A DNA stretch of 64,000 bases, from positions 124,001 to 188,000 of the forward strand of contig JAHDIQ010000006.1 in the NCBI GenBank assembly GCA_020630715.1, read 5' to 3'. The notes below the pieces were generated by a model that was given only the letters and a program-made list of their open reading frames with translations, made no database searches and was not told where the DNA came from. Source of the stretch: Nonlabens sp. (GTDB taxonomy: Bacteria; Bacteroidota; Bacteroidia; Flavobacteriales; Flavobacteriaceae). Positions 1 to 64,000 of this stretch are shown here, one piece after another. Positions within the stretch are counted from its first letter, which is position 1; each line of letters opens with the position of its first letter. Position numbers and translations under genes: made by a program.

Positions 1-185
1 TCAATGACCAGTTTTTTATCGCTACGTTCTTTGAAATAAAAGGTATTTGTACTATCGCGTTTTAATTCCCGATTTGAAAATATTTCATGATCTGTGATAT
101 CTGCAAAATTGTAATAGGCAAACCTACTTACTTTACATGATGTTAGAATAGTGGTCACTAATAATAGAGGTAAGAGTCTTTTCAT
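1..185 (-). CDS. Partial lipoprotein, N-terminus only
   Basis: The 3' part lies beyond the window. Reading from an ATG at 183-185, the first ~61 residues are visible: MKRLLPLLL, a short hydrophobic stretch, then the lipobox LTSC with Cys17, followed by a segment containing YYNFADITD. The lipobox predicts a lipid-anchored envelope protein. The NFADI-type segment resembles the start of flavobacterial class C beta-lactamase-like serine hydrolases, but no catalytic motif is inside the window, so that assignment is only a guess. Confidence 0.6.
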   Translation of the reverse strand, partial: MKRLLPLLLVTTILTSCKVSRFAYYNFADITDHEIFSNRELKRDSTNTFYFKERSDKKLVI

Positions 186-232
186 GGTTTGCGCATTTAA
201 AGAAAATATTAAGTTCCTAAAGTTATTGAATT

Positions 233-619
233 CTAATTCCTTTTTAATTCAATAATTACTAAGGTTTGAGTATCAATATTGAACGTGCGATCTTTATGTT
301 TATCTCTATAAGTAACAGTAAGTAGATGATCCTTAAATTCAATGAAACTACAACCAGCAGATGCTAATCCCATCGTATTTATAGGTGGTCTCCAGTTCAT
401 GATTAAACCATCTTTAATTTTGATACGCAATAGTTCTTTTCCTACTTCATTTTTTTGCCACCATGCGAGTTGAGATCCGTTTGTCGCAATTTGGTTCACT
501 AATACTTCATTTTCTGCGCCTAAATTATCCATCCAGAAAATTCTATTATCGTCTATTTCTGTGTCGATATTATCCAGGAACAATTCTTCATCTACTAGAT
601 TTAAAAGATCTGTATTCAA
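233..619 (-). CDS. Hypothetical protein
   Basis: I do not recognise this family. The reading frame has no ATG at its beginning: the longest version starts at TTG (617-619) and gives 128 residues, while the first ATG (530-532) would give 99. The protein is acidic at the N-terminus and looks like a soluble beta-rich protein, with no signal peptide or membrane segment. It lies between a lipoprotein gene and a DUF2200 gene, all on the minus strand, so it may be cotranscribed with them. Confidence 0.5.
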   Translation of the reverse strand: MNTDLLNLVDEELFLDNIDTEIDDNRIFWMDNLGAENEVLVNQIATNGSQLAWWQKNEVGKELLRIKIKDGLIMNWRPPINTMGLASAGCSFIEFKDHLLTVTYRDKHKDRTFNIDTQTLVIIELKRN

Positions 620-644
620 ATTAGTTTATTTTTTAAATCAGTAA

Positions 645-1013
645 CTAGGAAACAGTTCTCAGTATCTTATCCATTTTGCGACCTCGCGCTAGCTCGTCAA
701 TGAGTTTGTCCAGATAGCGACAATTTCTAGTGAGTTCATTATCTATTTCTTCAATACGATAACCACAAATTACGCCTTTTATTAAATGTGCATTTGGGTT
801 TAAGGAAGCTTGATTGAAAAACTCTTCAAAAGTTACTTGGTCTTTAATTAACTGTAGGATTTTATTTTCATTAAATCCTGTTAACCACTCCATTACTCGA
901 TGAAGCTCTTCTACGGTTCTACCTTTCTTTTCAACCTTAGAAACATAATGTGGATAGACACCACTAAATTTCATAGTGCGTATGCGCTCGTTGTGTTTTT
1001 CGGTTACTTTCAT
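645..1013 (-). CDS. DUF2200 family protein
   Basis: At 122 residues it has the usual length for DUF2200. The family signature is visible near the start (FSGVYPHYVSKVEKKGRT, then EELHRVMEWLTGF). DUF2200 proteins are small, soluble and of unknown function; many resemble a DNA-binding helix-turn-helix or a YdhG/DUF1801-like fold, but no activity is established. There is no signal peptide. The ATG at 1011-1013 fits the conserved family start. A spacer with an inverted repeat separates it from the divergent DUF3095 gene. Confidence 0.85.
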   Translation of the reverse strand: MKVTEKHNERIRTMKFSGVYPHYVSKVEKKGRTVEELHRVMEWLTGFNENKILQLIKDQVTFEEFFNQASLNPNAHLIKGVICGYRIEEIDNELTRNCRYLDKLIDELARGRKMDKILRTVS

Positions 1014-1108
1014 AAGGATGATTCGTTAGCTATTAGGTAATCTATATTTAAGTAATGTTTATAATCATAAATGTAACATTTTAAAACACGTCGTACAATC
1101 GTTGTTAC

Positions 1109-1138
1109 TTAATTGAGTATGCACCTATTCTCAATTAA
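1109..1138. promoter_or_regulatory. Inverted repeat upstream of the DUF3095 gene
   Basis: Perfect 9-bp arms TTAATTGAG (1109-1117) and CTCAATTAA (1130-1138) are separated by 12 bases, ending 18 bases before the ATG of the next gene. It could be an operator or a 5'-leader hairpin. There is no T-run, so it is not an intrinsic terminator. Function is inferred from position only. Confidence 0.4.
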
Positions 1139-1156
1139 TAAACCTAATTTAGCTAT

Positions 1157-2290
1157 ATGCAATATGATGATTTTTATAAGAATTTATTGATTCAGCATGT
1201 AGCGGTACATGAGGTTTTTAAGAAAGAAAATTCTTTTAAGCCAGTTCCAGATAGCTGGAATGTTATCGTTACAGACATTAAGAATTCTACTGCTACCGTT
1301 GTAGCTGGCGACCATCAACTGGTAAATCTAGCAGCAACTGGTTCTATCGTTGCATGTTTAAACGTCGCAAGAAAGAATAACATTGAGATTCCGTTTTTCT
1401 TTGGTGGTGATGGAGCTACTATTTTAGTACCAGATACGATCTTAGAAGAATGTATTCATGCCTTAATTCTACATCAAGAAAATTGTTTACTTAATTTTCA
1501 ATTCTTTCTACGTGTAGATCATTGTAAGGTGTCAACCTTGTATGATTTAGGACATCAATTACTCATGGTAAAAATTAAGATTAATGACTTACACGTTATT
1601 CCCGTAGTTATAGGTGACGCATTGCAAAAAGCAGAATCTTTAATGAAATTAAAGGATCGTAAATTAGAACTTGAGCCTTTACCATTTAATTTAGATCTTA
1701 ATGGGATGGAATGTAAATGGGACCGTATAGCACCACCTGTAAAGAATAATATCATCATTACTTTAATTGTAAAAGCGATTGATTCTCAATCGCAAGCACA
1801 AGTATATGGTCAGGTTTTAGAAATTATTCAGGAAATTTTTGGTGATGTGACTAGTAGACATCCTATTACTTCTGAGAAATTAGTGATGATCAATAAAATG
1901 AGCCAATTGAAAAATGAGGTCATCATGAAATTCTCAAAATTTAAATGGTTTGCTTTTATAACTACAGTAATACGATCGGGAATCGCTCGATGGTATTTGA
2001 AGAAAAATTCTAACGGAATTAAATACTTAAATGAATTACCATTACTTTCAGAATCTTTAATGTTAGACGGCACTATTAATACCGTTATCGCAGGTACGAC
2101 ACCTCAAAAAGATGAATTAATTTCACGATTAGAACGATTAAGAAAAGAAGGACTACTACAATACGGTCATCATGTGAGCGATCGTAGTGTATTATCCTGT
2201 TATGTGACAGCAATGGATGATTATCATATTCATTTTCTAGACGGCGATTATGGCGGTTATACGAAGGCAGCTCAATACTTTAAAATATAA
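1157..2290 (+). CDS. DUF3095 family protein (cyclase-like fold)
   Basis: A 377-residue soluble protein matching DUF3095. The N-terminal part carries NVIVTDIKNSTATV (about residues 35-48) and FFFGGDGATILVP (about 80-92). These resemble the two metal-binding loops of class III nucleotidyl cyclases, so a cyclase-like fold is plausible, but nucleotide cyclisation has not been shown as far as I know. The C-terminal third looks like a separate domain, possibly winged-helix. The gene stands alone between a divergent DUF2200 gene and a convergent GAPDH gene, and ends at a bidirectional terminator. Confidence 0.8.
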   Translation: MQYDDFYKNLLIQHVAVHEVFKKENSFKPVPDSWNVIVTDIKNSTATVVAGDHQLVNLAATGSIVACLNVARKNNIEIPFFFGGDGATILVPDTILEECIHALILHQENCLLNFQFFLRVDHCKVSTLYDLGHQLLMVKIKINDLHVIPVVIGDALQKAESLMKLKDRKLELEPLPFNLDLNGMECKWDRIAPPVKNNIIITLIVKAIDSQSQAQVYGQVLEIIQEIFGDVTSRHPITSEKLVMINKMSQLKNEVIMKFSKFKWFAFITTVIRSGIARWYLKKNSNGIKYLNELPLLSESLMLDGTINTVIAGTTPQKDELISRLERLRKEGLLQYGHHVSDRSVLSCYVTAMDDYHIHFLDGDYGGYTKAAQYFKI

Positions 2291-2292
2291 AA

Positions 2293-2316
2293 CCGCCTTT
2301 TCTAACGAAAAGACGG
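2293..2316. terminator. Bidirectional intrinsic terminator
   Basis: The stem CCGCCTTTTC / GAAAAGACGG (one mismatch) has a TAAC loop. It sits between the converging DUF3095 and GAPDH genes and could serve both. The flanking U-tracts are weak. Confidence 0.55.
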
Positions 2317-2342
2317 CTCTCTAACCTCAAATTTAAAATCGT

Positions 2343-3791
2343 TTAGTAATAGGTAAAACGTCTTACTTTGGCAATATATTTTGCCAGCCGTATCACCTGA
2401 TGACTATAACCGTATTCATTATCATACCATACGTATAAGATGACATTTTTTCCATCTGGACCTACAATAGTAGCATTAGAATCATAAATAGATGGTGCGT
2501 TAGAACCTACGATATCGCTCGATACTAATTCGTTATCAATACTATATTTTATTTGTTCTACCAGATCTCCTTCTAGAGCGTATTTCTTTAAGGTTTGATT
2601 AATACCATCTAGACTGGTTTCTTTTTCTAGTTGTAAATTTAGAATTGCAAGTGATCCATTAGGAACTGGTACACGTATCGCGTTACTAGTTAATTTACCT
2701 TCAAATGATGGTAGCGCTTTACTTACGGCCTTACCAGCACCAGTTTCTGTAATTACCATATTTAATGCGGCAGCACGTCCACGACGGTATTTACTATGCA
2801 TATTATCTACAAGATTCTGGTCGTTTGTATAAGCATGAATGGTTTCTAAGTGTCCTTTTTCAACACCATAACTATCTTCAATAGCTTTAAGCACTGGCGT
2901 TATCGCATTTGTAGTACAACTTGCAGCACTAAAAATATCCACCTCATCCGGATGATGTTCTGTATGATTCACACCATGTACGATGTTAGGTATTCCTTTT
3001 CCTGGTGCTGTAAGTAATACTTTGTGGGCACCTTTTGCTTTAAGGTGACGCGATAAAGCTTCATCATCTCTAAAAGCACCTGTATTGTCTATAATTAAAG
3101 CGTCATTAATACCATAAGCAGTGTAGTCTATATCTTCAGGAGCATTTGCACTAATCATGCTTACCGTGGTACCATTAATGATCAGGCTTTTAGAATTTGC
3201 ATCATAACTTACCGTGCCAGAGAAATCTCCATGAACAGAATCCTGAGCAAGTAAAGAAGCACGTTTTTCTAAAACTGTGGCATCTATCGCTCCACGAGTT
3301 ACAATGGCGCGTAAACGCAACTGGCTACCTTTACCAGCTTTAGTCATTAATTCTCGAGCTAGTAATCTTCCTATTCTACCAAAACCGTATAACACCACAT
3401 CCTTAGGCTGAATATCATCTGCTTTTTGAGCATCATTCATTTTACTAGCAACAAAACTCATCGCATTCTGGTATCCATTTTCTTCTAAATGATATTCATA
3501 AGTAAGTTTACCTATGTCTAGTTTTGCCGGTGGCATATCTAGTTGTAAAATCGCTTGAGCAATTTCTACACTGTCAAAAACAGAAATAGGTTTCTGCACA
3601 AATTCACCAGCATATTCATGTAAGTTGATGATTTCACTAACGTTACAGTCTATTAGCTGATTTCTAAAAAGAACTAATTCAATAGATTTATCATACCATA
3701 AATCACTTACGGCTTTAATAAATTCGACTGCTGCGCGTCGTCTATCAGTTTGAAAGGCGAGCTCTTTTTCATAAGTATCGTGGCTACTCAT
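2343..3791 (-). CDS. gap: Glyceraldehyde-3-phosphate dehydrogenase, long form
   Basis: Catalyses NAD(P)-dependent interconversion of glyceraldehyde-3-phosphate and 1,3-bisphosphoglycerate in the cytosol. The Rossmann motif GFGRIGR is at residues 137-143, the catalytic cysteine is Cys292 in SCTTNAITP, and the partner histidine is His319 in ETIHAYTNDQ. At 482 residues it is about 150 longer than classical GAPDH. The extra part is a ~128-residue N-terminal extension of unknown function, which is known in Bacteroidetes. Many flavobacteria also carry a standard-length GAPDH elsewhere, so this could be the gluconeogenic or NADP-linked isoform, but that is inference. A TAnnTTTG box lies about 30 bases upstream of the start. 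Confidence 0.93.
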   Translation of the reverse strand: MSSHDTYEKELAFQTDRRRAAVEFIKAVSDLWYDKSIELVLFRNQLIDCNVSEIINLHEYAGEFVQKPISVFDSVEIAQAILQLDMPPAKLDIGKLTYEYHLEENGYQNAMSFVASKMNDAQKADDIQPKDVVLYGFGRIGRLLARELMTKAGKGSQLRLRAIVTRGAIDATVLEKRASLLAQDSVHGDFSGTVSYDANSKSLIINGTTVSMISANAPEDIDYTAYGINDALIIDNTGAFRDDEALSRHLKAKGAHKVLLTAPGKGIPNIVHGVNHTEHHPDEVDIFSAASCTTNAITPVLKAIEDSYGVEKGHLETIHAYTNDQNLVDNMHSKYRRGRAAALNMVITETGAGKAVSKALPSFEGKLTSNAIRVPVPNGSLAILNLQLEKETSLDGINQTLKKYALEGDLVEQIKYSIDNELVSSDIVGSNAPSIYDSNATIVGPDGKNVILYVWYDNEYGYSHQVIRLAKYIAKVRRFTYY

Positions 3792-3820
3792 TGAATGGTG
3801 TTTAAGGTTTTAATTTGCTG

Positions 3821-3828
3821 CAAAAGTA
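3821..3828 (-). promoter_or_regulatory. Candidate -7 box for GAPDH
   Basis: On the minus strand this reads TACTTTTG, matching the Bacteroidetes primary-sigma -7 consensus TAnnTTTG, about 30 bases before the gap ATG. I see no good -33 TTG at the right distance. Confidence 0.45.
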
Positions 3829-3919
3829 ATACTTCTACAACGTTTTCGTAAATCGTGATACCTTAATTTTAAGTTATAACTAGAAATTGATTTTGGGTAA
3901 TATTTTGGTCGATATATTA

Positions 3920-3935
3920 CGCTTTCACGAAAGCG
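3920..3935. repeat. Dispersed palindrome, variant copy
   Basis: CGCTTTCACGAAAGCG, one base from the perfect 16-mer found throughout this window. It lies in the 300-base spacer between gap and htrA. Apart from this copy, the gap -7 box and the htrA terminator, I see nothing in that spacer. Confidence 0.85.
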
Positions 3936-4034
3936 TATTTCTAACAATATTCACAATAGATAGATGTTTTAGGTGTACAAGTACGGTGTAACTTAAATTT
4001 TGACGCTAAACATTTATTTAAAATCACAACACAA

Positions 4035-4070
4035 AAAAACCGCTCTTACCGTAAAGCAAAAGCGGTTTTT
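4035..4070 (-). terminator. Intrinsic terminator of htrA
   Basis: Arms AAAAACCGCT (4035-4044) and AGCGGTTTTT (4061-4070) form a hairpin just past the htrA stop. On the minus strand it is followed by a T-run, so it should act as an intrinsic terminator. A run of T on the other side may also let it work in reverse. Confidence 0.75.
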
Positions 4071-4091
4071 GTTTTTTAAAAGTATCAAGTT

Positions 4092-5510
4092 CTAATCCAC
4101 TGAGTAACGGAAACGTTCTACATCTCCATTAGAATTTTTGATCTGGATTAACAGCACATCACGTGGTGCGACTTCACGTAAAATGGCTTGAACATCATCA
4201 ATGTTTTTTACCTCAATATCGTTTACTTGAGTGATAACATAATCTGACATGTTATAACGTTTCAATTGACCTAATGTTCCTTCGATCTTGACACCATTTT
4301 TAACACCATATTTTTTCTTTTCGCTCTTTGTGAGGTTACGTAATTTCATTTCTATTTTAGGAATAGTAACCGTATTGTTTTTACTTATGGTAATAGGAAT
4401 GGATAATATCGTGTTTTCTCTTAAAACGGCAGCGACAACTGTATCACCAGGATTTTTACTGGTGATGTATCCAGCTAATTCTGTAAACTTATTAATAGGA
4501 ACTCCATCTAATGCTGTAATTACATCACCAGTTTGTAGCTCACTTTGAGCAGCACCACTATCTTCTACGATTTCTGATATATAAATTCCTTCTGTAGTGT
4601 TGATTCCTAATTCAGTAGCGATATTACCCGTTAAATCTGTTCCACGAATCCCTAACATGCCTTTTTGCACAAATCCGTATTCCATAAAATCATTGATGAT
4701 TTTACGGGCATTATTTGATGGTACAGCAAATGAATATCCTATATACGAGCCTGTTTTACTGTAAATCGCGGTATTGATTCCTATTAATTCACCACGAGTA
4801 TTTACTAGGGCTCCACCAGAATTCCCAGGATTCACAGCAGCATCTGTTTGAATAAATGACTGTACATTAGAATCCCTACTGTCTATGTCTCTTCCTTTTG
4901 CACTAATGATTCCCGCCGTTACCGTACTGGTTAATCCTATAGGATTTCCTACAGCAAGAACCCATTCACCTACTTTTGCTGTATTAGAATCTGCAAAAGG
5001 TATAAAAGGTAATTCTTCATCAGTATCCACTTTTATTAAGGCTATATCACTTTCTTTATCTGCTCCTACTAATGTTGCTTTATAGGTCACATTATTATTA
5101 AGTGTCACTTGTAATTCATTAGAATTATCAATCACATGATTATTAGTGATAATATATCCATCTGGTGTAATTATGACACCGCTTCCAGTTCCTATAGCTT
5201 CACGATATGGCGTACCACCGCCAAAAAACAAATCCATAGGAGATACTCTCGCTGGTGCCATAGTTTTATTAATAACGTGAACCACAGCATCTACAGATCG
5301 TTCTGCAGCAGCTGTAAAATCCACGTTAGGAACTTCTGTTCCATCAGTAGTGTAGTTTACCTGTGTGGCTTGAGCTACTGGCTCAGGAATAGAAGTAGAT
5401 ACAACTAGATCCGTAGATTCATCTGATGATGGATTCAAATACGTATAACTCGCTAGTGCAATCGCTCCACCTAGAACGGCAGCACCTAATGTTTTAAAAA
5501 ATGATTTCAT
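4092..5510 (-). CDS. DegP/HtrA-type periplasmic serine protease
   Basis: A trypsin-like protease and chaperone that degrades misfolded envelope proteins. Residues 1-25 form a signal anchor or signal peptide. The catalytic triad is visible: His125 in TNNHVID, Asp155 in ESDIALIKV and Ser231 in NPGNSGGALV. Two PDZ domains follow (about 280-370 and 390-470). The length of 472 is typical for the Do/DegQ subfamily of flavobacteria. It stands alone with its own terminator. No sigma-E type control element is visible; an envelope-stress role is inferred from the family. Confidence 0.95.
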   Translation of the reverse strand: MKSFFKTLGAAVLGGAIALASYTYLNPSSDESTDLVVSTSIPEPVAQATQVNYTTDGTEVPNVDFTAAAERSVDAVVHVINKTMAPARVSPMDLFFGGGTPYREAIGTGSGVIITPDGYIITNNHVIDNSNELQVTLNNNVTYKATLVGADKESDIALIKVDTDEELPFIPFADSNTAKVGEWVLAVGNPIGLTSTVTAGIISAKGRDIDSRDSNVQSFIQTDAAVNPGNSGGALVNTRGELIGINTAIYSKTGSYIGYSFAVPSNNARKIINDFMEYGFVQKGMLGIRGTDLTGNIATELGINTTEGIYISEIVEDSGAAQSELQTGDVITALDGVPINKFTELAGYITSKNPGDTVVAAVLRENTILSIPITISKNNTVTIPKIEMKLRNLTKSEKKKYGVKNGVKIEGTLGQLKRYNMSDYVITQVNDIEVKNIDDVQAILREVAPRDVLLIQIKNSNGDVERFRYSVD

Positions 5511-5659
5511 GTGTGTACTTATTTATATGAAACAATAACTCTAAATTAATTTTTCAATTGTATTAAGAACCTAGGTTTAACCTATTTTAACAGCTAATAA
5601 ATTCTTAAAAAGATGACGCTTATCTACAGATTCTATTTCATAGACCTATAGATAGATGT

Positions 5660-5667
5660 TACCTTTG
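5660..5667 (+). promoter_or_regulatory. -7 box next to the dapF start codon (leaderless?)
   Basis: TACCTTTG matches TAnnTTTG and ends only four bases before the dapF ATG at 5672. If used, transcription would start at or next to the start codon, giving a leaderless mRNA. No clear -33 TTG is present. Confidence 0.5.
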
Positions 5668-5671
5668 CGAT

Positions 5672-6454
5672 ATGCCATCAATACCATTTTATAAATACCA
5701 GGGAACAGGTAACGACTTTGTAATGATAGATAATCGTAGCTTATCATTTTCCAAAAACGATACCAAACTCATTGCTCGTATGTGTGACCGTAAATTTGGC
5801 ATAGGAGCTGACGGATTGATCCTTTTAGAACATCATGCTACAGCAGATTTTACCATGGTGTATTTTAATGCAGATGGTAATGAAAGTACCATGTGTGGTA
5901 ATGGTGGTAGGTGTTTAGTAGCATTTGCGCAATTCTTAGAGGTCATTAAAGATACAGCGACTTTTGAGGCGATAGATGGAATGCATCACGCCACTATTTC
6001 TAATGATGGCATCGTGAGTTTGCAAATGAGTGATGTAGATCAGGTTCATGATAAACAAGAGTATCTTTTTACAGATACTGGATCACCGCATCATGTACAG
6101 CTGGTTCAAGATATAGACCATTATGAGGTTGTTTCAAGTGGAAAACAATTACGTCATGATGTATATGGAACCGCTGGAGCAAATATCAATTTTGTAGAAC
6201 CTATAGAACAAAATATCTTTAAAGTACGCACTTATGAACGTGGAGTAGAAGATGAGACCTTAAGTTGTGGTACAGGTGTTACCGCTGTTGCACTTGCTAT
6301 GCATCATTCTAAGAAGACTACTGCCACTCATGTGGAATTAAAAACGCTAGGTGGTAATTTACAAGTACGATTTGAACCTAGTGAGCGTGGTTATAAAAAT
6401 ATATGGTTGATAGGACCAGCACAACAAGTATTTAAAGGAACATTTACGATATGA
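5672..6454 (+). CDS. dapF: Diaminopimelate epimerase
   Basis: Interconverts LL- and meso-diaminopimelate for lysine and peptidoglycan synthesis, without cofactors. The two catalytic cysteines are Cys75 in MCGNGGRC and Cys199 in TLSCGTGVTA. The N-terminal YQGTGNDFVMID motif also fits, and the length of 260 is typical. The last four bases overlap the following acetyltransferase, and mltG follows that, making a compact three-gene unit linked by cell-wall metabolism. Confidence 0.97.
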   Translation: MPSIPFYKYQGTGNDFVMIDNRSLSFSKNDTKLIARMCDRKFGIGADGLILLEHHATADFTMVYFNADGNESTMCGNGGRCLVAFAQFLEVIKDTATFEAIDGMHHATISNDGIVSLQMSDVDQVHDKQEYLFTDTGSPHHVQLVQDIDHYEVVSSGKQLRHDVYGTAGANINFVEPIEQNIFKVRTYERGVEDETLSCGTGVTAVALAMHHSKKTTATHVELKTLGGNLQVRFEPSERGYKNIWLIGPAQQVFKGTFTI

Positions 6455-6972
6455 TGTTGCGATCAGAAACATGTTTACTACGTGCGGTAGATCCAGAAGA
6501 TCTAGACTACATCTATGAGTTAGAGAATAATCCTGCATTGTGGGAAGTAGGGAATACCATCACACCGTATTCTAAGTTTACCATAAAAGAATATTTAGAA
6601 AATGCCCATCGCGATATTTATGAAGTAAAGCAATTGCGACTGGCTATTTGTGATTTAGACCGTAATATAAAAGGTGTAGTAGATCTGTTTGATTTTGATC
6701 CTTATCATAAACGCGCTGGAGTGGGAATTGTCATTTCTAGTGATGTAGATCGTCGTAAAGGATATGCAGCGCAAGGTTTACAATTGATGGTAGATTACGC
6801 TTTTAATCATTTACGATTGCATCAACTACATGCTGGTGTTGCGGTAGATAATGAAGCGAGCCGTAAATTGTTTGAGAAATTACGCTTTCGCGAAAGCGGC
6901 ATCAAAAAAGACTGGATTGCTACTCAAGATGCATTTAAAGACGAAGTTATTTACCAATTGATCAATGAATAA
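6451..6972 (+). CDS. GNAT N-acetyltransferase (RimJ/RimL-like)
   Basis: A 173-residue acetyl-CoA-dependent acyltransferase of the Acetyltransf_3 type. The family pattern is visible: an N-terminal LLRAVDPEDLDYIYELEN, a central AGVGIVIS strand, RRKGYAAQGLQLMVDYAF as the acetyl-CoA loop, and NEASRKLFEKLRF near the end. The substrate is unknown. The C-terminal part contains a complete copy of the dispersed palindrome (6883-6898), which encodes RFRES in frame. It overlaps dapF by four bases and mltG by eight. Confidence 0.88.
   Translation: MMLRSETCLLRAVDPEDLDYIYELENNPALWEVGNTITPYSKFTIKEYLENAHRDIYEVKQLRLAICDLDRNIKGVVDLFDFDPYHKRAGVGIVISSDVDRRKGYAAQGLQLMVDYAFNHLRLHQLHAGVAVDNEASRKLFEKLRFRESGIKKDWIATQDAFKDEVIYQLINE
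6883..6898. repeat. Dispersed palindrome inside a CDS
   Basis: Exact copy of CGCTTTCGCGAAAGCG, read in the acetyltransferase frame as R-F-R-E-S. Confidence 0.95.
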
Positions 6973-8023
6973 AAATTATAAAAAAATCATCCTCGCAGCA
7001 GCAATGTTGGGACTACTGGTGATGGCCATATTTGCCTTTAATGTATACGGAACCTTTTTCTCTCCTAATACAAACTTCACCACAGATACCTATGAGGTAA
7101 GAATTCCATCTACCGCAGACTACAAAGAAGCTTTTTTACTAATAGCAGATGCGGTAGAAGATCGCGATGCATTCCACACCACGGCAGTCCAAAAAGGATA
7201 TCATGAAAATGTAAAACCGGGACGTTATATTCTAAAGCAAGGGATGAGTAATAATGACATTATTAATACCATACGCAGTCAGAATACGCCTGTAAAATTG
7301 CGATTTAATAATCAGGAACGTTTAGAAGATCTGGCAGGTAGAGTAGCGCAACAAATTGAACCTGATAGTCTTACGATTCTTAATGTGATGCGTGATCCAG
7401 CGTTTCTTAAGGAACAACTTTTTACCCAAGACAACGCTCTAGCGATGTATCTACCTAACTCTTATGACATTTACTGGAATAGTAGTGCGATCCAGTTTAG
7501 AGAAAAAATGCTGCAAGCTTATAACAACTTCTGGAATGACGATAGACTGTCTAAGGCAAAAGCTATGGCACTAAAACCAGATGAGGTTTACACGCTAGCA
7601 TCAATAGTTCATAAAGAAACTGCCAAAGCAGATGAACGTCCACGCGTAGCTGGTGTATACATGAATCGTTACAAGCGTGGTATGAAACTAGATGCAGATC
7701 CTACAGTAATTTATGCTAAAAAACGTGCCGAAAATAATTTTAATCAAGTCATTAAAAGAGTGCTTTTTAAAGATTTAGAACTAGATTCTAAATACAATAC
7801 GTATAAATATGCCACCTTGCCACCTGGACCTATAGTGACACCAGATTTAAATGCTATTGATGCCGTACTTAATTATGAAAAACACGGATACTTTTATTTT
7901 GTAGCAGATGTTACAAATCCAGATCGTGCTGGTTATCACAAATTTGCAAAGACCTTATCACAGCACAATGCAAATGCGGCAGCATACCGCAGATGGGTAA
8001 ATCAGCGTGGTATTAATCGGTGA
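6965..8023 (+). CDS. mltG: Endolytic transglycosylase MltG (YceG-like)
   Basis: Cleaves nascent glycan strands in the membrane and is thought to set glycan chain length. It has one N-terminal membrane helix (about residues 8-28), a LysM-like subdomain, and the YceG catalytic domain. The presumed catalytic glutamate is Glu218 in LASIVHKETA, followed by ERPRVAGVYMNR. The length of 352 is usual. It overlaps the upstream acetyltransferase by eight bases. The 266-base spacer behind it holds a weak hairpin near 8050-8070 and a -7 box for the next gene. Confidence 0.95.
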   Translation: MNKNYKKIILAAAMLGLLVMAIFAFNVYGTFFSPNTNFTTDTYEVRIPSTADYKEAFLLIADAVEDRDAFHTTAVQKGYHENVKPGRYILKQGMSNNDIINTIRSQNTPVKLRFNNQERLEDLAGRVAQQIEPDSLTILNVMRDPAFLKEQLFTQDNALAMYLPNSYDIYWNSSAIQFREKMLQAYNNFWNDDRLSKAKAMALKPDEVYTLASIVHKETAKADERPRVAGVYMNRYKRGMKLDADPTVIYAKKRAENNFNQVIKRVLFKDLELDSKYNTYKYATLPPGPIVTPDLNAIDAVLNYEKHGYFYFVADVTNPDRAGYHKFAKTLSQHNANAAAYRRWVNQRGINR

Positions 8024-8235
8024 TTTTATCGTATAAATATGTGATTCAACGTTTTAACTGTTAAAAAACGCTAATATTTAGTTGGTTTGTGATGCAGTGA
8101 AAATTGATGTTTTTGAACACTATAACGTTGTAAATATTTACAAATCCTCGTTTTTGGTTGTTTTTTATGCAAAAACTGCAATAAACCATGAATTTCAATA
8201 TGAAATACCCGTTTTAAGGATCTAGTATAAGGCAG

Positions 8236-8243
8236 TACTTTTG
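8236..8243 (+). promoter_or_regulatory. Candidate -7 box for the lysozyme-like gene
   Basis: TACTTTTG matches TAnnTTTG, 46 bases before the ATG at 8290. No convincing -33 TTG is seen. Confidence 0.4.
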
Positions 8244-8289
8244 CGGCGCGTTATAGAAAGAGTGACAGCAGCTTTCGAAAACAAACTCT

Positions 8290-8931
8290 ATGAGATCACT
8301 AACTGTGACTTTTTTAATGCTACCTATTATGGCAGCATTATTTCCTTATCGATTTGATAACCGTGTTAAAGACATTGTTTCAGATCATCACGAGTCTAAT
8401 CAGACTTATGTATTAGACAATTCAAGTATTCTAATGGGACCTTTTTTAGAGGAAACCACTTTAGATCCACGTTACTTTTCACTAGCGACTTCAAGTCCGG
8501 ATTCTTTTATCTCTTTTAAAGAAGCATTAGCCTTTAAAGAGTCTCAAGGAAAGTACTGGCGTGTGAATAGCTTAGGATATTTAGGTAAATATCAATTTGG
8601 CGCTTCTACATTAGATTTATTAGGTGTGCGTGATACCTCTAGGTTTTTACAGTCACCACGTTTACAGGAACGTGTTTTTGTAAAAAATGTACAGTACAAC
8701 TATGAAGTGCTAGAATCTTACATTGAAAAATATGAAGGTGAAGTTATCGCTGGCGTACCTATTACCGCCAGTGGTGTGATTGCGGCAGCTCATTTATCTG
8801 GTCCAGGTGGTGTTAAACGTTTCTTTAAAACAAATGGTCGTAAAGCCAGCCGTGACGCTTATGGTAGCTCTATTAGAACTTATATGAAGCGATTTGCAGG
8901 TTACGACATTACAGAGGTGATTGCAGATTAG
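8290..8931 (+). CDS. Secreted lysozyme-like protein (transglycosylase-type)
   Basis: A 213-residue protein with an N-terminal signal peptide (about residues 1-18). Residues 75-105 contain EALAFKESQGKY followed by LGYLGKYQFGASTL. This resembles the catalytic helix and following strand of lysozyme-like transglycosylases, with Glu in KESQGKY as the likely acid. A second conserved block is ASGVIAAAHLSGPGGVKRFF. It probably acts on peptidoglycan in the periplasm. Activity is inferred from the pattern; the family is poorly characterised. It lies downstream of mltG but has its own promoter-like box. Confidence 0.65.
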   Translation: MRSLTVTFLMLPIMAALFPYRFDNRVKDIVSDHHESNQTYVLDNSSILMGPFLEETTLDPRYFSLATSSPDSFISFKEALAFKESQGKYWRVNSLGYLGKYQFGASTLDLLGVRDTSRFLQSPRLQERVFVKNVQYNYEVLESYIEKYEGEVIAGVPITASGVIAAAHLSGPGGVKRFFKTNGRKASRDAYGSSIRTYMKRFAGYDITEVIAD

Positions 8932-9002
8932 CAATTATGCTTTAGGGAACAATTACCTATCTTTTAGGTAGTATTCTCTCTACTCATCATTATATAGCTT
9001 CT

Positions 9003-9010
9003 TATATTTG
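9003..9010 (+). promoter_or_regulatory. -7 box next to a lipoprotein start codon (leaderless?)
   Basis: TATATTTG matches TAnnTTTG and ends four bases before the ATG at 9015, the same arrangement as at dapF. Confidence 0.45.
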
Positions 9011-9014
9011 TGCT

Positions 9015-9779
9015 ATGAGAAAAACCATATCACTTATTCTTGTTGTTATGGCTGTTATGGCCTGTAAAGAATCTCCTATTGATACGATTACAAAGCCTGC
9101 TACACTTACCGCAGATGATATCATATCAAAAGCTATTGAAGTACATGGAAGTGATGATCTAGAGAATTCTACCATGACATTCAACTTTAGATCTGCAGAT
9201 TTTATGGTGAATCGCAAGAATGGCGCGTTTTTGTATGGTAGATTGACTACAAAAGATGGTGATACCATTACAGATCATTATTCTAATGATAAAACAGTGC
9301 GTTATCTTAACGGTATTCCTCAACAAGTACCAGACAGTATTCTAACTAATATAACTAGCGGTGTGAATAGTGTCGTGTATTTTGCCCAGTTACCTTACAG
9401 TTTGAGTGGTGATGCTGTGAATAGAAAAATCAAAGGAACAGATACGATTAATGGAACTTCATATTATGAAATAGAAGTCACCTTTGATGAAAATGGTGGT
9501 GGCGAGGATCACGAGGATGTTTTTGTGTACTGGATACACCAGCAAGATTTCACTATAGACTATCTAGCTTATAGTTACTGTGAAGAAGAATGTGGATACC
9601 GCTTTCGCGAAAGCGTGAACCGCAGAAACATCAACGGTATCATCGTTCAAGATTATAATAATTATCAGGCAAAGGTTCAGGATCCAGATCTAACCGAATT
9701 AGATGATTTGTTTCAATCTGATGGTCTTGAATTAGTAAGCGAGATTAAAACTGAAAATGCAAATATTAGCCTGAGGTAG
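9015..9779 (+). CDS. DUF6503-like lipoprotein
   Basis: A 254-residue protein beginning MRKTISLILVVMAVMACKES. Cys17 sits in a lipobox, so it is lipid-anchored in the envelope. The body matches the flavobacterial group annotated DUF6503 (ADDIISKAIEVHG, then a beta-rich domain resembling LolA/LppX-type folds). Its function is not known. A complete copy of the dispersed palindrome at 9600-9615 encodes RFRES in frame. It converges on the following gene with a one-base gap and no terminator between. Confidence 0.75.
   Translation: MRKTISLILVVMAVMACKESPIDTITKPATLTADDIISKAIEVHGSDDLENSTMTFNFRSADFMVNRKNGAFLYGRLTTKDGDTITDHYSNDKTVRYLNGIPQQVPDSILTNITSGVNSVVYFAQLPYSLSGDAVNRKIKGTDTINGTSYYEIEVTFDENGGGEDHEDVFVYWIHQQDFTIDYLAYSYCEEECGYRFRESVNRRNINGIIVQDYNNYQAKVQDPDLTELDDLFQSDGLELVSEIKTENANISLR
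9600..9615. repeat. Dispersed palindrome inside a CDS
   Basis: Exact copy of CGCTTTCGCGAAAGCG, read as R-F-R-E-S in the lipoprotein frame. Confidence 0.95.
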
Positions 9780-9780
9780 C

Positions 9781-10296
9781 TTAGAACTTTTTCATTTGCT
9801 GTTTCATCATTTTAATCTGATCTGTCAGCATGTTGTGTTTATCTAATTTTTTTGCTTCATTCATTAAGGTAGTAGCCTCACGCTTACGTCTTTTAGTCAT
9901 TGCGATTCCAGCGAGTTGTAATTTTGCCACAGCCATATCTTGATCCATGCTTAAGCCTAATTTGATCGCTTTCTTAAAGTACTTCTCAGCTTGAGTCATG
10001 TTTGTTTGAGAAGCCATTAAACCATGTATGTAATTGAAATATCCTTGCTGTTTAGTAACTAAAGCAGCCTCTGGATTCTTGATCTTATCTAACCATTTTT
10101 TTGCACCAGGGAAATCCTGTTTACGTAGTTTTAAAAATGCTAGCAAAATCATTTCATTTTTAAAGTATAAAAACACAAAAACACCAGCGAGTAAGATCAA
10201 TGAGATCCCATTCATGATATTGTTTAAAGTGAATTGGTACACCGCATAGGCAATGATTAATGCAGCGATTACTAGTTTTATATTCTTATGAAACAT
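9781..10296 (-). CDS. Membrane protein with TPR-like C-terminus
   Basis: 171 residues. Two membrane helices occupy about residues 6-24 and 28-45, followed by a soluble helical part with TPR-like spacing (AEKYFKKAIKLGLS, then MAVAKLQLAGIAM). The C-terminus is rich in Lys and Met. It may be a small inner-membrane scaffold; no function is known to me. It converges on the DUF6503-like gene. Confidence 0.65.
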   Translation of the reverse strand: MFHKNIKLVIAALIIAYAVYQFTLNNIMNGISLILLAGVFVFLYFKNEMILLAFLKLRKQDFPGAKKWLDKIKNPEAALVTKQQGYFNYIHGLMASQTNMTQAEKYFKKAIKLGLSMDQDMAVAKLQLAGIAMTKRRKREATTLMNEAKKLDKHNMLTDQIKMMKQQMKKF

Positions 10297-10389
10297 CTGT
10301 CAAATTTTAGAAGTTGCAAAGATATTGTTTTAAGGACGTAGATTCAAACTGAGTATACCTTATTCGATAGAGCGATATTTAAATACCAG

Positions 10390-12072
10390 CTACCGCTGAT
10401 ATTTACGCTTACGTAAATACTGAAATAACCACCCAAAAATGCCTAGCAATACTAAAGGTAGCATTACATTTATGACTTGCCATTGAGTACGCTCTTCATA
10501 ACTCTTTTCTATATCTAAAAATGGAACGGTAATGTTTTTACTGCGTAGTACTATTAAACCAGTATCGTCCAGTAAATAATTCACAGTATTCATTAAGAAT
10601 TCCTTGTTGCCGTAAAGCGCTCCAGTTCTTAAATCATAACCTAGTTCCTGTGGTTGACCACGATCTATTTGGTTTTTCATGATATCACCATCTGCGATGA
10701 GGACGATGGATGTGTTACTACTTTTATCTTTTGGGTTAGTGATCGTTGCTGGTTTTACTCTATTGCGATAAGCACTGGTAAATTCTCCTTGTGCAAGAAC
10801 GGCAAGAGGTTGTTCTGGTGATAAGGTCGCTAGTGGATCCAGAGGCTGATCTAGTTCTTCTAGTGATATTCTAGCAGGCAATATTTTAACGAGTGATTTA
10901 GGCGAGGTTTTTAAAAGCACTGTTTTTTGAATTCCATTTTTTAAGGTGTCAATAGTTCCGGTGTATTCAAATTTTACTTCCTCTAGATTTTTAGTAATAG
11001 GATGACCATCTGTAGATTTAGAAATAGGGTAATACGGCCATTGAAAAGCATCATATTGTGTATTACGACCAGATCCGGTTGCTAGTGCCATAAATCCACT
11101 GCGTTCATCCTTTACAATTCCTGCGTTGAGTCTTAAACCGTACTTAAATAGCATATCGTCCAGTTGAAGATCACGATTAAGACCGTATCCTACTCCTTGT
11201 AGATTTGCCAGACTATCGTTTTCAAAAATGATAGGATCCACGGCTAGCAGCATTTTACCACCATTCATAAGGTACTGATCTAAAACATATTTTTTAGTCT
11301 CGCTATATGCTTTTGTGGGTTTTGCGTCTATGACTAGATCAAAATTATGGAGTTGGTTCAGGACATCCTGAGCATTGATACTATCATTTGTAGTGACAAA
11401 TTCAATCCCAAATGGCGCAACACGATAATATTCCTGTAAACTTTTAATAAAATCATTGAGTTGTAAATCACTTAATTCACCGCTATCACGCAACATGGCG
11501 ATTTTTTGAGATTTTTGAGTGCTTACTTTTTTAATACCATCTGCAAATTGATATTCTAGTTGCTGTATGGATGAGTTTACACGTTCTTCTGTACTTGCTC
11601 TTGCCACCGTTTTTAATAGTGGTACGCTTGTTATATTTCCTTTGTAAGTAAGCATCGCCCATGGAAAAACAATCGCTTTTGTGCTTTTACCACCATCCTT
11701 AATGGTAGCCATAGCAGGTTTGATACCGTATTCGGCTAGTTTTGCAGTAACCTGATCTACAGCCGTACCTTCTAAATCTTCTATAGGATTTATGAAATTG
11801 TATTTAATGTCTGGATTTATCGCGCTGTATTCTTCTAATATTTGTTGAGTCTCTGATCGTAGTTTTCTAAATTCGGCAGGTAATTCACCGTCTAGGAAAA
11901 CATCTATAACTAGTGTATTGTCTAGTTGCTGTGCTAGATTTGTGGCAACAGGACTGATTGTGTAGCGTTGATCTTTAGTTAAGTCGATACGTGTATACCA
12001 TTTAGAAGCTAGGAAATTTATTGCGATTAATCCTAGAATCAGTAACACCAGAGGTTTTAGTAATTGCTTCAT
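10390..12072 (-). CDS. gldG: Gliding motility ABC transporter component GldG
   Basis: GldG is the auxiliary/substrate-binding-like part of the Gld ABC transporter needed for gliding in Flavobacterium. The 560-residue protein has one N-terminal membrane helix (about residues 7-24), a long periplasmic ABC_transp_aux domain (VFLDGELPAEFRKLRSET early; NGGKMLLAVDPI in the middle) and a C-terminal helix (about 530-550) before a basic tail. It follows gldF with a two-base gap and is the last gene of a four-gene operon. I see no gldA in the window. Confidence 0.93.
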   Translation of the reverse strand: MKQLLKPLVLLILGLIAINFLASKWYTRIDLTKDQRYTISPVATNLAQQLDNTLVIDVFLDGELPAEFRKLRSETQQILEEYSAINPDIKYNFINPIEDLEGTAVDQVTAKLAEYGIKPAMATIKDGGKSTKAIVFPWAMLTYKGNITSVPLLKTVARASTEERVNSSIQQLEYQFADGIKKVSTQKSQKIAMLRDSGELSDLQLNDFIKSLQEYYRVAPFGIEFVTTNDSINAQDVLNQLHNFDLVIDAKPTKAYSETKKYVLDQYLMNGGKMLLAVDPIIFENDSLANLQGVGYGLNRDLQLDDMLFKYGLRLNAGIVKDERSGFMALATGSGRNTQYDAFQWPYYPISKSTDGHPITKNLEEVKFEYTGTIDTLKNGIQKTVLLKTSPKSLVKILPARISLEELDQPLDPLATLSPEQPLAVLAQGEFTSAYRNRVKPATITNPKDKSSNTSIVLIADGDIMKNQIDRGQPQELGYDLRTGALYGNKEFLMNTVNYLLDDTGLIVLRSKNITVPFLDIEKSYEERTQWQVINVMLPLVLLGIFGWLFQYLRKRKYQR

Positions 12073-12074
12073 GG

Positions 12075-12803
12075 TTACGATTTCTGAATGATTGTTTTGA
12101 GTGATTTTTCGCTTAAAGCGAAAAAGAAAACAGCAACACTTATAAAATAAATCACATCTCTAGTATCTATGACGCCTCGCGCGATACTTTCATAGTGATA
12201 TTGCATTCCTAATTGTGCTACCCAATCCTGATCTAATAAGATTGAAGCGATTCCTTCAAATCCGTAATAAATGATGAAACATAAACTAGCCGATAGTAAA
12301 AACGCCGAAATCTGATTGCTACTTAAACTAGAGCAAAAAATACCAATAGCGGTATAAACCAGAGCGATTAAGATAAGTCCCATATAACTACCAGCGGTGC
12401 TTCCTATATCTAGATTAAATGAAGTCTCACCTAACATTCCTATGGTGATTACGTACAATAGCGTAGGAATTAAGGCAATCAAAATTAAAGTTACGGCTGC
12501 AAAATATTTACCTGCAATTAATTGATAAAACGATACAGGTCTGGTGACCATTATTTCTAGTGTTCCTAAATGACGTTCTGTGGTAAAACTGCGCATCGTA
12601 ATTGCAGGAATTAAAAATATAAATAGCCATGGTGCTAGTAAGAAAAATGGCGACAAATCTGCAAATCCATAGTCTAGTAAATTAAATTCACCATTAAATA
12701 CAAATAGGAATAAACTAGTGATTAATAAAAATATACTTATCACGAGATAACCCGTTATGCTGGAGAAATAACTGCGTAATTCCTTGAAGTAAATTGCTTT
12801 CAT
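12075..12803 (-). CDS. gldF: Gliding motility ABC transporter permease GldF
   Basis: A 242-residue ABC-2 type permease with about six membrane helices. The conserved MRSFTTERHLGTLEIMVTRP segment is characteristic of GldF and NosY-like permeases. It partners with GldG and an ATPase (GldA) encoded elsewhere. It overlaps the upstream ABM gene by four bases. Near its 3' end a 21-base near-perfect inverted repeat (12105-12125) lies just before gldG; this could be an mRNA hairpin affecting gldG expression, or only a relative of the dispersed palindrome. Confidence 0.93.
   Translation of the reverse strand: MKAIYFKELRSYFSSITGYLVISIFLLITSLFLFVFNGEFNLLDYGFADLSPFFLLAPWLFIFLIPAITMRSFTTERHLGTLEIMVTRPVSFYQLIAGKYFAAVTLILIALIPTLLYVITIGMLGETSFNLDIGSTAGSYMGLILIALVYTAIGIFCSSLSSNQISAFLLSASLCFIIYYGFEGIASILLDQDWVAQLGMQYHYESIARGVIDTRDVIYFISVAVFFFALSEKSLKTIIQKS
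12105..12125. repeat. Inverted repeat at the 3' end of gldF
   Basis: Arms TTTTTCGCTT and AAGCGAAAAA around one central base, inside the gldF coding region 33 bases before gldG. No T-run follows, so termination is unlikely. Confidence 0.5.
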
Positions 12804-13096
12804 AAAAGGCTATGAATCTTTGTAAGACTGGTTGCTTCTGGTTTCTGGTCAAAAAGAGCTTTGGTCGCTGGCCACACTTTACTAAATAACGCACTATGTC
12901 TGTAATTATTTAGTGAGTCTTCATCTTTCCAGTAACTGTAGGTATAAAAAGCTGCTGGATCGTGTTTTTCTTGGTATAATTCTAATAACTCGCAACCAGG
13001 CTGTTTTCTAATATGGATCTTATGATCTTCAAATAACGCTTTAAATTCTTCAATAGCGTCATCTCTAAAGTGCATTTTTACAATTCGTACGATCAT
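12800..13096 (-). CDS. Antibiotic biosynthesis monooxygenase (ABM) domain protein
   Basis: A 98-residue ferredoxin-like dimeric protein. The pattern IVRIVKMHFRDDAIEEF, PGCELLELYQE and TYSYWKDEDSLNNYRHS is the ABM/YgiN type. Such proteins include quinol monooxygenases, haem-degrading enzymes and many of unknown substrate. It lies in an operon, overlapping both neighbours by four bases, between the SAM hydroxide adenosyltransferase and gldF. A functional link to gliding is not evident. Confidence 0.88.
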   Translation of the reverse strand: MIVRIVKMHFRDDAIEEFKALFEDHKIHIRKQPGCELLELYQEKHDPAAFYTYSYWKDEDSLNNYRHSALFSKVWPATKALFDQKPEATSLTKIHSLL

Positions 13097-13929
13097 GTAG
13101 CATTAAATTTTATGTGGACTGGAGCGTGCAATTTTAAACCAAATAAACTACTTGCACTACCTACTGTTAGCGGATTAGATTTATAAGTGGCTAATTCTAT
13201 ATATCCTGAGCTGTTGTAAATAGCAACACCTTTACCATCAATATCACGTTTTGCGACATCTTTAGTAAAATCTACAAATCCAGAATAATGATCGTAAATC
13301 CTAGTCATGCGTTCACTGCGCGCTCTTAGCTCAAAATCTCGTCCTTTACCTACGGATTTAAATAGCTCTTTAGTAATATTAGTTACCGCGTTACCGTAAT
13401 TATCTATATAAATCACCATTCCATTAATGGTATGTGCTTTTTCATTTACGGTAGGATGTAAACCGGTTAATTTTTTCAATGAGGTAATGGGTTTACCTAT
13501 AAAATCTAAGGTTCCACCACGTGCAATATGGCATGCTGTTTTTACAAAAGCGTCTAATACTGTGAAGTTAGAAGTGATATGATCATGAATATTAATCTCT
13601 ACTAATTTATCAGGTTTAAAGGTATCCATGAGTAAACTGGTAATACCATTATCTGCACATACAAAGTAATGTCCGTCCATAAACATAGCAATATGTTTGT
13701 TTTCTGGAGTATGTTCTGCATCTATTCCTATGATGTGAATCGTTCCTTTAGGAAAAGAATAGTAGGAGTTTTTAATTATGTAAGCCGCTTCTGTAATATG
13801 GAATGGAGAAACGTCGTGAGAGATATCTACAATAGTAACATCTGCAAGGTCACTATAAATCGCACCTTTTACCGCACCTACATAAGGATCTTTTAAGCCA
13901 AAATCTGTCGTTAAGGTAATAATAGGCAT
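13093..13929 (-). CDS. SAM hydroxide adenosyltransferase (DUF62 family)
   Basis: Hydrolyses S-adenosylmethionine to adenosine and methionine; related to bacterial fluorinase/chlorinase. The N-terminal TLTTDFGLKDPYVGAVKG is the family hallmark, and DAEHTPENKHIA and FVCADNGITSLL follow. The 278-residue length fits. It is the first gene of the ABM-gldF-gldG operon. Upstream on the minus strand, TATATTTT with TTG 22 bases further up is a possible imperfect promoter. Confidence 0.9.
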   Translation of the reverse strand: MPIITLTTDFGLKDPYVGAVKGAIYSDLADVTIVDISHDVSPFHITEAAYIIKNSYYSFPKGTIHIIGIDAEHTPENKHIAMFMDGHYFVCADNGITSLLMDTFKPDKLVEINIHDHITSNFTVLDAFVKTACHIARGGTLDFIGKPITSLKKLTGLHPTVNEKAHTINGMVIYIDNYGNAVTNITKELFKSVGKGRDFELRARSERMTRIYDHYSGFVDFTKDVAKRDIDGKGVAIYNSSGYIELATYKSNPLTVGSASSLFGLKLHAPVHIKFNAT

Positions 13930-14087
13930 AAGTCTATGGCAGATTGTTAATTACTAACGTGTAAAAATATAAAGTTGGTTTCCTAATTACACTCAATTTT
14001 TATAAATTTCCTATAAGAAATACGTAACTTGAGTTAGTTACAAAATTAGGAAATAATAAACGCAATCATTCACTTAATTCATCGCTT

Positions 14088-15041
14088 TTGAACGAACTTA
14101 TCATAGACCTTACAGAATCAAATCCTAGAGAGTTTTTTGGTGTTAGAAATAGAAACCTGGCATTCTTAAAACAACACTTTCCAAAGTTAAAAATCGTTGC
14201 TCGTGGTAGCACTATGAAGGTCTACGGTGATGAAGAACAGCTAACAGAATTTGATAAACGTATCCAGATGATGCTAGAGCATTATGGCAAGTATAACACG
14301 ATGGATGAAAATATTATGGAACGTGTATTAACTAGTAACAGTAGAGAAGATTACGACAAGAGTTCTGGATCTGGTGATACCTTAGTTCATGGAACTAGCG
14401 GTAAAATCATTAAAGCAAAAACACCTAACCAGCGTAAACTAGTTGATTTGTGTAAAAAGAATGATCTCGTATTTGCCATAGGACCTGCAGGAACTGGTAA
14501 GACGTATATGGGTGTGGCTATGGCTGTAAAAGCATTGAAAGAGAAACAAGTTAAACGTATCATAATGACTCGTCCTGCGGTAGAGGCTGGAGAGAATTTA
14601 GGGTTTTTACCAGGTGATTTAAAGGAGAAGCTAGATCCTTATATGCAACCTATTTATGACGCCTTAAGAGATATGATTCCTGGCGAGCGATTAGCTAGCT
14701 ATATAGAAAAAGGAATTATTCAAATTGCACCATTAGCATTTATGCGCGGTCGTACTTTAGATGGAGCTTTTGTGATTTTAGATGAAGCACAAAATACCAC
14801 TCATGCACAAATGAAGATGTTCTTAACCAGAATGGGTAAAGATGCAAAGTTTTTTGTCACTGGTGATCCTGGACAGATTGATTTACCTAGACGTGTTACT
14901 TCTGGTCTCAAAGAGGCGTTGCTTATTCTTAAAGATGTGGATGGAGTGGGAATGATGTACCTAGATGATAAAGACGTGGTACGTCATAGGCTCGTTAAGA
15001 AAGTGATTGCGGCTTATAAAGACATTGAAAATAGAAATTAA
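14088..15041 (+). CDS. phoH: PhoH-like ATPase
   Basis: A 317-residue cytosolic P-loop ATPase of the PhoH/RNA-helicase-like family. Walker A is GPAGTGKT at 132-139 and Walker B is ILDEAQ at about 230-235. An N-terminal KH-like segment precedes the ATPase domain. The gene starts with TTG at 14088; related flavobacterial proteins begin at the same LNELII-type sequence and no ATG is suitably placed, so TTG is likely real. PhoH proteins are tied to phosphate starvation or RNA metabolism, and the precise role is unsettled. It converges on the next gene with a three-base gap. Confidence 0.93.
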   Translation: MNELIIDLTESNPREFFGVRNRNLAFLKQHFPKLKIVARGSTMKVYGDEEQLTEFDKRIQMMLEHYGKYNTMDENIMERVLTSNSREDYDKSSGSGDTLVHGTSGKIIKAKTPNQRKLVDLCKKNDLVFAIGPAGTGKTYMGVAMAVKALKEKQVKRIIMTRPAVEAGENLGFLPGDLKEKLDPYMQPIYDALRDMIPGERLASYIEKGIIQIAPLAFMRGRTLDGAFVILDEAQNTTHAQMKMFLTRMGKDAKFFVTGDPGQIDLPRRVTSGLKEALLILKDVDGVGMMYLDDKDVVRHRLVKKVIAAYKDIENRN

Positions 15042-15044
15042 AGA

Positions 15045-15917
15045 CTATTCGTCTTCTTCTAAGGATGGAAGATCATGAATTAATTCTGATAATTCCATTT
15101 CACGTTCAATAACGCCTACGGCTAGGAATTCCTCATTAATTTTTTCTACGGTGCTGTCCCACAATTGATCATCACTAAATTCTGTACGCAATAACCATTG
15201 CTGTACATCACCTACTTGTAAATCATAATGAGCTGCGATAGTGCGATCTATGGACGGAATCAATTTAAAATCTGCCGTATAGCGATTGATAATTTCTAGC
15301 ATTTTTGCGAGTGCTAATTCCTTTTCATTGATACAATCTTGAGTTGCCGCAATAACAAAACTAGGCCATGGTGTTGCAATGGTTTCTAGTCTTTTAAAAA
15401 TACCGTCATCTACAATGGGTTGTGTCATATATCGTTCCCATAAGAACAACTGTGCTTTATTTGTACTTAAGGCTTCAACAGCACCATCTAGCGTGTTCAC
15501 GAGTTCAAATCGTAAATCCTCTGCGTCCCAACCGTATTTTTTAGCAAGTAAGTAACTCATTAAATGTGAACCACTACCGTATCGCGATATCGCCAGTTTC
15601 GCATCTTCTAATTGACGCACGTTATTAGCTTCAATTGTTCCTGGTGCATGAACGCCCCATAATAATGGTGATGCGACATATACCTGCAGGATGCGAGAGG
15701 CATTTCCGGCAGCGATGTCTTTAACAATTCCATCTGTAAGAATACAGGCTACATCTAGTTCTTTCTCGCGCAATAATTTACTCATGCGACCAGTTCCTTC
15801 TGGAATATCTTGCCATTGAAGGTCAATACCAGCTTCCTTAAAAGCACCATCTTCTATGGCTAGATGCCATGGTAAATTGAAATGTTCTGGAACGCCACCT
15901 ATTCGTATCTGGACCAT
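15045..15917 (-). CDS. Periplasmic-binding-protein-like domain, no signal peptide
   Basis: 290 residues with the fold pattern of NMT1/SsuA-type substrate-binding proteins: IRIGGVPEHFNLPWHLAIEDG, then a ligand-loop-like KLAISRYGSGSH. It begins directly with the mature-like sequence: no signal peptide, no lipobox. No permease or ATPase is adjacent, so it is probably a cytosolic ligand-binding protein or enzyme rather than a transporter part. The acidic C-terminal tail ends LEEDE. It is downstream of uridine phosphorylase with a 59-base gap. Confidence 0.75.
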   Translation of the reverse strand: MVQIRIGGVPEHFNLPWHLAIEDGAFKEAGIDLQWQDIPEGTGRMSKLLREKELDVACILTDGIVKDIAAGNASRILQVYVASPLLWGVHAPGTIEANNVRQLEDAKLAISRYGSGSHLMSYLLAKKYGWDAEDLRFELVNTLDGAVEALSTNKAQLFLWERYMTQPIVDDGIFKRLETIATPWPSFVIAATQDCINEKELALAKMLEIINRYTADFKLIPSIDRTIAAHYDLQVGDVQQWLLRTEFSDDQLWDSTVEKINEEFLAVGVIEREMELSELIHDLPSLEEDE

Positions 15918-15976
15918 AGTTTATTGCTTATTCAAAGATACTATTTTATGCTTATTTAAGAGTTGATTATAACGCA

Positions 15977-16843
15977 TCAAGCACACAATTTTTCTAGTGC
16001 AAATTGGATCAATTGATCTACTGTTGTTGCTGGTGTATTTGAAAATTCTCCTGTTGCACGATTAGCTAGAATTGCATTTAAACTCACCGCACGATGTCCT
16101 AGTAAATAAGACATTGCATAGATTCCAGCCGTTTCCATTTCTAGATTTGTGATACGATCACCATCAAAAATAAATTTCTGCATGCGATCGTTCAATCCTA
16201 ATTGTGATGGTTGTAATCTGATTTTACGTCCTTGTGGTGCATAAAAACCTACATTAGTCACTGTGTTTCCTTCTACTAGTTTAGGGTCTTTGAATTGTAG
16301 TGCTAGGCTAGTAGATGCTGGGATAACGTACGGACTGGACAGTTGAGGTGATAGGTGTAGTTGTTTTTGTATCGCTTTTGCGAAAGCGGTATCACCACCA
16401 TCATTTTCATACCAATGAAATAAAGAGTCAAAACCAATACCGCGTTTAGAAATCAAAAAAGAATCCACCGAAATATGCTCCTGAATCGATCCAGAAGTAC
16501 CGATGCGTATGAAATCTAAAGTAGTTTTATGCTCTTGTACAGTTCGTGTCTTAAAATCTACATTAACCAGCGCATCTAGTTCATTGAGTACGATGTCTAT
16601 ATTATCAGTGCCTATTCCAGTAGAAACAACGCTTAAATGCTTGCCATTAAGCACACCAGTATGTGTGTGAAACTCTCTACGACCTACTTTATGAACGATC
16701 TGATCAAAATATTTTGAAACCTCTGGAACTCGCTCTGGATCACCTACTAGGATGATGGTTGTTGCAAGTTGATCTGGTCGTAGACTTAGATGGTAAATAC
16801 TACCATCTTCATTAATAATTAATTCTGAAGCGGCTAGTGACAT
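15977..16843 (-). CDS. Nucleoside (uridine-type) phosphorylase
   Basis: 288 residues of the PNP/UDP phosphorylase family; it splits a nucleoside with phosphate in salvage. Visible motifs are ILVGDPERVPEVSKYF (phosphate binding), GRREFHTHTGVLNG, VSTGIGTDNI, and NLEMETAGIYAMS (nucleoside/ribose binding). Uridine is the likely substrate; purine nucleosides cannot be excluded. A variant palindrome at 16373-16388 encodes AFAKA. One base separates it from the upstream ridA. Confidence 0.88.
   Translation of the reverse strand: MSLAASELIINEDGSIYHLSLRPDQLATTIILVGDPERVPEVSKYFDQIVHKVGRREFHTHTGVLNGKHLSVVSTGIGTDNIDIVLNELDALVNVDFKTRTVQEHKTTLDFIRIGTSGSIQEHISVDSFLISKRGIGFDSLFHWYENDGGDTAFAKAIQKQLHLSPQLSSPYVIPASTSLALQFKDPKLVEGNTVTNVGFYAPQGRKIRLQPSQLGLNDRMQKFIFDGDRITNLEMETAGIYAMSYLLGHRAVSLNAILANRATGEFSNTPATTVDQLIQFALEKLCA
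16373..16388. repeat. Dispersed palindrome, variant, inside a CDS
   Basis: CGCTTTTGCGAAAGCG, one base from consensus; on the minus strand it codes for A-F-A-K-A in the phosphorylase. Confidence 0.85.
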
Positions 16844-16844
16844 A

Positions 16845-17240
16845 TTAAAAAGACATGGCGATTATGGATATCTCTACGTTGACGTATTTAGGTAAGTTTG
16901 CTACTTCAACGGTCTCACGTGCTGGTGCAGTAGCTTCATTAAAATAACTACCGTAGACTTCGTTAATAACGTTGAAGTTGCTCATATCACTCAAAAATAT
17001 ACTAGACTTGATGACATTATCAAAATCCATATTTACTTGACCTAATAGGCTTTTTAAATGCGCCATCACTAGATGCGTTTCCTCTTTTAAGTCGTCAATT
17101 TTAAGATCGCCAGTTGTAGGATCAATAGCAATCTGCCCGCTAGTATATAAGGTTTTTTGACCTGCATTTTCTACTAAAACGGCTTGGTTATAAGGACCTA
17201 TCGGGCTAGGAGCAAGATCTGTGTAAATGATTTTTTTCAT
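16845..17240 (-). CDS. ridA: RidA-family enamine/imine deaminase
   Basis: 131 residues; hydrolyses reactive 2-aminoacrylate-type enamines produced by PLP enzymes. Family signatures are APSPIGPYNQAVLV near the start, GQIAIDPTTG, and APARETVEVANLP with the substrate-binding arginine. It lies between lptD (112-base gap) and uridine phosphorylase (one-base gap), probably one operon. Confidence 0.93.
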   Translation of the reverse strand: MKKIIYTDLAPSPIGPYNQAVLVENAGQKTLYTSGQIAIDPTTGDLKIDDLKEETHLVMAHLKSLLGQVNMDFDNVIKSSIFLSDMSNFNVINEVYGSYFNEATAPARETVEVANLPKYVNVEISIIAMSF

Positions 17241-17352
17241 ACTATAAAGTTACGGCGAAGTGTGAGATGTTACAAAGGATTATTTAAGTCAAATAAATTC
17301 CAAATTCCAAGTAAGTAATTTTTCTAACCACAATCTCTAATCTCCTTAATCC

Positions 17353-20097
17353 TTAAAAAACAGGATCTGGTTGTCTACGTTGATCCCATTTGATATCACT
17401 TAATGCACCAGCTTTAATACCTATAAAGAAAAACCAACTTTGTTGTGGTCCTATCGGTGTCCAGTTAAAACTTAATCGCCAGTCTTCTAGATCGCGATTA
17501 AAGCGTATGGTTGTAAAAGAAACACCACCATTTGCAAAATCATAACCAGTATTTCCTCCTACACTCCAGCGCGGCGATAATTCTACATCACCAGAAACCA
17601 TTATGGATTGTCTATTGATTTCATTTTGGCGTTGAGCATTATTATAAGTCATGGTATACGCAAAGTTTAAACTCCACGGTACCTTAAAACGATACCGTTG
17701 TTCATCAATGTCTACGGGATCTTTATTGCCTTCTTCTTGAAACTGTCTACCATCTGCAAAGTCTACTGCAGCCCCAAATAAATCATCATCGCGTCCACCA
17801 TTTTGAAGATTACGGTTTTCTAAAATATCTTCATCTTCGCCGTCTTCTTGATCTTCTTTTTTCTCAAAATCTTTATTACTTAATCTAAAATTCAACCTTG
17901 CTCCAGCGCGTGTAAGTCTAAATAAACTACCACCATTATTGACGTTAAAAGTGTTTACTCTAGCGTTATTATTATCTAAAGCATAAGGATCAAAATTAGC
18001 ATCTAGATTCAAATCTATTTTTTGCGTAAGAGGAATCACGCCACGTACTTGTAATGGGCTCCAGTTTAAAGAATCGCCTGCTAGGTTATAAGCTGTATTA
18101 AAGTTTAGAGATTTAAGTAAGGAGACTTTACGTGGTTCTGTTTTTGTGGTGTCGCGTTCTCGTATTTTAGCTTCTATATTGTTTTGCACCGCAATACCTA
18201 TGTTACTGCTAAAATTCTGTCCTGGTGGAGTATATAAAGTTCCTTGAAAACGACTAAAGAATCGCTCTTCTGGTAAAATATCTAAACCTTGTTCATCTAA
18301 AATTTGTTCATAGTATTGATCAAAGCTAGGGTTTGCATTGTAGCTAACAGTAGGCCTAATGATATGCCTTATAGCTTGAATTTTTGCATTTTCTTTAGTG
18401 GATTGCCAGTTACCATAAATAGTGGTTCCTATGTTAGCACCATAACTGTAGGTTCTAAAACTGTCAAAACCATCTACTTGTTCTGTAACAATTTCTACTG
18501 TACCAGTCCCATCATCTACAGCGATTTGATCAAAAGTCTGAAAAACCCAGGATTCATCATAGTTAGCGTTTAACCCTACAGATAGATATTGAAATACTTT
18601 AAAATTAGTAGAAATAGGAATAGAATGTTGCATACCAGATAGCATATTGTCAAACATGCGACCGGTTAGAAAATCCTCATCGTTTGTGGTCAATCGGTTT
18701 TCTCCTCTTAAGTTGTATTGCAAGTTGATATTGTGTATAAGCCCTTTTTTTGCGCCTTCTTTAGGTGCAAATGGGAATACACGTGATACACTAGCTTGTA
18801 GTGTAGGTAGTGTCATGCTAATATTATCTGTAGTGGTATTTGTATTCTGTTGATGAGAAACGCTGGTGTTGATAACCACTTGAGGTTCGCCCTGAAAGGT
18901 TTTAGTGTAGTTGATACTAGAATTTAGGGTGTTATTTAAAGTGGCACCTTGGTTCACCTGATTAAAGGATTGCCTAAAAAACTGACTACTACCTAAGTTT
19001 ACACTAGCGCTAAATCTACTATTAGGATTGTTTTTAGGATCTTGTGAATGTTGCCAGTTGATGTTGTAACGATTCGTCTGTGCAAAATCAGAAAAGCCAC
19101 GTTCACTTTGAATTTGATTCTCATATAAGAATCTAAAACTTCCATTAAATTTATATCGATTACGGTAGGAACTCTCTACTCGTGTTCCCCAACTACCGTT
19201 TGTAAAGTAATCTCCTAAAACGGTTAAATCTAGATAGTCATTCACTGCAAAATAATAACCACCATTTTGTAAAAAGTAACCTTGATTCACGTTGTTACCA
19301 AAGGCAGGAACAATCACACCACTCTTGCGTTCTGTAGTCATCGGGAAATAGGCAAATGGTAAACCTAGTGGTGTAGGCACATCTGCGATGTACATGTTTA
19401 CTAATCCGGTGACTATTTTCTTTTTAGGAACAAACTTAATTTTACGTGCTAGAAAATAATAGTTAGGATTCTCAGGATCTTCAGACGTCGTGAAAATTGC
19501 ATTACGCATGTAGTAAACACTGTCGTTTACCCGTTTTGTGGTTTCTGCTTTTACATTGAATTCACCTTGTGCCGTAATCGAGTTATAGGTTAACGCCTTT
19601 CTAGAATCCTTATTAAATACAATAGAATCTGGTTTAACGATATTAGCTCCTTGAGTGAATACTGGTTTTTGCGTGTAAACTCCTGCGGTGTCTACAATTC
19701 CTTGTGCATATACGTTTCCAGAATTTAGATCAATGATTATTTTACCAGCTTCCATGGTGACATCACCGTAAACTATTTTTGCCTCGTTATATAGAGTAAT
19801 GATGTTCTTTTTGCGGTCTATTTCTTTGTAATCTTTTGCATAAGAATCGATGTTATATTCTAGCGCGCCTTTTTTCTTTTTAGTGCTATCATTTGCGACT
19901 TTAAGCTCGTCTAGATTAACGGTAGAATCTTTTTTAATGGTGTCCAGAACAGGTTTTGCAGTTTCTGGTGTAGGTTTTTTTGTTTTCTCCACCGGTGGAA
20001 TCGTTTCTCCAGATGCAGGTAACTCCTGCGACCAGCCGATCAGACTTGCTGTTAAAAACACTATTGATAAAATATAATATCGATACAATGGATACAA
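17353..20097 (-). CDS. lptD: LptD-like LPS assembly outer-membrane protein
   Basis: A 914-residue protein with a signal peptide (about residues 1-23), a proline- and lysine-rich linker, an OstA/LptA-like beta-jellyroll (AKIVYGDVTMEAGKIIIDLN region, about 95-200) and a long beta-barrel. Its role is to place LPS in the outer leaflet. Flavobacterial LptD homologues are diverged and usually annotated putative. The acidic stretch EKKEDQEDGEDEDILENR (about 745-765) is probably an extracellular or periplasmic loop. kdsB elsewhere in the window supports LPS synthesis in this organism. Confidence 0.85.
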   Translation of the reverse strand: MYPLYRYYILSIVFLTASLIGWSQELPASGETIPPVEKTKKPTPETAKPVLDTIKKDSTVNLDELKVANDSTKKKKGALEYNIDSYAKDYKEIDRKKNIITLYNEAKIVYGDVTMEAGKIIIDLNSGNVYAQGIVDTAGVYTQKPVFTQGANIVKPDSIVFNKDSRKALTYNSITAQGEFNVKAETTKRVNDSVYYMRNAIFTTSEDPENPNYYFLARKIKFVPKKKIVTGLVNMYIADVPTPLGLPFAYFPMTTERKSGVIVPAFGNNVNQGYFLQNGGYYFAVNDYLDLTVLGDYFTNGSWGTRVESSYRNRYKFNGSFRFLYENQIQSERGFSDFAQTNRYNINWQHSQDPKNNPNSRFSASVNLGSSQFFRQSFNQVNQGATLNNTLNSSINYTKTFQGEPQVVINTSVSHQQNTNTTTDNISMTLPTLQASVSRVFPFAPKEGAKKGLIHNINLQYNLRGENRLTTNDEDFLTGRMFDNMLSGMQHSIPISTNFKVFQYLSVGLNANYDESWVFQTFDQIAVDDGTGTVEIVTEQVDGFDSFRTYSYGANIGTTIYGNWQSTKENAKIQAIRHIIRPTVSYNANPSFDQYYEQILDEQGLDILPEERFFSRFQGTLYTPPGQNFSSNIGIAVQNNIEAKIRERDTTKTEPRKVSLLKSLNFNTAYNLAGDSLNWSPLQVRGVIPLTQKIDLNLDANFDPYALDNNNARVNTFNVNNGGSLFRLTRAGARLNFRLSNKDFEKKEDQEDGEDEDILENRNLQNGGRDDDLFGAAVDFADGRQFQEEGNKDPVDIDEQRYRFKVPWSLNFAYTMTYNNAQRQNEINRQSIMVSGDVELSPRWSVGGNTGYDFANGGVSFTTIRFNRDLEDWRLSFNWTPIGPQQSWFFFIGIKAGALSDIKWDQRRQPDPVF

Positions 20098-20227
20098 TCT
20101 ACAGTGGACTATTTTCGTTAATCAGAAATGGTCTGGTTTTTGAAACCTCAAAACTACGTATAATTTTTAAGCGTTTGTTAGTTATTAAACTAGGTATAGT
20201 GTTAAGTATAATATCATCTAGTTATTA

Positions 20228-20242
20228 CGCTTTCGCGAAAGC
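20228..20242. repeat. Dispersed palindrome in the lptD/amidase spacer
   Basis: CGCTTTCGCGAAAGC followed by A instead of G, within TTA...TAA flanks. It lies between divergent genes, 42 bases before the amidase start. Confidence 0.85.
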
Positions 20243-20284
20243 ATAATCACAAAAGCAAAATTAATCATACTATAATTACTATAT

Positions 20285-21397
20285 ATGATCACTCTTATAA
20301 AAACGAATTTAAACTGGTTTATTGCCTGCCTGATGATATCTTCTATCGCGATGGCAAAAGTGCCAGTAGATTCTACTAAAGTTGCGCCACCAGTATTCAT
20401 CATAGTGCTAGACGCAGGTCATGGCGGGAAAGATTCTGGTAAAGCAGTAGGTACTACCTATGAGAAAGATATCGCGTTAAGCATTGTTAAGAAAGTAGGT
20501 GCCCAACTCTCAAAACAACCTAACTTTAAAGTGATCTATACTCGTACGACAGATAAGTTTCTAGAGTTAAGAGAACGTGCGCGTATCGCAAATGATGCAA
20601 AAGCAGATTTTTTTGTATCAGTTCATGCAAATGCAGCTGCAAATAAAAGTGCAAAAGGTAATGAAACCTTTGTATTAGGATTGCACCGTAATAGCGATAA
20701 TCTAGAAGTTGTAAAACGTGAGAATGCTGTTATATTATTAGAAGAGAATTATGAGGAGCATTATGAAGGTTTTAATCCTAATGATCCATCCTCATTTGCC
20801 ACTAGTTTATTGACTCAAGAGGAATACCTGGATGAAAGCATCGAGATGGCAGCACAGGTGCAAACTAAATTTGAGGATCGTTTAAAACGACGTAATCGTG
20901 GTGTGAAACAAGCTGGTTTTGCCGTATTGCGATTATCGTACATGCCTAGCGTCCTTATAGAAACAGGTTTTATCACAAATACTGAAGAACGTAATTTCTT
21001 AAAAAGCACCGTAGGCCAGCAAAAAGTAGCTAATGCGATTACAAAAGCCATACTTCAATATCAAAACTCTAGAGATATTAATACCTTTAAGGTAGAGCAA
21101 GTAGATGTAGAGTCTCAAGGTAATGATACCAATTCTCAATCAATTCCTATTGTAGAAGATGGAACGAGTTATAAAATTCAGATTGCAGCTAGTAAAAACA
21201 AGCTAGCGCCTAAGTCATACAACTTTAAAAAACTACCTAGTATTTCTAGGATAAAAGTAGGTGAAGTATATAAATACTACACAGGTGATGAATTGTCGCT
21301 ATCGCAAGCACAGGACTTACTTCATAAAGCCAAAGCTAAAGGCTACAAAACCGCTTTTATCGTAAAAGAAAAAGATGGAGTTATAGAACGGTTGTAG
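20285..21397 (+). CDS. N-acetylmuramoyl-L-alanine amidase with SPOR-like tail
   Basis: Amidase_3 zinc enzyme that cleaves the lactyl-amide bond of peptidoglycan, used in daughter-cell separation. It has a signal peptide (about residues 1-24), zinc ligands His46 in LDAGHGGKDSG, Glu60 and His114 in SVHANA, and catalytic Glu226 in VLIETGFITN. The C-terminal ~75 residues (from YKIQIAAS) look like a SPOR domain, which binds denuded septal glycan. The gene is divergent from lptD. Confidence 0.92.
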   Translation: MITLIKTNLNWFIACLMISSIAMAKVPVDSTKVAPPVFIIVLDAGHGGKDSGKAVGTTYEKDIALSIVKKVGAQLSKQPNFKVIYTRTTDKFLELRERARIANDAKADFFVSVHANAAANKSAKGNETFVLGLHRNSDNLEVVKRENAVILLEENYEEHYEGFNPNDPSSFATSLLTQEEYLDESIEMAAQVQTKFEDRLKRRNRGVKQAGFAVLRLSYMPSVLIETGFITNTEERNFLKSTVGQQKVANAITKAILQYQNSRDINTFKVEQVDVESQGNDTNSQSIPIVEDGTSYKIQIAASKNKLAPKSYNFKKLPSISRIKVGEVYKYYTGDELSLSQAQDLLHKAKAKGYKTAFIVKEKDGVIERL

Positions 21398-21558
21398 GTT
21401 GATTATCTAGATTCTAACCATATCCTATTGCTTCTACAATTTGCATCTGCAGACTAAAGTCTACCGCTGCGATATTCATTCGTCGCCTTACGGCGTTCTG
21501 TTTTTTAGCGGAATAAATTCCGTTAACGGTTGTTTTTTGAACCTAGGAATTTGAAATT

Positions 21559-21598
21559 CGCCTAACGCCTAACGCCTAACGCCTAACGCCTAACGCCT
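21559..21598. repeat. Tandem repeat of CGCCTAA
   Basis: Five perfect head-to-tail copies of CGCCTAA plus a partial sixth (CGCCT). The 7-base unit would change any reading frame or promoter spacing by one step per unit gained or lost, but it lies about 70 bases upstream of the mlaD promoter. Confidence 0.95.
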
Positions 21599-21664
21599 CT
21601 CCAGCAATAGATTTCCAGCAACCGCTCATAACTTTTATCAGTATTCATTCTATTTAAGGCTAGG

Positions 21665-21699
21665 TTTTGGGTGATTATGAATACCTTTAATTAAATTTG
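21665..21699 (+). promoter_or_regulatory. Promoter of the MCE gene
   Basis: TTG at 21667-21669 and TAAATTTG at 21692-21699 with a 22-base spacer fit the Flavobacterium TTG...TAnnTTTG consensus. The GTG start follows 16 bases after the -7 box. Confidence 0.6.
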
Positions 21700-21715
21700 T
21701 AAAAAACCCGTCCAC

Positions 21716-22669
21716 GTGAAGTTTTCAAAAGAGATTAAAGTAGGTATTCTTACCATAGGTGCGCTGGCGCTGACTTACTTTGGATATTCATATTTAAAAG
21801 GAAGTAATATTCTAGAGAATAATAGAATTTACTATGCCGTGTATGACAATGTAGAAGGACTTACTAAGTCTGCACCGGTAACCATAAATGGACTTAAGGT
21901 AGGGAACATTGATGATATCAAGTTTCTAGATGGTAGTGGTCGTTTACTGGTTCAATTTCATGTTAATGGTGATTTCTCGTTCAGTTCTGAAAGTACGGCT
22001 AGCGTTTATAGTACGAGTCTCATAGGTGGAAAAGCTCTTGCAATTCTACCAGATTTTGAGTCAAAAGCACGATCAGCACAATCTGGTGATACCTTACAAT
22101 CTAAATTAGATAAAGGATTACAAGGCGAAGTTATGGATCAATTCATTCCTTTAAAAGATAAAATTGAACACATGGTAGTAAGTGCAGATAGTGTTCTAGT
22201 AGCGGTAAACAGCACTTTAAATCCAGAAGCACGAGATAATATCAATCAATCCTTAAGCCAGTTGAATCAAACCTTAATAGAGTTTAAAAACTTATCTAGA
22301 AAGGCAAATAGCTTTATGGCAAATAATGAGGAAAGCCTCAATAAAACCCTAAAAAACCTAGATACTACTACAGAAAACTTTGCCAAAATATCTGATACTT
22401 TAGCACAAGTAGAAATAGCTAGTACCGTAAAACAACTAGAAAACACCATCGCTAATTTTAATACAGTTCTAGATAAAGTAAATAATGGTGATGGATCGTT
22501 AGGAAAACTAATGACAGATGACCAATTGTATACCAATTTAACCAGAGCATCAGATCAAGCAGCAGATTTACTTCAGGATATGAAGTTAAATCCTAAGCGT
22601 TATGTACATTTCTCGGTTTTTGGTAAAAAACCAGGCGAGTATGAGGAACCAGAAAGTCCTAATCAATAA
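21716..22669 (+). CDS. MlaD-like MCE family protein
   Basis: 317 residues, GTG start. One N-terminal membrane helix (about residues 8-25) is followed by the MCE domain (about 38-110, with YDNVEGLTKSAPVTINGLKVG), then a long helical region with repeated Asn/Leu heptad-like spacing, probably a coiled coil. MCE proteins form hexameric rings that move phospholipid between membranes. No MlaE permease or MlaF ATPase is adjacent. Confidence 0.9.
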   Translation: MKFSKEIKVGILTIGALALTYFGYSYLKGSNILENNRIYYAVYDNVEGLTKSAPVTINGLKVGNIDDIKFLDGSGRLLVQFHVNGDFSFSSESTASVYSTSLIGGKALAILPDFESKARSAQSGDTLQSKLDKGLQGEVMDQFIPLKDKIEHMVVSADSVLVAVNSTLNPEARDNINQSLSQLNQTLIEFKNLSRKANSFMANNEESLNKTLKNLDTTTENFAKISDTLAQVEIASTVKQLENTIANFNTVLDKVNNGDGSLGKLMTDDQLYTNLTRASDQAADLLQDMKLNPKRYVHFSVFGKKPGEYEEPESPNQ

Positions 22670-22679
22670 ATAGCAACAC

Positions 22680-24023
22680 ATGGAATACATTCCACAAATC
22701 ATATTTGCAATTCTTTTAATTGCTGGGATAGGATATTTTACGAGCAACATCCGTAAGATGATTCGTAATATTAAATTAGGTCGTGATGTAGATCGATCTG
22801 ATAACAAGAAAGAGCGATTTGCACAAATGGCGCGCATCGCTTTAGGTCAGTCTAAAATGGTACGTCGCCCTATTGCAGGAATCCTTCACATTGTGGTTTA
22901 TGTAGGATTTGTGATTATCAATATAGAAGTACTTGAGATAATCATAGATGGTTTATTGGGTACACATAGAATATTTGGGCCTCATTTAGGCGGTGTTTAT
23001 GATTTCTTAATCGGTACGTTTGAAATTCTAGCTTTATTAGTTTTAATAACGGTAGTGGTTTTCTGGATTAGAAGAAACGTGATGAATATCAAGCGTTTTG
23101 TAATGGGTGAATTAAAAGGCTGGCCTAAAAATGATGCCAATTATATTCTTTATTTTGAAGTAGTGCTTATGTGTTTATTCTTAACCATGAATGCTACAGA
23201 CTTTATATTACAAACACGTGGAGTAGAAGGTTATGCACATGCTGGTGAGATTTTTGGATCTTTTCCAGTATCACAATTTTTAGTTCCGTTATTTGATGGA
23301 ATGGCAGATGGTAGTCTAGTCATCGTAGAACGCGCCGCATGGTGGTTACATATCGTAGGGATTTTAATCTTCTTAAACTACTTATACTGGTCTAAGCATT
23401 TACATATTTTACTAGCATTCCCTAATGTGTATTTTGCAAAATTGACACCTAACGGTCAGTTTACAAATATGGAAGCCGTAATGGCAGAGGTGAAGCTCAT
23501 GATGGATCCAGATGCAGATCCATTTGCCACACCAGATCCTAGTATGGCAAATGAAGAACCAGCAACACTAGGAGCAAAGGATATATTTGACCTGAATAAA
23601 GTCCAACTCTTAAACGCATACACCTGTACAGAATGCGGACGTTGTACTAGTGAATGTCCCGCAAATATTACCGGTAAAAAATTGAGTCCGCGTAAGATCA
23701 TGATGGATACACGTGATCGTTTAGAAGACGTAGGAAAAGTGATCAATAAAGAAGGTGAGTGGAAAGATGATGGAAAATCACTTTTAAACGATTATATCAC
23801 GACAGAAGAATTATGGGCATGTACTAGCTGTAATGCCTGTGTAGAAGCCTGTCCTATAGGAATCGATCCGTTAAGTATCATTATGGAAATGCGCCGTTAC
23901 CTGGTGTTAGAAAACAGTGCAGCACCTACAGACTTAAATAACGCATTAACTAACATAGAAAACAACGGTGCGCCATGGCCTTACAACCAGCAAGACCGTT
24001 TAAACTGGGCAAACGAATTATAA
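22680..24023 (+). CDS. Membrane Fe-S oxidoreductase (HdrD/GlpC-like)
   Basis: 447 residues. Four to six membrane helices in the first 245 residues resemble the haem-b NarI-type domain. Two 4Fe-4S motifs follow: Cys316/319/322/326 in CTECGRCTSECP and Cys381/384/387/391 in CTSCNACVEACP. Together with the CCG-domain protein encoded at 24507 it probably forms a heterodisulfide-reductase-like membrane electron-transfer complex. The physiological electron donor and acceptor are unknown. Confidence 0.88.
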   Translation: MEYIPQIIFAILLIAGIGYFTSNIRKMIRNIKLGRDVDRSDNKKERFAQMARIALGQSKMVRRPIAGILHIVVYVGFVIINIEVLEIIIDGLLGTHRIFGPHLGGVYDFLIGTFEILALLVLITVVVFWIRRNVMNIKRFVMGELKGWPKNDANYILYFEVVLMCLFLTMNATDFILQTRGVEGYAHAGEIFGSFPVSQFLVPLFDGMADGSLVIVERAAWWLHIVGILIFLNYLYWSKHLHILLAFPNVYFAKLTPNGQFTNMEAVMAEVKLMMDPDADPFATPDPSMANEEPATLGAKDIFDLNKVQLLNAYTCTECGRCTSECPANITGKKLSPRKIMMDTRDRLEDVGKVINKEGEWKDDGKSLLNDYITTEELWACTSCNACVEACPIGIDPLSIIMEMRRYLVLENSAAPTDLNNALTNIENNGAPWPYNQQDRLNWANEL

Positions 24024-24452
24024 ATGAAAAACGAGAATCCATATCTAGAAGCAAAAAATGAGGACGGCAGTCTAGCCAGTCCTGTACTACCAGATGGAGT
24101 TAAGAATTACCTGATTGACATTGACGGCACCATTACAGATGATGTCCCTAATGAAGAACCAGAACGCATGGCAACCTGTTTACCATTTCCAGATGCTTTA
24201 AAAACACTGAATGAATGGTATGATGAAGGACACGTGATTTGTTTTTTCACCAGTAGGACAGAAGAGCATCGTGAAGTGACCGAAAACTGGTTGAAGCAAC
24301 ACGGATTCAAATACCATAGTTTATTGATGGGTAAACCACGTGGTGGAAATTACCACTGGATCGATAATCACATGGTACGCGCTACTAGGTATAAGGGAAA
24401 GTTCACCCATCTGGTAGAAGAAGAAGTGACCATAGAAGTATTTAAAAAGTAA
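24024..24452 (+). CDS. HAD-superfamily phosphatase-like protein
   Basis: 142 residues. The HAD motif I is NYLIDIDGTITDD (nucleophile Asp in DIDGT), motif II is FFTSRTEEH, and motif III-like residues are in YHWIDNHM. Relatives are often mislabelled phosphoheptose isomerase. It begins at the base after the stop of the Fe-S gene and precedes the second Fe-S gene, an arrangement that suggests cotranscription. Substrate unknown. Confidence 0.78.
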   Translation: MKNENPYLEAKNEDGSLASPVLPDGVKNYLIDIDGTITDDVPNEEPERMATCLPFPDALKTLNEWYDEGHVICFFTSRTEEHREVTENWLKQHGFKYHSLLMGKPRGGNYHWIDNHMVRATRYKGKFTHLVEEEVTIEVFKK

Positions 24453-24469
24453 AAGAGTAGAATTGATTC

Positions 24470-24485
24470 CGCTTTCGCGAAAGCG
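24470..24485. repeat. Dispersed palindrome, intergenic
   Basis: Exact CGCTTTCGCGAAAGCG, between the HAD gene and the CCG-domain gene. Confidence 0.95.
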
Positions 24486-24506
24486 TAATTTCAACAACAT
24501 AACATC

Positions 24507-25298
24507 ATGAGTGAAGCCATAAAAGTACCTACAGCAGCCGAGTATATCGCACAGGATAAAGTGCCAGAAGTATTGTTTTGGGTAGGATGTAGTGGAAGTT
24601 TTGACGATAGATCAAAGAAAATCACCAAAGCTTTTGTGAAATTATTACACAAAGCAGGCGTGGATTATGCCGTTCTAGGAGCAGAAGAAAGCTGCACCGG
24701 TGATCCTGCAAAACGTGCTGGTAATGAGTTCCTATTCCAGATGCAAGCCATGATGAATATTGAGGTATTGAATGGCTATGGGATCAAACGCATTGTGACT
24801 ACCTGTCCGCACTGTTTTAATACCTTAAAAAATGAATATCCAGAACTAGGTGGAAATTATGAAGTGGTTCACCACACCTCATTTTTAAAAGACCTGATCG
24901 CTAGCGGTAAACTTACCATTGAAGGTGGCAAGTTTAAAGGGAAACGCATTACCTATCACGATCCGTGTTATCTAGGACGTGCAAATGATATTTATGAAGC
25001 GCCACGAGAGCTTATAGAAAAATTAGACGCTGCATTACTAGAAATGAAGCGTAACAAGCGTAATGGATTATGTTGTGGCGCTGGTGGCGCACAAATGTTT
25101 AAAGAGCCAGAACCTGGAAATAAAGACATCAATATAGAACGTACCGATGAAGCGCTAGAAACACAACCAGACATCATTGCGGCGGCTTGTCCATTTTGCA
25201 ATACCATGATGAGTGATGGTATCAAAGCCGCAGAAAAAGAAGGTACAGTAGAAGTCCTTGACATCGCAGAGTTGATTGCAAGTGCGCAGGATTTGTAA
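24507..25298 (+). CDS. CCG-domain Fe-S protein (HdrB-like)
   Basis: 263 residues. Cysteine-rich CCG domains are visible: CSGSFDD near the start, CPHCFNTL, DPCYLGR, NGLCCGAGGAQMF and CPFCNTMM. These bind an unusual 4Fe-4S cluster in HdrB, GlpC and LutA relatives. It is likely the soluble partner of the membrane Fe-S protein encoded 0.5 kb upstream. No signal peptide. Confidence 0.9.
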   Translation: MSEAIKVPTAAEYIAQDKVPEVLFWVGCSGSFDDRSKKITKAFVKLLHKAGVDYAVLGAEESCTGDPAKRAGNEFLFQMQAMMNIEVLNGYGIKRIVTTCPHCFNTLKNEYPELGGNYEVVHHTSFLKDLIASGKLTIEGGKFKGKRITYHDPCYLGRANDIYEAPRELIEKLDAALLEMKRNKRNGLCCGAGGAQMFKEPEPGNKDINIERTDEALETQPDIIAAACPFCNTMMSDGIKAAEKEGTVEVLDIAELIASAQDL

Positions 25299-25308
25299 AG
25301 TCATTTCA

Positions 25309-25962
25309 ATGAGTGAAACTCCAACATATTTGATTCCTAAACCTTGTCACAAAAGGTGGTCAAATATGAGTGCAATTGAAAATTCAAACTGTAAGATTTG
25401 TGAACTTTGTGATGAACAGGTTCATGATTTAAGGACCAAATCAAAATCTGAGATCAAAGACTGGTTTCAATCTCAAGAAAGTCCAAAATGCGTTTTCATA
25501 GAAGCTAATCAACTTTCTAATTCAAAAGAATCCACTTATCTAGGATGGAGAAAACTTGGTATAGCAAGTATATTATTTGGTGGTTTATTTTTCAATCCAT
25601 TGTATGGTCAGGAATCCACAAAAGCGGATTCTTATGTAATTGAACAAAGTGATATAGAAAGCCAGTCTATTATTATTCAAGGAAAAGTAAAAGTCAAAAA
25701 ATTCTTAGGTTGGCATAGTCTCAAAGATTTTAGCATTAATATTTTTAGTGATGATTCGCTAATTTCAGAAGTGTTGATCGATGAACGCGGAAGATTTGTA
25801 ATCGAGTTGAGTAGAGCTGATTTATCAAAAAAGATGACGATATCGATTCACGCATTGAATTATAAGAGTATACGGATAAAAGATATTCCAGTTAAGAATA
25901 CTGATATTAAAGTATTTTTAGATGAAAGAGACTATCGGTTTGTTACTGGTAGATTTTTCTAG
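25309..25962 (+). CDS. Bacteroidetes Cys-motif membrane protein with regulatory-type beta domain
   Basis: 217 residues from the ATG at 25309; an earlier in-frame start at 25276 would overlap the preceding gene. The N-terminus has PKPCHKRWSNM and CKICELCDEQVHDL, a pattern (IPCxxxW...CxxCxxxVxDFT) common in Bacteroidetes membrane-associated proteins. A hydrophobic stretch lies at about residues 80-100, followed by a carboxypeptidase-regulatory-like beta-sandwich (IIIQGKVKVKK...). Function unknown. It begins the accessory island. Confidence 0.65.
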   Translation: MSETPTYLIPKPCHKRWSNMSAIENSNCKICELCDEQVHDLRTKSKSEIKDWFQSQESPKCVFIEANQLSNSKESTYLGWRKLGIASILFGGLFFNPLYGQESTKADSYVIEQSDIESQSIIIQGKVKVKKFLGWHSLKDFSINIFSDDSLISEVLIDERGRFVIELSRADLSKKMTISIHALNYKSIRIKDIPVKNTDIKVFLDERDYRFVTGRFF

Positions 25963-26021
25963 AATTTCAAGCTCAATGTAATTTAACTTACATGATTTAT
26001 GGTTTTATGTCAACTAGTCTT

Positions 26022-26081
26022 GAATAATAGTGTCTCAAATTAATGAAAGAAATTGTTGTTTTTTACCTCAGTTCTTTGTTA
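26022..26081. repeat. 60-bp direct repeat, copy 1
   Basis: Identical over 60 bases to 28038-28097. It starts GAATAATAGTGTCTC and ends CAGTTCTTTGTTA; the last four bases belong to the inverted core GTTAGCCAAC that follows. It lies at the 3' end of the PIN gene (minus strand), whose stop codon is its last three bases. Confidence 0.95.
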
Positions 26082-26594
26082 GCCAACGTGTTTCTCTTCA
26101 TTCCAAAGTTCAATCCTTTTATTTATTTCTTTTTTTGGAAGCCTATTATTTAATAGCATTAATTGTTTGATTTTTTCAATTGCTTCTTGAAAATTTATCA
26201 GATTTTGATTTAAAAGTGCATCAAAAAGATAAATTATTCCATGAACATCAATGTTGTCTTTACTGGCTTGTTTTCTTAATTTTCCGTCACCAGTTAAAAG
26301 AATTCCTGACATTTTCTTACTGTAATACCAAACAGAACAATCTTCAAAACTTAGTCCTGTACTTTTTTCCAAGATTGTAGTTATACCTTGAAAATCTAAT
26401 GTTTCTGTAGTTTCTATTACCGTAAGTTTTTTTCCATTGTTTAAATTTACAATTGGTGTTTTCTGCTCATCATTTAATTCATCAAGAACAAAGTCTGTAG
26501 TATGTAAATCAAAATGTAGCTTAGAAAAAGCATCTATAAGTTCTAGTTTTACTAAGTCGATTAAGATATTAGCATCATTAATAACAATTTTCAT
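26079..26594 (-). CDS. PIN-domain protein, candidate toxin nuclease
   Basis: 171 residues. Four acidic PIN positions are visible: Asp7 in INDANILIDL, Glu39 in VLDELND, Asp85 in SFEDCSVW and Asp103 in LLTGDGKL. It resembles the DUF3368-type PIN group, which are single-strand ribonucleases in known cases. It follows the HTH-ImmA/IrrE gene by 10 bases, the order expected for an antitoxin-first pair. It could be a type II-like toxin or a defence nuclease. The stop codon lies within the 60-bp repeat/core boundary. Confidence 0.75.
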   Translation of the reverse strand: MKIVINDANILIDLVKLELIDAFSKLHFDLHTTDFVLDELNDEQKTPIVNLNNGKKLTVIETTETLDFQGITTILEKSTGLSFEDCSVWYYSKKMSGILLTGDGKLRKQASKDNIDVHGIIYLFDALLNQNLINFQEAIEKIKQLMLLNNRLPKKEINKRIELWNEEKHVG

Positions 26595-26604
26595 AATGCT
26601 AAAA

Positions 26605-27654
26605 CTATATTAAAGAACTTTCCTTAACATTCTCAATATTCTTATTTAATAGTGAAGATGCTTTACTTATTGAAATGTTTTCTTGCGATAAGGCTCTGTA
26701 AACTAATTGTTCAAATCGAGAAGATTTTTCAGGGGTTTCAAAACGTGATGCGTTTACTTCTCTATTTAAAGAAGAATTAAACCTAGTTTTTTTATAAAAA
26801 TCGGTATGTCGTTGTTTACTCAAAATTCCAGAATCAACTAATCTATATACAATTGCTGGAATACTTATTCCGTATTTTTTTTGAGTGGTGATTAATTCAG
26901 CAAGAGTAATGTGGTTTCTTTTTCCGCCGAATTCTTTAACAACAATTTCTCTAGGGAAGAGAAATTCAGCTGCAAATTTGTTACAAAATTGTTCTTCTTT
27001 TTTGGTTTCACAATTAGGAAGATTGAGTAGTAAATGTCCTAGTTCATGAAGTAAAGTAAACCTCTTTCGCTCAACAGGGAAATTTCCGTTAACAACAATT
27101 ACTGGATATTTGCCATTAACATAGGTGGCTAAACCATCAAACTTTTCATCTACGTCATATAACTCAATAACTTTAATCTCTTTATCTTCTAATAGCTGTA
27201 TAATATTATGTATTGGGTCAATTCCAATATTCCATCCAGTTCTTAACTCCAGTACCGCTCTTTCTACGTCTTTTAATTTATTAATGTTAATATTTTCTAT
27301 TGCGTTTTTAAAGCTATAGTCAATAGAAAGAGTGTCTTCTAACCAAAGATAATTTTCTAAATTAATTTTGATTTGTTCTTTTAAAGAGTTTTGTTTTTTT
27401 ATTGAAAAACTAGATTTTTTTCGAAAATTTATTTCGCCTAGTTCAACTTGAAAAGAACTAAAGAAATAGTCGATTTTCAATCCGAATAATTTTGATAATT
27501 TTAGAAATTTTGAACTAGTAGGTATGGCTTCACCATTTTCATATTTGCTTACCATTTGCTTTGAAACACCTAACTCGTCCGCAACATTTTGTTGAGACAA
27601 GCATTTAAGTATTCTTGCATTTTTAATACGATTAGCGACTAAGTTTTCCATCAT
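26605..27654 (-). CDS. XRE-type HTH + ImmA/IrrE metallopeptidase
   Basis: 349 residues. An N-terminal Cro/C1 helix-turn-helix occupies about residues 8-62 (LSQQNVADELGVSKQMVSKYENG). The ImmA/IrrE domain carries the zinc motif HELGH at 203-207 with a likely third ligand Glu230 in NKFAAEFLFP. Such fusions act as repressors that cleave or are inactivated upon a signal, or as antitoxins (COG2856 type). It is cotranscribed with the PIN gene. An inverted repeat overlapping its own promoter implies autoregulation. Confidence 0.88.
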   Translation of the reverse strand: MMENLVANRIKNARILKCLSQQNVADELGVSKQMVSKYENGEAIPTSSKFLKLSKLFGLKIDYFFSSFQVELGEINFRKKSSFSIKKQNSLKEQIKINLENYLWLEDTLSIDYSFKNAIENININKLKDVERAVLELRTGWNIGIDPIHNIIQLLEDKEIKVIELYDVDEKFDGLATYVNGKYPVIVVNGNFPVERKRFTLLHELGHLLLNLPNCETKKEEQFCNKFAAEFLFPREIVVKEFGGKRNHITLAELITTQKKYGISIPAIVYRLVDSGILSKQRHTDFYKKTRFNSSLNREVNASRFETPEKSSRFEQLVYRALSQENISISKASSLLNKNIENVKESSLI

Positions 27655-27663
27655 TCACGTTTG

Positions 27664-27705
27664 TTAGTTGACAAAATTATATAAATTTAATGAATTGTCA
27701 ACTAA
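27664..27705 (-). promoter_or_regulatory. Promoter with overlapping operator of the HTH-PIN pair
   Basis: Perfect 11-bp arms TTAGTTGACAA (27664-27674) and TTGTCAACTAA (27695-27705). On the minus strand the right arm contains TTGACA (27696-27701) as -33/-35, and 16 bases on TAATTTTG (27672-27679) fits TAnnTTTG. The -7 box runs into the other arm. A repressor bound to both arms would cover the promoter. The HTH start lies 10 bases beyond the left arm. Confidence 0.75.
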
Positions 27706-27734
27706 AAAGCAAAATATTAACGGTTTACTTATAT

Positions 27735-27826
27735 GTTGGGTAACGACTACGTATATGAAAAGTAGTGCTGAAAATAAGCGATAACTTTTCGGATTAACAC
27801 AAGCCTAATCTTAATTTAAATATACG
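27735..27826. repeat. Foldable module-end element, copy 1
   Basis: Starts GTTGGGTAACG. Outer arms CGTATAT (27750-27756) and ATATACG (27820-27826), inner arms GAAAAGT (27757-27763) and ACTTTTC (27784-27790). It shares layout and end sequences (GGGTAACG, GTATATG, ATATACG) with 28881-29010. Confidence 0.55.
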
Positions 27827-27978
27827 CTAGAAAAAGGAGAAAACGGATTATCAATAAAGGAAAGAGTAAAAAAGGAGCCTTAATAGCTGTAACAAACAAG
27901 CTTTTGAAACAATGTTTTGCTATAGCAAAATCAGGTAGGCCGTATGATGAAACTTACGTTTCAGTATTGCCTAAATAA
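27820..27978 (+). pseudogene. IS110-family transposase, C-terminal remnant
   Basis: An open frame of ~52 codons, without a start, ends at TAA 27976-27978. It includes KSKKGALIAVTNKLLKQ and FAIAKSGRPYDETY, which look like the C-terminal end of IS110/IS116-type (DEDD) transposases. The upstream ~300 codons are missing: a stop is in frame at 27817-27819. The remnant begins inside the fold element of module 1, so the join is abrupt. It cannot be active. Confidence 0.65.
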
Positions 27979-28001
27979 ATAGTGTGAAATAGAAACAAAA
28001 A

Positions 28002-28036
28002 AGGCTCCAGAATCAAACAAATGAATCTATGAGCCT
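28002..28036. repeat. Short inverted repeat past the IS remnant
   Basis: AGGCTC (28002-28007) and GAGCCT (28031-28036) flank 23 bases just downstream of the IS110 stop codon and two bases before the second 60-bp repeat. It may be the IS end or a weak hairpin. Confidence 0.35.
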
Positions 28037-28037
28037 A

Positions 28038-28097
28038 GAATAATAGTGTCTCAAATTAATGAAAGAAATTGTTGTTTTTTACCTCAGTTCTTTGTTA
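28038..28097. repeat. 60-bp direct repeat, copy 2
   Basis: Perfect copy of 26022-26081, again ending in GTTA of a core (GTTACCTAC, 28094-28102), and again at the 3' side of a minus-strand gene. Confidence 0.95.
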
Positions 28098-28889
28098 CCT
28101 ACCGTTATTTTTCAATTCAATATTTTTTCAATGCAATTTTCTTCAAATTCCTCAAGTATCGAATCTTTATTTCTCTCTGGATAAACTTGAGGATAAATAT
28201 GCTTAAAACTAAATCGTTTTTGTTTTTCCGTTTTAAATTCTTGAAAGTTTCCTTTTTTGGTTTGACTGTACAATATGAACTCTGTTGTATCAATCATTTG
28301 TTCGTTTCTGCCATAGAAAGTCTTACTTAAAAAATCAATTTTTGAATCTTGATTAAAATCGTATAATTCGAATTCAAATCCAGTACTAAAGCGACCAAAG
28401 TAACTTTCCTTTTTGGTTTTCAAATCATAAATGAGTTGATAGTTTGCGCTACATCCAAGTCCTGTACAAGGCTCGTTGGTAAGAACAAAGCCAAGTATTA
28501 GTTCGGATTCGTAAAGTTTAATTTGCCTTACGTTATTGGCAAAATTTACACTATCGACATTATTTCTCCAATTATTATTTAAAGTAACTTTTTTAGACGT
28601 GTTTATCTTATTACCGTTAATGATAATTTCAAGCGCATTATCTTTTTCAGACCAGCTAATTTCGTTTTCTAAAAGTCTGATAGAAGACTATTTATTATTG
28701 TAGTATGGATTATTGAAAATAACTGTTGGCTCATACTTTTCAGATTCAAGGTATTCAGATATTATAATTCCGTATTCAATTTTTTTCGCAATAATTTCAG
28801 ATTCAGTTGTATTTTTTTTTCGAACAACTAAATGTTAAGATTAGTCCTAATGTTAGTTTTATTACGGATTTCATCTAATAGTAGGTAAC
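28094..28889. other. Cassette-like module 2 (broken lipoprotein gene)
   Basis: Bounded by a perfect 9-bp inverted repeat, GTTACCTAC (28094-28102) and GTAGGTAAC (28881-28889). It holds one minus-strand gene, now broken. The left flank is the second 60-bp repeat, and the right border begins a fold element, as in module 1. Confidence 0.5.
28112..28874 (-). pseudogene. Broken lipoprotein gene
   Basis: ATG at 28872-28874 opens MKSVIKLTLGLILTFSCS, a lipoprotein signal with Cys17. The frame then runs through nine A (28812-28820 on the plus strand as T) and stops at once. Removing one A restores a long frame (KNTTESEIIAKKIEYG...) that meets one in-frame TAG at 28688-28690, after which ~190 more codons are open to TGA at 28112. 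The intact product would be about 254 residues. I do not recognise the family. Two lesions argue for true decay; the A9 run alone could be phase variation or a sequencing error. Confidence 0.75.
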
Positions 28890-29010
28890 GTGTTTGTATA
28901 TGGTTTGTTGCGTGGTTTAAGCACCTAATTTAGCAAATAAATCACAGATAGAAAGTCCTCGCAGACTTTCGTAAGTAAGCTATAACTAGCAATGAATTAT
29001 ATACGGTTTA
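28881..29010. repeat. Foldable module-end element, copy 2
   Basis: Starts GTAGGTAACGTG. Outer arms GTATAT (28896-28901) and ATATAC (28999-29004), inner perfect stem GAAAGTC (28951-28957) / GACTTTC (28964-28970) with a six-base loop. Similar sequences are, by my recollection, frequent beside accessory genes in flavobacterial genomes. The remaining spacer to purA (29011-29234) holds only a small hairpin AAATAC/GTATTT and nothing else I can name. Confidence 0.55.
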
Positions 29011-29234
29011 AACCTTAACCGCCTAAAAGCAAATACTTAAGCGTATTTAAAACCGTAATAAGGTATTTTTTGCCCAAGCAGGTTAGAAGTGTATTTGATT
29101 AATTTTAGATCCTGACTGCAATGGGTGATGCACTTCATTAATTAGAAAGCTTAATCCAGTGAATCAAAAGACACGATAAAACAGCATACATTAAAAATGC
29201 ACGACATCATAACGGTCAAAACCTTATAATCACA

Positions 29235-30506
29235 CTACCTATGTATCGTCTGAGTACGATCAGGTCCTACACTTACAATCTTAATTGGGATTTGTAATTC
29301 TTTCTCTAAGAAATCGATGTATTCATTTAATTCTTTAGGAAATTGTGATGGATCTGACATTTGAGTAAGATCTTCTTTCCAGCAATCAAATTTTGTGTAA
29401 ATAGGAGTGACGTTCTCTGGCTCAATATTGAATGGTAAATGAGTGATGGTTTCACCTTTATATTTATAAGCAGTACATACTTCTAGTTTGTCAAATCCAG
29501 ATAGTACATCACCTTTCATCATCATTAACTGAGTAACACCATTAACACGACAGGTGTATTTTAAGGCTACGAGATCTAACCATCCACAACGTCTAGGTCT
29601 ACCTGTTACCGCACCAAATTCATGACCTACTTTTGCCATTTCTGCTCCAGTATCGTCAAATAATTCTGTAGGGAATGGTCCACTTCCTACACGAGTGGTA
29701 TAGGCCTTAAAGATCCCAAAAACTTCTCCTATTTGATTAGGAGCAACTCCTAGACCTGTGCAGGCACCAGCCGCGGTAGTATTACTAGAGGTTACATATG
29801 GATAAGTCCCAAAATCAATATCTAGTAAAGATCCTTGAGCACCTTCTGCAAGGATGGATTTTCCTGCATCCATAGCATCATGTAAATACGCTTCTGAATC
29901 TATAAAAGTGAGTTCTTTTAATCGGTCAACTGCCGTAAAGAATTCATCTTCTAATTCTTTAAGGTCATATTGAATCTTTACATCATGGAATCCTATCAAC
30001 GCTTCATGCTTGTTTGCAAGAGCTCTGTATTTTTCCTTCCAGTTATCTAATTCTAGGTCACCTATACGTATTCCGTTTCTACCGGTTTTATCCATATAAG
30101 TAGGTCCTATACCTTTAAGCGTAGAACCTATTTTTGCTTTTCCTTTTGCAGTTTCAGATGCAGCATCTAATAAGCGATGCGTAGGCAGTATAATATGCGC
30201 TTTTCTCGAAAGCACTAATTTTTTCTTGTAATCTATATTGAATTGATCCAGACCATCTAATTCTTGTACAAAAACAACTGGATCAATCACAACACCATTA
30301 CCTACTAGATTAATTGCACTTTCATGAAATATTCCTGATGGTATCGTTCTTAGAACGTGTTTTATACCGTCAAATTCCAGTGTGTGGCCAGCATTAGGAC
30401 CACCTTGAAATCTAGCGATGATATCATAATTAGACGTGAGAACGTCCACGATTTTGCCTTTTCCTTCATCGCCCCATTGTAGGCCTAACAATAAATCAAC
30501 TGCCAT
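29235..30506 (-). CDS. purA: Adenylosuccinate synthase
   Basis: Joins IMP and aspartate with GTP, first step from IMP to AMP. The P-loop-like GLQWGDEGKGKIVD is at residues 7-20, with GGPNAGHT and the GPTYMDKTGR segment following. I chose the ATG at 30504-30506 (MAVDLLLGLQWGDEG; 423 residues, the normal length) over an earlier in-frame start at 30539, which would overlap the fur gene. It is the last gene of spoT-fur-purA with a seven-base gap. Confidence 0.96.
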   Translation of the reverse strand: MAVDLLLGLQWGDEGKGKIVDVLTSNYDIIARFQGGPNAGHTLEFDGIKHVLRTIPSGIFHESAINLVGNGVVIDPVVFVQELDGLDQFNIDYKKKLVLSRKAHIILPTHRLLDAASETAKGKAKIGSTLKGIGPTYMDKTGRNGIRIGDLELDNWKEKYRALANKHEALIGFHDVKIQYDLKELEDEFFTAVDRLKELTFIDSEAYLHDAMDAGKSILAEGAQGSLLDIDFGTYPYVTSSNTTAAGACTGLGVAPNQIGEVFGIFKAYTTRVGSGPFPTELFDDTGAEMAKVGHEFGAVTGRPRRCGWLDLVALKYTCRVNGVTQLMMMKGDVLSGFDKLEVCTAYKYKGETITHLPFNIEPENVTPIYTKFDCWKEDLTQMSDPSQFPKELNEYIDFLEKELQIPIKIVSVGPDRTQTIHR

Positions 30507-30513
30507 GTGTAAG

Positions 30514-30975
30514 TTAGTTTTCGGTTGTGTTTTTAACACCGTAAAAATATAAAGAATGGTTGGTTATTTTTACATCAAAAACCTCTTCAATTGTCTTTTT
30601 TATTGACTCAATTCTTGGGTCACAAAATTCAATGACCTCGCCCGTATCGTTTAAGATTAAATGGTCGTGTTGTTTATCAAAAAATGATTTTTCATAATGG
30701 CTTTGATTCTGACCAAATTGATGTCTTCTTACCAGTCCGCTAGACATTAGTAATTCTATCGTATTGTAAAGCGTGGCGCGACTTACACGGTAGTTTTGCT
30801 CTTTCATTTTCATGTACAATGACTCAATGTCAAAGTGTTCACCGCTGGCATAAATCTCGGCTAGAATAGCATATCGTTCTGGTGTTTTACGATGCTTATT
30901 ATCATTAAGAAATTGAGTAAAAACATTCTTTACAATCTCCTGTTCACGTTCTAAGTTATTAACAATTTCGCTCAT
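30514..30975 (-). CDS. Fur-family transcriptional regulator
   Basis: 153 residues. A winged helix ([35 protein letters not shown]) is followed by a dimerisation domain with [10 protein letters not shown], the site-2-type metal ligands. The CxxC structural zinc pairs of classical Fur are absent, so metal specificity (Fe, Mn, Zn or peroxide sensing) is unclear. Five bases after spoT and seven before purA, so cotranscribed. Confidence 0.9.
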
Positions 30976-30980
30976 AAAAT

Positions 30981-33185
30981 TTATATTCTGGTCACCTTAT
31001 CGATACCGTTTAATTTGTTCAAATTTTGCATCAGTTTAGTGAGCAAATTTTTATTTTTTACTGCAACCTGAATATTTCCTTTAAAAATACCATCGTTACT
31101 CGTAAAACTTATGTTTTTAATATTTACATGCATATTTTCTGAAATAACACGTGTTACTTCTTGTACTAATCCTATACGATCTATTCCAGTAAGTGTAATG
31201 TCTGCTTTATATTCCTGCTGTGAAGAATCAATCCACTTTGCAGACATAATTCTGTAAGCAAACTTACTTTGTAAACTTATCGCGTTAGGGCAGTTATGTT
31301 TGTGCACTTTAATGCCTTCATTTACCGTCACAAACCCAAAAACTGAATCACCTGGCACAGGACTACAGCATTTTGAAAAGGAATAATCCAGCTGTTGCAT
31401 TTCTTTTCCAAAAACAAGAGAATCATAGTTCTGTATGATTTCTTCTTTATGTAAATCAGGATTCTCTTTAGGCTTACGTATTTTATTTTTAATAAAAGAG
31501 TAGAGTACGTTACTACGACTATTTGCAAACTCTTTAATATCCTTATTTTCAATCGTACCGTTACCTACACGATAAAATAGATCATGACTGGTTTTAAGTT
31601 TAAAAAAGTTTACTAACTGGTTCACTACTTTTTCATCCAGCGTGATTTTTTGTGAACGTAACTTTCTAACTAATATCGCCTTTCCTTCTAGCGCAATTTC
31701 TTTTTGATCATCACGCAGCGCAGACTTAATCTTTTGCCTCGCACGAGCAGTGGTCGCATAATCCAGCCAGTTTTTAGTAGGTTTCTGGTTCTCAGATGTA
31801 ATTACATCTACCTGATCACCACTATTCAATTCATGAGATAAAGGAACTAGTTTACCATTAACTCTAGCACCGCGAGTTTTTAAACCTACTTCTGTATGAA
31901 TACTAAAGGCAAAATCTAACGGCGTCGCGCCTTTAGGTAATGACTTTAATTCTCCTTTAGGTGTAAATACAAAAATCTCTTTACTGTAAAGATTAAGTTT
32001 GAACTGTTCTACAAAGTCTACTGCATTTAAATCTGGGTTTTCTAGAGCATCCTGCAGGCGATTAAGCCATACTTCTAAACCATCTTCTTTTGTATCACCT
32101 TGTTTATATTTAAAATGAGCTGCATAACCTTTTTCGGCAATTTCATGCATGCGTTCAGATCGTATTTGAACTTCTACCCATTTGCCGTCTGGACCCATTA
32201 CGGTAATGTGTAATGCTTCATAACCAGTACTTTTAGGTGAACTGATCCAGTCTCGCAATCGTACGGGATTAGGTCTAAAATGATCTGTCACGATGGAGTA
32301 GATTTTCCAAGCCAGAAATTTCTCATTTGCTCTATCACTACGATATACAATACGTACCGCAAATTTGTCATACACCTCGTCAAAAGAAACATTCTGCTTT
32401 AACATCTTTCTACGGATAGAGAAAACAGATTTAGGTCTTCCTTTAATGTCGTATTCTAGTCCTTCTTTTTTTAAGGAATCATCTATAATTCCTGAAAAGT
32501 CTTTAATAAATTGATCTTGTTCTTCCTTACTTTCTTTAATGGATTTTTTAATGTCATTAAACACTTCTGGTTCTGTGTATTTAAGTCCTAAATCCTCCAG
32601 TTCTGTTTTAATGTTGTACAATCCTAATCGATGTGCGATAGGAGCATAAATGTATAAAGTCTCACTAGCAATTTTCACCTGTTTATAATCAGGCATGGAA
32701 TCCATAGTTTGCATATTGTGCAAACGATCTGCTATTTTAATGATGATCACACGTACGTCTTCATTGAGCGTGAGCAACATTTTTCTAAAATTCTCTGCCT
32801 GTTGTGAAACGTCTGCATCTTTTTTAAGGTGCGCGATTTTAGTTAAACCATCTACGATACGGGCAATGGTTTCACCAAACAAGCGTTCAATATCTGCCAG
32901 CGTGTATTCTGTATCTTCTACAACATCATGAAGTAATGCTGCCGCAATAGCACTAGCATCTAGCCCTATTTGTTTTGCAACGATTTTTGCCACTGCAATA
33001 GGATGGAAGATATATGCCTCGCCACTTTTGCGTCGTTGTGGTGCATGCGCTTCTACAGCAATATCAAATGCTTTACGGATTAGTTTTTTATCCTCATCAG
33101 TAAGCGTCTGATAGCTTATTTTTAAAAGGTCTTTATAACCTTGCGCTATGCGTTTATTCTCTTCCTTTACAGCAACTTCTGTCAT
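30981..33185 (-). CDS. spoT: Bifunctional (p)ppGpp synthetase/hydrolase
   Basis: 734 residues with the full long-RSH layout: HD hydrolase ([10 protein letters not shown], His86-Asp87), synthetase ([12 protein letters not shown], then [14 protein letters not shown]), TGS (about 395-455), zinc-finger/helical region (CCSPVPGD) and C-terminal ACT domain (from about 660). Both catalytic domains look intact, so it should make and degrade (p)ppGpp. First gene of the operon with fur and purA; purA is a known target of ppGpp inhibition in other bacteria. Confidence 0.95.
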
Positions 33186-33252
33186 AAAGTAAAGTTACAT
33201 TAGTTTATGATAATGAGCAATTTCTTTTTAAGGTAGTTTGTGGTGGTTATTA

Positions 33253-33268
33253 CGCTTTCGCGAAAGCG
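33253..33268. repeat. Dispersed palindrome, intergenic
   Basis: Exact CGCTTTCGCGAAAGCG between the 5' end of spoT and the 3' end of the helicase gene. Confidence 0.95.
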
Positions 33269-33336
33269 AGATACTAACAATTGCACAGGATCTTTCAAAG
33301 ATCGATAGATTCCACCTTCAATTTATAACAAATTGC

Positions 33337-36117
33337 CTATTTCCATTCATTGATGCGTTCTGTTTGTTCTGATAATGAAGCTGCAAGAGATTGAATACGC
33401 GCTTTTAAAAGTAGTTTTCTACCTTTTATATTGCGTGTAAAAATGAGGTCACAATCGCCTACAAGCTCTAGCCATTTTTCTTTATAAAAAACTACATGTT
33501 CTTTGCGTTTTCCTATGAGGTCAGGAACGCTGTGGTAATCACGTTGAGAAAAAAGGTTTAGCAGTTTACTTTTACGTACAATAATGTATTTAGGATTATC
33601 CACTAAATCTATGCATTCTTGAAGTGACTTTACAAAAACAGATTTTTCATAGTTTGTACCACCATCCATTCTACAAAAAATAGAGCCGTCACTTTCTATT
33701 GATGATATGATAAATAAGTTACTTTTATGTGTTTTTATAGCTCCTGTTTTGATTAAGCCATTAACGATGACATGAGCGATTTTTTCAACATCTTTTGAAA
33801 TATCTCTAAACTTAATATAGATTCTGAAATTGCGCCACGCTAGAGCACCAAAAGCTATTGCTGCTGTAACTAATGTATATCCTATAAAGACGACCACTTC
33901 TTTAACCGTTCTTATGGTAACTAGAGATTTGAGCAACTGGAGGATAGATTCCAGACCAAAACTCATAACAGCAGCTATAGTCATAGAACCTAAATATTTT
34001 AAGGTACGCTGGTAATACAATGATTTTACACTAGTGTAATTTTGGTCAGATTTGTATGGTATTTTTATTTCTTCTACGAGGCGAATGCCTTTCTTTATGG
34101 CTTCATTCCATCGTTCTAGTAATTCTTTCCTTCTAGAAGCTATTTCAATGGACCTTTCATTATAAGAGGTAATGATTTCTTTATGCGGCTGTTCACTGGA
34201 AAAATTAGGTACTCCTATGCGTTGGATTCCATTTGTAATTTTAGGCTCGCCGGTATTACAAATTCCTACATAGGTTTTAAATCGTCGCTGTAATAAATGA
34301 ATATCGCTACCACCATTTGTAACGCTAGGATCTACACAGGCTAGATGCCAGATGTTACTGGTTTTGTCTAGCTTATCGGGTTGAACACGAATAGCTCTAC
34401 CGCGCATTTGATTAGAAGATACAAATGATCCTACAAAACTTGCTAAAATCAACGAGTTAATCGCTGGTGCATCCCATCCTTCTCCTAATAGAGATTTTGT
34501 ACCTATAATTATTTCAACCACGCCTTCCTGAAACAGTTGGGTAACTAATTCTACAAGATGAGAACGATTACTGTCCTGCGGTTTTAATAAGGCAAAGTCA
34601 TCATCATAGGTGAGAAGTTGTCTAGAAACAGGAGCGATACTATTTAAGGTAACTAATTCATCTAAACGTTTTAAACTGCTTACAGGTAAAATTATAATAG
34701 ATCCAGTGAGGACTGCTTTTTTAGAACTGCGATCATGTGATCTACGCAACGATTCAAAAATAGAGATTACACCTATTTTATCTAGCGCAAGTGTGTTTTC
34801 TGGCTGTGAGATTAGATATTCTTTACGTATATAATCTGTTAGAATCACCATACGTAAATTAGAACCTAACTCTTTATATTCTGAGGTGACAATCTGGTGA
34901 ATACTCTCTAGCTTTGAAATGCTAGAAGTTAATCGCTGATTGATTTTCCTATTATAAATTAGATTTATCGATCGATGTTCTACGGCGCCTATACGCTTCA
35001 ATCGCTTGATGAATTCTTCTTTATGATATTTAAAGTAAGCTAAATACAGATCTTTTCTATCAAATAGATAATAGGTGAGTAGGATTTCTAACCATTCTAG
35101 AGTTAATGCAGGGATTTTAAAATTTACGTCACCTATGATATCAAGATGTTTATTGTCAATAGTTATTTCACAAGCATGAGCATAGATTAACATCGCACTA
35201 TAGACTTTTAAGTTTTCATAAATCCAGTCTATGTGATGCTCTGGATGCTTAAAAATATAATGAGAGCTTATGGCAAGTTGTAGCTCATCTTCTTTAACAA
35301 CGTCTTTTAAAAGACTCGTAACACGATCTCTAAATTTATAAATGCTCTCTCGTTCTTTGAGTGTAGGCATCGATAAGAAAACATGATCTTGATGAGGACA
35401 CAAGTTCTTTTCTTTGATCAGTTCAGGAACGCTGATTTCTGTATCCACAGGACCGTTTAAACTTAGGTATCGATTCCATTCTGCATAAGTGACATCGTAT
35501 GGTGGTGTCGCTGTAAGACCTACAATTTGTGGTTTAATATGTTCTTTAAGCTCATTTAAAACCGTCCACCAGGCATTTTTAAGATGATGCGCTTCATCTA
35601 CTACTATGGTTTTAAATCCATAATTAAGTAGTTGTTGCCATGATTTAAGCTCTTGTGGTTTATCACGAGCATCTGCTTGTACTTTTAAAGAATAAAGGCT
35701 TTGGTAAGTGACCACCGTAAGAAATTGAGGATCTTTTAAACTTGTAGAAATCCAGTCTGGCGTGATTAATTCATCTAGAAACAACTCGCAAAATCGATTG
35801 ATCCATTGATTTATTATTGCAATCGTAGGTGCAAAAATTAAGGTAGGCTGGTTAAGACGCAACGCTACCTCTAATCCTAGTACTGTTTTCCCAGATCCTG
35901 GAGGCGCGATGACGTGCAAATGCTCATCAGTCAAGTGCATTTCTAACTCATCGAGAACACGTTGCTGGTACTTACGCCACGAGAATTTAAATCTGGTTTT
36001 TTCAGGAAACTGCTTCAATGAATCTATTTTATTCCAGCAATAAAGATAGTAGAAACTGCTGTTGTAATGATTAGATGATTGTTGTAAGAATTTCGCTTTC
36101 GCGAAAGCGTGATCCAC
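33337..36117 (-). CDS. SF2 DEAD/DEAH helicase with two membrane segments
   Basis: 926 residues from a GTG. Walker A APPGSGKT at 71-78, DEAH at 174-177 (VVDEAHHLK), TATPPY as motif III, and QMRGRAIR (about 590) as motif VI show a complete ResIII-type helicase. Unusually, two strongly hydrophobic stretches follow at about 712-733 and 740-761, then ~165 soluble residues. This predicts a membrane-tethered helicase. No methylase or nuclease gene adjoins. The start is doubtful: the GTG abuts a palindrome copy that would encode residues 4-8 (AFAKA), and the true start may be inside, for example the TTG of SLKQ. Confidence 0.85.
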   Translation of the reverse strand: MDHAFAKAKFLQQSSNHYNSSFYYLYCWNKIDSLKQFPEKTRFKFSWRKYQQRVLDELEMHLTDEHLHVIAPPGSGKTVLGLEVALRLNQPTLIFAPTIAIINQWINRFCELFLDELITPDWISTSLKDPQFLTVVTYQSLYSLKVQADARDKPQELKSWQQLLNYGFKTIVVDEAHHLKNAWWTVLNELKEHIKPQIVGLTATPPYDVTYAEWNRYLSLNGPVDTEISVPELIKEKNLCPHQDHVFLSMPTLKERESIYKFRDRVTSLLKDVVKEDELQLAISSHYIFKHPEHHIDWIYENLKVYSAMLIYAHACEITIDNKHLDIIGDVNFKIPALTLEWLEILLTYYLFDRKDLYLAYFKYHKEEFIKRLKRIGAVEHRSINLIYNRKINQRLTSSISKLESIHQIVTSEYKELGSNLRMVILTDYIRKEYLISQPENTLALDKIGVISIFESLRRSHDRSSKKAVLTGSIIILPVSSLKRLDELVTLNSIAPVSRQLLTYDDDFALLKPQDSNRSHLVELVTQLFQEGVVEIIIGTKSLLGEGWDAPAINSLILASFVGSFVSSNQMRGRAIRVQPDKLDKTSNIWHLACVDPSVTNGGSDIHLLQRRFKTYVGICNTGEPKITNGIQRIGVPNFSSEQPHKEIITSYNERSIEIASRRKELLERWNEAIKKGIRLVEEIKIPYKSDQNYTSVKSLYYQRTLKYLGSMTIAAVMSFGLESILQLLKSLVTIRTVKEVVVFIGYTLVTAAIAFGALAWRNFRIYIKFRDISKDVEKIAHVIVNGLIKTGAIKTHKSNLFIISSIESDGSIFCRMDGGTNYEKSVFVKSLQECIDLVDNPKYIIVRKSKLLNLFSQRDYHSVPDLIGKRKEHVVFYKEKWLELVGDCDLIFTRNIKGRKLLLKARIQSLAASLSEQTERINEWK
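36094..36109. repeat. Dispersed palindrome at the helicase gene start
   Basis: Exact CGCTTTCGCGAAAGCG overlapping the predicted first codons of the helicase gene. Confidence 0.95.
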
Positions 36118-36198
36118 ATCAACCTCAAACCATATTTACCATTATCTTAAAGCAAAAAATCAGGATCATATCGTAAATTGCAGGAAAACTAGTAGCAC

Positions 36199-36843
36199 AT
36201 GCAAAGAGAGTTACATCACTTGCGTAAAACCTATGAAAAGGACGCGCTTATTGAATCACAAATAGGCGATGATCCTTATGAGTTGTTCCATCAGTGGTTT
36301 GAAAACGCACAAGAACATACTAGTGTGGATGAAGTCAATGCGATGGGATTATCTACCATAGGATTAGATGGATTTCCTAAAACTAGGATCGTCTTATTAA
36401 AAGAAATTGTGGACGGTAAGTTTGTTTTTTACACTAACTATGCGTCTGAAAAAGGAAAGAGTATGGAAGCAAATGAAAAGGTTTCTTTACACTTTTTCTG
36501 GCCAGCATTAGAACGTCAGATTACAATTAAAGGTACGGTACAAAAAGTATCGCGTGAACAATCAGAAACTTATTATCGAACCAGACCTAGAGGTAGCCAG
36601 ATAGGAGCATGGGCTAGTCATCAAAGTACAGAAGTTAGTGGTAGAGAGGCGCTGGATGAAAATTTAAAACATTTTACTGAAAAATTTGATGGAATGGAAG
36701 TGCCGTTACCAGATTTTTGGGGTGGTTATGAGGTGATGCCTGTGAGTTTTGAATTTTGGCAAGGTAGACCTAATCGATTGCATGATCGTATTCTTTACAA
36801 ATCTGATGGTTCATCATGGAATCATAAAAGACTCGCACCATAA
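36199..36843 (+). CDS. pdxH: Pyridoxamine 5'-phosphate oxidase
   Basis: 214 residues; FMN enzyme oxidising pyridoxamine/pyridoxine phosphate to PLP. Motifs: GLDGFPKTRIVLLKE, FYTNYASEKGKSM, RPRGSQIGAWASHQS, and the C-terminal FEFWQGRPNRLHDR. First gene of a plus-strand unit; its stop overlaps the next start by one base. Confidence 0.96.
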   Translation: MQRELHHLRKTYEKDALIESQIGDDPYELFHQWFENAQEHTSVDEVNAMGLSTIGLDGFPKTRIVLLKEIVDGKFVFYTNYASEKGKSMEANEKVSLHFFWPALERQITIKGTVQKVSREQSETYYRTRPRGSQIGAWASHQSTEVSGREALDENLKHFTEKFDGMEVPLPDFWGGYEVMPVSFEFWQGRPNRLHDRILYKSDGSSWNHKRLAP

Positions 36844-37328
36844 TGAAGCGCTTAATTGTCATACGCCATGGAAAATCCACATGGGAACTCAATGTGCGTG
36901 ATCATGACCGCGTTTTATTACAACGTGGTATAGATGATGCACACCTTATAGGTGATCATTTAAAAGGCACAGCTTTTAAACCAGATGCTGTATGGTCCAG
37001 TAGTGCAGCGCGTGCATTACAAACAGCAACTTTAATTACTGAGAAATGGGATTACAGTCTGGAGCTCTTACGTATAAATCGTTCTCTATATACCTTTGAT
37101 GCTAGTGAATTACGATCTGTAGTTTCACAATGTGATGATACTATTGAAACCTTAGCCATTGTGAGTCATAATCACGGTATTACAGATTTTGTAAATTTTG
37201 CAGGTTCCACTAGGTTTGATAATGTACCTACTACCGGTGTGGTGATCATAGAATTTGACACTACTAAATGGACAGAAATTACCACAGGAGAAACCGTTTT
37301 TAATTTATTCCCAAAAGACCTTAAATGA
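36843..37328 (+). CDS. SixA-like histidine phosphatase
   Basis: 161 residues of the phosphoglycerate-mutase-like branch 2. The catalytic RHG is in VIRHGKSTWE near the N-terminus, the second arginine in SSSAARALQTA, and the late histidine in VSHNHGI. SixA acts on phosphohistidine proteins. Set between pdxH and ppk1 with a one- and four-base overlap, so its role may concern phosphohistidine or polyphosphate metabolism; this is inference. Confidence 0.88.
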   Translation: MKRLIVIRHGKSTWELNVRDHDRVLLQRGIDDAHLIGDHLKGTAFKPDAVWSSSAARALQTATLITEKWDYSLELLRINRSLYTFDASELRSVVSQCDDTIETLAIVSHNHGITDFVNFAGSTRFDNVPTTGVVIIEFDTTKWTEITTGETVFNLFPKDLK

Positions 37329-39370
37329 CACCTAAATATTTTAATAGAGAATTAAGCTGGTTACGATTTAACCATCGTGTGTTGCAGGAAGCAGCAGATA
37401 AATCGGTACCACTTATTGAACGTCTACGATTCTTAGGAATCTTTAGCAATAATCTGGACGAGTTCTTTAGAGTACGTTATGCAACGATACAACGTATTTT
37501 TCTTGCTGGTAAAAATGCTACTAAATCTCTAGGAGGAATTGCTGCAAAAGATCTTCTAGATAAAATTACAGAAGCTGTAATCATAGATCAGGCGCAAAGT
37601 TTTAAGATCCTGAATGAATTAGAAGATGAACTTAATCAAGAAGGAATCGTCATTGTGAATGAAAATGAGATCCTGCCAGAACACGAGAGTTTTATCAGGT
37701 CTTATTTTAATACTGTGGTTAGTCCATTACTTGCTACAATAATGATCAATGATCAGACCGAGTTTCCTTCATTGCAAGATGGTTTAGGATATCTAGCGGT
37801 GCGTATGCAATTAAAAGATCAACATAATATTAAATACGCATTAATTGAGATTCCTAGATCGCTAGATCGTTTTGTAGTATTACCGTCACTAGATGATGGA
37901 AAGCAATACATCATTTTACTAGATGATTTAATAAGAGATCGACTGCACTATATCTTCAACATTTTTGACTATGATCATATAGAAGCACATATGATTAAAG
38001 TAACGCTAGATGCAGAATTAGACATCGATATTGATCTTAAGAAAAGTTTAATCGAAAAAATAAGCCGTAGTGTTAAAGATCGTAAAGATGGAGATCCGGT
38101 ACGATTTGTATATGATAAAACCATTCATACAGACACACTAGCGATATTTTTAGAAAAATTAAAAATAGATGATAGTGACTCTGTCATTCCTGGTGGCCGT
38201 TATCATAACCGTAGGGATTATTTAAAATTCCCATCGCTAGGAAGAGAAGATTTATTGTATCCTAAAGTAGTTCCTTTACCGGTTAAAAATGTCAATTTTA
38301 AAGGAAGTTTACTTCAAAGAATCCGCGAGAAGGATATCCTGCAGTATGCGCCTTATCATACTTTTTCTACTACGATAAAGTTTTTACAAGAAGCAGCCTT
38401 AGATCCTCAAGTACGAGCAGTTAAAATCACCATTTACAGACTTGCTGAAGTTTCTCAAATAGCTGCGTCGTTAATCAATGCTGCAAAGAATGGAAAAGAA
38501 GTTACTGTTTCTATTGAGTTACAAGCTAGGTTTGACGAACAAGCAAACATCAATTATGCAGAATTGATGCAAGAAGAAGGCGTTCAACTAATCTTTGGTG
38601 TGCAAGGTTTAAAAGTACATTGTAAAGCATGTGTGATTCATAGAGAAGAAAAAGGTAAAATAGTACGCTATGGTTTTATTTCTACCGGTAACTTTAATGA
38701 ATCTACGGCACGTATCTATACAGATTATACCTTATTCACAGCAGATAAGAAAATACTAAAAGAAGTTGACAAGGTATTTGATTTCTTTGAGGTGAATTAT
38801 AAGATTTATAGATATAAGCATCTTTTAGTTTCGCCGCATTATTTAAGGAATTCTATAGAAAGTAAAATAAAGCGTGAAATAGTGAATGCACAGGCTGGTA
38901 AGACTGGATACGTGCGAATGAAATTAAACAGTCTATCAGATTTTAAAATGATCGATTTGTTTTATGAAGCATCGCGAGCTGGCGTTAAGATAGATTTGAT
39001 TGTTCGTGGTATTTGTTGTCTTGTTCCTAAAGTGAAAGGAATGAGTGAAAATATTACTGTAATTAGTGTGGTAGATAAATACTTGGAGCATCCTAGAGTT
39101 TATGAATTTTGTAATGATGGTCATACAGAGGTTTACATTTCTAGTGCAGATATGATGGGAAGAAATTTAGATAATCGTGTAGAAATAGCCTGTCCTATTT
39201 ATGATCCAGAAATTAAGAAAGAATTACTGGACACGTTAGAGATATGCTGGAACGATAATGTGAAAGCAAGAGAAATTTGTGCAGATCAATTAAATAAATA
39301 TGTTAGTAATGGACAGCCTGTAATAAGATCTCAATTTGAAACTTATACTTATTATGTAAACCAACTTTAA
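37325..39370 (+). CDS. ppk1: Polyphosphate kinase 1
   Basis: 681 residues; polymerises ATP gamma-phosphate into polyphosphate, reversible. Typical N-terminus FNRELSWLRFNHRVLQEA, FLGIFSNNLDEFFRVRYA, then the PLD-like catalytic half with VHCKACVIHR and GFISTGNFNESTARIYTD, which holds the phosphohistidine region. Length matches the family. Overlaps the SixA gene by four bases and is five bases before ppx. Confidence 0.96.
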   Translation: MTPKYFNRELSWLRFNHRVLQEAADKSVPLIERLRFLGIFSNNLDEFFRVRYATIQRIFLAGKNATKSLGGIAAKDLLDKITEAVIIDQAQSFKILNELEDELNQEGIVIVNENEILPEHESFIRSYFNTVVSPLLATIMINDQTEFPSLQDGLGYLAVRMQLKDQHNIKYALIEIPRSLDRFVVLPSLDDGKQYIILLDDLIRDRLHYIFNIFDYDHIEAHMIKVTLDAELDIDIDLKKSLIEKISRSVKDRKDGDPVRFVYDKTIHTDTLAIFLEKLKIDDSDSVIPGGRYHNRRDYLKFPSLGREDLLYPKVVPLPVKNVNFKGSLLQRIREKDILQYAPYHTFSTTIKFLQEAALDPQVRAVKITIYRLAEVSQIAASLINAAKNGKEVTVSIELQARFDEQANINYAELMQEEGVQLIFGVQGLKVHCKACVIHREEKGKIVRYGFISTGNFNESTARIYTDYTLFTADKKILKEVDKVFDFFEVNYKIYRYKHLLVSPHYLRNSIESKIKREIVNAQAGKTGYVRMKLNSLSDFKMIDLFYEASRAGVKIDLIVRGICCLVPKVKGMSENITVISVVDKYLEHPRVYEFCNDGHTEVYISSADMMGRNLDNRVEIACPIYDPEIKKELLDTLEICWNDNVKAREICADQLNKYVSNGQPVIRSQFETYTYYVNQL

Positions 39371-39375
39371 TTTAA

Positions 39376-40272
39376 ATGGGATTTAAAAGTTACAAATATG
39401 CCGCTATTGATATAGGGTCTAATGCCATAAGACTTTTGGTAGCTACGGTAAATACCTTTGATAATCAAGCACCCGTTTTTAAAAAAACAAGTCTAGTGCG
39501 CGTTCCTATTAGATTAGGTCAGGATGTGTTTACTACAGGCGAGATAGGAGCACATAATCTACAACGTATGATTGATACGATGCATTCTTATCAGTTAATC
39601 ATGGGTGTTCATAATGTAGAAAAGTATAAAGCTTATGCTACAAGTGCGATGCGAGAATCTTCAAATGGAAAACAAGTTGCTTCCTTAATTAAAGAAAAAA
39701 CGGGTATAGACATTGAAATTATAGATGGTCATCATGAGGCCGCTGTAATAGCGATGACAGATTTACACAATTTTATAGATGAACGCAAAGTCTACCTATA
39801 TGTAGATGTAGGTGGTGGAAGTACTGAATTTACACTTTATGCAAATGGTGAATCCATTACTTCTAAGTCTTTTAAAATAGGAACTGTGCGACTTCTTAAC
39901 GATATGGTAAGCTATGCTTTATGGAATGAGGCAGAAGAATGGATTAAAGAAGTTACAAGAGATTACGATAAGATCGATGTTATAGGATCTGGTGGTAATA
40001 TCAACAATATTTATAAATCAAGTCAGAAGTCAACAGGTAAACCTATATCATATTTATACCTTTCTGACTACTACAAAAAACTACAATCATATACCTATGA
40101 GGAACGTATCTATCATTTGAATCTTAATCAAGATAGAGCAGATGTAATCATACCAGCTTGCAGGATTTATCTAAGCGCTATGAAGTGGAGTAGAGCAAAG
40201 AACATCTATGTGCCTAAGATAGGACTAGCAGATGGCATCATTAAATCCATATTTAATGCAGATCATCGATAA
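39376..40272 (+). CDS. ppx: Exopolyphosphatase (Ppx/GppA family)
   Basis: 298 residues, the short form lacking the C-terminal HD-like domain of E. coli Ppx. AAIDIGSNAIRLLV is the phosphate-1 motif and VDVGGGSTEFTLY the phosphate-2 motif. It degrades polyphosphate from the end or hydrolyses pppGpp. It forms an operon with ppk1, while spoT is encoded 4 kb away, so both sides of the polyP/ppGpp link are near each other. Confidence 0.93.
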   Translation: MGFKSYKYAAIDIGSNAIRLLVATVNTFDNQAPVFKKTSLVRVPIRLGQDVFTTGEIGAHNLQRMIDTMHSYQLIMGVHNVEKYKAYATSAMRESSNGKQVASLIKEKTGIDIEIIDGHHEAAVIAMTDLHNFIDERKVYLYVDVGGGSTEFTLYANGESITSKSFKIGTVRLLNDMVSYALWNEAEEWIKEVTRDYDKIDVIGSGGNINNIYKSSQKSTGKPISYLYLSDYYKKLQSYTYEERIYHLNLNQDRADVIIPACRIYLSAMKWSRAKNIYVPKIGLADGIIKSIFNADHR

Positions 40273-40320
40273 TGTTAATTTTTTTATATTTTTTTACTCA
40301 AGGATAGAACTCAATTCGCG

Positions 40321-40328
40321 TACATTTG
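40321..40328 (+). promoter_or_regulatory. Candidate -7 box of the beta-barrel gene
   Basis: TACATTTG fits TAnnTTTG, 18 bases before the ATG at 40347. No clear -33 TTG. Confidence 0.5.
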
Positions 40329-40346
40329 GCAAAATTATATATTACA

Positions 40347-40940
40347 ATGAAAAAATATTTACTTTTATTTTCAGTAGTTCTTTTAAGCACATCTGCATTT
40401 GCTCAATATGTTGGAGATGTTTCTTACGGTTTTAGAGGCGGTTTAAACTACTCTAATCTTGCTGGCGATGACTTAGGTGATTTAGAAAGTCGTTTAGGAT
40501 TTCACGGTTCATTCTTTGCAGACATTCATATGAGCGATAAATTTATTATCTCTCCAGAGCTAGGTGTTTCTGCTTTAGGTGTAAATGAACAATATACAGT
40601 AGCTTCACCACTTTCAGGAACTGATGCAGGTGATGATATCGATGCAAAAACAAACTGGTTGCAATTAACTTTATTAGCTAAATTAAATTTAGGAGAAAAG
40701 TTATACGTAATGGCTGGACCACAAGCTGGTGTAAATGTAACTCAAAACGATAACAACGATTATTACAACTATGACTTTGCGGCAGTGGCTGGTATAGGTT
40801 ATAGACTTAATTCATCATGGTCAGTGGATGTACGTTATGGATTTGGTTTATCTAATATCTATGATAGAGGTTTAGGAGACCTAAGCGAAGCTAATAATAG
40901 ATATTTTCAAGTAGGTGTAGCTTATAGAATATTCAATTAA
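40347..40940 (+). CDS. Outer-membrane beta-barrel protein
   Basis: 197 residues from the ATG at 40347 (an upstream in-frame start at 40326 would place seven residues before the signal peptide and overlap the -7 box). Signal peptide MKKYLLLFSVVLLSTSAFAQ, then alternating strands with a closing aromatic (YRIFN, C-terminal region) as in the PorT/OMP_b-brl_2 type porin family. It probably sits in the outer membrane; ligand unknown. A strong terminator follows. Confidence 0.85.
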   Translation: MKKYLLLFSVVLLSTSAFAQYVGDVSYGFRGGLNYSNLAGDDLGDLESRLGFHGSFFADIHMSDKFIISPELGVSALGVNEQYTVASPLSGTDAGDDIDAKTNWLQLTLLAKLNLGEKLYVMAGPQAGVNVTQNDNNDYYNYDFAAVAGIGYRLNSSWSVDVRYGFGLSNIYDRGLGDLSEANNRYFQVGVAYRIFN

Positions 40941-40967
40941 GCAACTGCTAAACAATACATTATAAAT

Positions 40968-40999
40968 AAAAAGCTACCTTTTTTAAGGTAGCTTTTTTT
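40968..40999 (+). terminator. Strong intrinsic terminator
   Basis: AAGCTACCTT / AAGGTAGCTT stem with TTTT loop, A-run before and T-run after. Works for the beta-barrel gene and, read in reverse, for dnaX. Confidence 0.9.
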
Positions 41000-41025
41000 A
41001 TGATAAATAATTAAATAGGTGTCTA

Positions 41026-42957
41026 TTAAAGTTCTAGATCAAACGATCTTCTTAGTAAATCTACAGCGGGATTCTTTTCCACTAGCTTTTCATATTTCTC
41101 TTTCTCTGTAAAAACATACTTCTTCTGTACGCTTTTATCTACTGCTATGGATATATCTATTTCATAGTTATGGAGCTCACGCCTCAAGTGTTCTAATAAA
41201 TTGCCTTGTTCTCTTTCTAAATCTTCCTTCATAGACTGATTAGGAAAACGCAAGTGTAGCGTATGATTTTTAACTACTGGTTGATCTGCATCCATAATAG
41301 ATGCTAAAATCATCTGACCACTATTACGCAAGTGTGATGCATATTCACTCCATACTTTTTGCGCAGTCTCTTCATCAAATGCTTCAACGGGTAATTCTTC
41401 CTTATGCTGTGCTTCTGGTTGCGTTTTTACAACGTGCTCTTTTTTTGTTTGAATAGCCTTTATAGACAGACGGCTTACTTGTTGTTGTTTACTTTTTGCC
41501 ATCAACGCTATTCTACGTTCTGCAAGGCGCTCTTGTTCATCTATGCTAGCGTCTGTTTCTTTAGAGGTGATTGTTACATCTTCAGGTATTGCAAGCGCTG
41601 TGATTTGGGTTGATGCTACTTTAATTTCGACTGATGCGGCATTTTGATTTTCAGATTGTTCACTGCTAGGTGCGAGAGTTACCTTTTCCTCTATTTGATT
41701 ACTTGAAGTAATTTCTTGGGCTACAACGGTTGATTGCGTGGTTGTGTTTTGTGTGATTGGAGTGGATGGCACTGGATCTTGAACGATCTGGTGTTGGGTT
41801 ATTGAAGCTTTTTGTGATGGTAAATCAGAAATACTAGGTTCAGCTGCTTGAAATTGAACAGCTGGAATAATGTATGCTACATCATTTTTTTTTTCTCCAT
41901 CGATCATGATGGAGGCTAGCTGCATGAGGCATAATTCTACCAGTAATCTAGGATTACGACTGGTTCTATACTTTAAATCGGTATCATTAGTAAGCTCAAT
42001 GGCTTTTCTTAAGAAATTACCATCGACAGACTGCGCTTGCTGTGCATAACGTTCTTGAGTTTGCTGTGCGACATCTAGCAAATGAATGGTACGTTGATCC
42101 ATACATACCATTAAATCTCTAAAATGAGATGCCAGACCAGATACAAAATGATGACCGTCAAAACCTTTGGCCATGATGACATCATAATCTACTAAAAGCT
42201 GAGGTATATTATGTTGCACAATTAAATCTGTGATCTTAAAATAAGTCTCACGATCTAATACATTTAAATTTTCTGTAACCGCTTGTACAGTAAGGTTTTT
42301 CCCAGAAAAACTTACCACACGATCAAATATAGATAAAGAGTCTCTCAACGCTCCATCTGCTTTTTGAGCGATGATGTGTAAGGCTTCATCATCTGCGGTG
42401 ATCCCTTCAATTCCTGCAATTCGTTTTAAATGTTCACGCATATCACTTACAGAAATACGTTTAAAATCAAAAATCTGACAGCGCGATAAAATCGTAGGAA
42501 TAATTTTATGTTTTTCTGTGGTAGCGAGAATAAAAATCGCGTGTGCTGGCGGTTCTTCTAGGGTTTTAAGAAAAGCATTAAATGCCGCTTGCGATAGCAT
42601 GTGAACCTCATCAATGATATAAACCTTAAACTTTCCTATTTGTGGTGGTATGCGTACTTGATCAATTAAACTACGGATATCATCCACAGAGTTATTAGAA
42701 GCTGCATCCAGTTCAAAAATATTAAAAGCAAAGTCTTCATCAGGATCTGTTAATCCATCTTGCTGGTTGATCTTTTTTGCTAGTATACGTGCGCAGGTGG
42801 TTTTACCTACACCACGCGGACCCGTAAATAGCAATGCCTGCGCTAGGTGATTGCTGGCTATAGCATTTTCTAGCGTTTTAGTAATAGCGCCTTGTCCCAC
42901 GACATCTTCAAAAGTCTCAGGTCTGTATTTTCTAGCAGATACTATAAATGGTTCCAT
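41026..42957 (-). CDS. dnaX: DNA polymerase III gamma/tau subunit
   Basis: 643 residues; clamp-loader ATPase. Walker A FTGPRGVGKTT at 44-54, DEVHMLS as Walker B, SRC-type arginine finger in ILSRCQIF. The usual four-cysteine zinc module after Walker A is missing: only Cys55 remains, and the region reads KKINQQDGLTDPDEDF, as I recall from other Bacteroidetes. The centre (about 375-500) is a Gln/Ser/Thr-rich linker, followed by a C-terminal tau-like domain. Divergent from the RNase P RNA. Confidence 0.95.
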   Translation of the reverse strand: MEPFIVSARKYRPETFEDVVGQGAITKTLENAIASNHLAQALLFTGPRGVGKTTCARILAKKINQQDGLTDPDEDFAFNIFELDAASNNSVDDIRSLIDQVRIPPQIGKFKVYIIDEVHMLSQAAFNAFLKTLEEPPAHAIFILATTEKHKIIPTILSRCQIFDFKRISVSDMREHLKRIAGIEGITADDEALHIIAQKADGALRDSLSIFDRVVSFSGKNLTVQAVTENLNVLDRETYFKITDLIVQHNIPQLLVDYDVIMAKGFDGHHFVSGLASHFRDLMVCMDQRTIHLLDVAQQTQERYAQQAQSVDGNFLRKAIELTNDTDLKYRTSRNPRLLVELCLMQLASIMIDGEKKNDVAYIIPAVQFQAAEPSISDLPSQKASITQHQIVQDPVPSTPITQNTTTQSTVVAQEITSSNQIEEKVTLAPSSEQSENQNAASVEIKVASTQITALAIPEDVTITSKETDASIDEQERLAERRIALMAKSKQQQVSRLSIKAIQTKKEHVVKTQPEAQHKEELPVEAFDEETAQKVWSEYASHLRNSGQMILASIMDADQPVVKNHTLHLRFPNQSMKEDLEREQGNLLEHLRRELHNYEIDISIAVDKSVQKKYVFTEKEKYEKLVEKNPAVDLLRRSFDLEL

Positions 42958-43049
42958 TAATTCAAAGATAGTAGAACCACTGTTTTTAGTTCCTTTAAGC
43001 TCTTGTATTATTTTATTGATTTATCAACATTTTTGCTTTTTAATTGACG

Positions 43050-43057
43050 TAATTTTG
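43050..43057 (+). promoter_or_regulatory. -7 box of the RNase P RNA gene
   Basis: TAATTTTG fits TAnnTTTG and ends five bases before the RNA 5' end, the expected distance. A TTTG at 43032-43035 is closer (14 bases) than usual. Confidence 0.6.
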
Positions 43058-43061
43058 CAAC

Positions 43062-43382
43062 AGCAGGTCGCCTTATCGCACCGTTTTTTACGGTGAGGAA
43101 AGTCCGGACACCATAGGATAACATAACGGTTAACGGCCGTCGTTTTGTTTTCGCTTTCGCGAAAGCGAAATAGGACTAGTGCAACAGAAAGTATGTACAG
43201 GTAATGCTGTAGTGAAACCAGGTAAACTCTATGTGGTGAAATGTCGCGTAAATCAACGCTTGAGCGCGATCCGTGCGATGTTGAAGGGTAGGCAGATTGA
43301 GGTTGTGAGTAATTACAATCCTAGATAAATGATAAGGAATCCCTTTATTGGGATGACAGAATCCGGCTTATAGACCTGCTTT
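43062..43382 (+). ncRNA. rnpB: RNase P RNA, with a palindrome copy inside
   Basis: Class A ribozyme that trims tRNA 5' ends. Conserved region I GAGGAAAGTCCGGACACCAT at about 43094, AGTGCAACAGA at about 43177, GGTAAACTC at about 43221, and the 3' region ATGACAGAATCCGGCTTATAG. The ends pair (GCAGGTC near 43063 with GACCTGC near 43373) as P1. A hairpin ACGG/CCGT follows CRI. The next hairpin, at the place of E. coli P9, is formed by a full copy of the dispersed palindrome. Ends are +/- 5 bases. Confidence 0.95.
43152..43167. repeat. Dispersed palindrome inside rnpB
   Basis: Exact CGCTTTCGCGAAAGCG, extended to TTTTCGCTTT/CGCG/AAAGCGAAAT as a hairpin between the P8-like stem and AGTGCAACAGA. Confidence 0.95.
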
Positions 43383-43430
43383 TTTAAATTAAAGTTAATT
43401 GTTTTCTTATTTTGGCTACATTCTGTTTCT

Positions 43431-44111
43431 TTGCTAAAAAAAATTATCAAGGTTTATTTTAGTTTATTTTTAGTAATGTTAATTATTTCCTGTTCAACCT
43501 CTAATGAAGATAATAGTGTAGGGTTAGAAGGTAAAAGTACTAACCAGGAATTTATGGAGATGAACTCAACACCATTAACATCAGAAGACGAAAACTACCA
43601 ATTAGTTATAGATTCAAGTAACTCGTTTGGTTTATCACTTAACTTAAATGATGCTATCATTGTTGAATACAACTGGACACCAATTCGTTTATATAGAATA
43701 TCTTCAGTAGAGTCAAATACTTTTATTAGTTCATTTGTAATAGGTGGCGTTGTAAAATCTTATAAAGAGATTTCAAATGAGTATAATATCTCTTATTACA
43801 ACAACGCGAATGAACTTTTATTTACAGCAGAATTCGCGGAAGATTTGATTTCTAATCCCATAGATAGTGGGATGATTGGTGATTTAGGTGGAGCTTTTGA
43901 CAATACGACAATGAGTGTTTGCGATTGCCACGATGAGGAGTCTTCAGAAAATCACAGATTTGATAGAATGGAAAATTGTCACCAATATGATTACAAAACA
44001 TGTCTTTCTTGCGGACAAGACGTTTGTACTCAAGATATAAGATGTGATATGGCTCGACTTGTTGCAGGACCAGCCTATGCTGCTGGACTAATGATGGCTT
44101 GCTTATTCTAA
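43431..44111 (+). CDS. Cys-rich hypothetical lipoprotein
   Basis: 226 residues from TTG (43431); the only early ATG would cut the signal sequence. MLKKIIKVYFSLFLV and lipobox LIISC give a lipoprotein with Cys21. The middle is beta-rich. The last ~65 residues contain a dense set of Cys and His (CDCHDEES, MENCHQYDYKTCLSCG, DVCTQDIRCDM), probably metal-binding or disulfide-rich, then end in the hydrophobic AGPAYAAGLMMACLF. No family recognised. The next gene, 11 bases on, encodes a small membrane protein. Confidence 0.6.
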   Translation: MLKKIIKVYFSLFLVMLIISCSTSNEDNSVGLEGKSTNQEFMEMNSTPLTSEDENYQLVIDSSNSFGLSLNLNDAIIVEYNWTPIRLYRISSVESNTFISSFVIGGVVKSYKEISNEYNISYYNNANELLFTAEFAEDLISNPIDSGMIGDLGGAFDNTTMSVCDCHDEESSENHRFDRMENCHQYDYKTCLSCGQDVCTQDIRCDMARLVAGPAYAAGLMMACLF

Positions 44112-44122
44112 AATACTTTAAA

Positions 44123-44314
44123 ATGAAAAAAACTATAACATACATAGCGGTAACAGCTTTAATTGTGCTCTTTGTTGCCATTTTTTTGATGACAAGTGGA
44201 AATGCTGAATTGGCTGGCACGTTATACAGTATTTTTATTTTTTTGATATTCACTGTTGTAATCTTAGGTTTAATTTTCTTCTTAAGAAATAGTATCCTAA
44301 ATAGTAAAAATTAA
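44123..44314 (+). CDS. Small membrane protein
   Basis: 63 residues from the ATG at 44123 (MKKTITYIAVTALIVLFV). Two hydrophobic segments (about 5-25 and 34-54) with a short loop and an Asn/Lys C-terminus. Function unknown; likely cotranscribed with the Cys-rich lipoprotein. Confidence 0.6.
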   Translation: MKKTITYIAVTALIVLFVAIFLMTSGNAELAGTLYSIFIFLIFTVVILGLIFFLRNSILNSKN

Positions 44315-44354
44315 AGTGATGTAAGGCTATTTTTGCTCAAGCAAAAACATCCTC

Positions 44355-45992
44355 ATGATTACTGTAGAAAATATCGCTGTAGAATTTAGTGGAACGACCT
44401 TATTTAGCGATGTTTCATTTGTTATTAATCCTACAGATAAAATTGCCTTAATGGGTAAAAACGGCGCTGGAAAATCCACCATGATGAAGATCATTGCTGG
44501 AGCTCAAAAGGCAACGCGAGGTCATGTGAGAACTCCTGGAGATACAGTCATTGCTTACTTACCGCAACATCTACTTACAGAGGATGATTGTACTGTGTTT
44601 GAAGAAACTGCCAAAGCTTTTGCCCACGTCTTTTCCATGAAAAAGGAAATGGACGAGTTGAATGAAGCGCTCACAACACGTACAGATTATGAAAGTGTTG
44701 AATACATGGGCATCATTGAAAAAGTTACAGAACTAGGTGAAAAATTTTATGCGCTAGAAGATGTAAATTATGATGCCGAGGTAGAGAAGGCGCTGAAAGG
44801 ATTAGGATTTAAACAGTCAGATTTTAGACGTCAAACTAGTGAGTTTAGTGGTGGATGGCGTATGCGTATCGAGCTTGCAAAAATCTTACTTCAAAAACCA
44901 GATCTTATATTATTAGATGAGCCCACAAATCATATTGATATAGAGTCTGTAATATGGTTAGAAGATTTTTTAGTAAATAAGGCAAATGCAGTCATGGTGA
45001 TATCACATGATGTTGCTTTTATTGATAATATCACTAATCGCACCATAGAAGTCACTATGGGACGTATTTATGATTACAAAGCAAACTATTCACACTATCT
45101 AGAATTACGAGCAGATCGTCGTTCACATCAGATTAAGGCCTATCAAGAACAACAGAAATTTATTGCAGATAACAAAGCGTTTATAGAACGATTTAAAGGA
45201 ACTTATTCTAAAACAAACCAGGTATCGTCAAGAGAGCGAATGTTAGAAAAACTAGAAATCATTGAAATTGATGAAGTCGATACCAGTGCGTTAAAATTAC
45301 GTTTCCCACCATCGCCACGATCTGGAGATTATCCAGTAACGGTAAAAGAGGTTTCAAAATCGTATGGTGATAAAGTCGTTTTTGAAAATGCTAATATGTC
45401 AATCGCACGCGGTGAAAAAGTTTCATTTGTAGGTCGTAATGGTGAAGGGAAATCTACAATGATTAAGGCGATTCTAAATGAAATTGAGGTAGAAGGAACT
45501 TGCGAATTAGGACATAATGTAAAAGTGGGATACTTTGCTCAAAATCAAGCAGCTTTACTAGATGACAACTTAACCATCTGGCAAACGGTAGATGAAGTGG
45601 CACAAGGTGATGTGCGTACACAGCTTAAAAATATACTAGGGCGTTTTATGTTTAGCGGTGATGATCTAGAAAAAAAAGTAAGTGTACTTTCTGGTGGCGA
45701 GAAAACCAGACTTGCAATGGTTAAGTTATTACTAGAACCCGTAAACTTATTAATACTAGATGAACCTACGAATCATTTAGATATTAAGTCAAAAGATGTT
45801 CTTAAAGAAGCTTTATCTACTTACGATGGTACTATGATTCTAGTATCTCACGATAGAGCTTTTCTTCACGGTCTTTCTCAAAAGGTTTTTGAGTTTAAAG
45901 AACAAAGAGTCATTGAACATTTTGAGACTATTGATGCTTTTTTAGAAAGAAATAGAATAAAGAATATTGCAGATATTAATCTTATGTCTTAA
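44355..45992 (+). CDS. ABC-F family ATPase
   Basis: 545 residues, two ABC domains with no membrane segments. Walker A GKNGAGKSTMM (about 35-45) and GRNGEGKST in the second half; signatures FSGGWRMRIELAK and LSGGEKTRLAMVK; Walker B LILLDEPTNHID and LILDEPTNHLD. The arm between the domains is short. ABC-F proteins act on the ribosome (EttA/YbiT/Uup-like); resistance function is not implied by context. Confidence 0.93.
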   Translation: MITVENIAVEFSGTTLFSDVSFVINPTDKIALMGKNGAGKSTMMKIIAGAQKATRGHVRTPGDTVIAYLPQHLLTEDDCTVFEETAKAFAHVFSMKKEMDELNEALTTRTDYESVEYMGIIEKVTELGEKFYALEDVNYDAEVEKALKGLGFKQSDFRRQTSEFSGGWRMRIELAKILLQKPDLILLDEPTNHIDIESVIWLEDFLVNKANAVMVISHDVAFIDNITNRTIEVTMGRIYDYKANYSHYLELRADRRSHQIKAYQEQQKFIADNKAFIERFKGTYSKTNQVSSRERMLEKLEIIEIDEVDTSALKLRFPPSPRSGDYPVTVKEVSKSYGDKVVFENANMSIARGEKVSFVGRNGEGKSTMIKAILNEIEVEGTCELGHNVKVGYFAQNQAALLDDNLTIWQTVDEVAQGDVRTQLKNILGRFMFSGDDLEKKVSVLSGGEKTRLAMVKLLLEPVNLLILDEPTNHLDIKSKDVLKEALSTYDGTMILVSHDRAFLHGLSQKVFEFKEQRVIEHFETIDAFLERNRIKNIADINLMS

Positions 45993-45996
45993 GATG

Positions 45997-46536
45997 CTAT
46001 TCTTTAGTCTTAACCGGTGATGCGTATTTTTCCTTAATATCATCTATAAGCTTTTGCGTTTCTTGTCGATTCAGGTTTCCACTTATTTGTAACCTACCAC
46101 CAGAAATAGGACTATTGATCATAGGTGCCATAATTACTTTGTTATTTATTACAACAAAAAGTGGTTCCCTACTTTCATAAGCTTTTGCGGTTGCATCGTA
46201 CCAGATTTTATGAGCATATTCATATAATTCTATTGAGATAACGGGTCTATCCATTACGTCTTTATCTAGTTTTAAGAATTTAAAATCTTTAGGTACTATG
46301 ACAGGTTTATAGTCTATGAAGTACGATTTATCGGGCTGATATTCTAGTCTATAATGCATCGTAGTACTATCTGAAGTAGCCGGATAAATACCATCTATAA
46401 AGCTATTAGACTCTTTATTTATGACTGCAACTTCATTAGGATCAGGACTTACTAGTTGCAATCCTTTATCTGTTTTTTGAGTTAAACAAGAAGTGATACT
46501 TAAAACCACTAGTATGAAATAAATGATTTTATTCAT
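45997..46536 (-). CDS. Lipoprotein with SecDF P1-head-like domain
   Basis: 179 residues; lipobox in VLSITSCLTQ (Cys17). The C-terminal ~80 residues (EPLFVVINNKVIMAPMI, then GGRLQISGNLNRQETQKL) closely resemble the head part of the SecD periplasmic P1 domain. It has no membrane channel part. It may bind translocating chains or simply reuse the fold. One base overlap with rsmD. Confidence 0.7.
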   Translation of the reverse strand: MNKIIYFILVVLSITSCLTQKTDKGLQLVSPDPNEVAVINKESNSFIDGIYPATSDSTTMHYRLEYQPDKSYFIDYKPVIVPKDFKFLKLDKDVMDRPVISIELYEYAHKIWYDATAKAYESREPLFVVINNKVIMAPMINSPISGGRLQISGNLNRQETQKLIDDIKEKYASPVKTKE

Positions 46537-47090
46537 TATTCCTCTTCCTCATCAGGATTTTCAAAAAAACTAAATACCGTACCACCGTATCTACGTGAGC
46601 TTTCTAAATCTTTATGTTCACTCATATCTGTATGCTTAGAGTGTTCCATAATGAATAAGCCATCCGGTTTAAGCAATTGGTTCTCCATAACGAGGCTTGC
46701 TATGCTATGAAATTCATCTTGTTCTAATCCATAAGGTGGATCTGCAAAGATGATGTCATAGTTAGAGCGATGTTTTGAAAGAAATGAGAATGCATCTGCA
46801 ACGATTACTTCAATAGGCATCTCTAGTTGGGTAGCCGTCTTTTTAATAAAAGCAGTACAAGGCTTATGTTGATCTACCGCTAGTATAGATCCGGCACCAC
46901 GACTAGCAAATTCATAAGACATATTACCGCTACCAGCAAAAAGTTCTAAAACCTTTGCGCCGTGAATATGTTTACGATGCCTTAATATATTAAATAGCGC
47001 TTCTTTTGCCATATCTGTAGTAGGACGTACTGGTAAGCTTTTAGGAGCTTGTATTCTACGACCTTTGTGCGATCCTGATATTATACGCAT
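46536..47090 (-). CDS. rsmD: 16S rRNA (guanine966-N2)-methyltransferase
   Basis: 184 residues. N-terminal RIISGSHKGRRIQAP, PTTDMAKEALFNIL, SAM motif VLELFAGSGNMSYE, and catalytic ADPPYGL. It methylates G966 of 16S rRNA. Overlaps the upstream DUF3822 gene by 10 bases and the lipoprotein gene by one. Confidence 0.95.
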   Translation of the reverse strand: MRIISGSHKGRRIQAPKSLPVRPTTDMAKEALFNILRHRKHIHGAKVLELFAGSGNMSYEFASRGAGSILAVDQHKPCTAFIKKTATQLEMPIEVIVADAFSFLSKHRSNYDIIFADPPYGLEQDEFHSIASLVMENQLLKPDGLFIMEHSKHTDMSEHKDLESSRRYGGTVFSFFENPDEEEE

Positions 47091-47860
47091 AGTATTTGTT
47101 CTATTATTTGTGGAGCACCTATTACAACATTTACCTCTTTAACGTATGTATAGAGTAGATCGTAAAGATCTTTAGACGGTTGAGTTTGATACAAGAATAA
47201 ATTAATCTGATCTGGTTGTAAACCATTGTGTTCACTTGCAAATAAGGTGTAGTAAAGTATATCTTCAATGGCATCATGTTGATAAACATTATGAAGAATT
47301 AATGAACCGTTGTTGAATAAACTTAGATACATATGCGATTCTTTTACATCTAATATTACTGCATTATGAACATCATTATATTTTTTATGCCACGTGTTTA
47401 ACGCTAGTGACGTGTAGTGATAGAAGTTAAAATCACCATATTTTTCAAAAAAGAAGTTATTGATATTGCTGTAAGCTATATAAACCGTTTGATAGTCTAT
47501 GGTACTAATAGCTTCATCGTAACTTATAACATCTGTTTCTAGTAATCTGTTATTGTATTTAAGATAATTAGATGCATGTTCCTCTACAAAGAGAGAAGCT
47601 GGTACTCCTGAAAAAATGGGATGATGATAAATTAAAGTGACCTGATCAACCTCAAGTTTTCTTAACTTCTCATTATCCTGATATGCTTTTTGAATTTCCT
47701 CAAGAATCTCTGTAGGATTAGAATCGTATTTAAAAGAATAATCCCAACGATCTATAATATGGACTGCATTGTAGCACAAAAAAGAAAGTCCATCCTGATG
47801 AATCAGGACGGACAATTTATAATTACCAGTTTGTTCTTTATTTGTCTTCGTTAATTGCAT
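47081..47860 (-). CDS. DUF3822 family protein
   Basis: 259 residues from the ATG at 47858-47860; an upstream GTG in frame (47881) is less likely. Typical flavobacterial DUF3822 with an actin-like/ASKHA-type pattern (LSVLIHQDGLSFLCYN, later VILDVKESHMYLSLFN). It is regularly found next to rsmD in this group, by my recollection. Function unknown. Confidence 0.8.
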   Translation of the reverse strand: MQLTKTNKEQTGNYKLSVLIHQDGLSFLCYNAVHIIDRWDYSFKYDSNPTEILEEIQKAYQDNEKLRKLEVDQVTLIYHHPIFSGVPASLFVEEHASNYLKYNNRLLETDVISYDEAISTIDYQTVYIAYSNINNFFFEKYGDFNFYHYTSLALNTWHKKYNDVHNAVILDVKESHMYLSLFNNGSLILHNVYQHDAIEDILYYTLFASEHNGLQPDQINLFLYQTQPSKDLYDLLYTYVKEVNVVIGAPQIIEQILCV

Positions 47861-48587
47861 ACTGCCTAGGCCAGTTACCACTAGTGCTTACTTCATAAAG
47901 GCTACCTACTATGATGGCTTCACCATCTATAGCTTCTACGGCTTTAACTTTAAGTTCTTGTTCAAGTAGTTTTTCTGGTTGATCCCATAAAATATCTTTT
48001 TTACTTGCTACCGCTTCAAAAACACTAATACTTAAATCACCATCTTGAACAAAACCTGTTTCTAGTTTTATTTTCCCTGGAGCACCTTCAATAGGATAGT
48101 CCAGTAATTTTGCAACATCTACATTTTCAAATTTGGATTTTACACTTTCAAAACCTAAGGTGTCTGTGATAGTGATCTCTTTGTAATATCCGCCAGTTTC
48201 TGCATTAAGGCCAAAACGTCTGTTCTTTTCACGATCAACGACAGAGCTATCTCTACGTTCTGTAATAGCAAGTTGCGCCGTGTCTACAAACTTTGCAAGA
48301 GCATTGATATCGTTAGTATATCTTCCTACAATGAGTTTATGAGCGTTTTGAGCCTCACGTAGTTGAATCAAATTTGCTATTACCTTTTTGTAGCGCTCAT
48401 CTTTTGTGTTATTAAACTTTACAGGTGCTGCAATAGACTCGTATAATTTGTAACTAAAAAAAGCAATCACCACTAACAATAGTAGTTTTACAAAAATTTG
48501 AGATTTCTTAGGTATCTTGTTTATTAATAAAACTAAACCTATTAAAACTATAAGTCCTATAACTATAGAAAGGATAAATTGTATCAT
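47838..48587 (-). CDS. Conserved membrane protein of unknown function
   Basis: 249 residues. Two helices (about 3-22 and 31-49), then a periplasmic or cytosolic domain starting with a helix rich in Arg/Lys/Gln and a beta part. Its 3' end overlaps DUF3822 by 23 bases. First gene of the DUF3822-rsmD group. Confidence 0.7.
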   Translation of the reverse strand: MIQFILSIVIGLIVLIGLVLLINKIPKKSQIFVKLLLLVVIAFFSYKLYESIAAPVKFNNTKDERYKKVIANLIQLREAQNAHKLIVGRYTNDINALAKFVDTAQLAITERRDSSVVDREKNRRFGLNAETGGYYKEITITDTLGFESVKSKFENVDVAKLLDYPIEGAPGKIKLETGFVQDGDLSISVFEAVASKKDILWDQPEKLLEQELKVKAVEAIDGEAIIVGSLYEVSTSGNWPRQYAINEDK

Positions 48588-48708
48588 GTTATCAATTAAA
48601 ACTTAGAATGGTTATCAAAGCTAACAAATCTACAATATTTTTCTGCTTGACCTATACTGTTATATCAAATTTGAGTTAAGTTTATCCTCAAGTTTACTAA
48701 CAATCCTA

Positions 48709-50136
48709 ATGATCATAGCAGATTACTATAAGCATTTACTTCATGATTTTCCCTTTACGCCTACAAATCAACAAGATAGAGCGCTAGATAAGTTATCTGA
48801 TTTCATATTAAATAAAGATAAGGATCAGATATTTTTATTAAAAGGATATGCAGGTACTGGTAAAACAACCATTATTAGTGCTATTGTTAAAAGTCTATGG
48901 CGTGTAAAAAAGAGTGCAGTTCTTCTAGCTCCTACAGGTAGAGCCGCAAAGGTGATTAGTAATTATTCTGGTCGTACGGCTAGTACCATTCATAGAGAAA
49001 TTTATTATCCTAAAGGTCAGGGAAGTGGATCAAATGTTGAATTTAAATTAAAAGCTAATAAGTCCAGGAACGCCATTTTTATAGTAGATGAAGCTTCAAT
49101 GATTCCAGATATTGTGAGTGAAAATAAAATGTTTGGTGGTACAGGATCCTTATTAGATGATTTAGTAGAATATGTTTATAGTGGCATGAATTGCAAACTC
49201 TTAATTATAGGAGATACTGCACAGTTGCCACCTGTTAAATTAGATGTGTCGCCAGCTCTAGAATCAGATTTACTAGGACAACGATTCTTAAAAGAGGTGA
49301 TTACCATAGAATTAGATGAAGTAAAGCGACAAGAGCAAGATTCTGGGATTTTAATGAATGCAACCCAAATAAGAACTCATATAGAAGAGTTAGAATTTGA
49401 TTTTAAATTTTCTGTAGATCATTATAAAGACATTCAACGATTAATTGATGGTCATGAAATTATGGATACCATTCTTTCTGCATATGATGAACATGGCCAT
49501 GAGGAAACCGCAATCATTGTACGATCTAACAAACGAGCAAATCTTTATAACCAGCAAATTAGATCGCGTATTCTTTTTCGCGAAAGCGAGCTCGCAGCAG
49601 GAGATTACCTCATGGTGGTTAAAAATAATTATCACTGGTTAAAACCCACTAGCGCCGCTGGTTTTATAGCTAACGGTGATATTGTGGAGATTTTAGAGAT
49701 CTTTAATTTTAAAAATATTTATGGCTTCAAATTTGCTGAAGTTAAAGTGCGCATGGTAGATTACCCAGATATGAAACCCTTTGAAACGGTCTTATTATTA
49801 GACACATTGACATCAGAATCTCCATCTTTAACTTATGAAGAATCTAATAAATTGTACCAAGAAGTACGTATGGACTACTTAAAATTACCCAAGTGGAAAC
49901 AGTATAAAGAAATCAAGGCAAACCCATTTTTTAATGCATTACAAGTGAAGTTTTCTTATGCAATCACCTGTCATAAATCACAAGGTGGACAATGGGAGAA
50001 TGTTATGGTAGAGCAACCGTACTTACCAGATGGACCGTCAAAAGATTACCTTAGATGGTTATATACCGCCGTTACCAGAGCAAAAACTAATTTATACCTC
50101 ATAGGTTTTAAAAATGATCATTTTATAGAAAGTTAA
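48709..50136 (+). CDS. RecD-like AAA/UvrD-type helicase
   Basis: 475 residues, ATP-dependent 5'-3' type SF1B helicase. Walker A LKGYAGTGKTTII (about 44-56), APTGRAAKVI, Walker B FIVDEASMI, GDTAQLPPV as motif III, and C-terminal SYAITCHKSQGGQWENV plus YTAVTRAK (motifs V/VI). No RecB or RecC neighbours, so a solo exonuclease-V-alpha-like helicase. A variant palindrome at 49573-49588 encodes LFRES. Confidence 0.9.
   Translation: MIIADYYKHLLHDFPFTPTNQQDRALDKLSDFILNKDKDQIFLLKGYAGTGKTTIISAIVKSLWRVKKSAVLLAPTGRAAKVISNYSGRTASTIHREIYYPKGQGSGSNVEFKLKANKSRNAIFIVDEASMIPDIVSENKMFGGTGSLLDDLVEYVYSGMNCKLLIIGDTAQLPPVKLDVSPALESDLLGQRFLKEVITIELDEVKRQEQDSGILMNATQIRTHIEELEFDFKFSVDHYKDIQRLIDGHEIMDTILSAYDEHGHEETAIIVRSNKRANLYNQQIRSRILFRESELAAGDYLMVVKNNYHWLKPTSAAGFIANGDIVEILEIFNFKNIYGFKFAEVKVRMVDYPDMKPFETVLLLDTLTSESPSLTYEESNKLYQEVRMDYLKLPKWKQYKEIKANPFFNALQVKFSYAITCHKSQGGQWENVMVEQPYLPDGPSKDYLRWLYTAVTRAKTNLYLIGFKNDHFIES
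49573..49588. repeat. Dispersed palindrome, variant, inside a CDS
   Basis: CTTTTTCGCGAAAGCG, two bases from consensus, coding L-F-R-E-S in the helicase gene. Confidence 0.75.
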
Positions 50137-50137
50137 T

Positions 50138-50725
50138 ATGGATTTTATCACTTCAAATATGAATATATTCCTTAGCATCTGTCTGGGAATAGGACTGGCG
50201 GCTAGTGCTGGTTTCCGTGTGTTTGTGCCGTTACTTTTTCTTAGTATCGCAGGTTATACTGGTTTTATAGATCTTAATCCAGACTGGCAATGGGCAGGAA
50301 GTCTTACCGCGGTTGTTGTTTTAGGCGTTGCCGCGTTTGTAGAACTACTTGCGTACTATATTCCGTATGTAGATAATTTATTAGATTCTATTACCGTACC
50401 ACTGGCTGCAATTGCTGGTACTGCTGTGATGGTAAGTGTAGTAGGTGATTTAGATCCTGTTTATACCTGGACACTAGCTATAATCGCAGGTGGTGGAACT
50501 GCTGCAGCCGTTTCTAGTACAACAACAGCCGCCAGAGCAACTAGTACGGTAACCACTGGTGGTTTAGGTAATCCAGTAATTAGCACCGCAGAGGCTGGTT
50601 TTAGTGGCATTTTAAGTCTATTGTCGCTCATCGCACCTTTTGTCGCAGTAATTATTGTAATTCTTATATTGCTTGCTATTAGGAAATTATACAAACGGTT
50701 GTTTAAGAAAAAGACCGTAGATTGA
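50138..50725 (+). CDS. DUF4126 membrane protein
   Basis: 195 residues with about five hydrophobic segments and the family features SAGFRVFVPLLFLSIA and LLAYYIPYVDNLLDSI; the centre is rich in Ala/Thr/Val. Ends in basic KRLFKKKTVD. Function unknown. One base after the RecD-like stop. Confidence 0.85.
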   Translation: MDFITSNMNIFLSICLGIGLAASAGFRVFVPLLFLSIAGYTGFIDLNPDWQWAGSLTAVVVLGVAAFVELLAYYIPYVDNLLDSITVPLAAIAGTAVMVSVVGDLDPVYTWTLAIIAGGGTAAAVSSTTTAARATSTVTTGGLGNPVISTAEAGFSGILSLLSLIAPFVAVIIVILILLAIRKLYKRLFKKKTVD

Positions 50726-50733
50726 TGTGATTA

Positions 50734-50749
50734 CGCTTTCGCGAAAGCG
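50734..50749. repeat. Dispersed palindrome, intergenic, long-arm copy
   Basis: Exact CGCTTTCGCGAAAGCG within ATTACGC...GCGTAAT, so arms reach 12 bases. It lies just after DUF4126 and could form an RNA hairpin, but no T-run follows. Confidence 0.95.
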
Positions 50750-50796
50750 TAATTTCACCTCAACAATTAGTTTAATAATAAAGAAAACCTTACAAC

Positions 50797-51543
50797 ATGA
50801 GTCTTAAAATCATCGCAGTCATTCCAGCTCGTTATGAAGCTTCTAGATTTCCTGGAAAATTGATGCAAGATTTATGCGGTAAATCAGTGATTCTACGCAC
50901 TTATGAAGCAACTGTTGCAACACAACTATTTGATGAAGTATTAGTTGCTACAGATAGTAATATTATTTATAATGAGATTGTTACAAATAACGGTAGTGCC
51001 GTTATGAGTACTAAACAACACGATTGTGGTAGTGATCGAATAGCAGAAGCTGTGGAGCATCTAGATGCAGACATCGTCATAAATGTACAAGGTGATGAGC
51101 CGTTTACTAATAAGAATGATCTAGAAAAATTGATACAAGTGTTTCAAAGTGATGGGAGTAATGATATTGCGCTAGCGTCTTTAATGCACGAAATAAATGA
51201 TAAAGACGCAATTGAGAATCCTAATAACGTTAAGGTGATTACAGATTTACAGTTGAATGCTATTTATTTTTCTCGTAGTCCTATTCCTTTTAATAGGGAT
51301 GAAGATGTCACCGTTTCCTACTACAAACACATAGGAATTTATGCTTTTAGAAAGGATGCGCTATTAGAATTTTATAATTCAAAACCTACGCCATTAGAAC
51401 TTAAGGAAAAGGTAGAATGCCTGCGTTATCTAGAACATGGTAAGCAAATTAAAATGGTTCTCACAGGTCAATTAAGTATAGGTATAGACGCACCACAGGA
51501 TCTGGAAGACGCCAGAAAACTGTGGATAAGGCTAAATCACTAA
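50797..51543 (+). CDS. kdsB: CMP-KDO synthetase
   Basis: 248 residues; activates KDO with CTP for lipid A-core synthesis. N-terminal [15 protein letters not shown], then [32 protein letters not shown] and [15 protein letters not shown] complete enzyme, which supports LPS in the outer membrane along with LptD. Confidence 0.96.
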
Positions 51544-51570
51544 ACGTGATTTACAAATAATAGGGTAGTG

Positions 51571-51912
51571 TTAAATGCTAATTCCTACAGGAAGCATCTC
51601 TTTAAATTCTAAACGGTGACGTCTTACAAATCCTGCAATTTTAGGATGTGTAGGTACCATTTTAATATTCTTTTCTTCTCTAATATTGTGAAAAATGGCT
51701 CTTAAGAATTCACTTCTAAACTCTTTGTCATCTTCTAGAGATTCTGGAACGATATATTTAGTTAAGAATATCTTGCGTTCTTGTTGAGAATATTCAACTT
51801 TTGCAACTAGATCGCCCTTACGAGCTTCATACTGACGTAAAAAAGTATTGTCAGTTAATTGTAGGGTAGTTTCTGTAGTTTCCATGTTCATTCTTTTTAA
51901 CTCATTAGTCAT
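51571..51912 (-). CDS. Small GNAT-like (YjdJ-type) acyltransferase
   Basis: 113 residues. The N-terminal beta strands and the C-terminal MVPTHPKIAGFVRRHRLEF match the short Acetyltransf_CG (COG2388/YjdJ) group, where HP and the following helix bind acetyl-CoA. Substrate unknown. Start could also be the second in-frame ATG (MNMETT), leaving about 105. Confidence 0.7.
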   Translation of the reverse strand: MTNELKRMNMETTETTLQLTDNTFLRQYEARKGDLVAKVEYSQQERKIFLTKYIVPESLEDDKEFRSEFLRAIFHNIREEKNIKMVPTHPKIAGFVRRHRLEFKEMLPVGISI

Positions 51913-52052
51913 TTTACGACCTTACATTAATATATTTGGCTGATTAATGCGAGTATAAAAATTGCTCTTATCTTGCAAAGATAATTCACAAATGCTTAGC
52001 TATGAGAACACAAAACGTTAAAAACCAGTTTGTTGAATGTTTTAGGTAAAAA

Positions 52053-52700
52053 ATGAAACAAGTTTATTTCATGCCAGGATTGGCAGCATCAGAATTAATA
52101 TTTGAGAACATCAAATTACCTCAGGATCAGTTTGAGGTTCATCTCATGCACTGGATTATTCCTGAGAAAAAAGAATCTTTAGAGAACTATTGCGCTAGAT
52201 TGTTAGATCAAATCACTCATCATAATCCCGTTCTTGTAGGTGTTTCTTTTGGTGGTATTGTGGTTCAAGAAATATCAAAACAAATTGCAGTAGAGAAGCT
52301 CATTATCATTTCTAGTGTGAAATCTAGCAAGGAATTTCCTAGAAGAATGCGATTTTCAAAAACTACAGGAATGCATAAAATACTGCCCACAGGTCTTGTC
52401 GTGAGTTTAGAAAGTTTATTAAAATATTCCTTTGGTATCGCTCCAAAACGCCTTGAGTTATACCAGAAGTACCTTTCCATGAATGATAAACGTTATTTAG
52501 ACTGGGCACTAGATACTATTGTGAACTGGCAACAAGAAGAACCTTTAGATGGGATTATTCACATTCATGGAGATAAAGATCCAGTATTTCCTATAAAGTA
52601 TATCAACAATTGCACAGTTGTTGATAATGGTACTCATATCATGATCATTAATAGATTCAGATGGTTTAATGAAAAGTTACCTGATATCATTTTGTCTTAG
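52053..52700 (+). CDS. Alpha/beta hydrolase
   Basis: 215 residues. Nucleophile Ser in LVGVSFGGIVVQEI (about residue 70), Asp in HIHGDKDPVFPI and His in DNGTHIMI complete the triad. Short lid. Substrate unknown. A TATCTT/AAGATA inverted repeat at 51969-51983 lies in its upstream spacer. Confidence 0.85.
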   Translation: MKQVYFMPGLAASELIFENIKLPQDQFEVHLMHWIIPEKKESLENYCARLLDQITHHNPVLVGVSFGGIVVQEISKQIAVEKLIIISSVKSSKEFPRRMRFSKTTGMHKILPTGLVVSLESLLKYSFGIAPKRLELYQKYLSMNDKRYLDWALDTIVNWQQEEPLDGIIHIHGDKDPVFPIKYINNCTVVDNGTHIMIINRFRWFNEKLPDIILS

Positions 52701-52752
52701 AACTTTCTAGGACTTGTGGTTATCATTATATTTAACGCAAAAGAAATTCTCT

Positions 52753-53691
52753 ATGAAAAAGATATGGCTAGGCGCTGGAATTGTAATCGTTTTACTCATA
52801 GGCGTAAGTGCTGTGCAGCAGGATAGTGGACCATTAGAAAAATCTACAAATGAAACTCCTGCCTTAAAAGAACCTTCTAGAGTAGGTGATTACGGTGTAT
52901 ATTCCTTAAAATTACCTCAGACATTAGATTTTGCAGGTGAAAATGTACCATTACATCAACCAGATATTAAAGAACGCGCAGACCGTGAGTTTCTAGTAAA
53001 TACCTACTGGCAGTCTAACGGTATCATGCTTATTAAAAAGTCAAAAAAGTTTTTCCCTATCATAGAACCTATTCTCGCAGAAGAAGGAATTCCAGACGAT
53101 TTTAAATACCTAGCCGTTATTGAAAGTGGACTAGCTAATGTGAAATCACCAGCTGGTGCATCAGGATTCTGGCAAATTATGAAAGTGACCGGTCGTGAAC
53201 TAGGTCTAGAGGTTAATGAAAACGTGGACGAACGTTACCATCTAGAAAAAGCAACTCGCGCCGCTTGTAAATATTTAAAGCAAAGTAAAGCCCGTTTTGG
53301 TAGCTGGACGCTTGCGGCTGCAGCTTATAATGCGGGAAACGCAGGAATCAACAAAGAGTTAGACAGACAGCAGGTAAGTGATTATTACGACCTATTACTC
53401 AATCCAGAAACGGGAAGATATATGTTTAGAATTTTAGCATTAAAAGAAATTTTGAAAGCTCCAGAAAGCTTCGGTTTTAACGTTGCACCAGATTCTTACT
53501 ACTATCAGGTTCCTACAGAAAAGAAAGCTGTGGACTTTGAAATTGATGATTTAGCCTCTTTCGCGAAAGCGAACAACATCAACTACAAGGTTTTAAAGAT
53601 TCATAATCCGTGGTTAAGAGAAAACAAGCTGAACAACAAGTCTAAAAAGTTGTATCATATTGAAATTCCTCTTGCAGGATATTATGACTAG
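52753..53691 (+). CDS. MltD-like lytic transglycosylase
   Basis: 312 residues from the ATG at 52753 (MKKIWLGAGIVIVLLIG; an upstream in-frame ATG at 52714 would bury the signal). SLT catalytic domain: Glu in LAVIESGLANVKSPAGASG, FWQIMKVTG and AAAAYNAGNAGI. The LysM repeats of full MltD are not evident, though a LysM-like ~40 residues end the protein. A variant palindrome (53556-53571) encodes SFAKA. Confidence 0.9.
   Translation: MKKIWLGAGIVIVLLIGVSAVQQDSGPLEKSTNETPALKEPSRVGDYGVYSLKLPQTLDFAGENVPLHQPDIKERADREFLVNTYWQSNGIMLIKKSKKFFPIIEPILAEEGIPDDFKYLAVIESGLANVKSPAGASGFWQIMKVTGRELGLEVNENVDERYHLEKATRAACKYLKQSKARFGSWTLAAAAYNAGNAGINKELDRQQVSDYYDLLLNPETGRYMFRILALKEILKAPESFGFNVAPDSYYYQVPTEKKAVDFEIDDLASFAKANNINYKVLKIHNPWLRENKLNNKSKKLYHIEIPLAGYYD
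53556..53571. repeat. Dispersed palindrome, variant, inside a CDS
   Basis: CTCTTTCGCGAAAGCG, two bases from consensus, coding S-F-A-K-A in the transglycosylase. Confidence 0.75.
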
Positions 53692-53694
53692 CGC

Positions 53695-55164
53695 ATGGTA
53701 GAATGGATAGGACGTAACTGGTTTTTATGCCTACTCATTGCAAATTATGTGGTAGCTATTACCGCTGCCTTTTTCTTAATACGTAGTAATCAGAATCCAC
53801 GTAAGACAGTATCTTCCTTACTATTTTTAGTAGCCTTACCTTTTATAGGCTTGGGAATTTATTACTTCTTTGGTCTAGAATATCGTAAGTCTAAGATTTT
53901 TGCACGTAAAGATCTCAATGCTCACCAGTTAATCATGGACTGGAATAAACGGTTGCGTGTAAGTGATGATGATCTGGATAAGTATGAACAGACCTTTCTA
54001 GAAGATCGCTTAAAAATGGTGAAATTATTACGCCATAATCAGTCTGCACCGTTAACCTTAGGCAATGAACTAGAGGTCCTTATCAACGGTCGCAGTAAGT
54101 TTGATCATTTATTTGAGGATATTAAAAATACCCAGAATCACATCCATCTAGAATATTTTATTTTTAAGGATGATCACATAGGTACAGAACTTATAGATCA
54201 TTTAATTACTGCGGCAAATCGTGGTGTTAGTGTAAAGATCATATTTGACGCTGTAGGAAGCGATTTGTCTAGAAAAGCCTTACGCAGGTTTGAAGATGCT
54301 GGAATAGAATATGAGGTATTTATGCCTGTTATATTCTCTAAATTCACTCGTAAAGCAAATTACAGGAACCACCGTAAAATCGTAGTGATCGATGGTATTA
54401 TAGGTTATGTAGGTGGCGTTAATATTAGTGACGATTATGTGAATGAACCTATTAATAGAAATGGTGAATACTGGCGTGATACGCATTTACGTATAAAAGG
54501 TCATGCGGTTAAGAGCCTACAAGCGCAATGGTTACTCAACTGGTATTTTTGTAAAGACATTGAAGATGTTTCTAACATTCCTCAAGAATACTTCCCAGAA
54601 TTAGAACTACCAGAAAATAAAGCCGTTCAAATAGCCGCTAGCGGTCCAGATACAGATTGGGCTAATATTATGGAGGCTTTATTCATCGCAATTAATACTG
54701 CAGAAGAAAATGTGTACATCACAACTCCATATTTTATTCCTAATGAGGCGATACTAACATCTCTTAAAAGTGCAGCACGTAGCGGTATAGAAATCCACAT
54801 CATGGTTCCTAAGAAAGGAGATAGCTGGGCAGCACGCTATGCTAGTAGATCTTATTTTAAAGGATTACTAGAAAGTGGTATTCATTTACACTGGTATCAT
54901 AAAGGAATGTTACATGCAAAAACCATGGTGGTAGACGATAAGTTTGCCACGATAGGAACTTCAAATATGGATTATCGTAGTTTTGATATCAATTTTGAGA
55001 TCAACGCATTGATTTATGATCGTGAAATCGCTTTACAATTAAATAAAGAATTCCAGAATGACTTACAGCATTGTGAAGAAGTAAAATTAGACTTGTGGAA
55101 TCAACGCGATAAAGTCAATAAATTTAAAGAGTCTTTTTGTAGATTGTGGTCACCATTATTATAA
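53695..55164 (+). CDS. cls: Cardiolipin synthase
   Basis: 489 residues. Two N-terminal helices (about 6-30 and 38-60), then two PLD motifs: HRKIVVIDGIIGYVGGVN and HAKTMVVDDKFATIGTSN. It condenses phosphatidylglycerols at the inner membrane. Three bases after the transglycosylase stop and one before the TauE-like gene, so an operon. Confidence 0.95.
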   Translation: MVEWIGRNWFLCLLIANYVVAITAAFFLIRSNQNPRKTVSSLLFLVALPFIGLGIYYFFGLEYRKSKIFARKDLNAHQLIMDWNKRLRVSDDDLDKYEQTFLEDRLKMVKLLRHNQSAPLTLGNELEVLINGRSKFDHLFEDIKNTQNHIHLEYFIFKDDHIGTELIDHLITAANRGVSVKIIFDAVGSDLSRKALRRFEDAGIEYEVFMPVIFSKFTRKANYRNHRKIVVIDGIIGYVGGVNISDDYVNEPINRNGEYWRDTHLRIKGHAVKSLQAQWLLNWYFCKDIEDVSNIPQEYFPELELPENKAVQIAASGPDTDWANIMEALFIAINTAEENVYITTPYFIPNEAILTSLKSAARSGIEIHIMVPKKGDSWAARYASRSYFKGLLESGIHLHWYHKGMLHAKTMVVDDKFATIGTSNMDYRSFDINFEINALIYDREIALQLNKEFQNDLQHCEEVKLDLWNQRDKVNKFKESFCRLWSPLL

Positions 55165-55165
55165 T

Positions 55166-55567
55166 ATGAAACCAAAAAAGAAAATGAGTTTAGAAATTAT
55201 TTTATTGCTATTGCTTTTAGGGATTTTAGCAGGTTTTTTAAGCGGTAGTGTAGGAGTAGGTGGTGGCGTGATCATGGTACCATTAGCAATATGGTTTTTA
55301 GGATATTCACAGCATCAAGCGCAAGGTATGAGTCTTGCAGTTCTCGCTGTTCCCGTAACATTTATTGCGGCATATACCTACCATAAAAATGGTCATGAAT
55401 TAGACTGGCGTTATGCATTAATCATCGCAGCTGCATTTGTGGTAGGTGGATATTTTGGATCTAAATTTGCCGTTAATATTAATCAGCAGTTGCTTAAAAA
55501 GATTTTTGGTGTGATATTAATTATCGTAGCGATTAAGATGATTTTCTTTTCTGGTGCAAAAGCCTAA
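55166..55567 (+). CDS. Half-size TauE/SafE (TSUP) permease
   Basis: 133 residues with about four helices and the family motif GFLSGSVGVGGGVIMVPLA at the N-terminus. Full TSUP proteins have two such repeats in about 250 residues, so this is a single-repeat form that may work as a dimer. No second half adjoins. Substrate (sulfite, sulfonate or other anion) unknown. Confidence 0.82.
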   Translation: MKPKKKMSLEIILLLLLLGILAGFLSGSVGVGGGVIMVPLAIWFLGYSQHQAQGMSLAVLAVPVTFIAAYTYHKNGHELDWRYALIIAAAFVVGGYFGSKFAVNINQQLLKKIFGVILIIVAIKMIFFSGAKA

Positions 55568-55639
55568 TTAATTAAGACATCGATAACAGTTTCATTTCTC
55601 GAATAGTAGTTTCTTTACGGCATAAATAAACATACTATC

Positions 55640-56479
55640 ATGAAACAATATTTCTTTTCATTATTTCTAGCAGTTGGATTAGTTACAACGGCACAAATAG
55701 AAGCACCACAGCCTAGTCCTAGCGCTATGGTAAAACAAACAGTAGGTCTTACAGAAGTTACTTTAGAATATTCTCGTCCAGCAATGCGTGGTAGAGCAAT
55801 TTTCGGTGAATTAGTTCCTTTTGATAAATTATGGCGTACAGGAGCAAATGGTAATTCTACAATTACTTTTTCTGATGATGTAATGTTGGCAGGCACTGCT
55901 GTTAAAGCAGGAACTTATGCAATTTTTACCAAGCCTGGTAAAAAATCTTGGGAAGTAATGTTATATTCTGATTATTCAAATTGGGGAACTCCACGCGATT
56001 GGGATGCCTCTAAAGTTGTTGCTACCGCAACGGTTCCAGTGCAGTCTTTAAACATGGCTCAAGAAAGCTGGACCATAACAATAGGTGAAATAGCTATGGA
56101 TAAAGCACATCTACAAATGATGTGGGATAAGACATTAGTTCAAGTACCATTCACAGTTCCTACAGCAGATAAAACTCAAGCTAGTATCGATAAAGTAATG
56201 GCAGGTCCTGGTGCTAATGATTATTATCAGGCAGCAGCATTTTATCTAGAAGCTGGAAAAGATATGAAGCAAGCGCATTCATGGATTTCTAAAGCGGTAG
56301 AGTTACGTCCTGAAGCATTCTGGATGTTTACTAGAAAATCTTTAATAGAAGAAAAAATGGGAGATGCAAAAGCTGCTGTAAAAACAGCTAAGAAAGCTCT
56401 TGAGATCGCTCAAAAAGCCGGTAATGCAGATTATGTAAAAATTAATACTGACAATTTAAAGCGTTGGGGCGCGATGTAG
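55640..56479 (+). CDS. DUF2911 secreted protein
   Basis: 279 residues with signal peptide (about 1-18, ending AQI). DUF2911 occupies about 25-165, with VTLEYSRPAMRGRAIFGEL and LWRTGANGNSTITFS; the C-terminal ~90 residues are TPR-like (AYYLEAG...; SWISKAVELRP). Function unknown; periplasmic. A composite repeat and a terminator follow. Confidence 0.87.
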   Translation: MKQYFFSLFLAVGLVTTAQIEAPQPSPSAMVKQTVGLTEVTLEYSRPAMRGRAIFGELVPFDKLWRTGANGNSTITFSDDVMLAGTAVKAGTYAIFTKPGKKSWEVMLYSDYSNWGTPRDWDASKVVATATVPVQSLNMAQESWTITIGEIAMDKAHLQMMWDKTLVQVPFTVPTADKTQASIDKVMAGPGANDYYQAAAFYLEAGKDMKQAHSWISKAVELRPEAFWMFTRKSLIEEKMGDAKAAVKTAKKALEIAQKAGNADYVKINTDNLKRWGAM

Positions 56480-56482
56480 TAA

Positions 56483-56522
56483 CGCTGTCGCGCGCTGCAC
56501 TGAGCTTGTCGAAGTGAAAGCG
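56483..56522. repeat. Dispersed palindrome split by a second repeat
   Basis: The left half CGCTGTCGCG (one mismatch) and the right half AAAGCG of the palindrome flank 24 bases (56493-56516) containing TGCACTGAGCTTGTCGAAGTG, which I recall as a common dispersed repeat in flavobacterial genomes. Confidence 0.7.
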
Positions 56523-56537
56523 AAATATCATAATTAT

Positions 56538-56572
56538 AAAAACCACCTATAATATTCTAGGTGGTTTTTTTA
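56538..56572 (+). terminator. Intrinsic terminator after DUF2911
   Basis: AAAAACCACCT / AGGTGGTTTTT stem with T-run; loop ATAATATTCT. Confidence 0.85.
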
Positions 56573-56629
56573 TACCTAGACGCAACCTTTTTAAGTTTAT
56601 GTTACTATATTGATATAGACTAAAAAATA

Positions 56630-57187
56630 GTGGAACTACAACAACTCATAAGACGATGTAAAAATCAAGAACGAGACGCGCAGGAGTTACTTTATCGCAG
56701 ATATAAGGATACACTATTTATTCTTTCTTTAAAATATTGTAGGTCTAGAGAACAAGCACATGATAATTTACATGATGCATTCGTTTCTATATTTCAATCG
56801 ATAGATCGTTATAAAGGAACGGGTAGTTTTGAAGGCTGGATGAAGCGTATAGTAATTAATAAAGCAATTAATAAATACAAGGATAAAACTCTTCTTAATG
56901 TGGTGCTTAATGAAGAAATTACTAAAGATGTTAGCCTTGAAGAATCCAGTTTAGAGCATCTTGAATTATCTAAAATTTTAGAATTAATACAGAAATTACC
57001 AGATCGTTATAGACTTGTCTTTAACCTATATGAACTCGATGGGTTTACACATCAGGAAATAGCAGATGTATTGGGCATTTCTACGGGAACTTCAAAATCT
57101 AATTTACATAGATCCAAACTTATTCTTAAAGAGCAGATTAATGCTTTAAGGTTAAATAATAAAAATTACATCAAAAATGGGAGCTAA
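56630..57187 (+). CDS. ECF-type RNA polymerase sigma factor
   Basis: 185 residues, GTG start. Region 2: CKNQERDAQELLYRRYKDTLF... and DAFVSIFQSIDRYKG; region 4: LPDRYRLVFNLYELDGFTHQEIADVLGI. No region 3. Followed, with an 11-base overlap, by a membrane protein that has the features of its anti-sigma factor. Confidence 0.92.
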   Translation: MELQQLIRRCKNQERDAQELLYRRYKDTLFILSLKYCRSREQAHDNLHDAFVSIFQSIDRYKGTGSFEGWMKRIVINKAINKYKDKTLLNVVLNEEITKDVSLEESSLEHLELSKILELIQKLPDRYRLVFNLYELDGFTHQEIADVLGISTGTSKSNLHRSKLILKEQINALRLNNKNYIKNGS

Positions 57188-58589
57188 TCACGATAACATC
57201 GGTAAGTCTATAGGAGAGAATCTTAAAGGATTAAGAGATGCTCCAGATGAAGAACTTTGGGGTCGTATTTCTGAGACTCTAGATAAGAAAAAGAAGAAGC
57301 GACTAGCACCTATTTGGTGGCTTTTTGGCGGTATAGGTATAGGCACGTTACTTTTATTTTTAGGGACATATTTCAATGATCAACCTGGAATTGATCAAAA
57401 ACAAAATCTAATTTTAAAAGAAACACTGGATTCAAGTATAGAAAATGGTAATGTAAACCACATATTAAAATCAGTTACTCATACTTCTGAAAATTCATTA
57501 ATGGATACTTTAAGTAATTCATCCGTGGTTGATAATAAGGTGAACTCAAAAAATCCGAACAATTTACGTACTAGTAAATCACTAGTAATTTCAAACACAC
57601 AAAAAGCTACGGAATCAGTAATCAATAGCTCATATGCCCATGATAATGAAAAAATTACTGCAGAATTTAAACATAAAGGTGCACTTGATGAAAATCACCC
57701 AACTACAAATCCAAATTTTAGTAAAGAAAGTAAAGTGTCCTTTATTGACGAAAGTGGCACTAATAATAAGATCATTGATACCGGCAAAGAGACACGAGAT
57801 TTATCGAGTAGGGATAGCCTATTAAACTTAAGAAACCTCCGTAAAGAACAGCGTAAAAAATCGATCGCAGAGAATAAAAAAGTACAAGATTTAAAAGACA
57901 GCCTTTCATCTAAGAGTAATGACTCGCCATGGAGTGTGACATTGATGGGTATTGGTTCGTTTTATCAAAACTTAAATAATGGAAGCGCTTTAGGTGAAAT
58001 TTATAACGATTTAGATGTTACTAATAAAGCTAGTATAAACTATGGAATGTCTTTAAATTTCAATGCAAACGATTATATCCAGTTAAGAATAGGAGTAAAT
58101 CATTTAAGATTTAATCAAACTACAGTTAATATCCCTGCTAATGCTTCTGAACTATCAAGCTTGAGAACCATATTGTATGGATCTGTGACAGAACAAGAAA
58201 TTAATAACTTTCTTACTAATTCAAATCAAGAGGAAGTAGATATTGATCAAAAATTAAATTATGTAGAAATACCGTTTGAATTTCGTGTTAGATTGAATGA
58301 TGATAAATTACAATTTAGTACGATTTTGGGATGGAGTTACATGATGAATTTAGATAATTCATTTATTCTACGTTCTAATGATGGTGAATTAGTTTTAGGA
58401 AAACACTCTCTATTAAATGATTCTAACTTTAATATTAATGCTGGATTTGGTTTACGTAGCCCTATAGCAAAAAGACTTTATATCAATGCTGATTTAATGT
58501 TTAAATATCAACTTAGAGCCTATTCACAATTACCTGATAATTATCCAGCCTTTTTCAATTTACAAACAGGAATTGAGTATAAATTCTAA
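57177..58589 (+). CDS. Candidate anti-sigma factor fused to a beta-barrel domain
   Basis: 470 residues. A short N-terminal cytosolic part (about 1-40, DAPDEELWGRISETLD) is followed by one membrane helix (about 44-63), a ~180-residue low-complexity Ser/Asn/Lys region, and from about 250 a porin-like OMP beta-barrel domain (WSVTLMGIGSFYQ..., IPFEFRVRLND, ... IEYKF). An inner-membrane helix joined to an outer-membrane-type barrel could span the envelope. Role as anti-sigma is inferred from order and overlap with the ECF gene. Confidence 0.72.
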   Translation: MGANHDNIGKSIGENLKGLRDAPDEELWGRISETLDKKKKKRLAPIWWLFGGIGIGTLLLFLGTYFNDQPGIDQKQNLILKETLDSSIENGNVNHILKSVTHTSENSLMDTLSNSSVVDNKVNSKNPNNLRTSKSLVISNTQKATESVINSSYAHDNEKITAEFKHKGALDENHPTTNPNFSKESKVSFIDESGTNNKIIDTGKETRDLSSRDSLLNLRNLRKEQRKKSIAENKKVQDLKDSLSSKSNDSPWSVTLMGIGSFYQNLNNGSALGEIYNDLDVTNKASINYGMSLNFNANDYIQLRIGVNHLRFNQTTVNIPANASELSSLRTILYGSVTEQEINNFLTNSNQEEVDIDQKLNYVEIPFEFRVRLNDDKLQFSTILGWSYMMNLDNSFILRSNDGELVLGKHSLLNDSNFNINAGFGLRSPIAKRLYINADLMFKYQLRAYSQLPDNYPAFFNLQTGIEYKF

Positions 58590-58840
58590 GGCTTTTCACT
58601 TAATAAATTCACAGTAATAATCATTAATAACCCTAACCAGTAAAAACCCTGAACAGCCTTAATCAATAGTTGTTTTCTAGGCCTTGCCCATTCATACATA
58701 CTCTTATTTAAACTAGAATAATGAGCAATGGATTTTAAACGATTATCAATGATGTAAGCCATAAAAAAAGGCACCACAAATCTATTCCACAGATATATTA
58801 CAATTACTATGACTAGTAGCTGAAATCCATTCATTATCAA
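58586..58840 (-). CDS. Small membrane protein, two helices
   Basis: 84 residues; two hydrophobic segments (about 7-30 and 61-79) with a basic loop (WARPRKQLLIK). Overlaps the symporter gene by four bases and its convergent neighbour by four. Function unknown. Confidence 0.65.
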   Translation of the reverse strand: MIMNGFQLLVIVIVIYLWNRFVVPFFMAYIIDNRLKSIAHYSSLNKSMYEWARPRKQLLIKAVQGFYWLGLLMIITVNLLSEKP

Positions 58841-60558
58841 TTAAAAATATGCTCTGGATCGCTAGACTTTCCCTGCAATCCTAAAGCAATTCCTACTGTT
58901 AACAAAGCTCCTAATGGATTTAACCATAAAAATGGTAAGGTGCTTACGCCAGGAACAAACTCATCAACGCAATAGCACGCAATCACGATGGCTTCAGAAA
59001 TTAGTGCCGCTATAAATATGGCGCGACCTTTTACTTTTTTAAAGTAAAAAGCGACTAAGAATATTCCTAAAATAGTTCCATAAAACAGTGATCCTATAAT
59101 GTTAACCAGTTGAATCAAATTATCAAATAAAGAAACTACACTAGCAAAACCTATGGCAATAATTCCCCACATGAGTGTGAACCATTTACTCATGCGTACG
59201 TAATGGTCATCATCTTTTTCTGGGCTGTGTTTAAATCGCTTATAAATATCTACTGCCGTAGTACTAGATAGTGCATTTAGCTCACTAGCAGTAGAACTCA
59301 TCGCTGCACTTAAAATAACAGCTAATAATAATCCTATTAATCCTTTAGGTAGATGGTTTAAGATAAAGTGAATAAAAACAAAATCCTTATCATTAGTTTC
59401 AATACCATCATCTGCCTTTTTAATAAGTTGTCTCGCTGCCTCACGATTATACTCCTCATTAATTCTAAAGAATTCAAGTCTACGTTCTAGTTTGTCTTCT
59501 GGTGCAATGAATTCTCCATTAAGCTTCTTTGCATAATCGCGTTGCATGGCTTGTTTTTCAGCTAGAATAGAGTAGTGCTGTTTTTGTAATTCCTGATATT
59601 CTGTAGCATATTCACTTTCTAGAACCGCTTTCTCTGCCGCAGGATTAAAGTTTAACGGTGTATTGTTGAATTGATAGAATACAAAAACCATCACACCTAC
59701 CATAAGAATAAAGAATTGCATCGGGACTTTTAAGAGTCCATTAAATAGCAATCCTATTCGCATTTGTTTTACAGATTTCCCTGATAAATAACGCTGTACT
59801 TGTGATTGATCTGTTCCAAAATAACTCAGCATTAAAAACGTAGCACCAAATAAAGCACTCCACACATTATAGCGATCATCTAGTGAGAAGTCAAAATCTA
59901 AGATTTTCATCTTATCTGCACTACCAGCCATGGTTAATGCATTGTCAAATGTTACGTTATCTGGCAACTGTGTTACGATAAGTACAAATGCCGTGATCAT
60001 ACCAGCCATAATGACGATCATTTGTTGCTTTTGGGTAACGTTTACTGCTTTAGTTCCACCAGAAACGGTATAAATAATAACGAGAACACCTATAATGATA
60101 TTCAGATATTTTAATTCCCAATCCAGTACAGCACTTAATATAATGGCTGGTGCGTAAATGGTGATTCCAGCAGCAAGGCCACGTTGTATTAAAAATAATA
60201 TGGCAGCTAGAGATCTGGTTTTTAAGTCAAAACGTTTTTCTAGAAACTCATAAGCCGTATAGACTTTTAGCTTATGGTAAATAGGAATAAAAGTGACACA
60301 AATGATAATAATCGCTATAGGTAACCCAAAGTAAAACTGAACAAATTCTAAACCATCTGTATACGCCTGTCCTGGTGTGCTTAAAAAAGTAATCGCACTG
60401 GCTTGCGTCGCCATGACAGATAATCCTACGGTCCACCAGCGAGCATCGCCACCTTTTATGTATTCTTCACTAGTTTGTGCACCTCGTGTTTTATAAACAC
60501 CATAAAGTACGATGAATGCAAGCGTAGAGCTCAGTAGGAGCCAATCAATGATTTCCAT
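58837..60558 (-). CDS. Sodium:solute symporter (SSS family)
   Basis: 573 residues with about 13 membrane helices. Typical N-terminus RGAQTSEEYIKGGDARWWTVGLSV; sodium-site-type region in ILSAAMSSTASELNALSST. A long extra segment between about 300 and 375 is charged and likely cytosolic. Substrate (sugar, sialate or other) unknown; the PIG-L neighbour suggests an amino-sugar link, as inference. Confidence 0.9.
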   Translation of the reverse strand: MEIIDWLLLSSTLAFIVLYGVYKTRGAQTSEEYIKGGDARWWTVGLSVMATQASAITFLSTPGQAYTDGLEFVQFYFGLPIAIIIICVTFIPIYHKLKVYTAYEFLEKRFDLKTRSLAAILFLIQRGLAAGITIYAPAIILSAVLDWELKYLNIIIGVLVIIYTVSGGTKAVNVTQKQQMIVIMAGMITAFVLIVTQLPDNVTFDNALTMAGSADKMKILDFDFSLDDRYNVWSALFGATFLMLSYFGTDQSQVQRYLSGKSVKQMRIGLLFNGLLKVPMQFFILMVGVMVFVFYQFNNTPLNFNPAAEKAVLESEYATEYQELQKQHYSILAEKQAMQRDYAKKLNGEFIAPEDKLERRLEFFRINEEYNREAARQLIKKADDGIETNDKDFVFIHFILNHLPKGLIGLLLAVILSAAMSSTASELNALSSTTAVDIYKRFKHSPEKDDDHYVRMSKWFTLMWGIIAIGFASVVSLFDNLIQLVNIIGSLFYGTILGIFLVAFYFKKVKGRAIFIAALISEAIVIACYCVDEFVPGVSTLPFLWLNPLGALLTVGIALGLQGKSSDPEHIFN

Positions 60559-60679
60559 AAACGGATGTTATGATGTAAAAAATGACCGCAAACAATAGAT
60601 TTGCGACGATAACGAATATGTAGAACTTATTCCAGCGTTTAGAATCGCTGGAGCTCTGTGGTGTTGATTTTTGTTCCAT
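60545..60679 (-). CDS. Tiny membrane protein between deacetylase and symporter
   Basis: 44 residues, too short for usual ORF calls. It opens MEQKSTPQSSSDSKRWNK and has one helix (FYIFVIVANLLFAVIFYIIT). It overlaps the 3' end of the PIG-L gene by 41 bases and the 5' end of the symporter by 14. The lack of stops, an ATG and the helix make it credible. It may be a symporter accessory subunit. Confidence 0.7.
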   Translation of the reverse strand: MEQKSTPQSSSDSKRWNKFYIFVIVANLLFAVIFYIITSVYGNH

Positions 60680-63173
60680 GCGTTCCTAAACTTATCATAT
60701 TTGCCAGTAAACGGTACGCACCGCTTACACCAGCTGGTAGTTCTCTAAATAGCGATAATCCTGTGTAAACCACGTGACCTTTGCCGTAATTTGCCACGAT
60801 TAAACTTCCTTTGGTCATTTCCTCGCCTTTGTCATTCATGCCTAGTAATGGTGTGAATGCGCTATCCCATTCAGTAGGGAAATACAGTCCACGTTCTTGA
60901 ACCCAATTCTCAAAATCGGCATCTGTGATCTGGTTAGGTGTGCTCAATAGTGGATGCTTAGGATTAAGGATGGTAACGGTAGCGTTTTCATCGGTAACTC
61001 GCTTTCGCGAAAGCGTAATAGACAACGGCCCTAATGCATCTGGACTAATCCTGCGACTGGTGTTGTATTGCATGATGAGTGTACCACCATTTTTTACGTA
61101 CTCATCTAGCGATTGCTGCAGTGCGGCCATTTCAGTAGGAGCGACGTTAAAGGCTCTAATTCCTACCATTACGGCATCATATTTAGATAGATCTGCAGGA
61201 ACTTCATCTGGATTAAAACGGAAAACTTTACTTCCTATCGCTTCTATTGCGGTAGCGACATCATCACCAGCACCATTGATATATGCAACGGTTTGTGCGG
61301 TGTTTTGCAATCCAGGTTGTACCACTTGGGCTTCATTATTACGCAACAGTTGTTGATCTGGGATATGATCGTAATCTATTGAGATCACTTCTTTTGTATA
61401 GGATTGATCACCTATTTTAACCAGTCCAGAAACTAGACCACGTGATGCGCCTTTAGGTGGTATTACGGTAAAGTTATAGGTGATGACTTCGCCTTTTTTC
61501 ATAGCAGGAAGCGTGGTTTTATTAGGCGTGATGTTCCAGTCATTAGGTCCACATAATTCTACTGTTCCAGCATTTGTGTCTTGATGCGCTTTTACCGTAA
61601 TAGGTATTTGTTGCGCTTCACTATTTTTAAATATATATACCGGATTTTGAATACTTACTGCAATTGCTGGTACGATATTTAGTGGCTCGTGAATCTCACC
61701 ACGCACAGGATCTGTAGTTTTAAAATGAACCTTAAAAGGCTTTTTGATTTTTAAGCCGTCTATGTCAATAATCGCATATCCACCAAATTCCAATGGAAGT
61801 TCAGGATTTCCTATCTGGTGTGTATTAGGGACCGCATACATTCCTAAGGTTCCTTGTTGCACCAAATAATATGGAGTAGTAGAAGCAACATCACTAGGAA
61901 TACGCAGTTGCGCCGAAACACGATTAGAGGCTTTTGAATCTACTGTGATCTTTGGGTTTTCTATAGTTAGAGAAGCGTCTCCTATAAATTCCACATCCAT
62001 ATTTAGACACGATCTGTTTGTGAATTCAATAGCGACCGCTAATTCTTCACCAGCCGTTGCTAGCTTTGAGTTTGTGGTAGCAGATAGGTAAATACCATGG
62101 ATATCTAGAATGATCTGTTCTAGTTCCTTAAGTTTTATAGGTTTCCAGTGATCATCTTCTAGCTCACTGATCATTTCATGCAACTGTATTAATCGCGTTA
62201 AACTGGCTTCTGGATCATAAAAATCATAGCCTGCGATAACTTTGGTTAATTGATCTTGAATCTTATCGCCACCTTTAACGCGTGACCATGTGGTATTGAT
62301 TCCAGAGAATAAATCTTCTTTATCTTCTGGAAAAGATCCTTTTAGGTATTCTAAATATTCTGTTTGTGAATCACGAGCACCACTACTACCAAAACCTTGC
62401 GATTTATGCTCACTACGGCTTAAAGCGGCAATCTCTCCATTAGATTTACCTATCCACGGATAATACTCACCGCTGGTTAATTCTAGAAGATTTGTTTTAT
62501 CCGCTTTCGCGAAAGCGTCACGACTACCATAAAACCACCAGCTGGTATTAAAAAATAACCGATCTGTTTTCCATGGTTCTAGATTCAGGCCTGGAACTTT
62601 ATAATTAGAAGCCGCTTTATCAAATGCTTCCATACTAATCATTGCACTTCCTGTGTGATGACCATGAGTGGTTCCTGGTGTACGATGATTGAATCTATTG
62701 ATAATGACATCTGGTTTAAATTCACGTATCACTTTAATAACGTCATCCAGCACTTGTTCTTTATCCCAAATGTCAAAAGTCTCATCGGGATGTTTTGAAT
62801 ACCCAAAATCATTAGCTCGCGTAAAAAACTGCTCACCACCATCAATGTTTCTGGCTTCTAACAATTCCTGTGTACGTATCATTCCTAATTGCTCTCGTAA
62901 TTGCGGACCTATTAAATTCTGTCCGCCATCACCACGTGTGAGCGATAGGTACGCAGTACGAGCCATACGATGATTAGATAAATAAGAGATCAATCTCGTA
63001 TTTTCATCATCTGGATGTGCTGCAACGTATAATGCAGTTCCTAGAAAACCTAGTCGTTCTATGTTGTGATAGATCTCTGAGGTGTTAGGTTGCTGTGGAA
63101 ACAACCTGTTTTCTTGTGCTTGTGAACTATATGCCAGTATAAAACCGCATAAAAAAAGGATTGTCTTTTTCAT
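60639..63173 (-). CDS. PIG-L (LmbE-type) deacetylase, large secreted form
   Basis: 844 residues. Signal peptide about 1-19. The zinc motif AAHPDDENTR is at 51-60 (His53, Asp56) with a later His in THGHHTG. After the ~270-residue PIG-L domain come beta-rich segments and a GATase-like C-terminal domain (about 640-800: KYDAVMVGIRAFN...). The protein probably removes acetyl groups from N-acetylated sugars in the periplasm. Two palindrome copies lie inside. Overlaps the tiny membrane protein gene. Confidence 0.87.
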   Translation of the reverse strand: MKKTILFLCGFILAYSSQAQENRLFPQQPNTSEIYHNIERLGFLGTALYVAAHPDDENTRLISYLSNHRMARTAYLSLTRGDGGQNLIGPQLREQLGMIRTQELLEARNIDGGEQFFTRANDFGYSKHPDETFDIWDKEQVLDDVIKVIREFKPDVIINRFNHRTPGTTHGHHTGSAMISMEAFDKAASNYKVPGLNLEPWKTDRLFFNTSWWFYGSRDAFAKADKTNLLELTSGEYYPWIGKSNGEIAALSRSEHKSQGFGSSGARDSQTEYLEYLKGSFPEDKEDLFSGINTTWSRVKGGDKIQDQLTKVIAGYDFYDPEASLTRLIQLHEMISELEDDHWKPIKLKELEQIILDIHGIYLSATTNSKLATAGEELAVAIEFTNRSCLNMDVEFIGDASLTIENPKITVDSKASNRVSAQLRIPSDVASTTPYYLVQQGTLGMYAVPNTHQIGNPELPLEFGGYAIIDIDGLKIKKPFKVHFKTTDPVRGEIHEPLNIVPAIAVSIQNPVYIFKNSEAQQIPITVKAHQDTNAGTVELCGPNDWNITPNKTTLPAMKKGEVITYNFTVIPPKGASRGLVSGLVKIGDQSYTKEVISIDYDHIPDQQLLRNNEAQVVQPGLQNTAQTVAYINGAGDDVATAIEAIGSKVFRFNPDEVPADLSKYDAVMVGIRAFNVAPTEMAALQQSLDEYVKNGGTLIMQYNTSRRISPDALGPLSITLSRKRVTDENATVTILNPKHPLLSTPNQITDADFENWVQERGLYFPTEWDSAFTPLLGMNDKGEEMTKGSLIVANYGKGHVVYTGLSLFRELPAGVSGAYRLLANMISLGTHGTKINTTELQRF
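61000..61015. repeat. Dispersed palindrome inside a CDS
   Basis: Exact CGCTTTCGCGAAAGCG, read in the third possible frame as L-S-R-K-R in the PIG-L protein. Confidence 0.95.
62502..62517. repeat. Dispersed palindrome inside a CDS
   Basis: Exact CGCTTTCGCGAAAGCG, read as A-F-A-K-A in the PIG-L protein; the same gene holds another copy in a different frame. Confidence 0.95.
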
Positions 63174-63518
63174 ACGGTGTGAAGATAATTTAAAAATAAA
63201 ATCAAAATCAAAAAGAAAATCAAAAATGAGCCAGAAGCTATATTTAGAATTAACTTAATTAATTATTGACTCAATGAACTTTTAATAATGATTATTTTAA
63301 GTTTATAATGAAAGTACCGATACTATAGCAGGCATTAATTTTACAATTGAAACTATAGCAATTTGAATATAATCACTTTAAATATGAATATTCTAAGGAG
63401 TGAAGTGAATGTAATTTAAAACAGCATTGATTATTAAATATTTTAGACTGGTAGTTAAGACTTTTAGCTATCGCGGTAACTGAAAAGCGAACGAGTAGGT
63501 GAACTTAAATTTTATATT
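63174..63518. other. AT-rich spacer without recognised features
   Basis: 345 bases between the divergent PIG-L and the next gene. I see no open frame, no repeat copy, and no clear TAnnTTTG box. Confidence 0.6.
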
Positions 63519-64000
63519 ATGAATTATAAATTCTTATTGCTGTCAGTGTTTTTTGTTTTTATGAGTATTTCAAGTAATGCTCAATGTTTAGATTGTAGTG
63601 ACGATGCAAACGTTATCACCTACAATGGAAATGGAACATTTACTGCATCAACCGCACAAGCATATTTTTGGGAGATATGCGAAGGTGACGCTACCATTGT
63701 TGGGTCAAATACATTACGAACTATAACAGTAAATTGTAACTCGACTGGACCTTTTAAGGTGAAAGTTACCAGATTTACTAATGGTAATTGTATTGAATCA
63801 TGTGAAGCTTACCGATGCTCAAATGGTGTTATCGATCCAATAAATATAGTTACACAATTACCAAGAATTTATTGCATCGGCTATAATCCAGTTGTTCCTT
63901 ATGATGTTAATAGTAATGGGAAATTACAATATGCATTTGTAAATAGTGTTACTACTGTATTACCACCGTCTGGTATAACTTATACATGGTATTTTAAATT
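63519..64000 (+). CDS. Partial secreted protein, 5' end
   Basis: Cut by the window end; 160 residues seen. Signal peptide MNYKFLLLSVFFVFMSISS with cleavage near NAQC. The following part has several cysteines (CLDCSD, WEICEGD, VNCNSTG, CIESCEAYRC) and an Ig/PKD-like beta pattern, as found in the N-terminal part of flavobacterial cell-surface or T9SS-exported proteins. Type unknown because the C-terminus is missing. Confidence 0.7.
   Translation, partial: MNYKFLLLSVFFVFMSISSNAQCLDCSDDANVITYNGNGTFTASTAQAYFWEICEGDATIVGSNTLRTITVNCNSTGPFKVKVTRFTNGNCIESCEAYRCSNGVIDPINIVTQLPRIYCIGYNPVVPYDVNSNGKLQYAFVNSVTTVLPPSGITYTWYFK

Follow-up and report, generated by a model that had tools for sequence, protein, structure and literature searches.

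The RNase P RNA gene and its P9 arm

The DNA analysed here, a 64,000-nt stretch of the Nonlabens sp. genome (the window), carries a gene for bacterial class A RNase P RNA (rnpB; Table 1). It matches the RF00010 covariance model over the full length of the model (positions 1–367 of 367) with 185.1 bits, above the gathering score of 100, which places it in class A, and it is the single RF00010 match across this genome (G000). In the covariance model alignment, the nucleotides in excess of RF00010 sit at the P9 slot and contain an exact copy of the 16-bp perfect palindrome CGCTTTCGCGAAAGCG (the word), which is itself enclosed in a 22-nt perfect palindrome. An earlier note, made from the letters of the window, had placed a palindrome copy in P9 of an essential ribozyme, and both the place and the host are confirmed by the model alignment. 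Eight more exact copies are present elsewhere in the window.

Table 1. Features of the RNase P RNA locus and exact copies of the 16-mer in the window
Feature	Position	Strand	Basis or context
rnpB, bacterial class A	43060..43386	+	RF00010 covariance model
P1, 5′ strand (usual L9 docking partner)	43060..43069	+	P1 pairing, 10 bp; docking according to PMC6783828
P1, 3′ strand	43373..43382	+	P1 pairing, 10 bp
P9 hairpin, register c (predicted)	43142..43171	+	5′ strand 43142–43154, loop UUUC 43155–43158, 3′ strand 43159–43171
22-nt perfect palindrome enclosing the 16-mer	43149..43170		sequence
Copy of CGCTTTCGCGAAAGCG in P9	43152..43167		exact match
L18 loop GUAA (GNRA), retained	43309..43312	+	sequence
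Exact 16-mer copy	6883..6898		in ORF
Exact 16-mer copy	9600..9615		in ORF
Exact 16-mer copy	24470..24485		outside ORFs ≥300 nt
Exact 16-mer copy	33253..33268		outside ORFs ≥300 nt
Exact 16-mer copy	36094..36109		in minus-strand ORF
Exact 16-mer copy	50734..50749		outside ORFs ≥300 nt
Exact 16-mer copy	61000..61015		in ORFs of both strands
Exact 16-mer copy	62502..62517		in minus-strand ORF

Predicted folds of the palindrome in P9

Three registers are predicted for the word in the P9 helices of the genus: a symmetric one with a CGCG loop (register a), one with a GAAA loop (register b), and one with a UUUC loop (register c). The best fold of the window P9 is register c, with 13 pairs (three of them G-U) and an MFE of −15.1 kcal/mol, compared with −13.1 and −8.8 kcal/mol when the CGCG and the GAAA loop, respectively, are forced. 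The register c helix is also present in both the MFE and the centroid structure of the whole window RNA. Applied to the seven type c P9s of the genus (six distinct), register c pairs 97.4% of the cells, three of which show two-sided changes (G-C to A-U in G016 and G022, C-G to U-A in G016). Its covariation score was reached by four of 500 shuffles, and sliding the partners by one to three columns leaves at most 56.4% paired. On the same P9s, the symmetric register gives 83.3% paired with one two-sided cell, no better than shuffles. Two measures for register c do not beat the shuffles either, i.e., the number of pairs with a two-sided change (55 of 500) and the number of further pair types (500 of 500), and the covariation is small since two of the three two-sided cells belong to the sister pair G016/G022, in which the helix also has one U-U mismatch. 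The helix stands despite decay of the word in G004, G016, and G022; in G004, a changed loop destroys the DNA palindrome and leaves the helix intact.

Register c is thus a prediction backed by covariation in few sequences. The MFE, the centroid, and the pair counts all favor the UUUC loop, and the hairpin in the window is probably not the CGCG-looped one that the earlier note had drawn. The CGCG-looped register a is predicted for G003, G008, and G019 on the basis of energy in few sequences and of one symmetric deletion, namely in G020, where one T and one A are lost at matching places. Energy, again in few sequences, points to register b in G002, G006, G015, and G018, where the palindrome itself would provide a GNRA loop, GAAA closed by a C-G pair. 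G013, G017, and G007 have a longer P9 arm with extra sequence, in which the word has other pairing partners. It follows from the predicted registers that the window RNA would have no GNRA L9. For the P9 stretch of the window taken as single-stranded DNA, the predicted fold is the symmetric CGCG-loop form. Both strands of the P9 copy contain GCGAAAGC, which we take to be an extraordinarily stable DNA mini-hairpin, and the word may have a role as a single strand.

The L9 loop and P1 in relatives

In bacterial RNase P, L9 usually docks onto P1, and a chimeric two-piece ribozyme whose L9 was replaced by UUCG was less active or inactive, according to PMC6783828; PMC13022451 treats L9-P1 and L18-P8 as contacts between domains. 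The window RNA has P9 at the same place as in this contact system and keeps the GNRA loop in L18, as do all 22 rnpB loci of the genus (G(T/C)AA in 22 of 22), but differs in its predicted UUUC L9.

The family survey comprises 163 of 208 genomes outside the genus in which an rnpB match was found (150 listed and 13 picked, some for their palindrome counts), and low-scoring rnpB matches are under-sampled in it. P9 was classified in 192 of 193 loci (L190 was missed). The GNRA-capped P9 that the earlier note proposed to look for in relatives is true of most of those sampled, with 106 of the 163 loci carrying it, eight of the 106 called by a rescue rule (GNRA closed by at least three pairs in a short P9) instead of the MFE loop, and the P9 segment is 19 nt long in 100 of these 106. 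A GNRA L9 is absent from the other 57. Hence, it is a frequent trait that does not define the class A family, and because its loss is this common the palindrome is not its sole cause. When GNRA status is mapped on an rnpB tree from which P9 was left out, the 185 loci (22 from the genus) require a minimum of 32 changes, compared with 49–65 in 20 shuffles. The suggestion that the palindrome replaces a GNRA loop therefore holds in part: it agrees with the UUUC loop predicted here, but GNRA is missing from many relatives as well, and the palindrome is itself predicted to supply the GAAA loop of four sister species. P1 was compared for possible co-evolution with L9: with kinship ignored, mean P1 length is 10.50 bp in 105 GNRA loci vs 9.88 bp in the 57 non-GNRA loci (P = 0.054), and P1 has 3.33 vs 5.00 G-C pairs as raw figures.

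None of the 163 family loci outside the genus has CGCTTTCGCGAAAGCG in P9, and the word is likewise absent from P9 in G211 and G227, the two other genera in which it is abundant. Thus, an identical hairpin in species that lack the dispersed word, the finding by which the earlier note thought its proposal could fail, does not occur among these loci.

P9 across the genus

The genus provides 22 rnpB genes, as the genome search gave no rnpB match in G012. The 12-mer core of the word is present in 14 of the 22, always in P9, compared with 0.22 genes expected from the local flank density, a comparison in which the 14 are related by descent. The remaining eight genes lack the word, which indicates that P9 works without it: G001 and G009 carry a different perfect palindrome, CCCGATAGCTATCGGG, and G011 a near copy of the latter; G020 has a shortened symmetric form of the word; G004, G016, and G022 have diverged forms; and G021 has an unrelated hairpin. 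In other RNA genes of the genus CGCTTTCGCGAAAGCG was absent, i.e., from 0 of 21 tmRNA genes (of 22 above the cut-off, the partial gene of G012, L281, being left out) and 0 of 22 SRP RNA genes, with 2.67 and 0.80 expected, respectively; given an expectation of 2.67, the tmRNA result is weak by itself. In the distal part of rnpB in G004 (L018), one of the late helices is larger owing to a TCCTGAA...TTCAGGA hairpin.

Could the hairpin have arisen by ordinary RNA evolution, as a stable helix under RNA selection whose match to the dispersed word is coincidental? Retention of the helix in the three species where the word has decayed is in keeping with such an origin, but the excess of genes with the core, though these are kin and not independent, and the keeping of the word in three predicted RNA registers argue against it, and we consider this explanation very improbable.

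P9 is variable within the genus. On a quick tree of seven neighboring proteins, in which some forks are weak, the minimum number of changes is 10 for P9 type over 22 genomes (each of the three long arms being a type of its own), five for the presence of the word in P9 over the same 22, and four for the register over 15 genomes; type c is common to three separate clades. The rnpB genes of G014 and G001/G009 are 0.989 identical upstream of P9 and 0.89 downstream, and their P9s are wholly unlike. In G010 and G011 the two sides of P9 are 0.955 and 0.958 identical and the hairpins are unlike. Replacement of P9 as a block is therefore plausible. Recombination was also considered as the origin of the shared type c, and no clear donor emerged when rnpB was compared on either side of P9, the rnpB flank tree being poorly resolved (two of 19 inner branches well supported).

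These data raise the possibility that different palindromes dispersed across the family have used P9 as a landing place, brought in by short-tract recombination or hairpin copying, the 16-mer being merely the commonest of them in this genus. The similar flanks around unlike P9s and the distribution of type c over three clades are consistent with this possibility, as is the occurrence of CCCGATAGCTATCGGG, which is present not only in P9 of G001 and G009 but also at about P3 of rnpB in G058 (L182), in a helix further along rnpB in G222 (L175), in the 3′ part of rnpB in G178 (L185), and within the tmRNA gene of G017 (L280), a genome with 34 copies of it. However, a perfect palindrome of at least 14 within P9 is found in only two of the 163 family loci (L155 and L169), and CCCGATAGCTATCGGG is rare in G001 and G009 themselves, with two copies each, one of which is the P9 copy. 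As a full account we find the landing place rather unlikely; as the word's route of entry it is compatible with the reading that we prefer, in which P9 is one site of a palindrome iterated throughout the genus.

Copies and distribution of the palindrome

The word is strongly over-represented in the genome, with 448 copies of CGCTTTCGCGAAAGCG compared with none of the reversed control. The window contains nine exact 16-mers and 11 exact 12-mers, and allowing at most one mismatch to the 12-mer gives 14 matches vs a shuffle mean of 0.12. Every one of the 23 same-genus genomes searched has 180–737 copies. Across the family, at least one copy is present in 30 of 219 genomes (218 genera) and high copy number is confined to three of the 218 sampled genera: this genus, G211 (153 copies), and G227 (630 copies), the others having 0–12. 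The core followed within at most 33 nt by the conserved AGTGCAACAGA, which lies 3′ of P9, is found in eight named records, seven from Nonlabens and one from Flavobacteria bacterium BBFL7. In the literature searched, no published mention was found of CGCTTTCGCGAAAGCG, of two extended strings, or of a relevant Nonlabens palindrome, and we make no wider claim of novelty.

Some further occurrences were recorded. In three genera with few copies (G122, G108, and G099; L255, L256, and L257), the copies lie within genes that, judged by eye, resemble metal-efflux genes (RND pump, TolC-like, and P-type ATPase), as though they had been transferred from a donor rich in the palindrome. The exact 16-mer is also present in 41 IMG/VR viral stretches (L214–L254), in several copies in some of them. 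In the window, another 12-mer, AGGCGTTAGGCG, occurs five times, counting both strands, apparently as a short tandem array.

Conservation of the word at the DNA level

Conservation was followed in 20-kb neighborhoods (one of 8.9 kb) from 20 genomes with 80 sites. Outside P9, this gave 464 ordered ortholog pairs from 52 sites; these pairs lack independence, and BLAST hits were required to be joined through the site, which biases the set toward sites with a surviving word and excludes large indels. In these pairs, the 16-mer is exact in 62% vs 2.9% for control 16-mers from the same alignments, at a flank identity of 0.735, and exact retention spans deep splits. For copies in coding sequence, identity at codon position 3 is 0.877 within the word vs 0.489 in the flanks. 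Conservation is slight past about 16–24 bp around the copies. Hence, in the neighborhoods sampled, the word is conserved above its flanks. Its placements are both coding and noncoding: 48 of the 80 sampled sites lie in long ORFs, where all three frames are used and one is dominant (39, 7, and 2), and the window copies occur on either strand, some of them with no long ORF around them. The P9 copy is kept less strictly (40% exact vs 20% for the control; 209 pairs), partly because indels disturb the P9 alignment.

Spacing was analyzed in part of each of two of the 23 genomes. Spacings on contig C1 of G000 are more even than random (CV 0.62, P 0.004), while those among the copies listed for C4 of G001 are not significantly so (CV 0.87, P 0.11). 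Short spacings are depleted in both lists, with 2 vs 6.2 expected (G000 C1) and 3 vs 20.4 expected (G001 C4, among the copies listed). This mutual avoidance at short distance suggests a constraint on spacing.

The earlier note had called the palindrome a mobile-like element. Insertion of a mobile palindrome (of the REP, MITE, or Rickettsia type) into P9, where it would be tolerated, accords with the frequent changes in the type and length of P9 and with the longer arms and extra sequence in G013, G017, and G007. Such an element would leave empty orthologous sites that are shorter by its length. Outside P9, a gap in the word was found in 13 of the 464 pairs, and 451 were ungapped, by a method that does not see large indels. 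Of the strongly diverged pairs, 34 in number, seven had a gap, as mobility would predict, but 27 did not. The short reach of the conservation, the exact retention over deep splits, far above that of the flanks, and the depletion of short spacings likewise speak against mobility. Taken together, the gap pattern, the spacing, and the conservation set mobile insertion back as the main account outside P9. For P9, whose length does vary, it is still a rival, and we judge it improbable.

A proposed double role of P9 as palindrome site and ribozyme helix

The explanation that we favor, to which we assign a probability of about 0.65, is that P9 belongs, as a single site, to a set of 16-bp palindromes iterated across the genus and resembling the HIP elements of cyanobacteria and that the RNA uses the word as a helix. 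The iterated CGCTTTCGCGAAAGCG palindromes would be maintained across the genus for a reason that operates at the level of DNA, and P9 of rnpB would double as one of their sites. The self-complementarity of the word, together with the sequence tolerance of P9 as a peripheral helix, would let the RNA use the word as stock for a helix. The bases that flank the word would pair with one of its halves, and thus P9 would be a 13-pair UUUC-looped helix here instead of the symmetric hairpin, while sister species would fold the same word with the CGCG or the GAAA loop. We infer a selected function for the DNA word, to whose presence the ribozyme would be adapting. The word may have come into P9 by mutation, with a short recombination tract, or by insertion.

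A more tentative extension, for which we would put the odds a little short of even, is that two codes overlap at this site, a letter-perfect chromosomal DNA palindrome and a helix of an essential ribozyme. The ribozyme would keep the word, evolve the flanks, and use G-U pairs, which are available to RNA only. At least three registers would then coexist among sister species, with the GNRA loop of L9 either lost or regenerated.

Relation to known systems and significance

The closest likeness is to HIP1 of cyanobacteria, GCGATCGC, which PMC4390886 describes as an 8-bp palindrome that occurs about once per kb, is over-represented in coding and noncoding DNA, and is apparently maintained, with its function debated and a link to methyltransferases discussed. 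Like HIP1, CGCTTTCGCGAAAGCG is a short perfect palindrome that is over-represented in coding and noncoding DNA and apparently maintained. Unlike HIP1, it is 16 bp instead of 8 bp long, belongs to Flavobacteriaceae, occurs about once per 6.6 kb, and would also serve as an RNA helix. Among RNase P RNAs, those of heterocystous cyanobacteria contain short tandem repeats (STRR). There, too, a genomic repeat occupies a peripheral part of the RNA, and the STRR may by analogy be regarded as a precedent for RNase P RNA as a host of genomic repeats; they are tandem, whereas the window P9 has one palindrome. Rickettsia palindromic elements and REP/MITE units are mobile dispersed palindromic repeats that are also found within genes. 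The word resembles them in being dispersed, palindromic, and present inside genes but differs from these mobile units in that orthologous sites outside P9 mostly show no gap.

If the favored explanation is correct, Bacteroidota would have an equivalent of the unexplained HIP1 palindromes, conserved strongly enough for study. It would also provide a natural experiment in which a near-invariant word has been refolded in several ways by a ribozyme. Together, these two aspects would turn the finding into two testable questions, i.e., what keeps iterated palindromes in place and to what extent RNase P tolerates loss of the L9-P1 contact.
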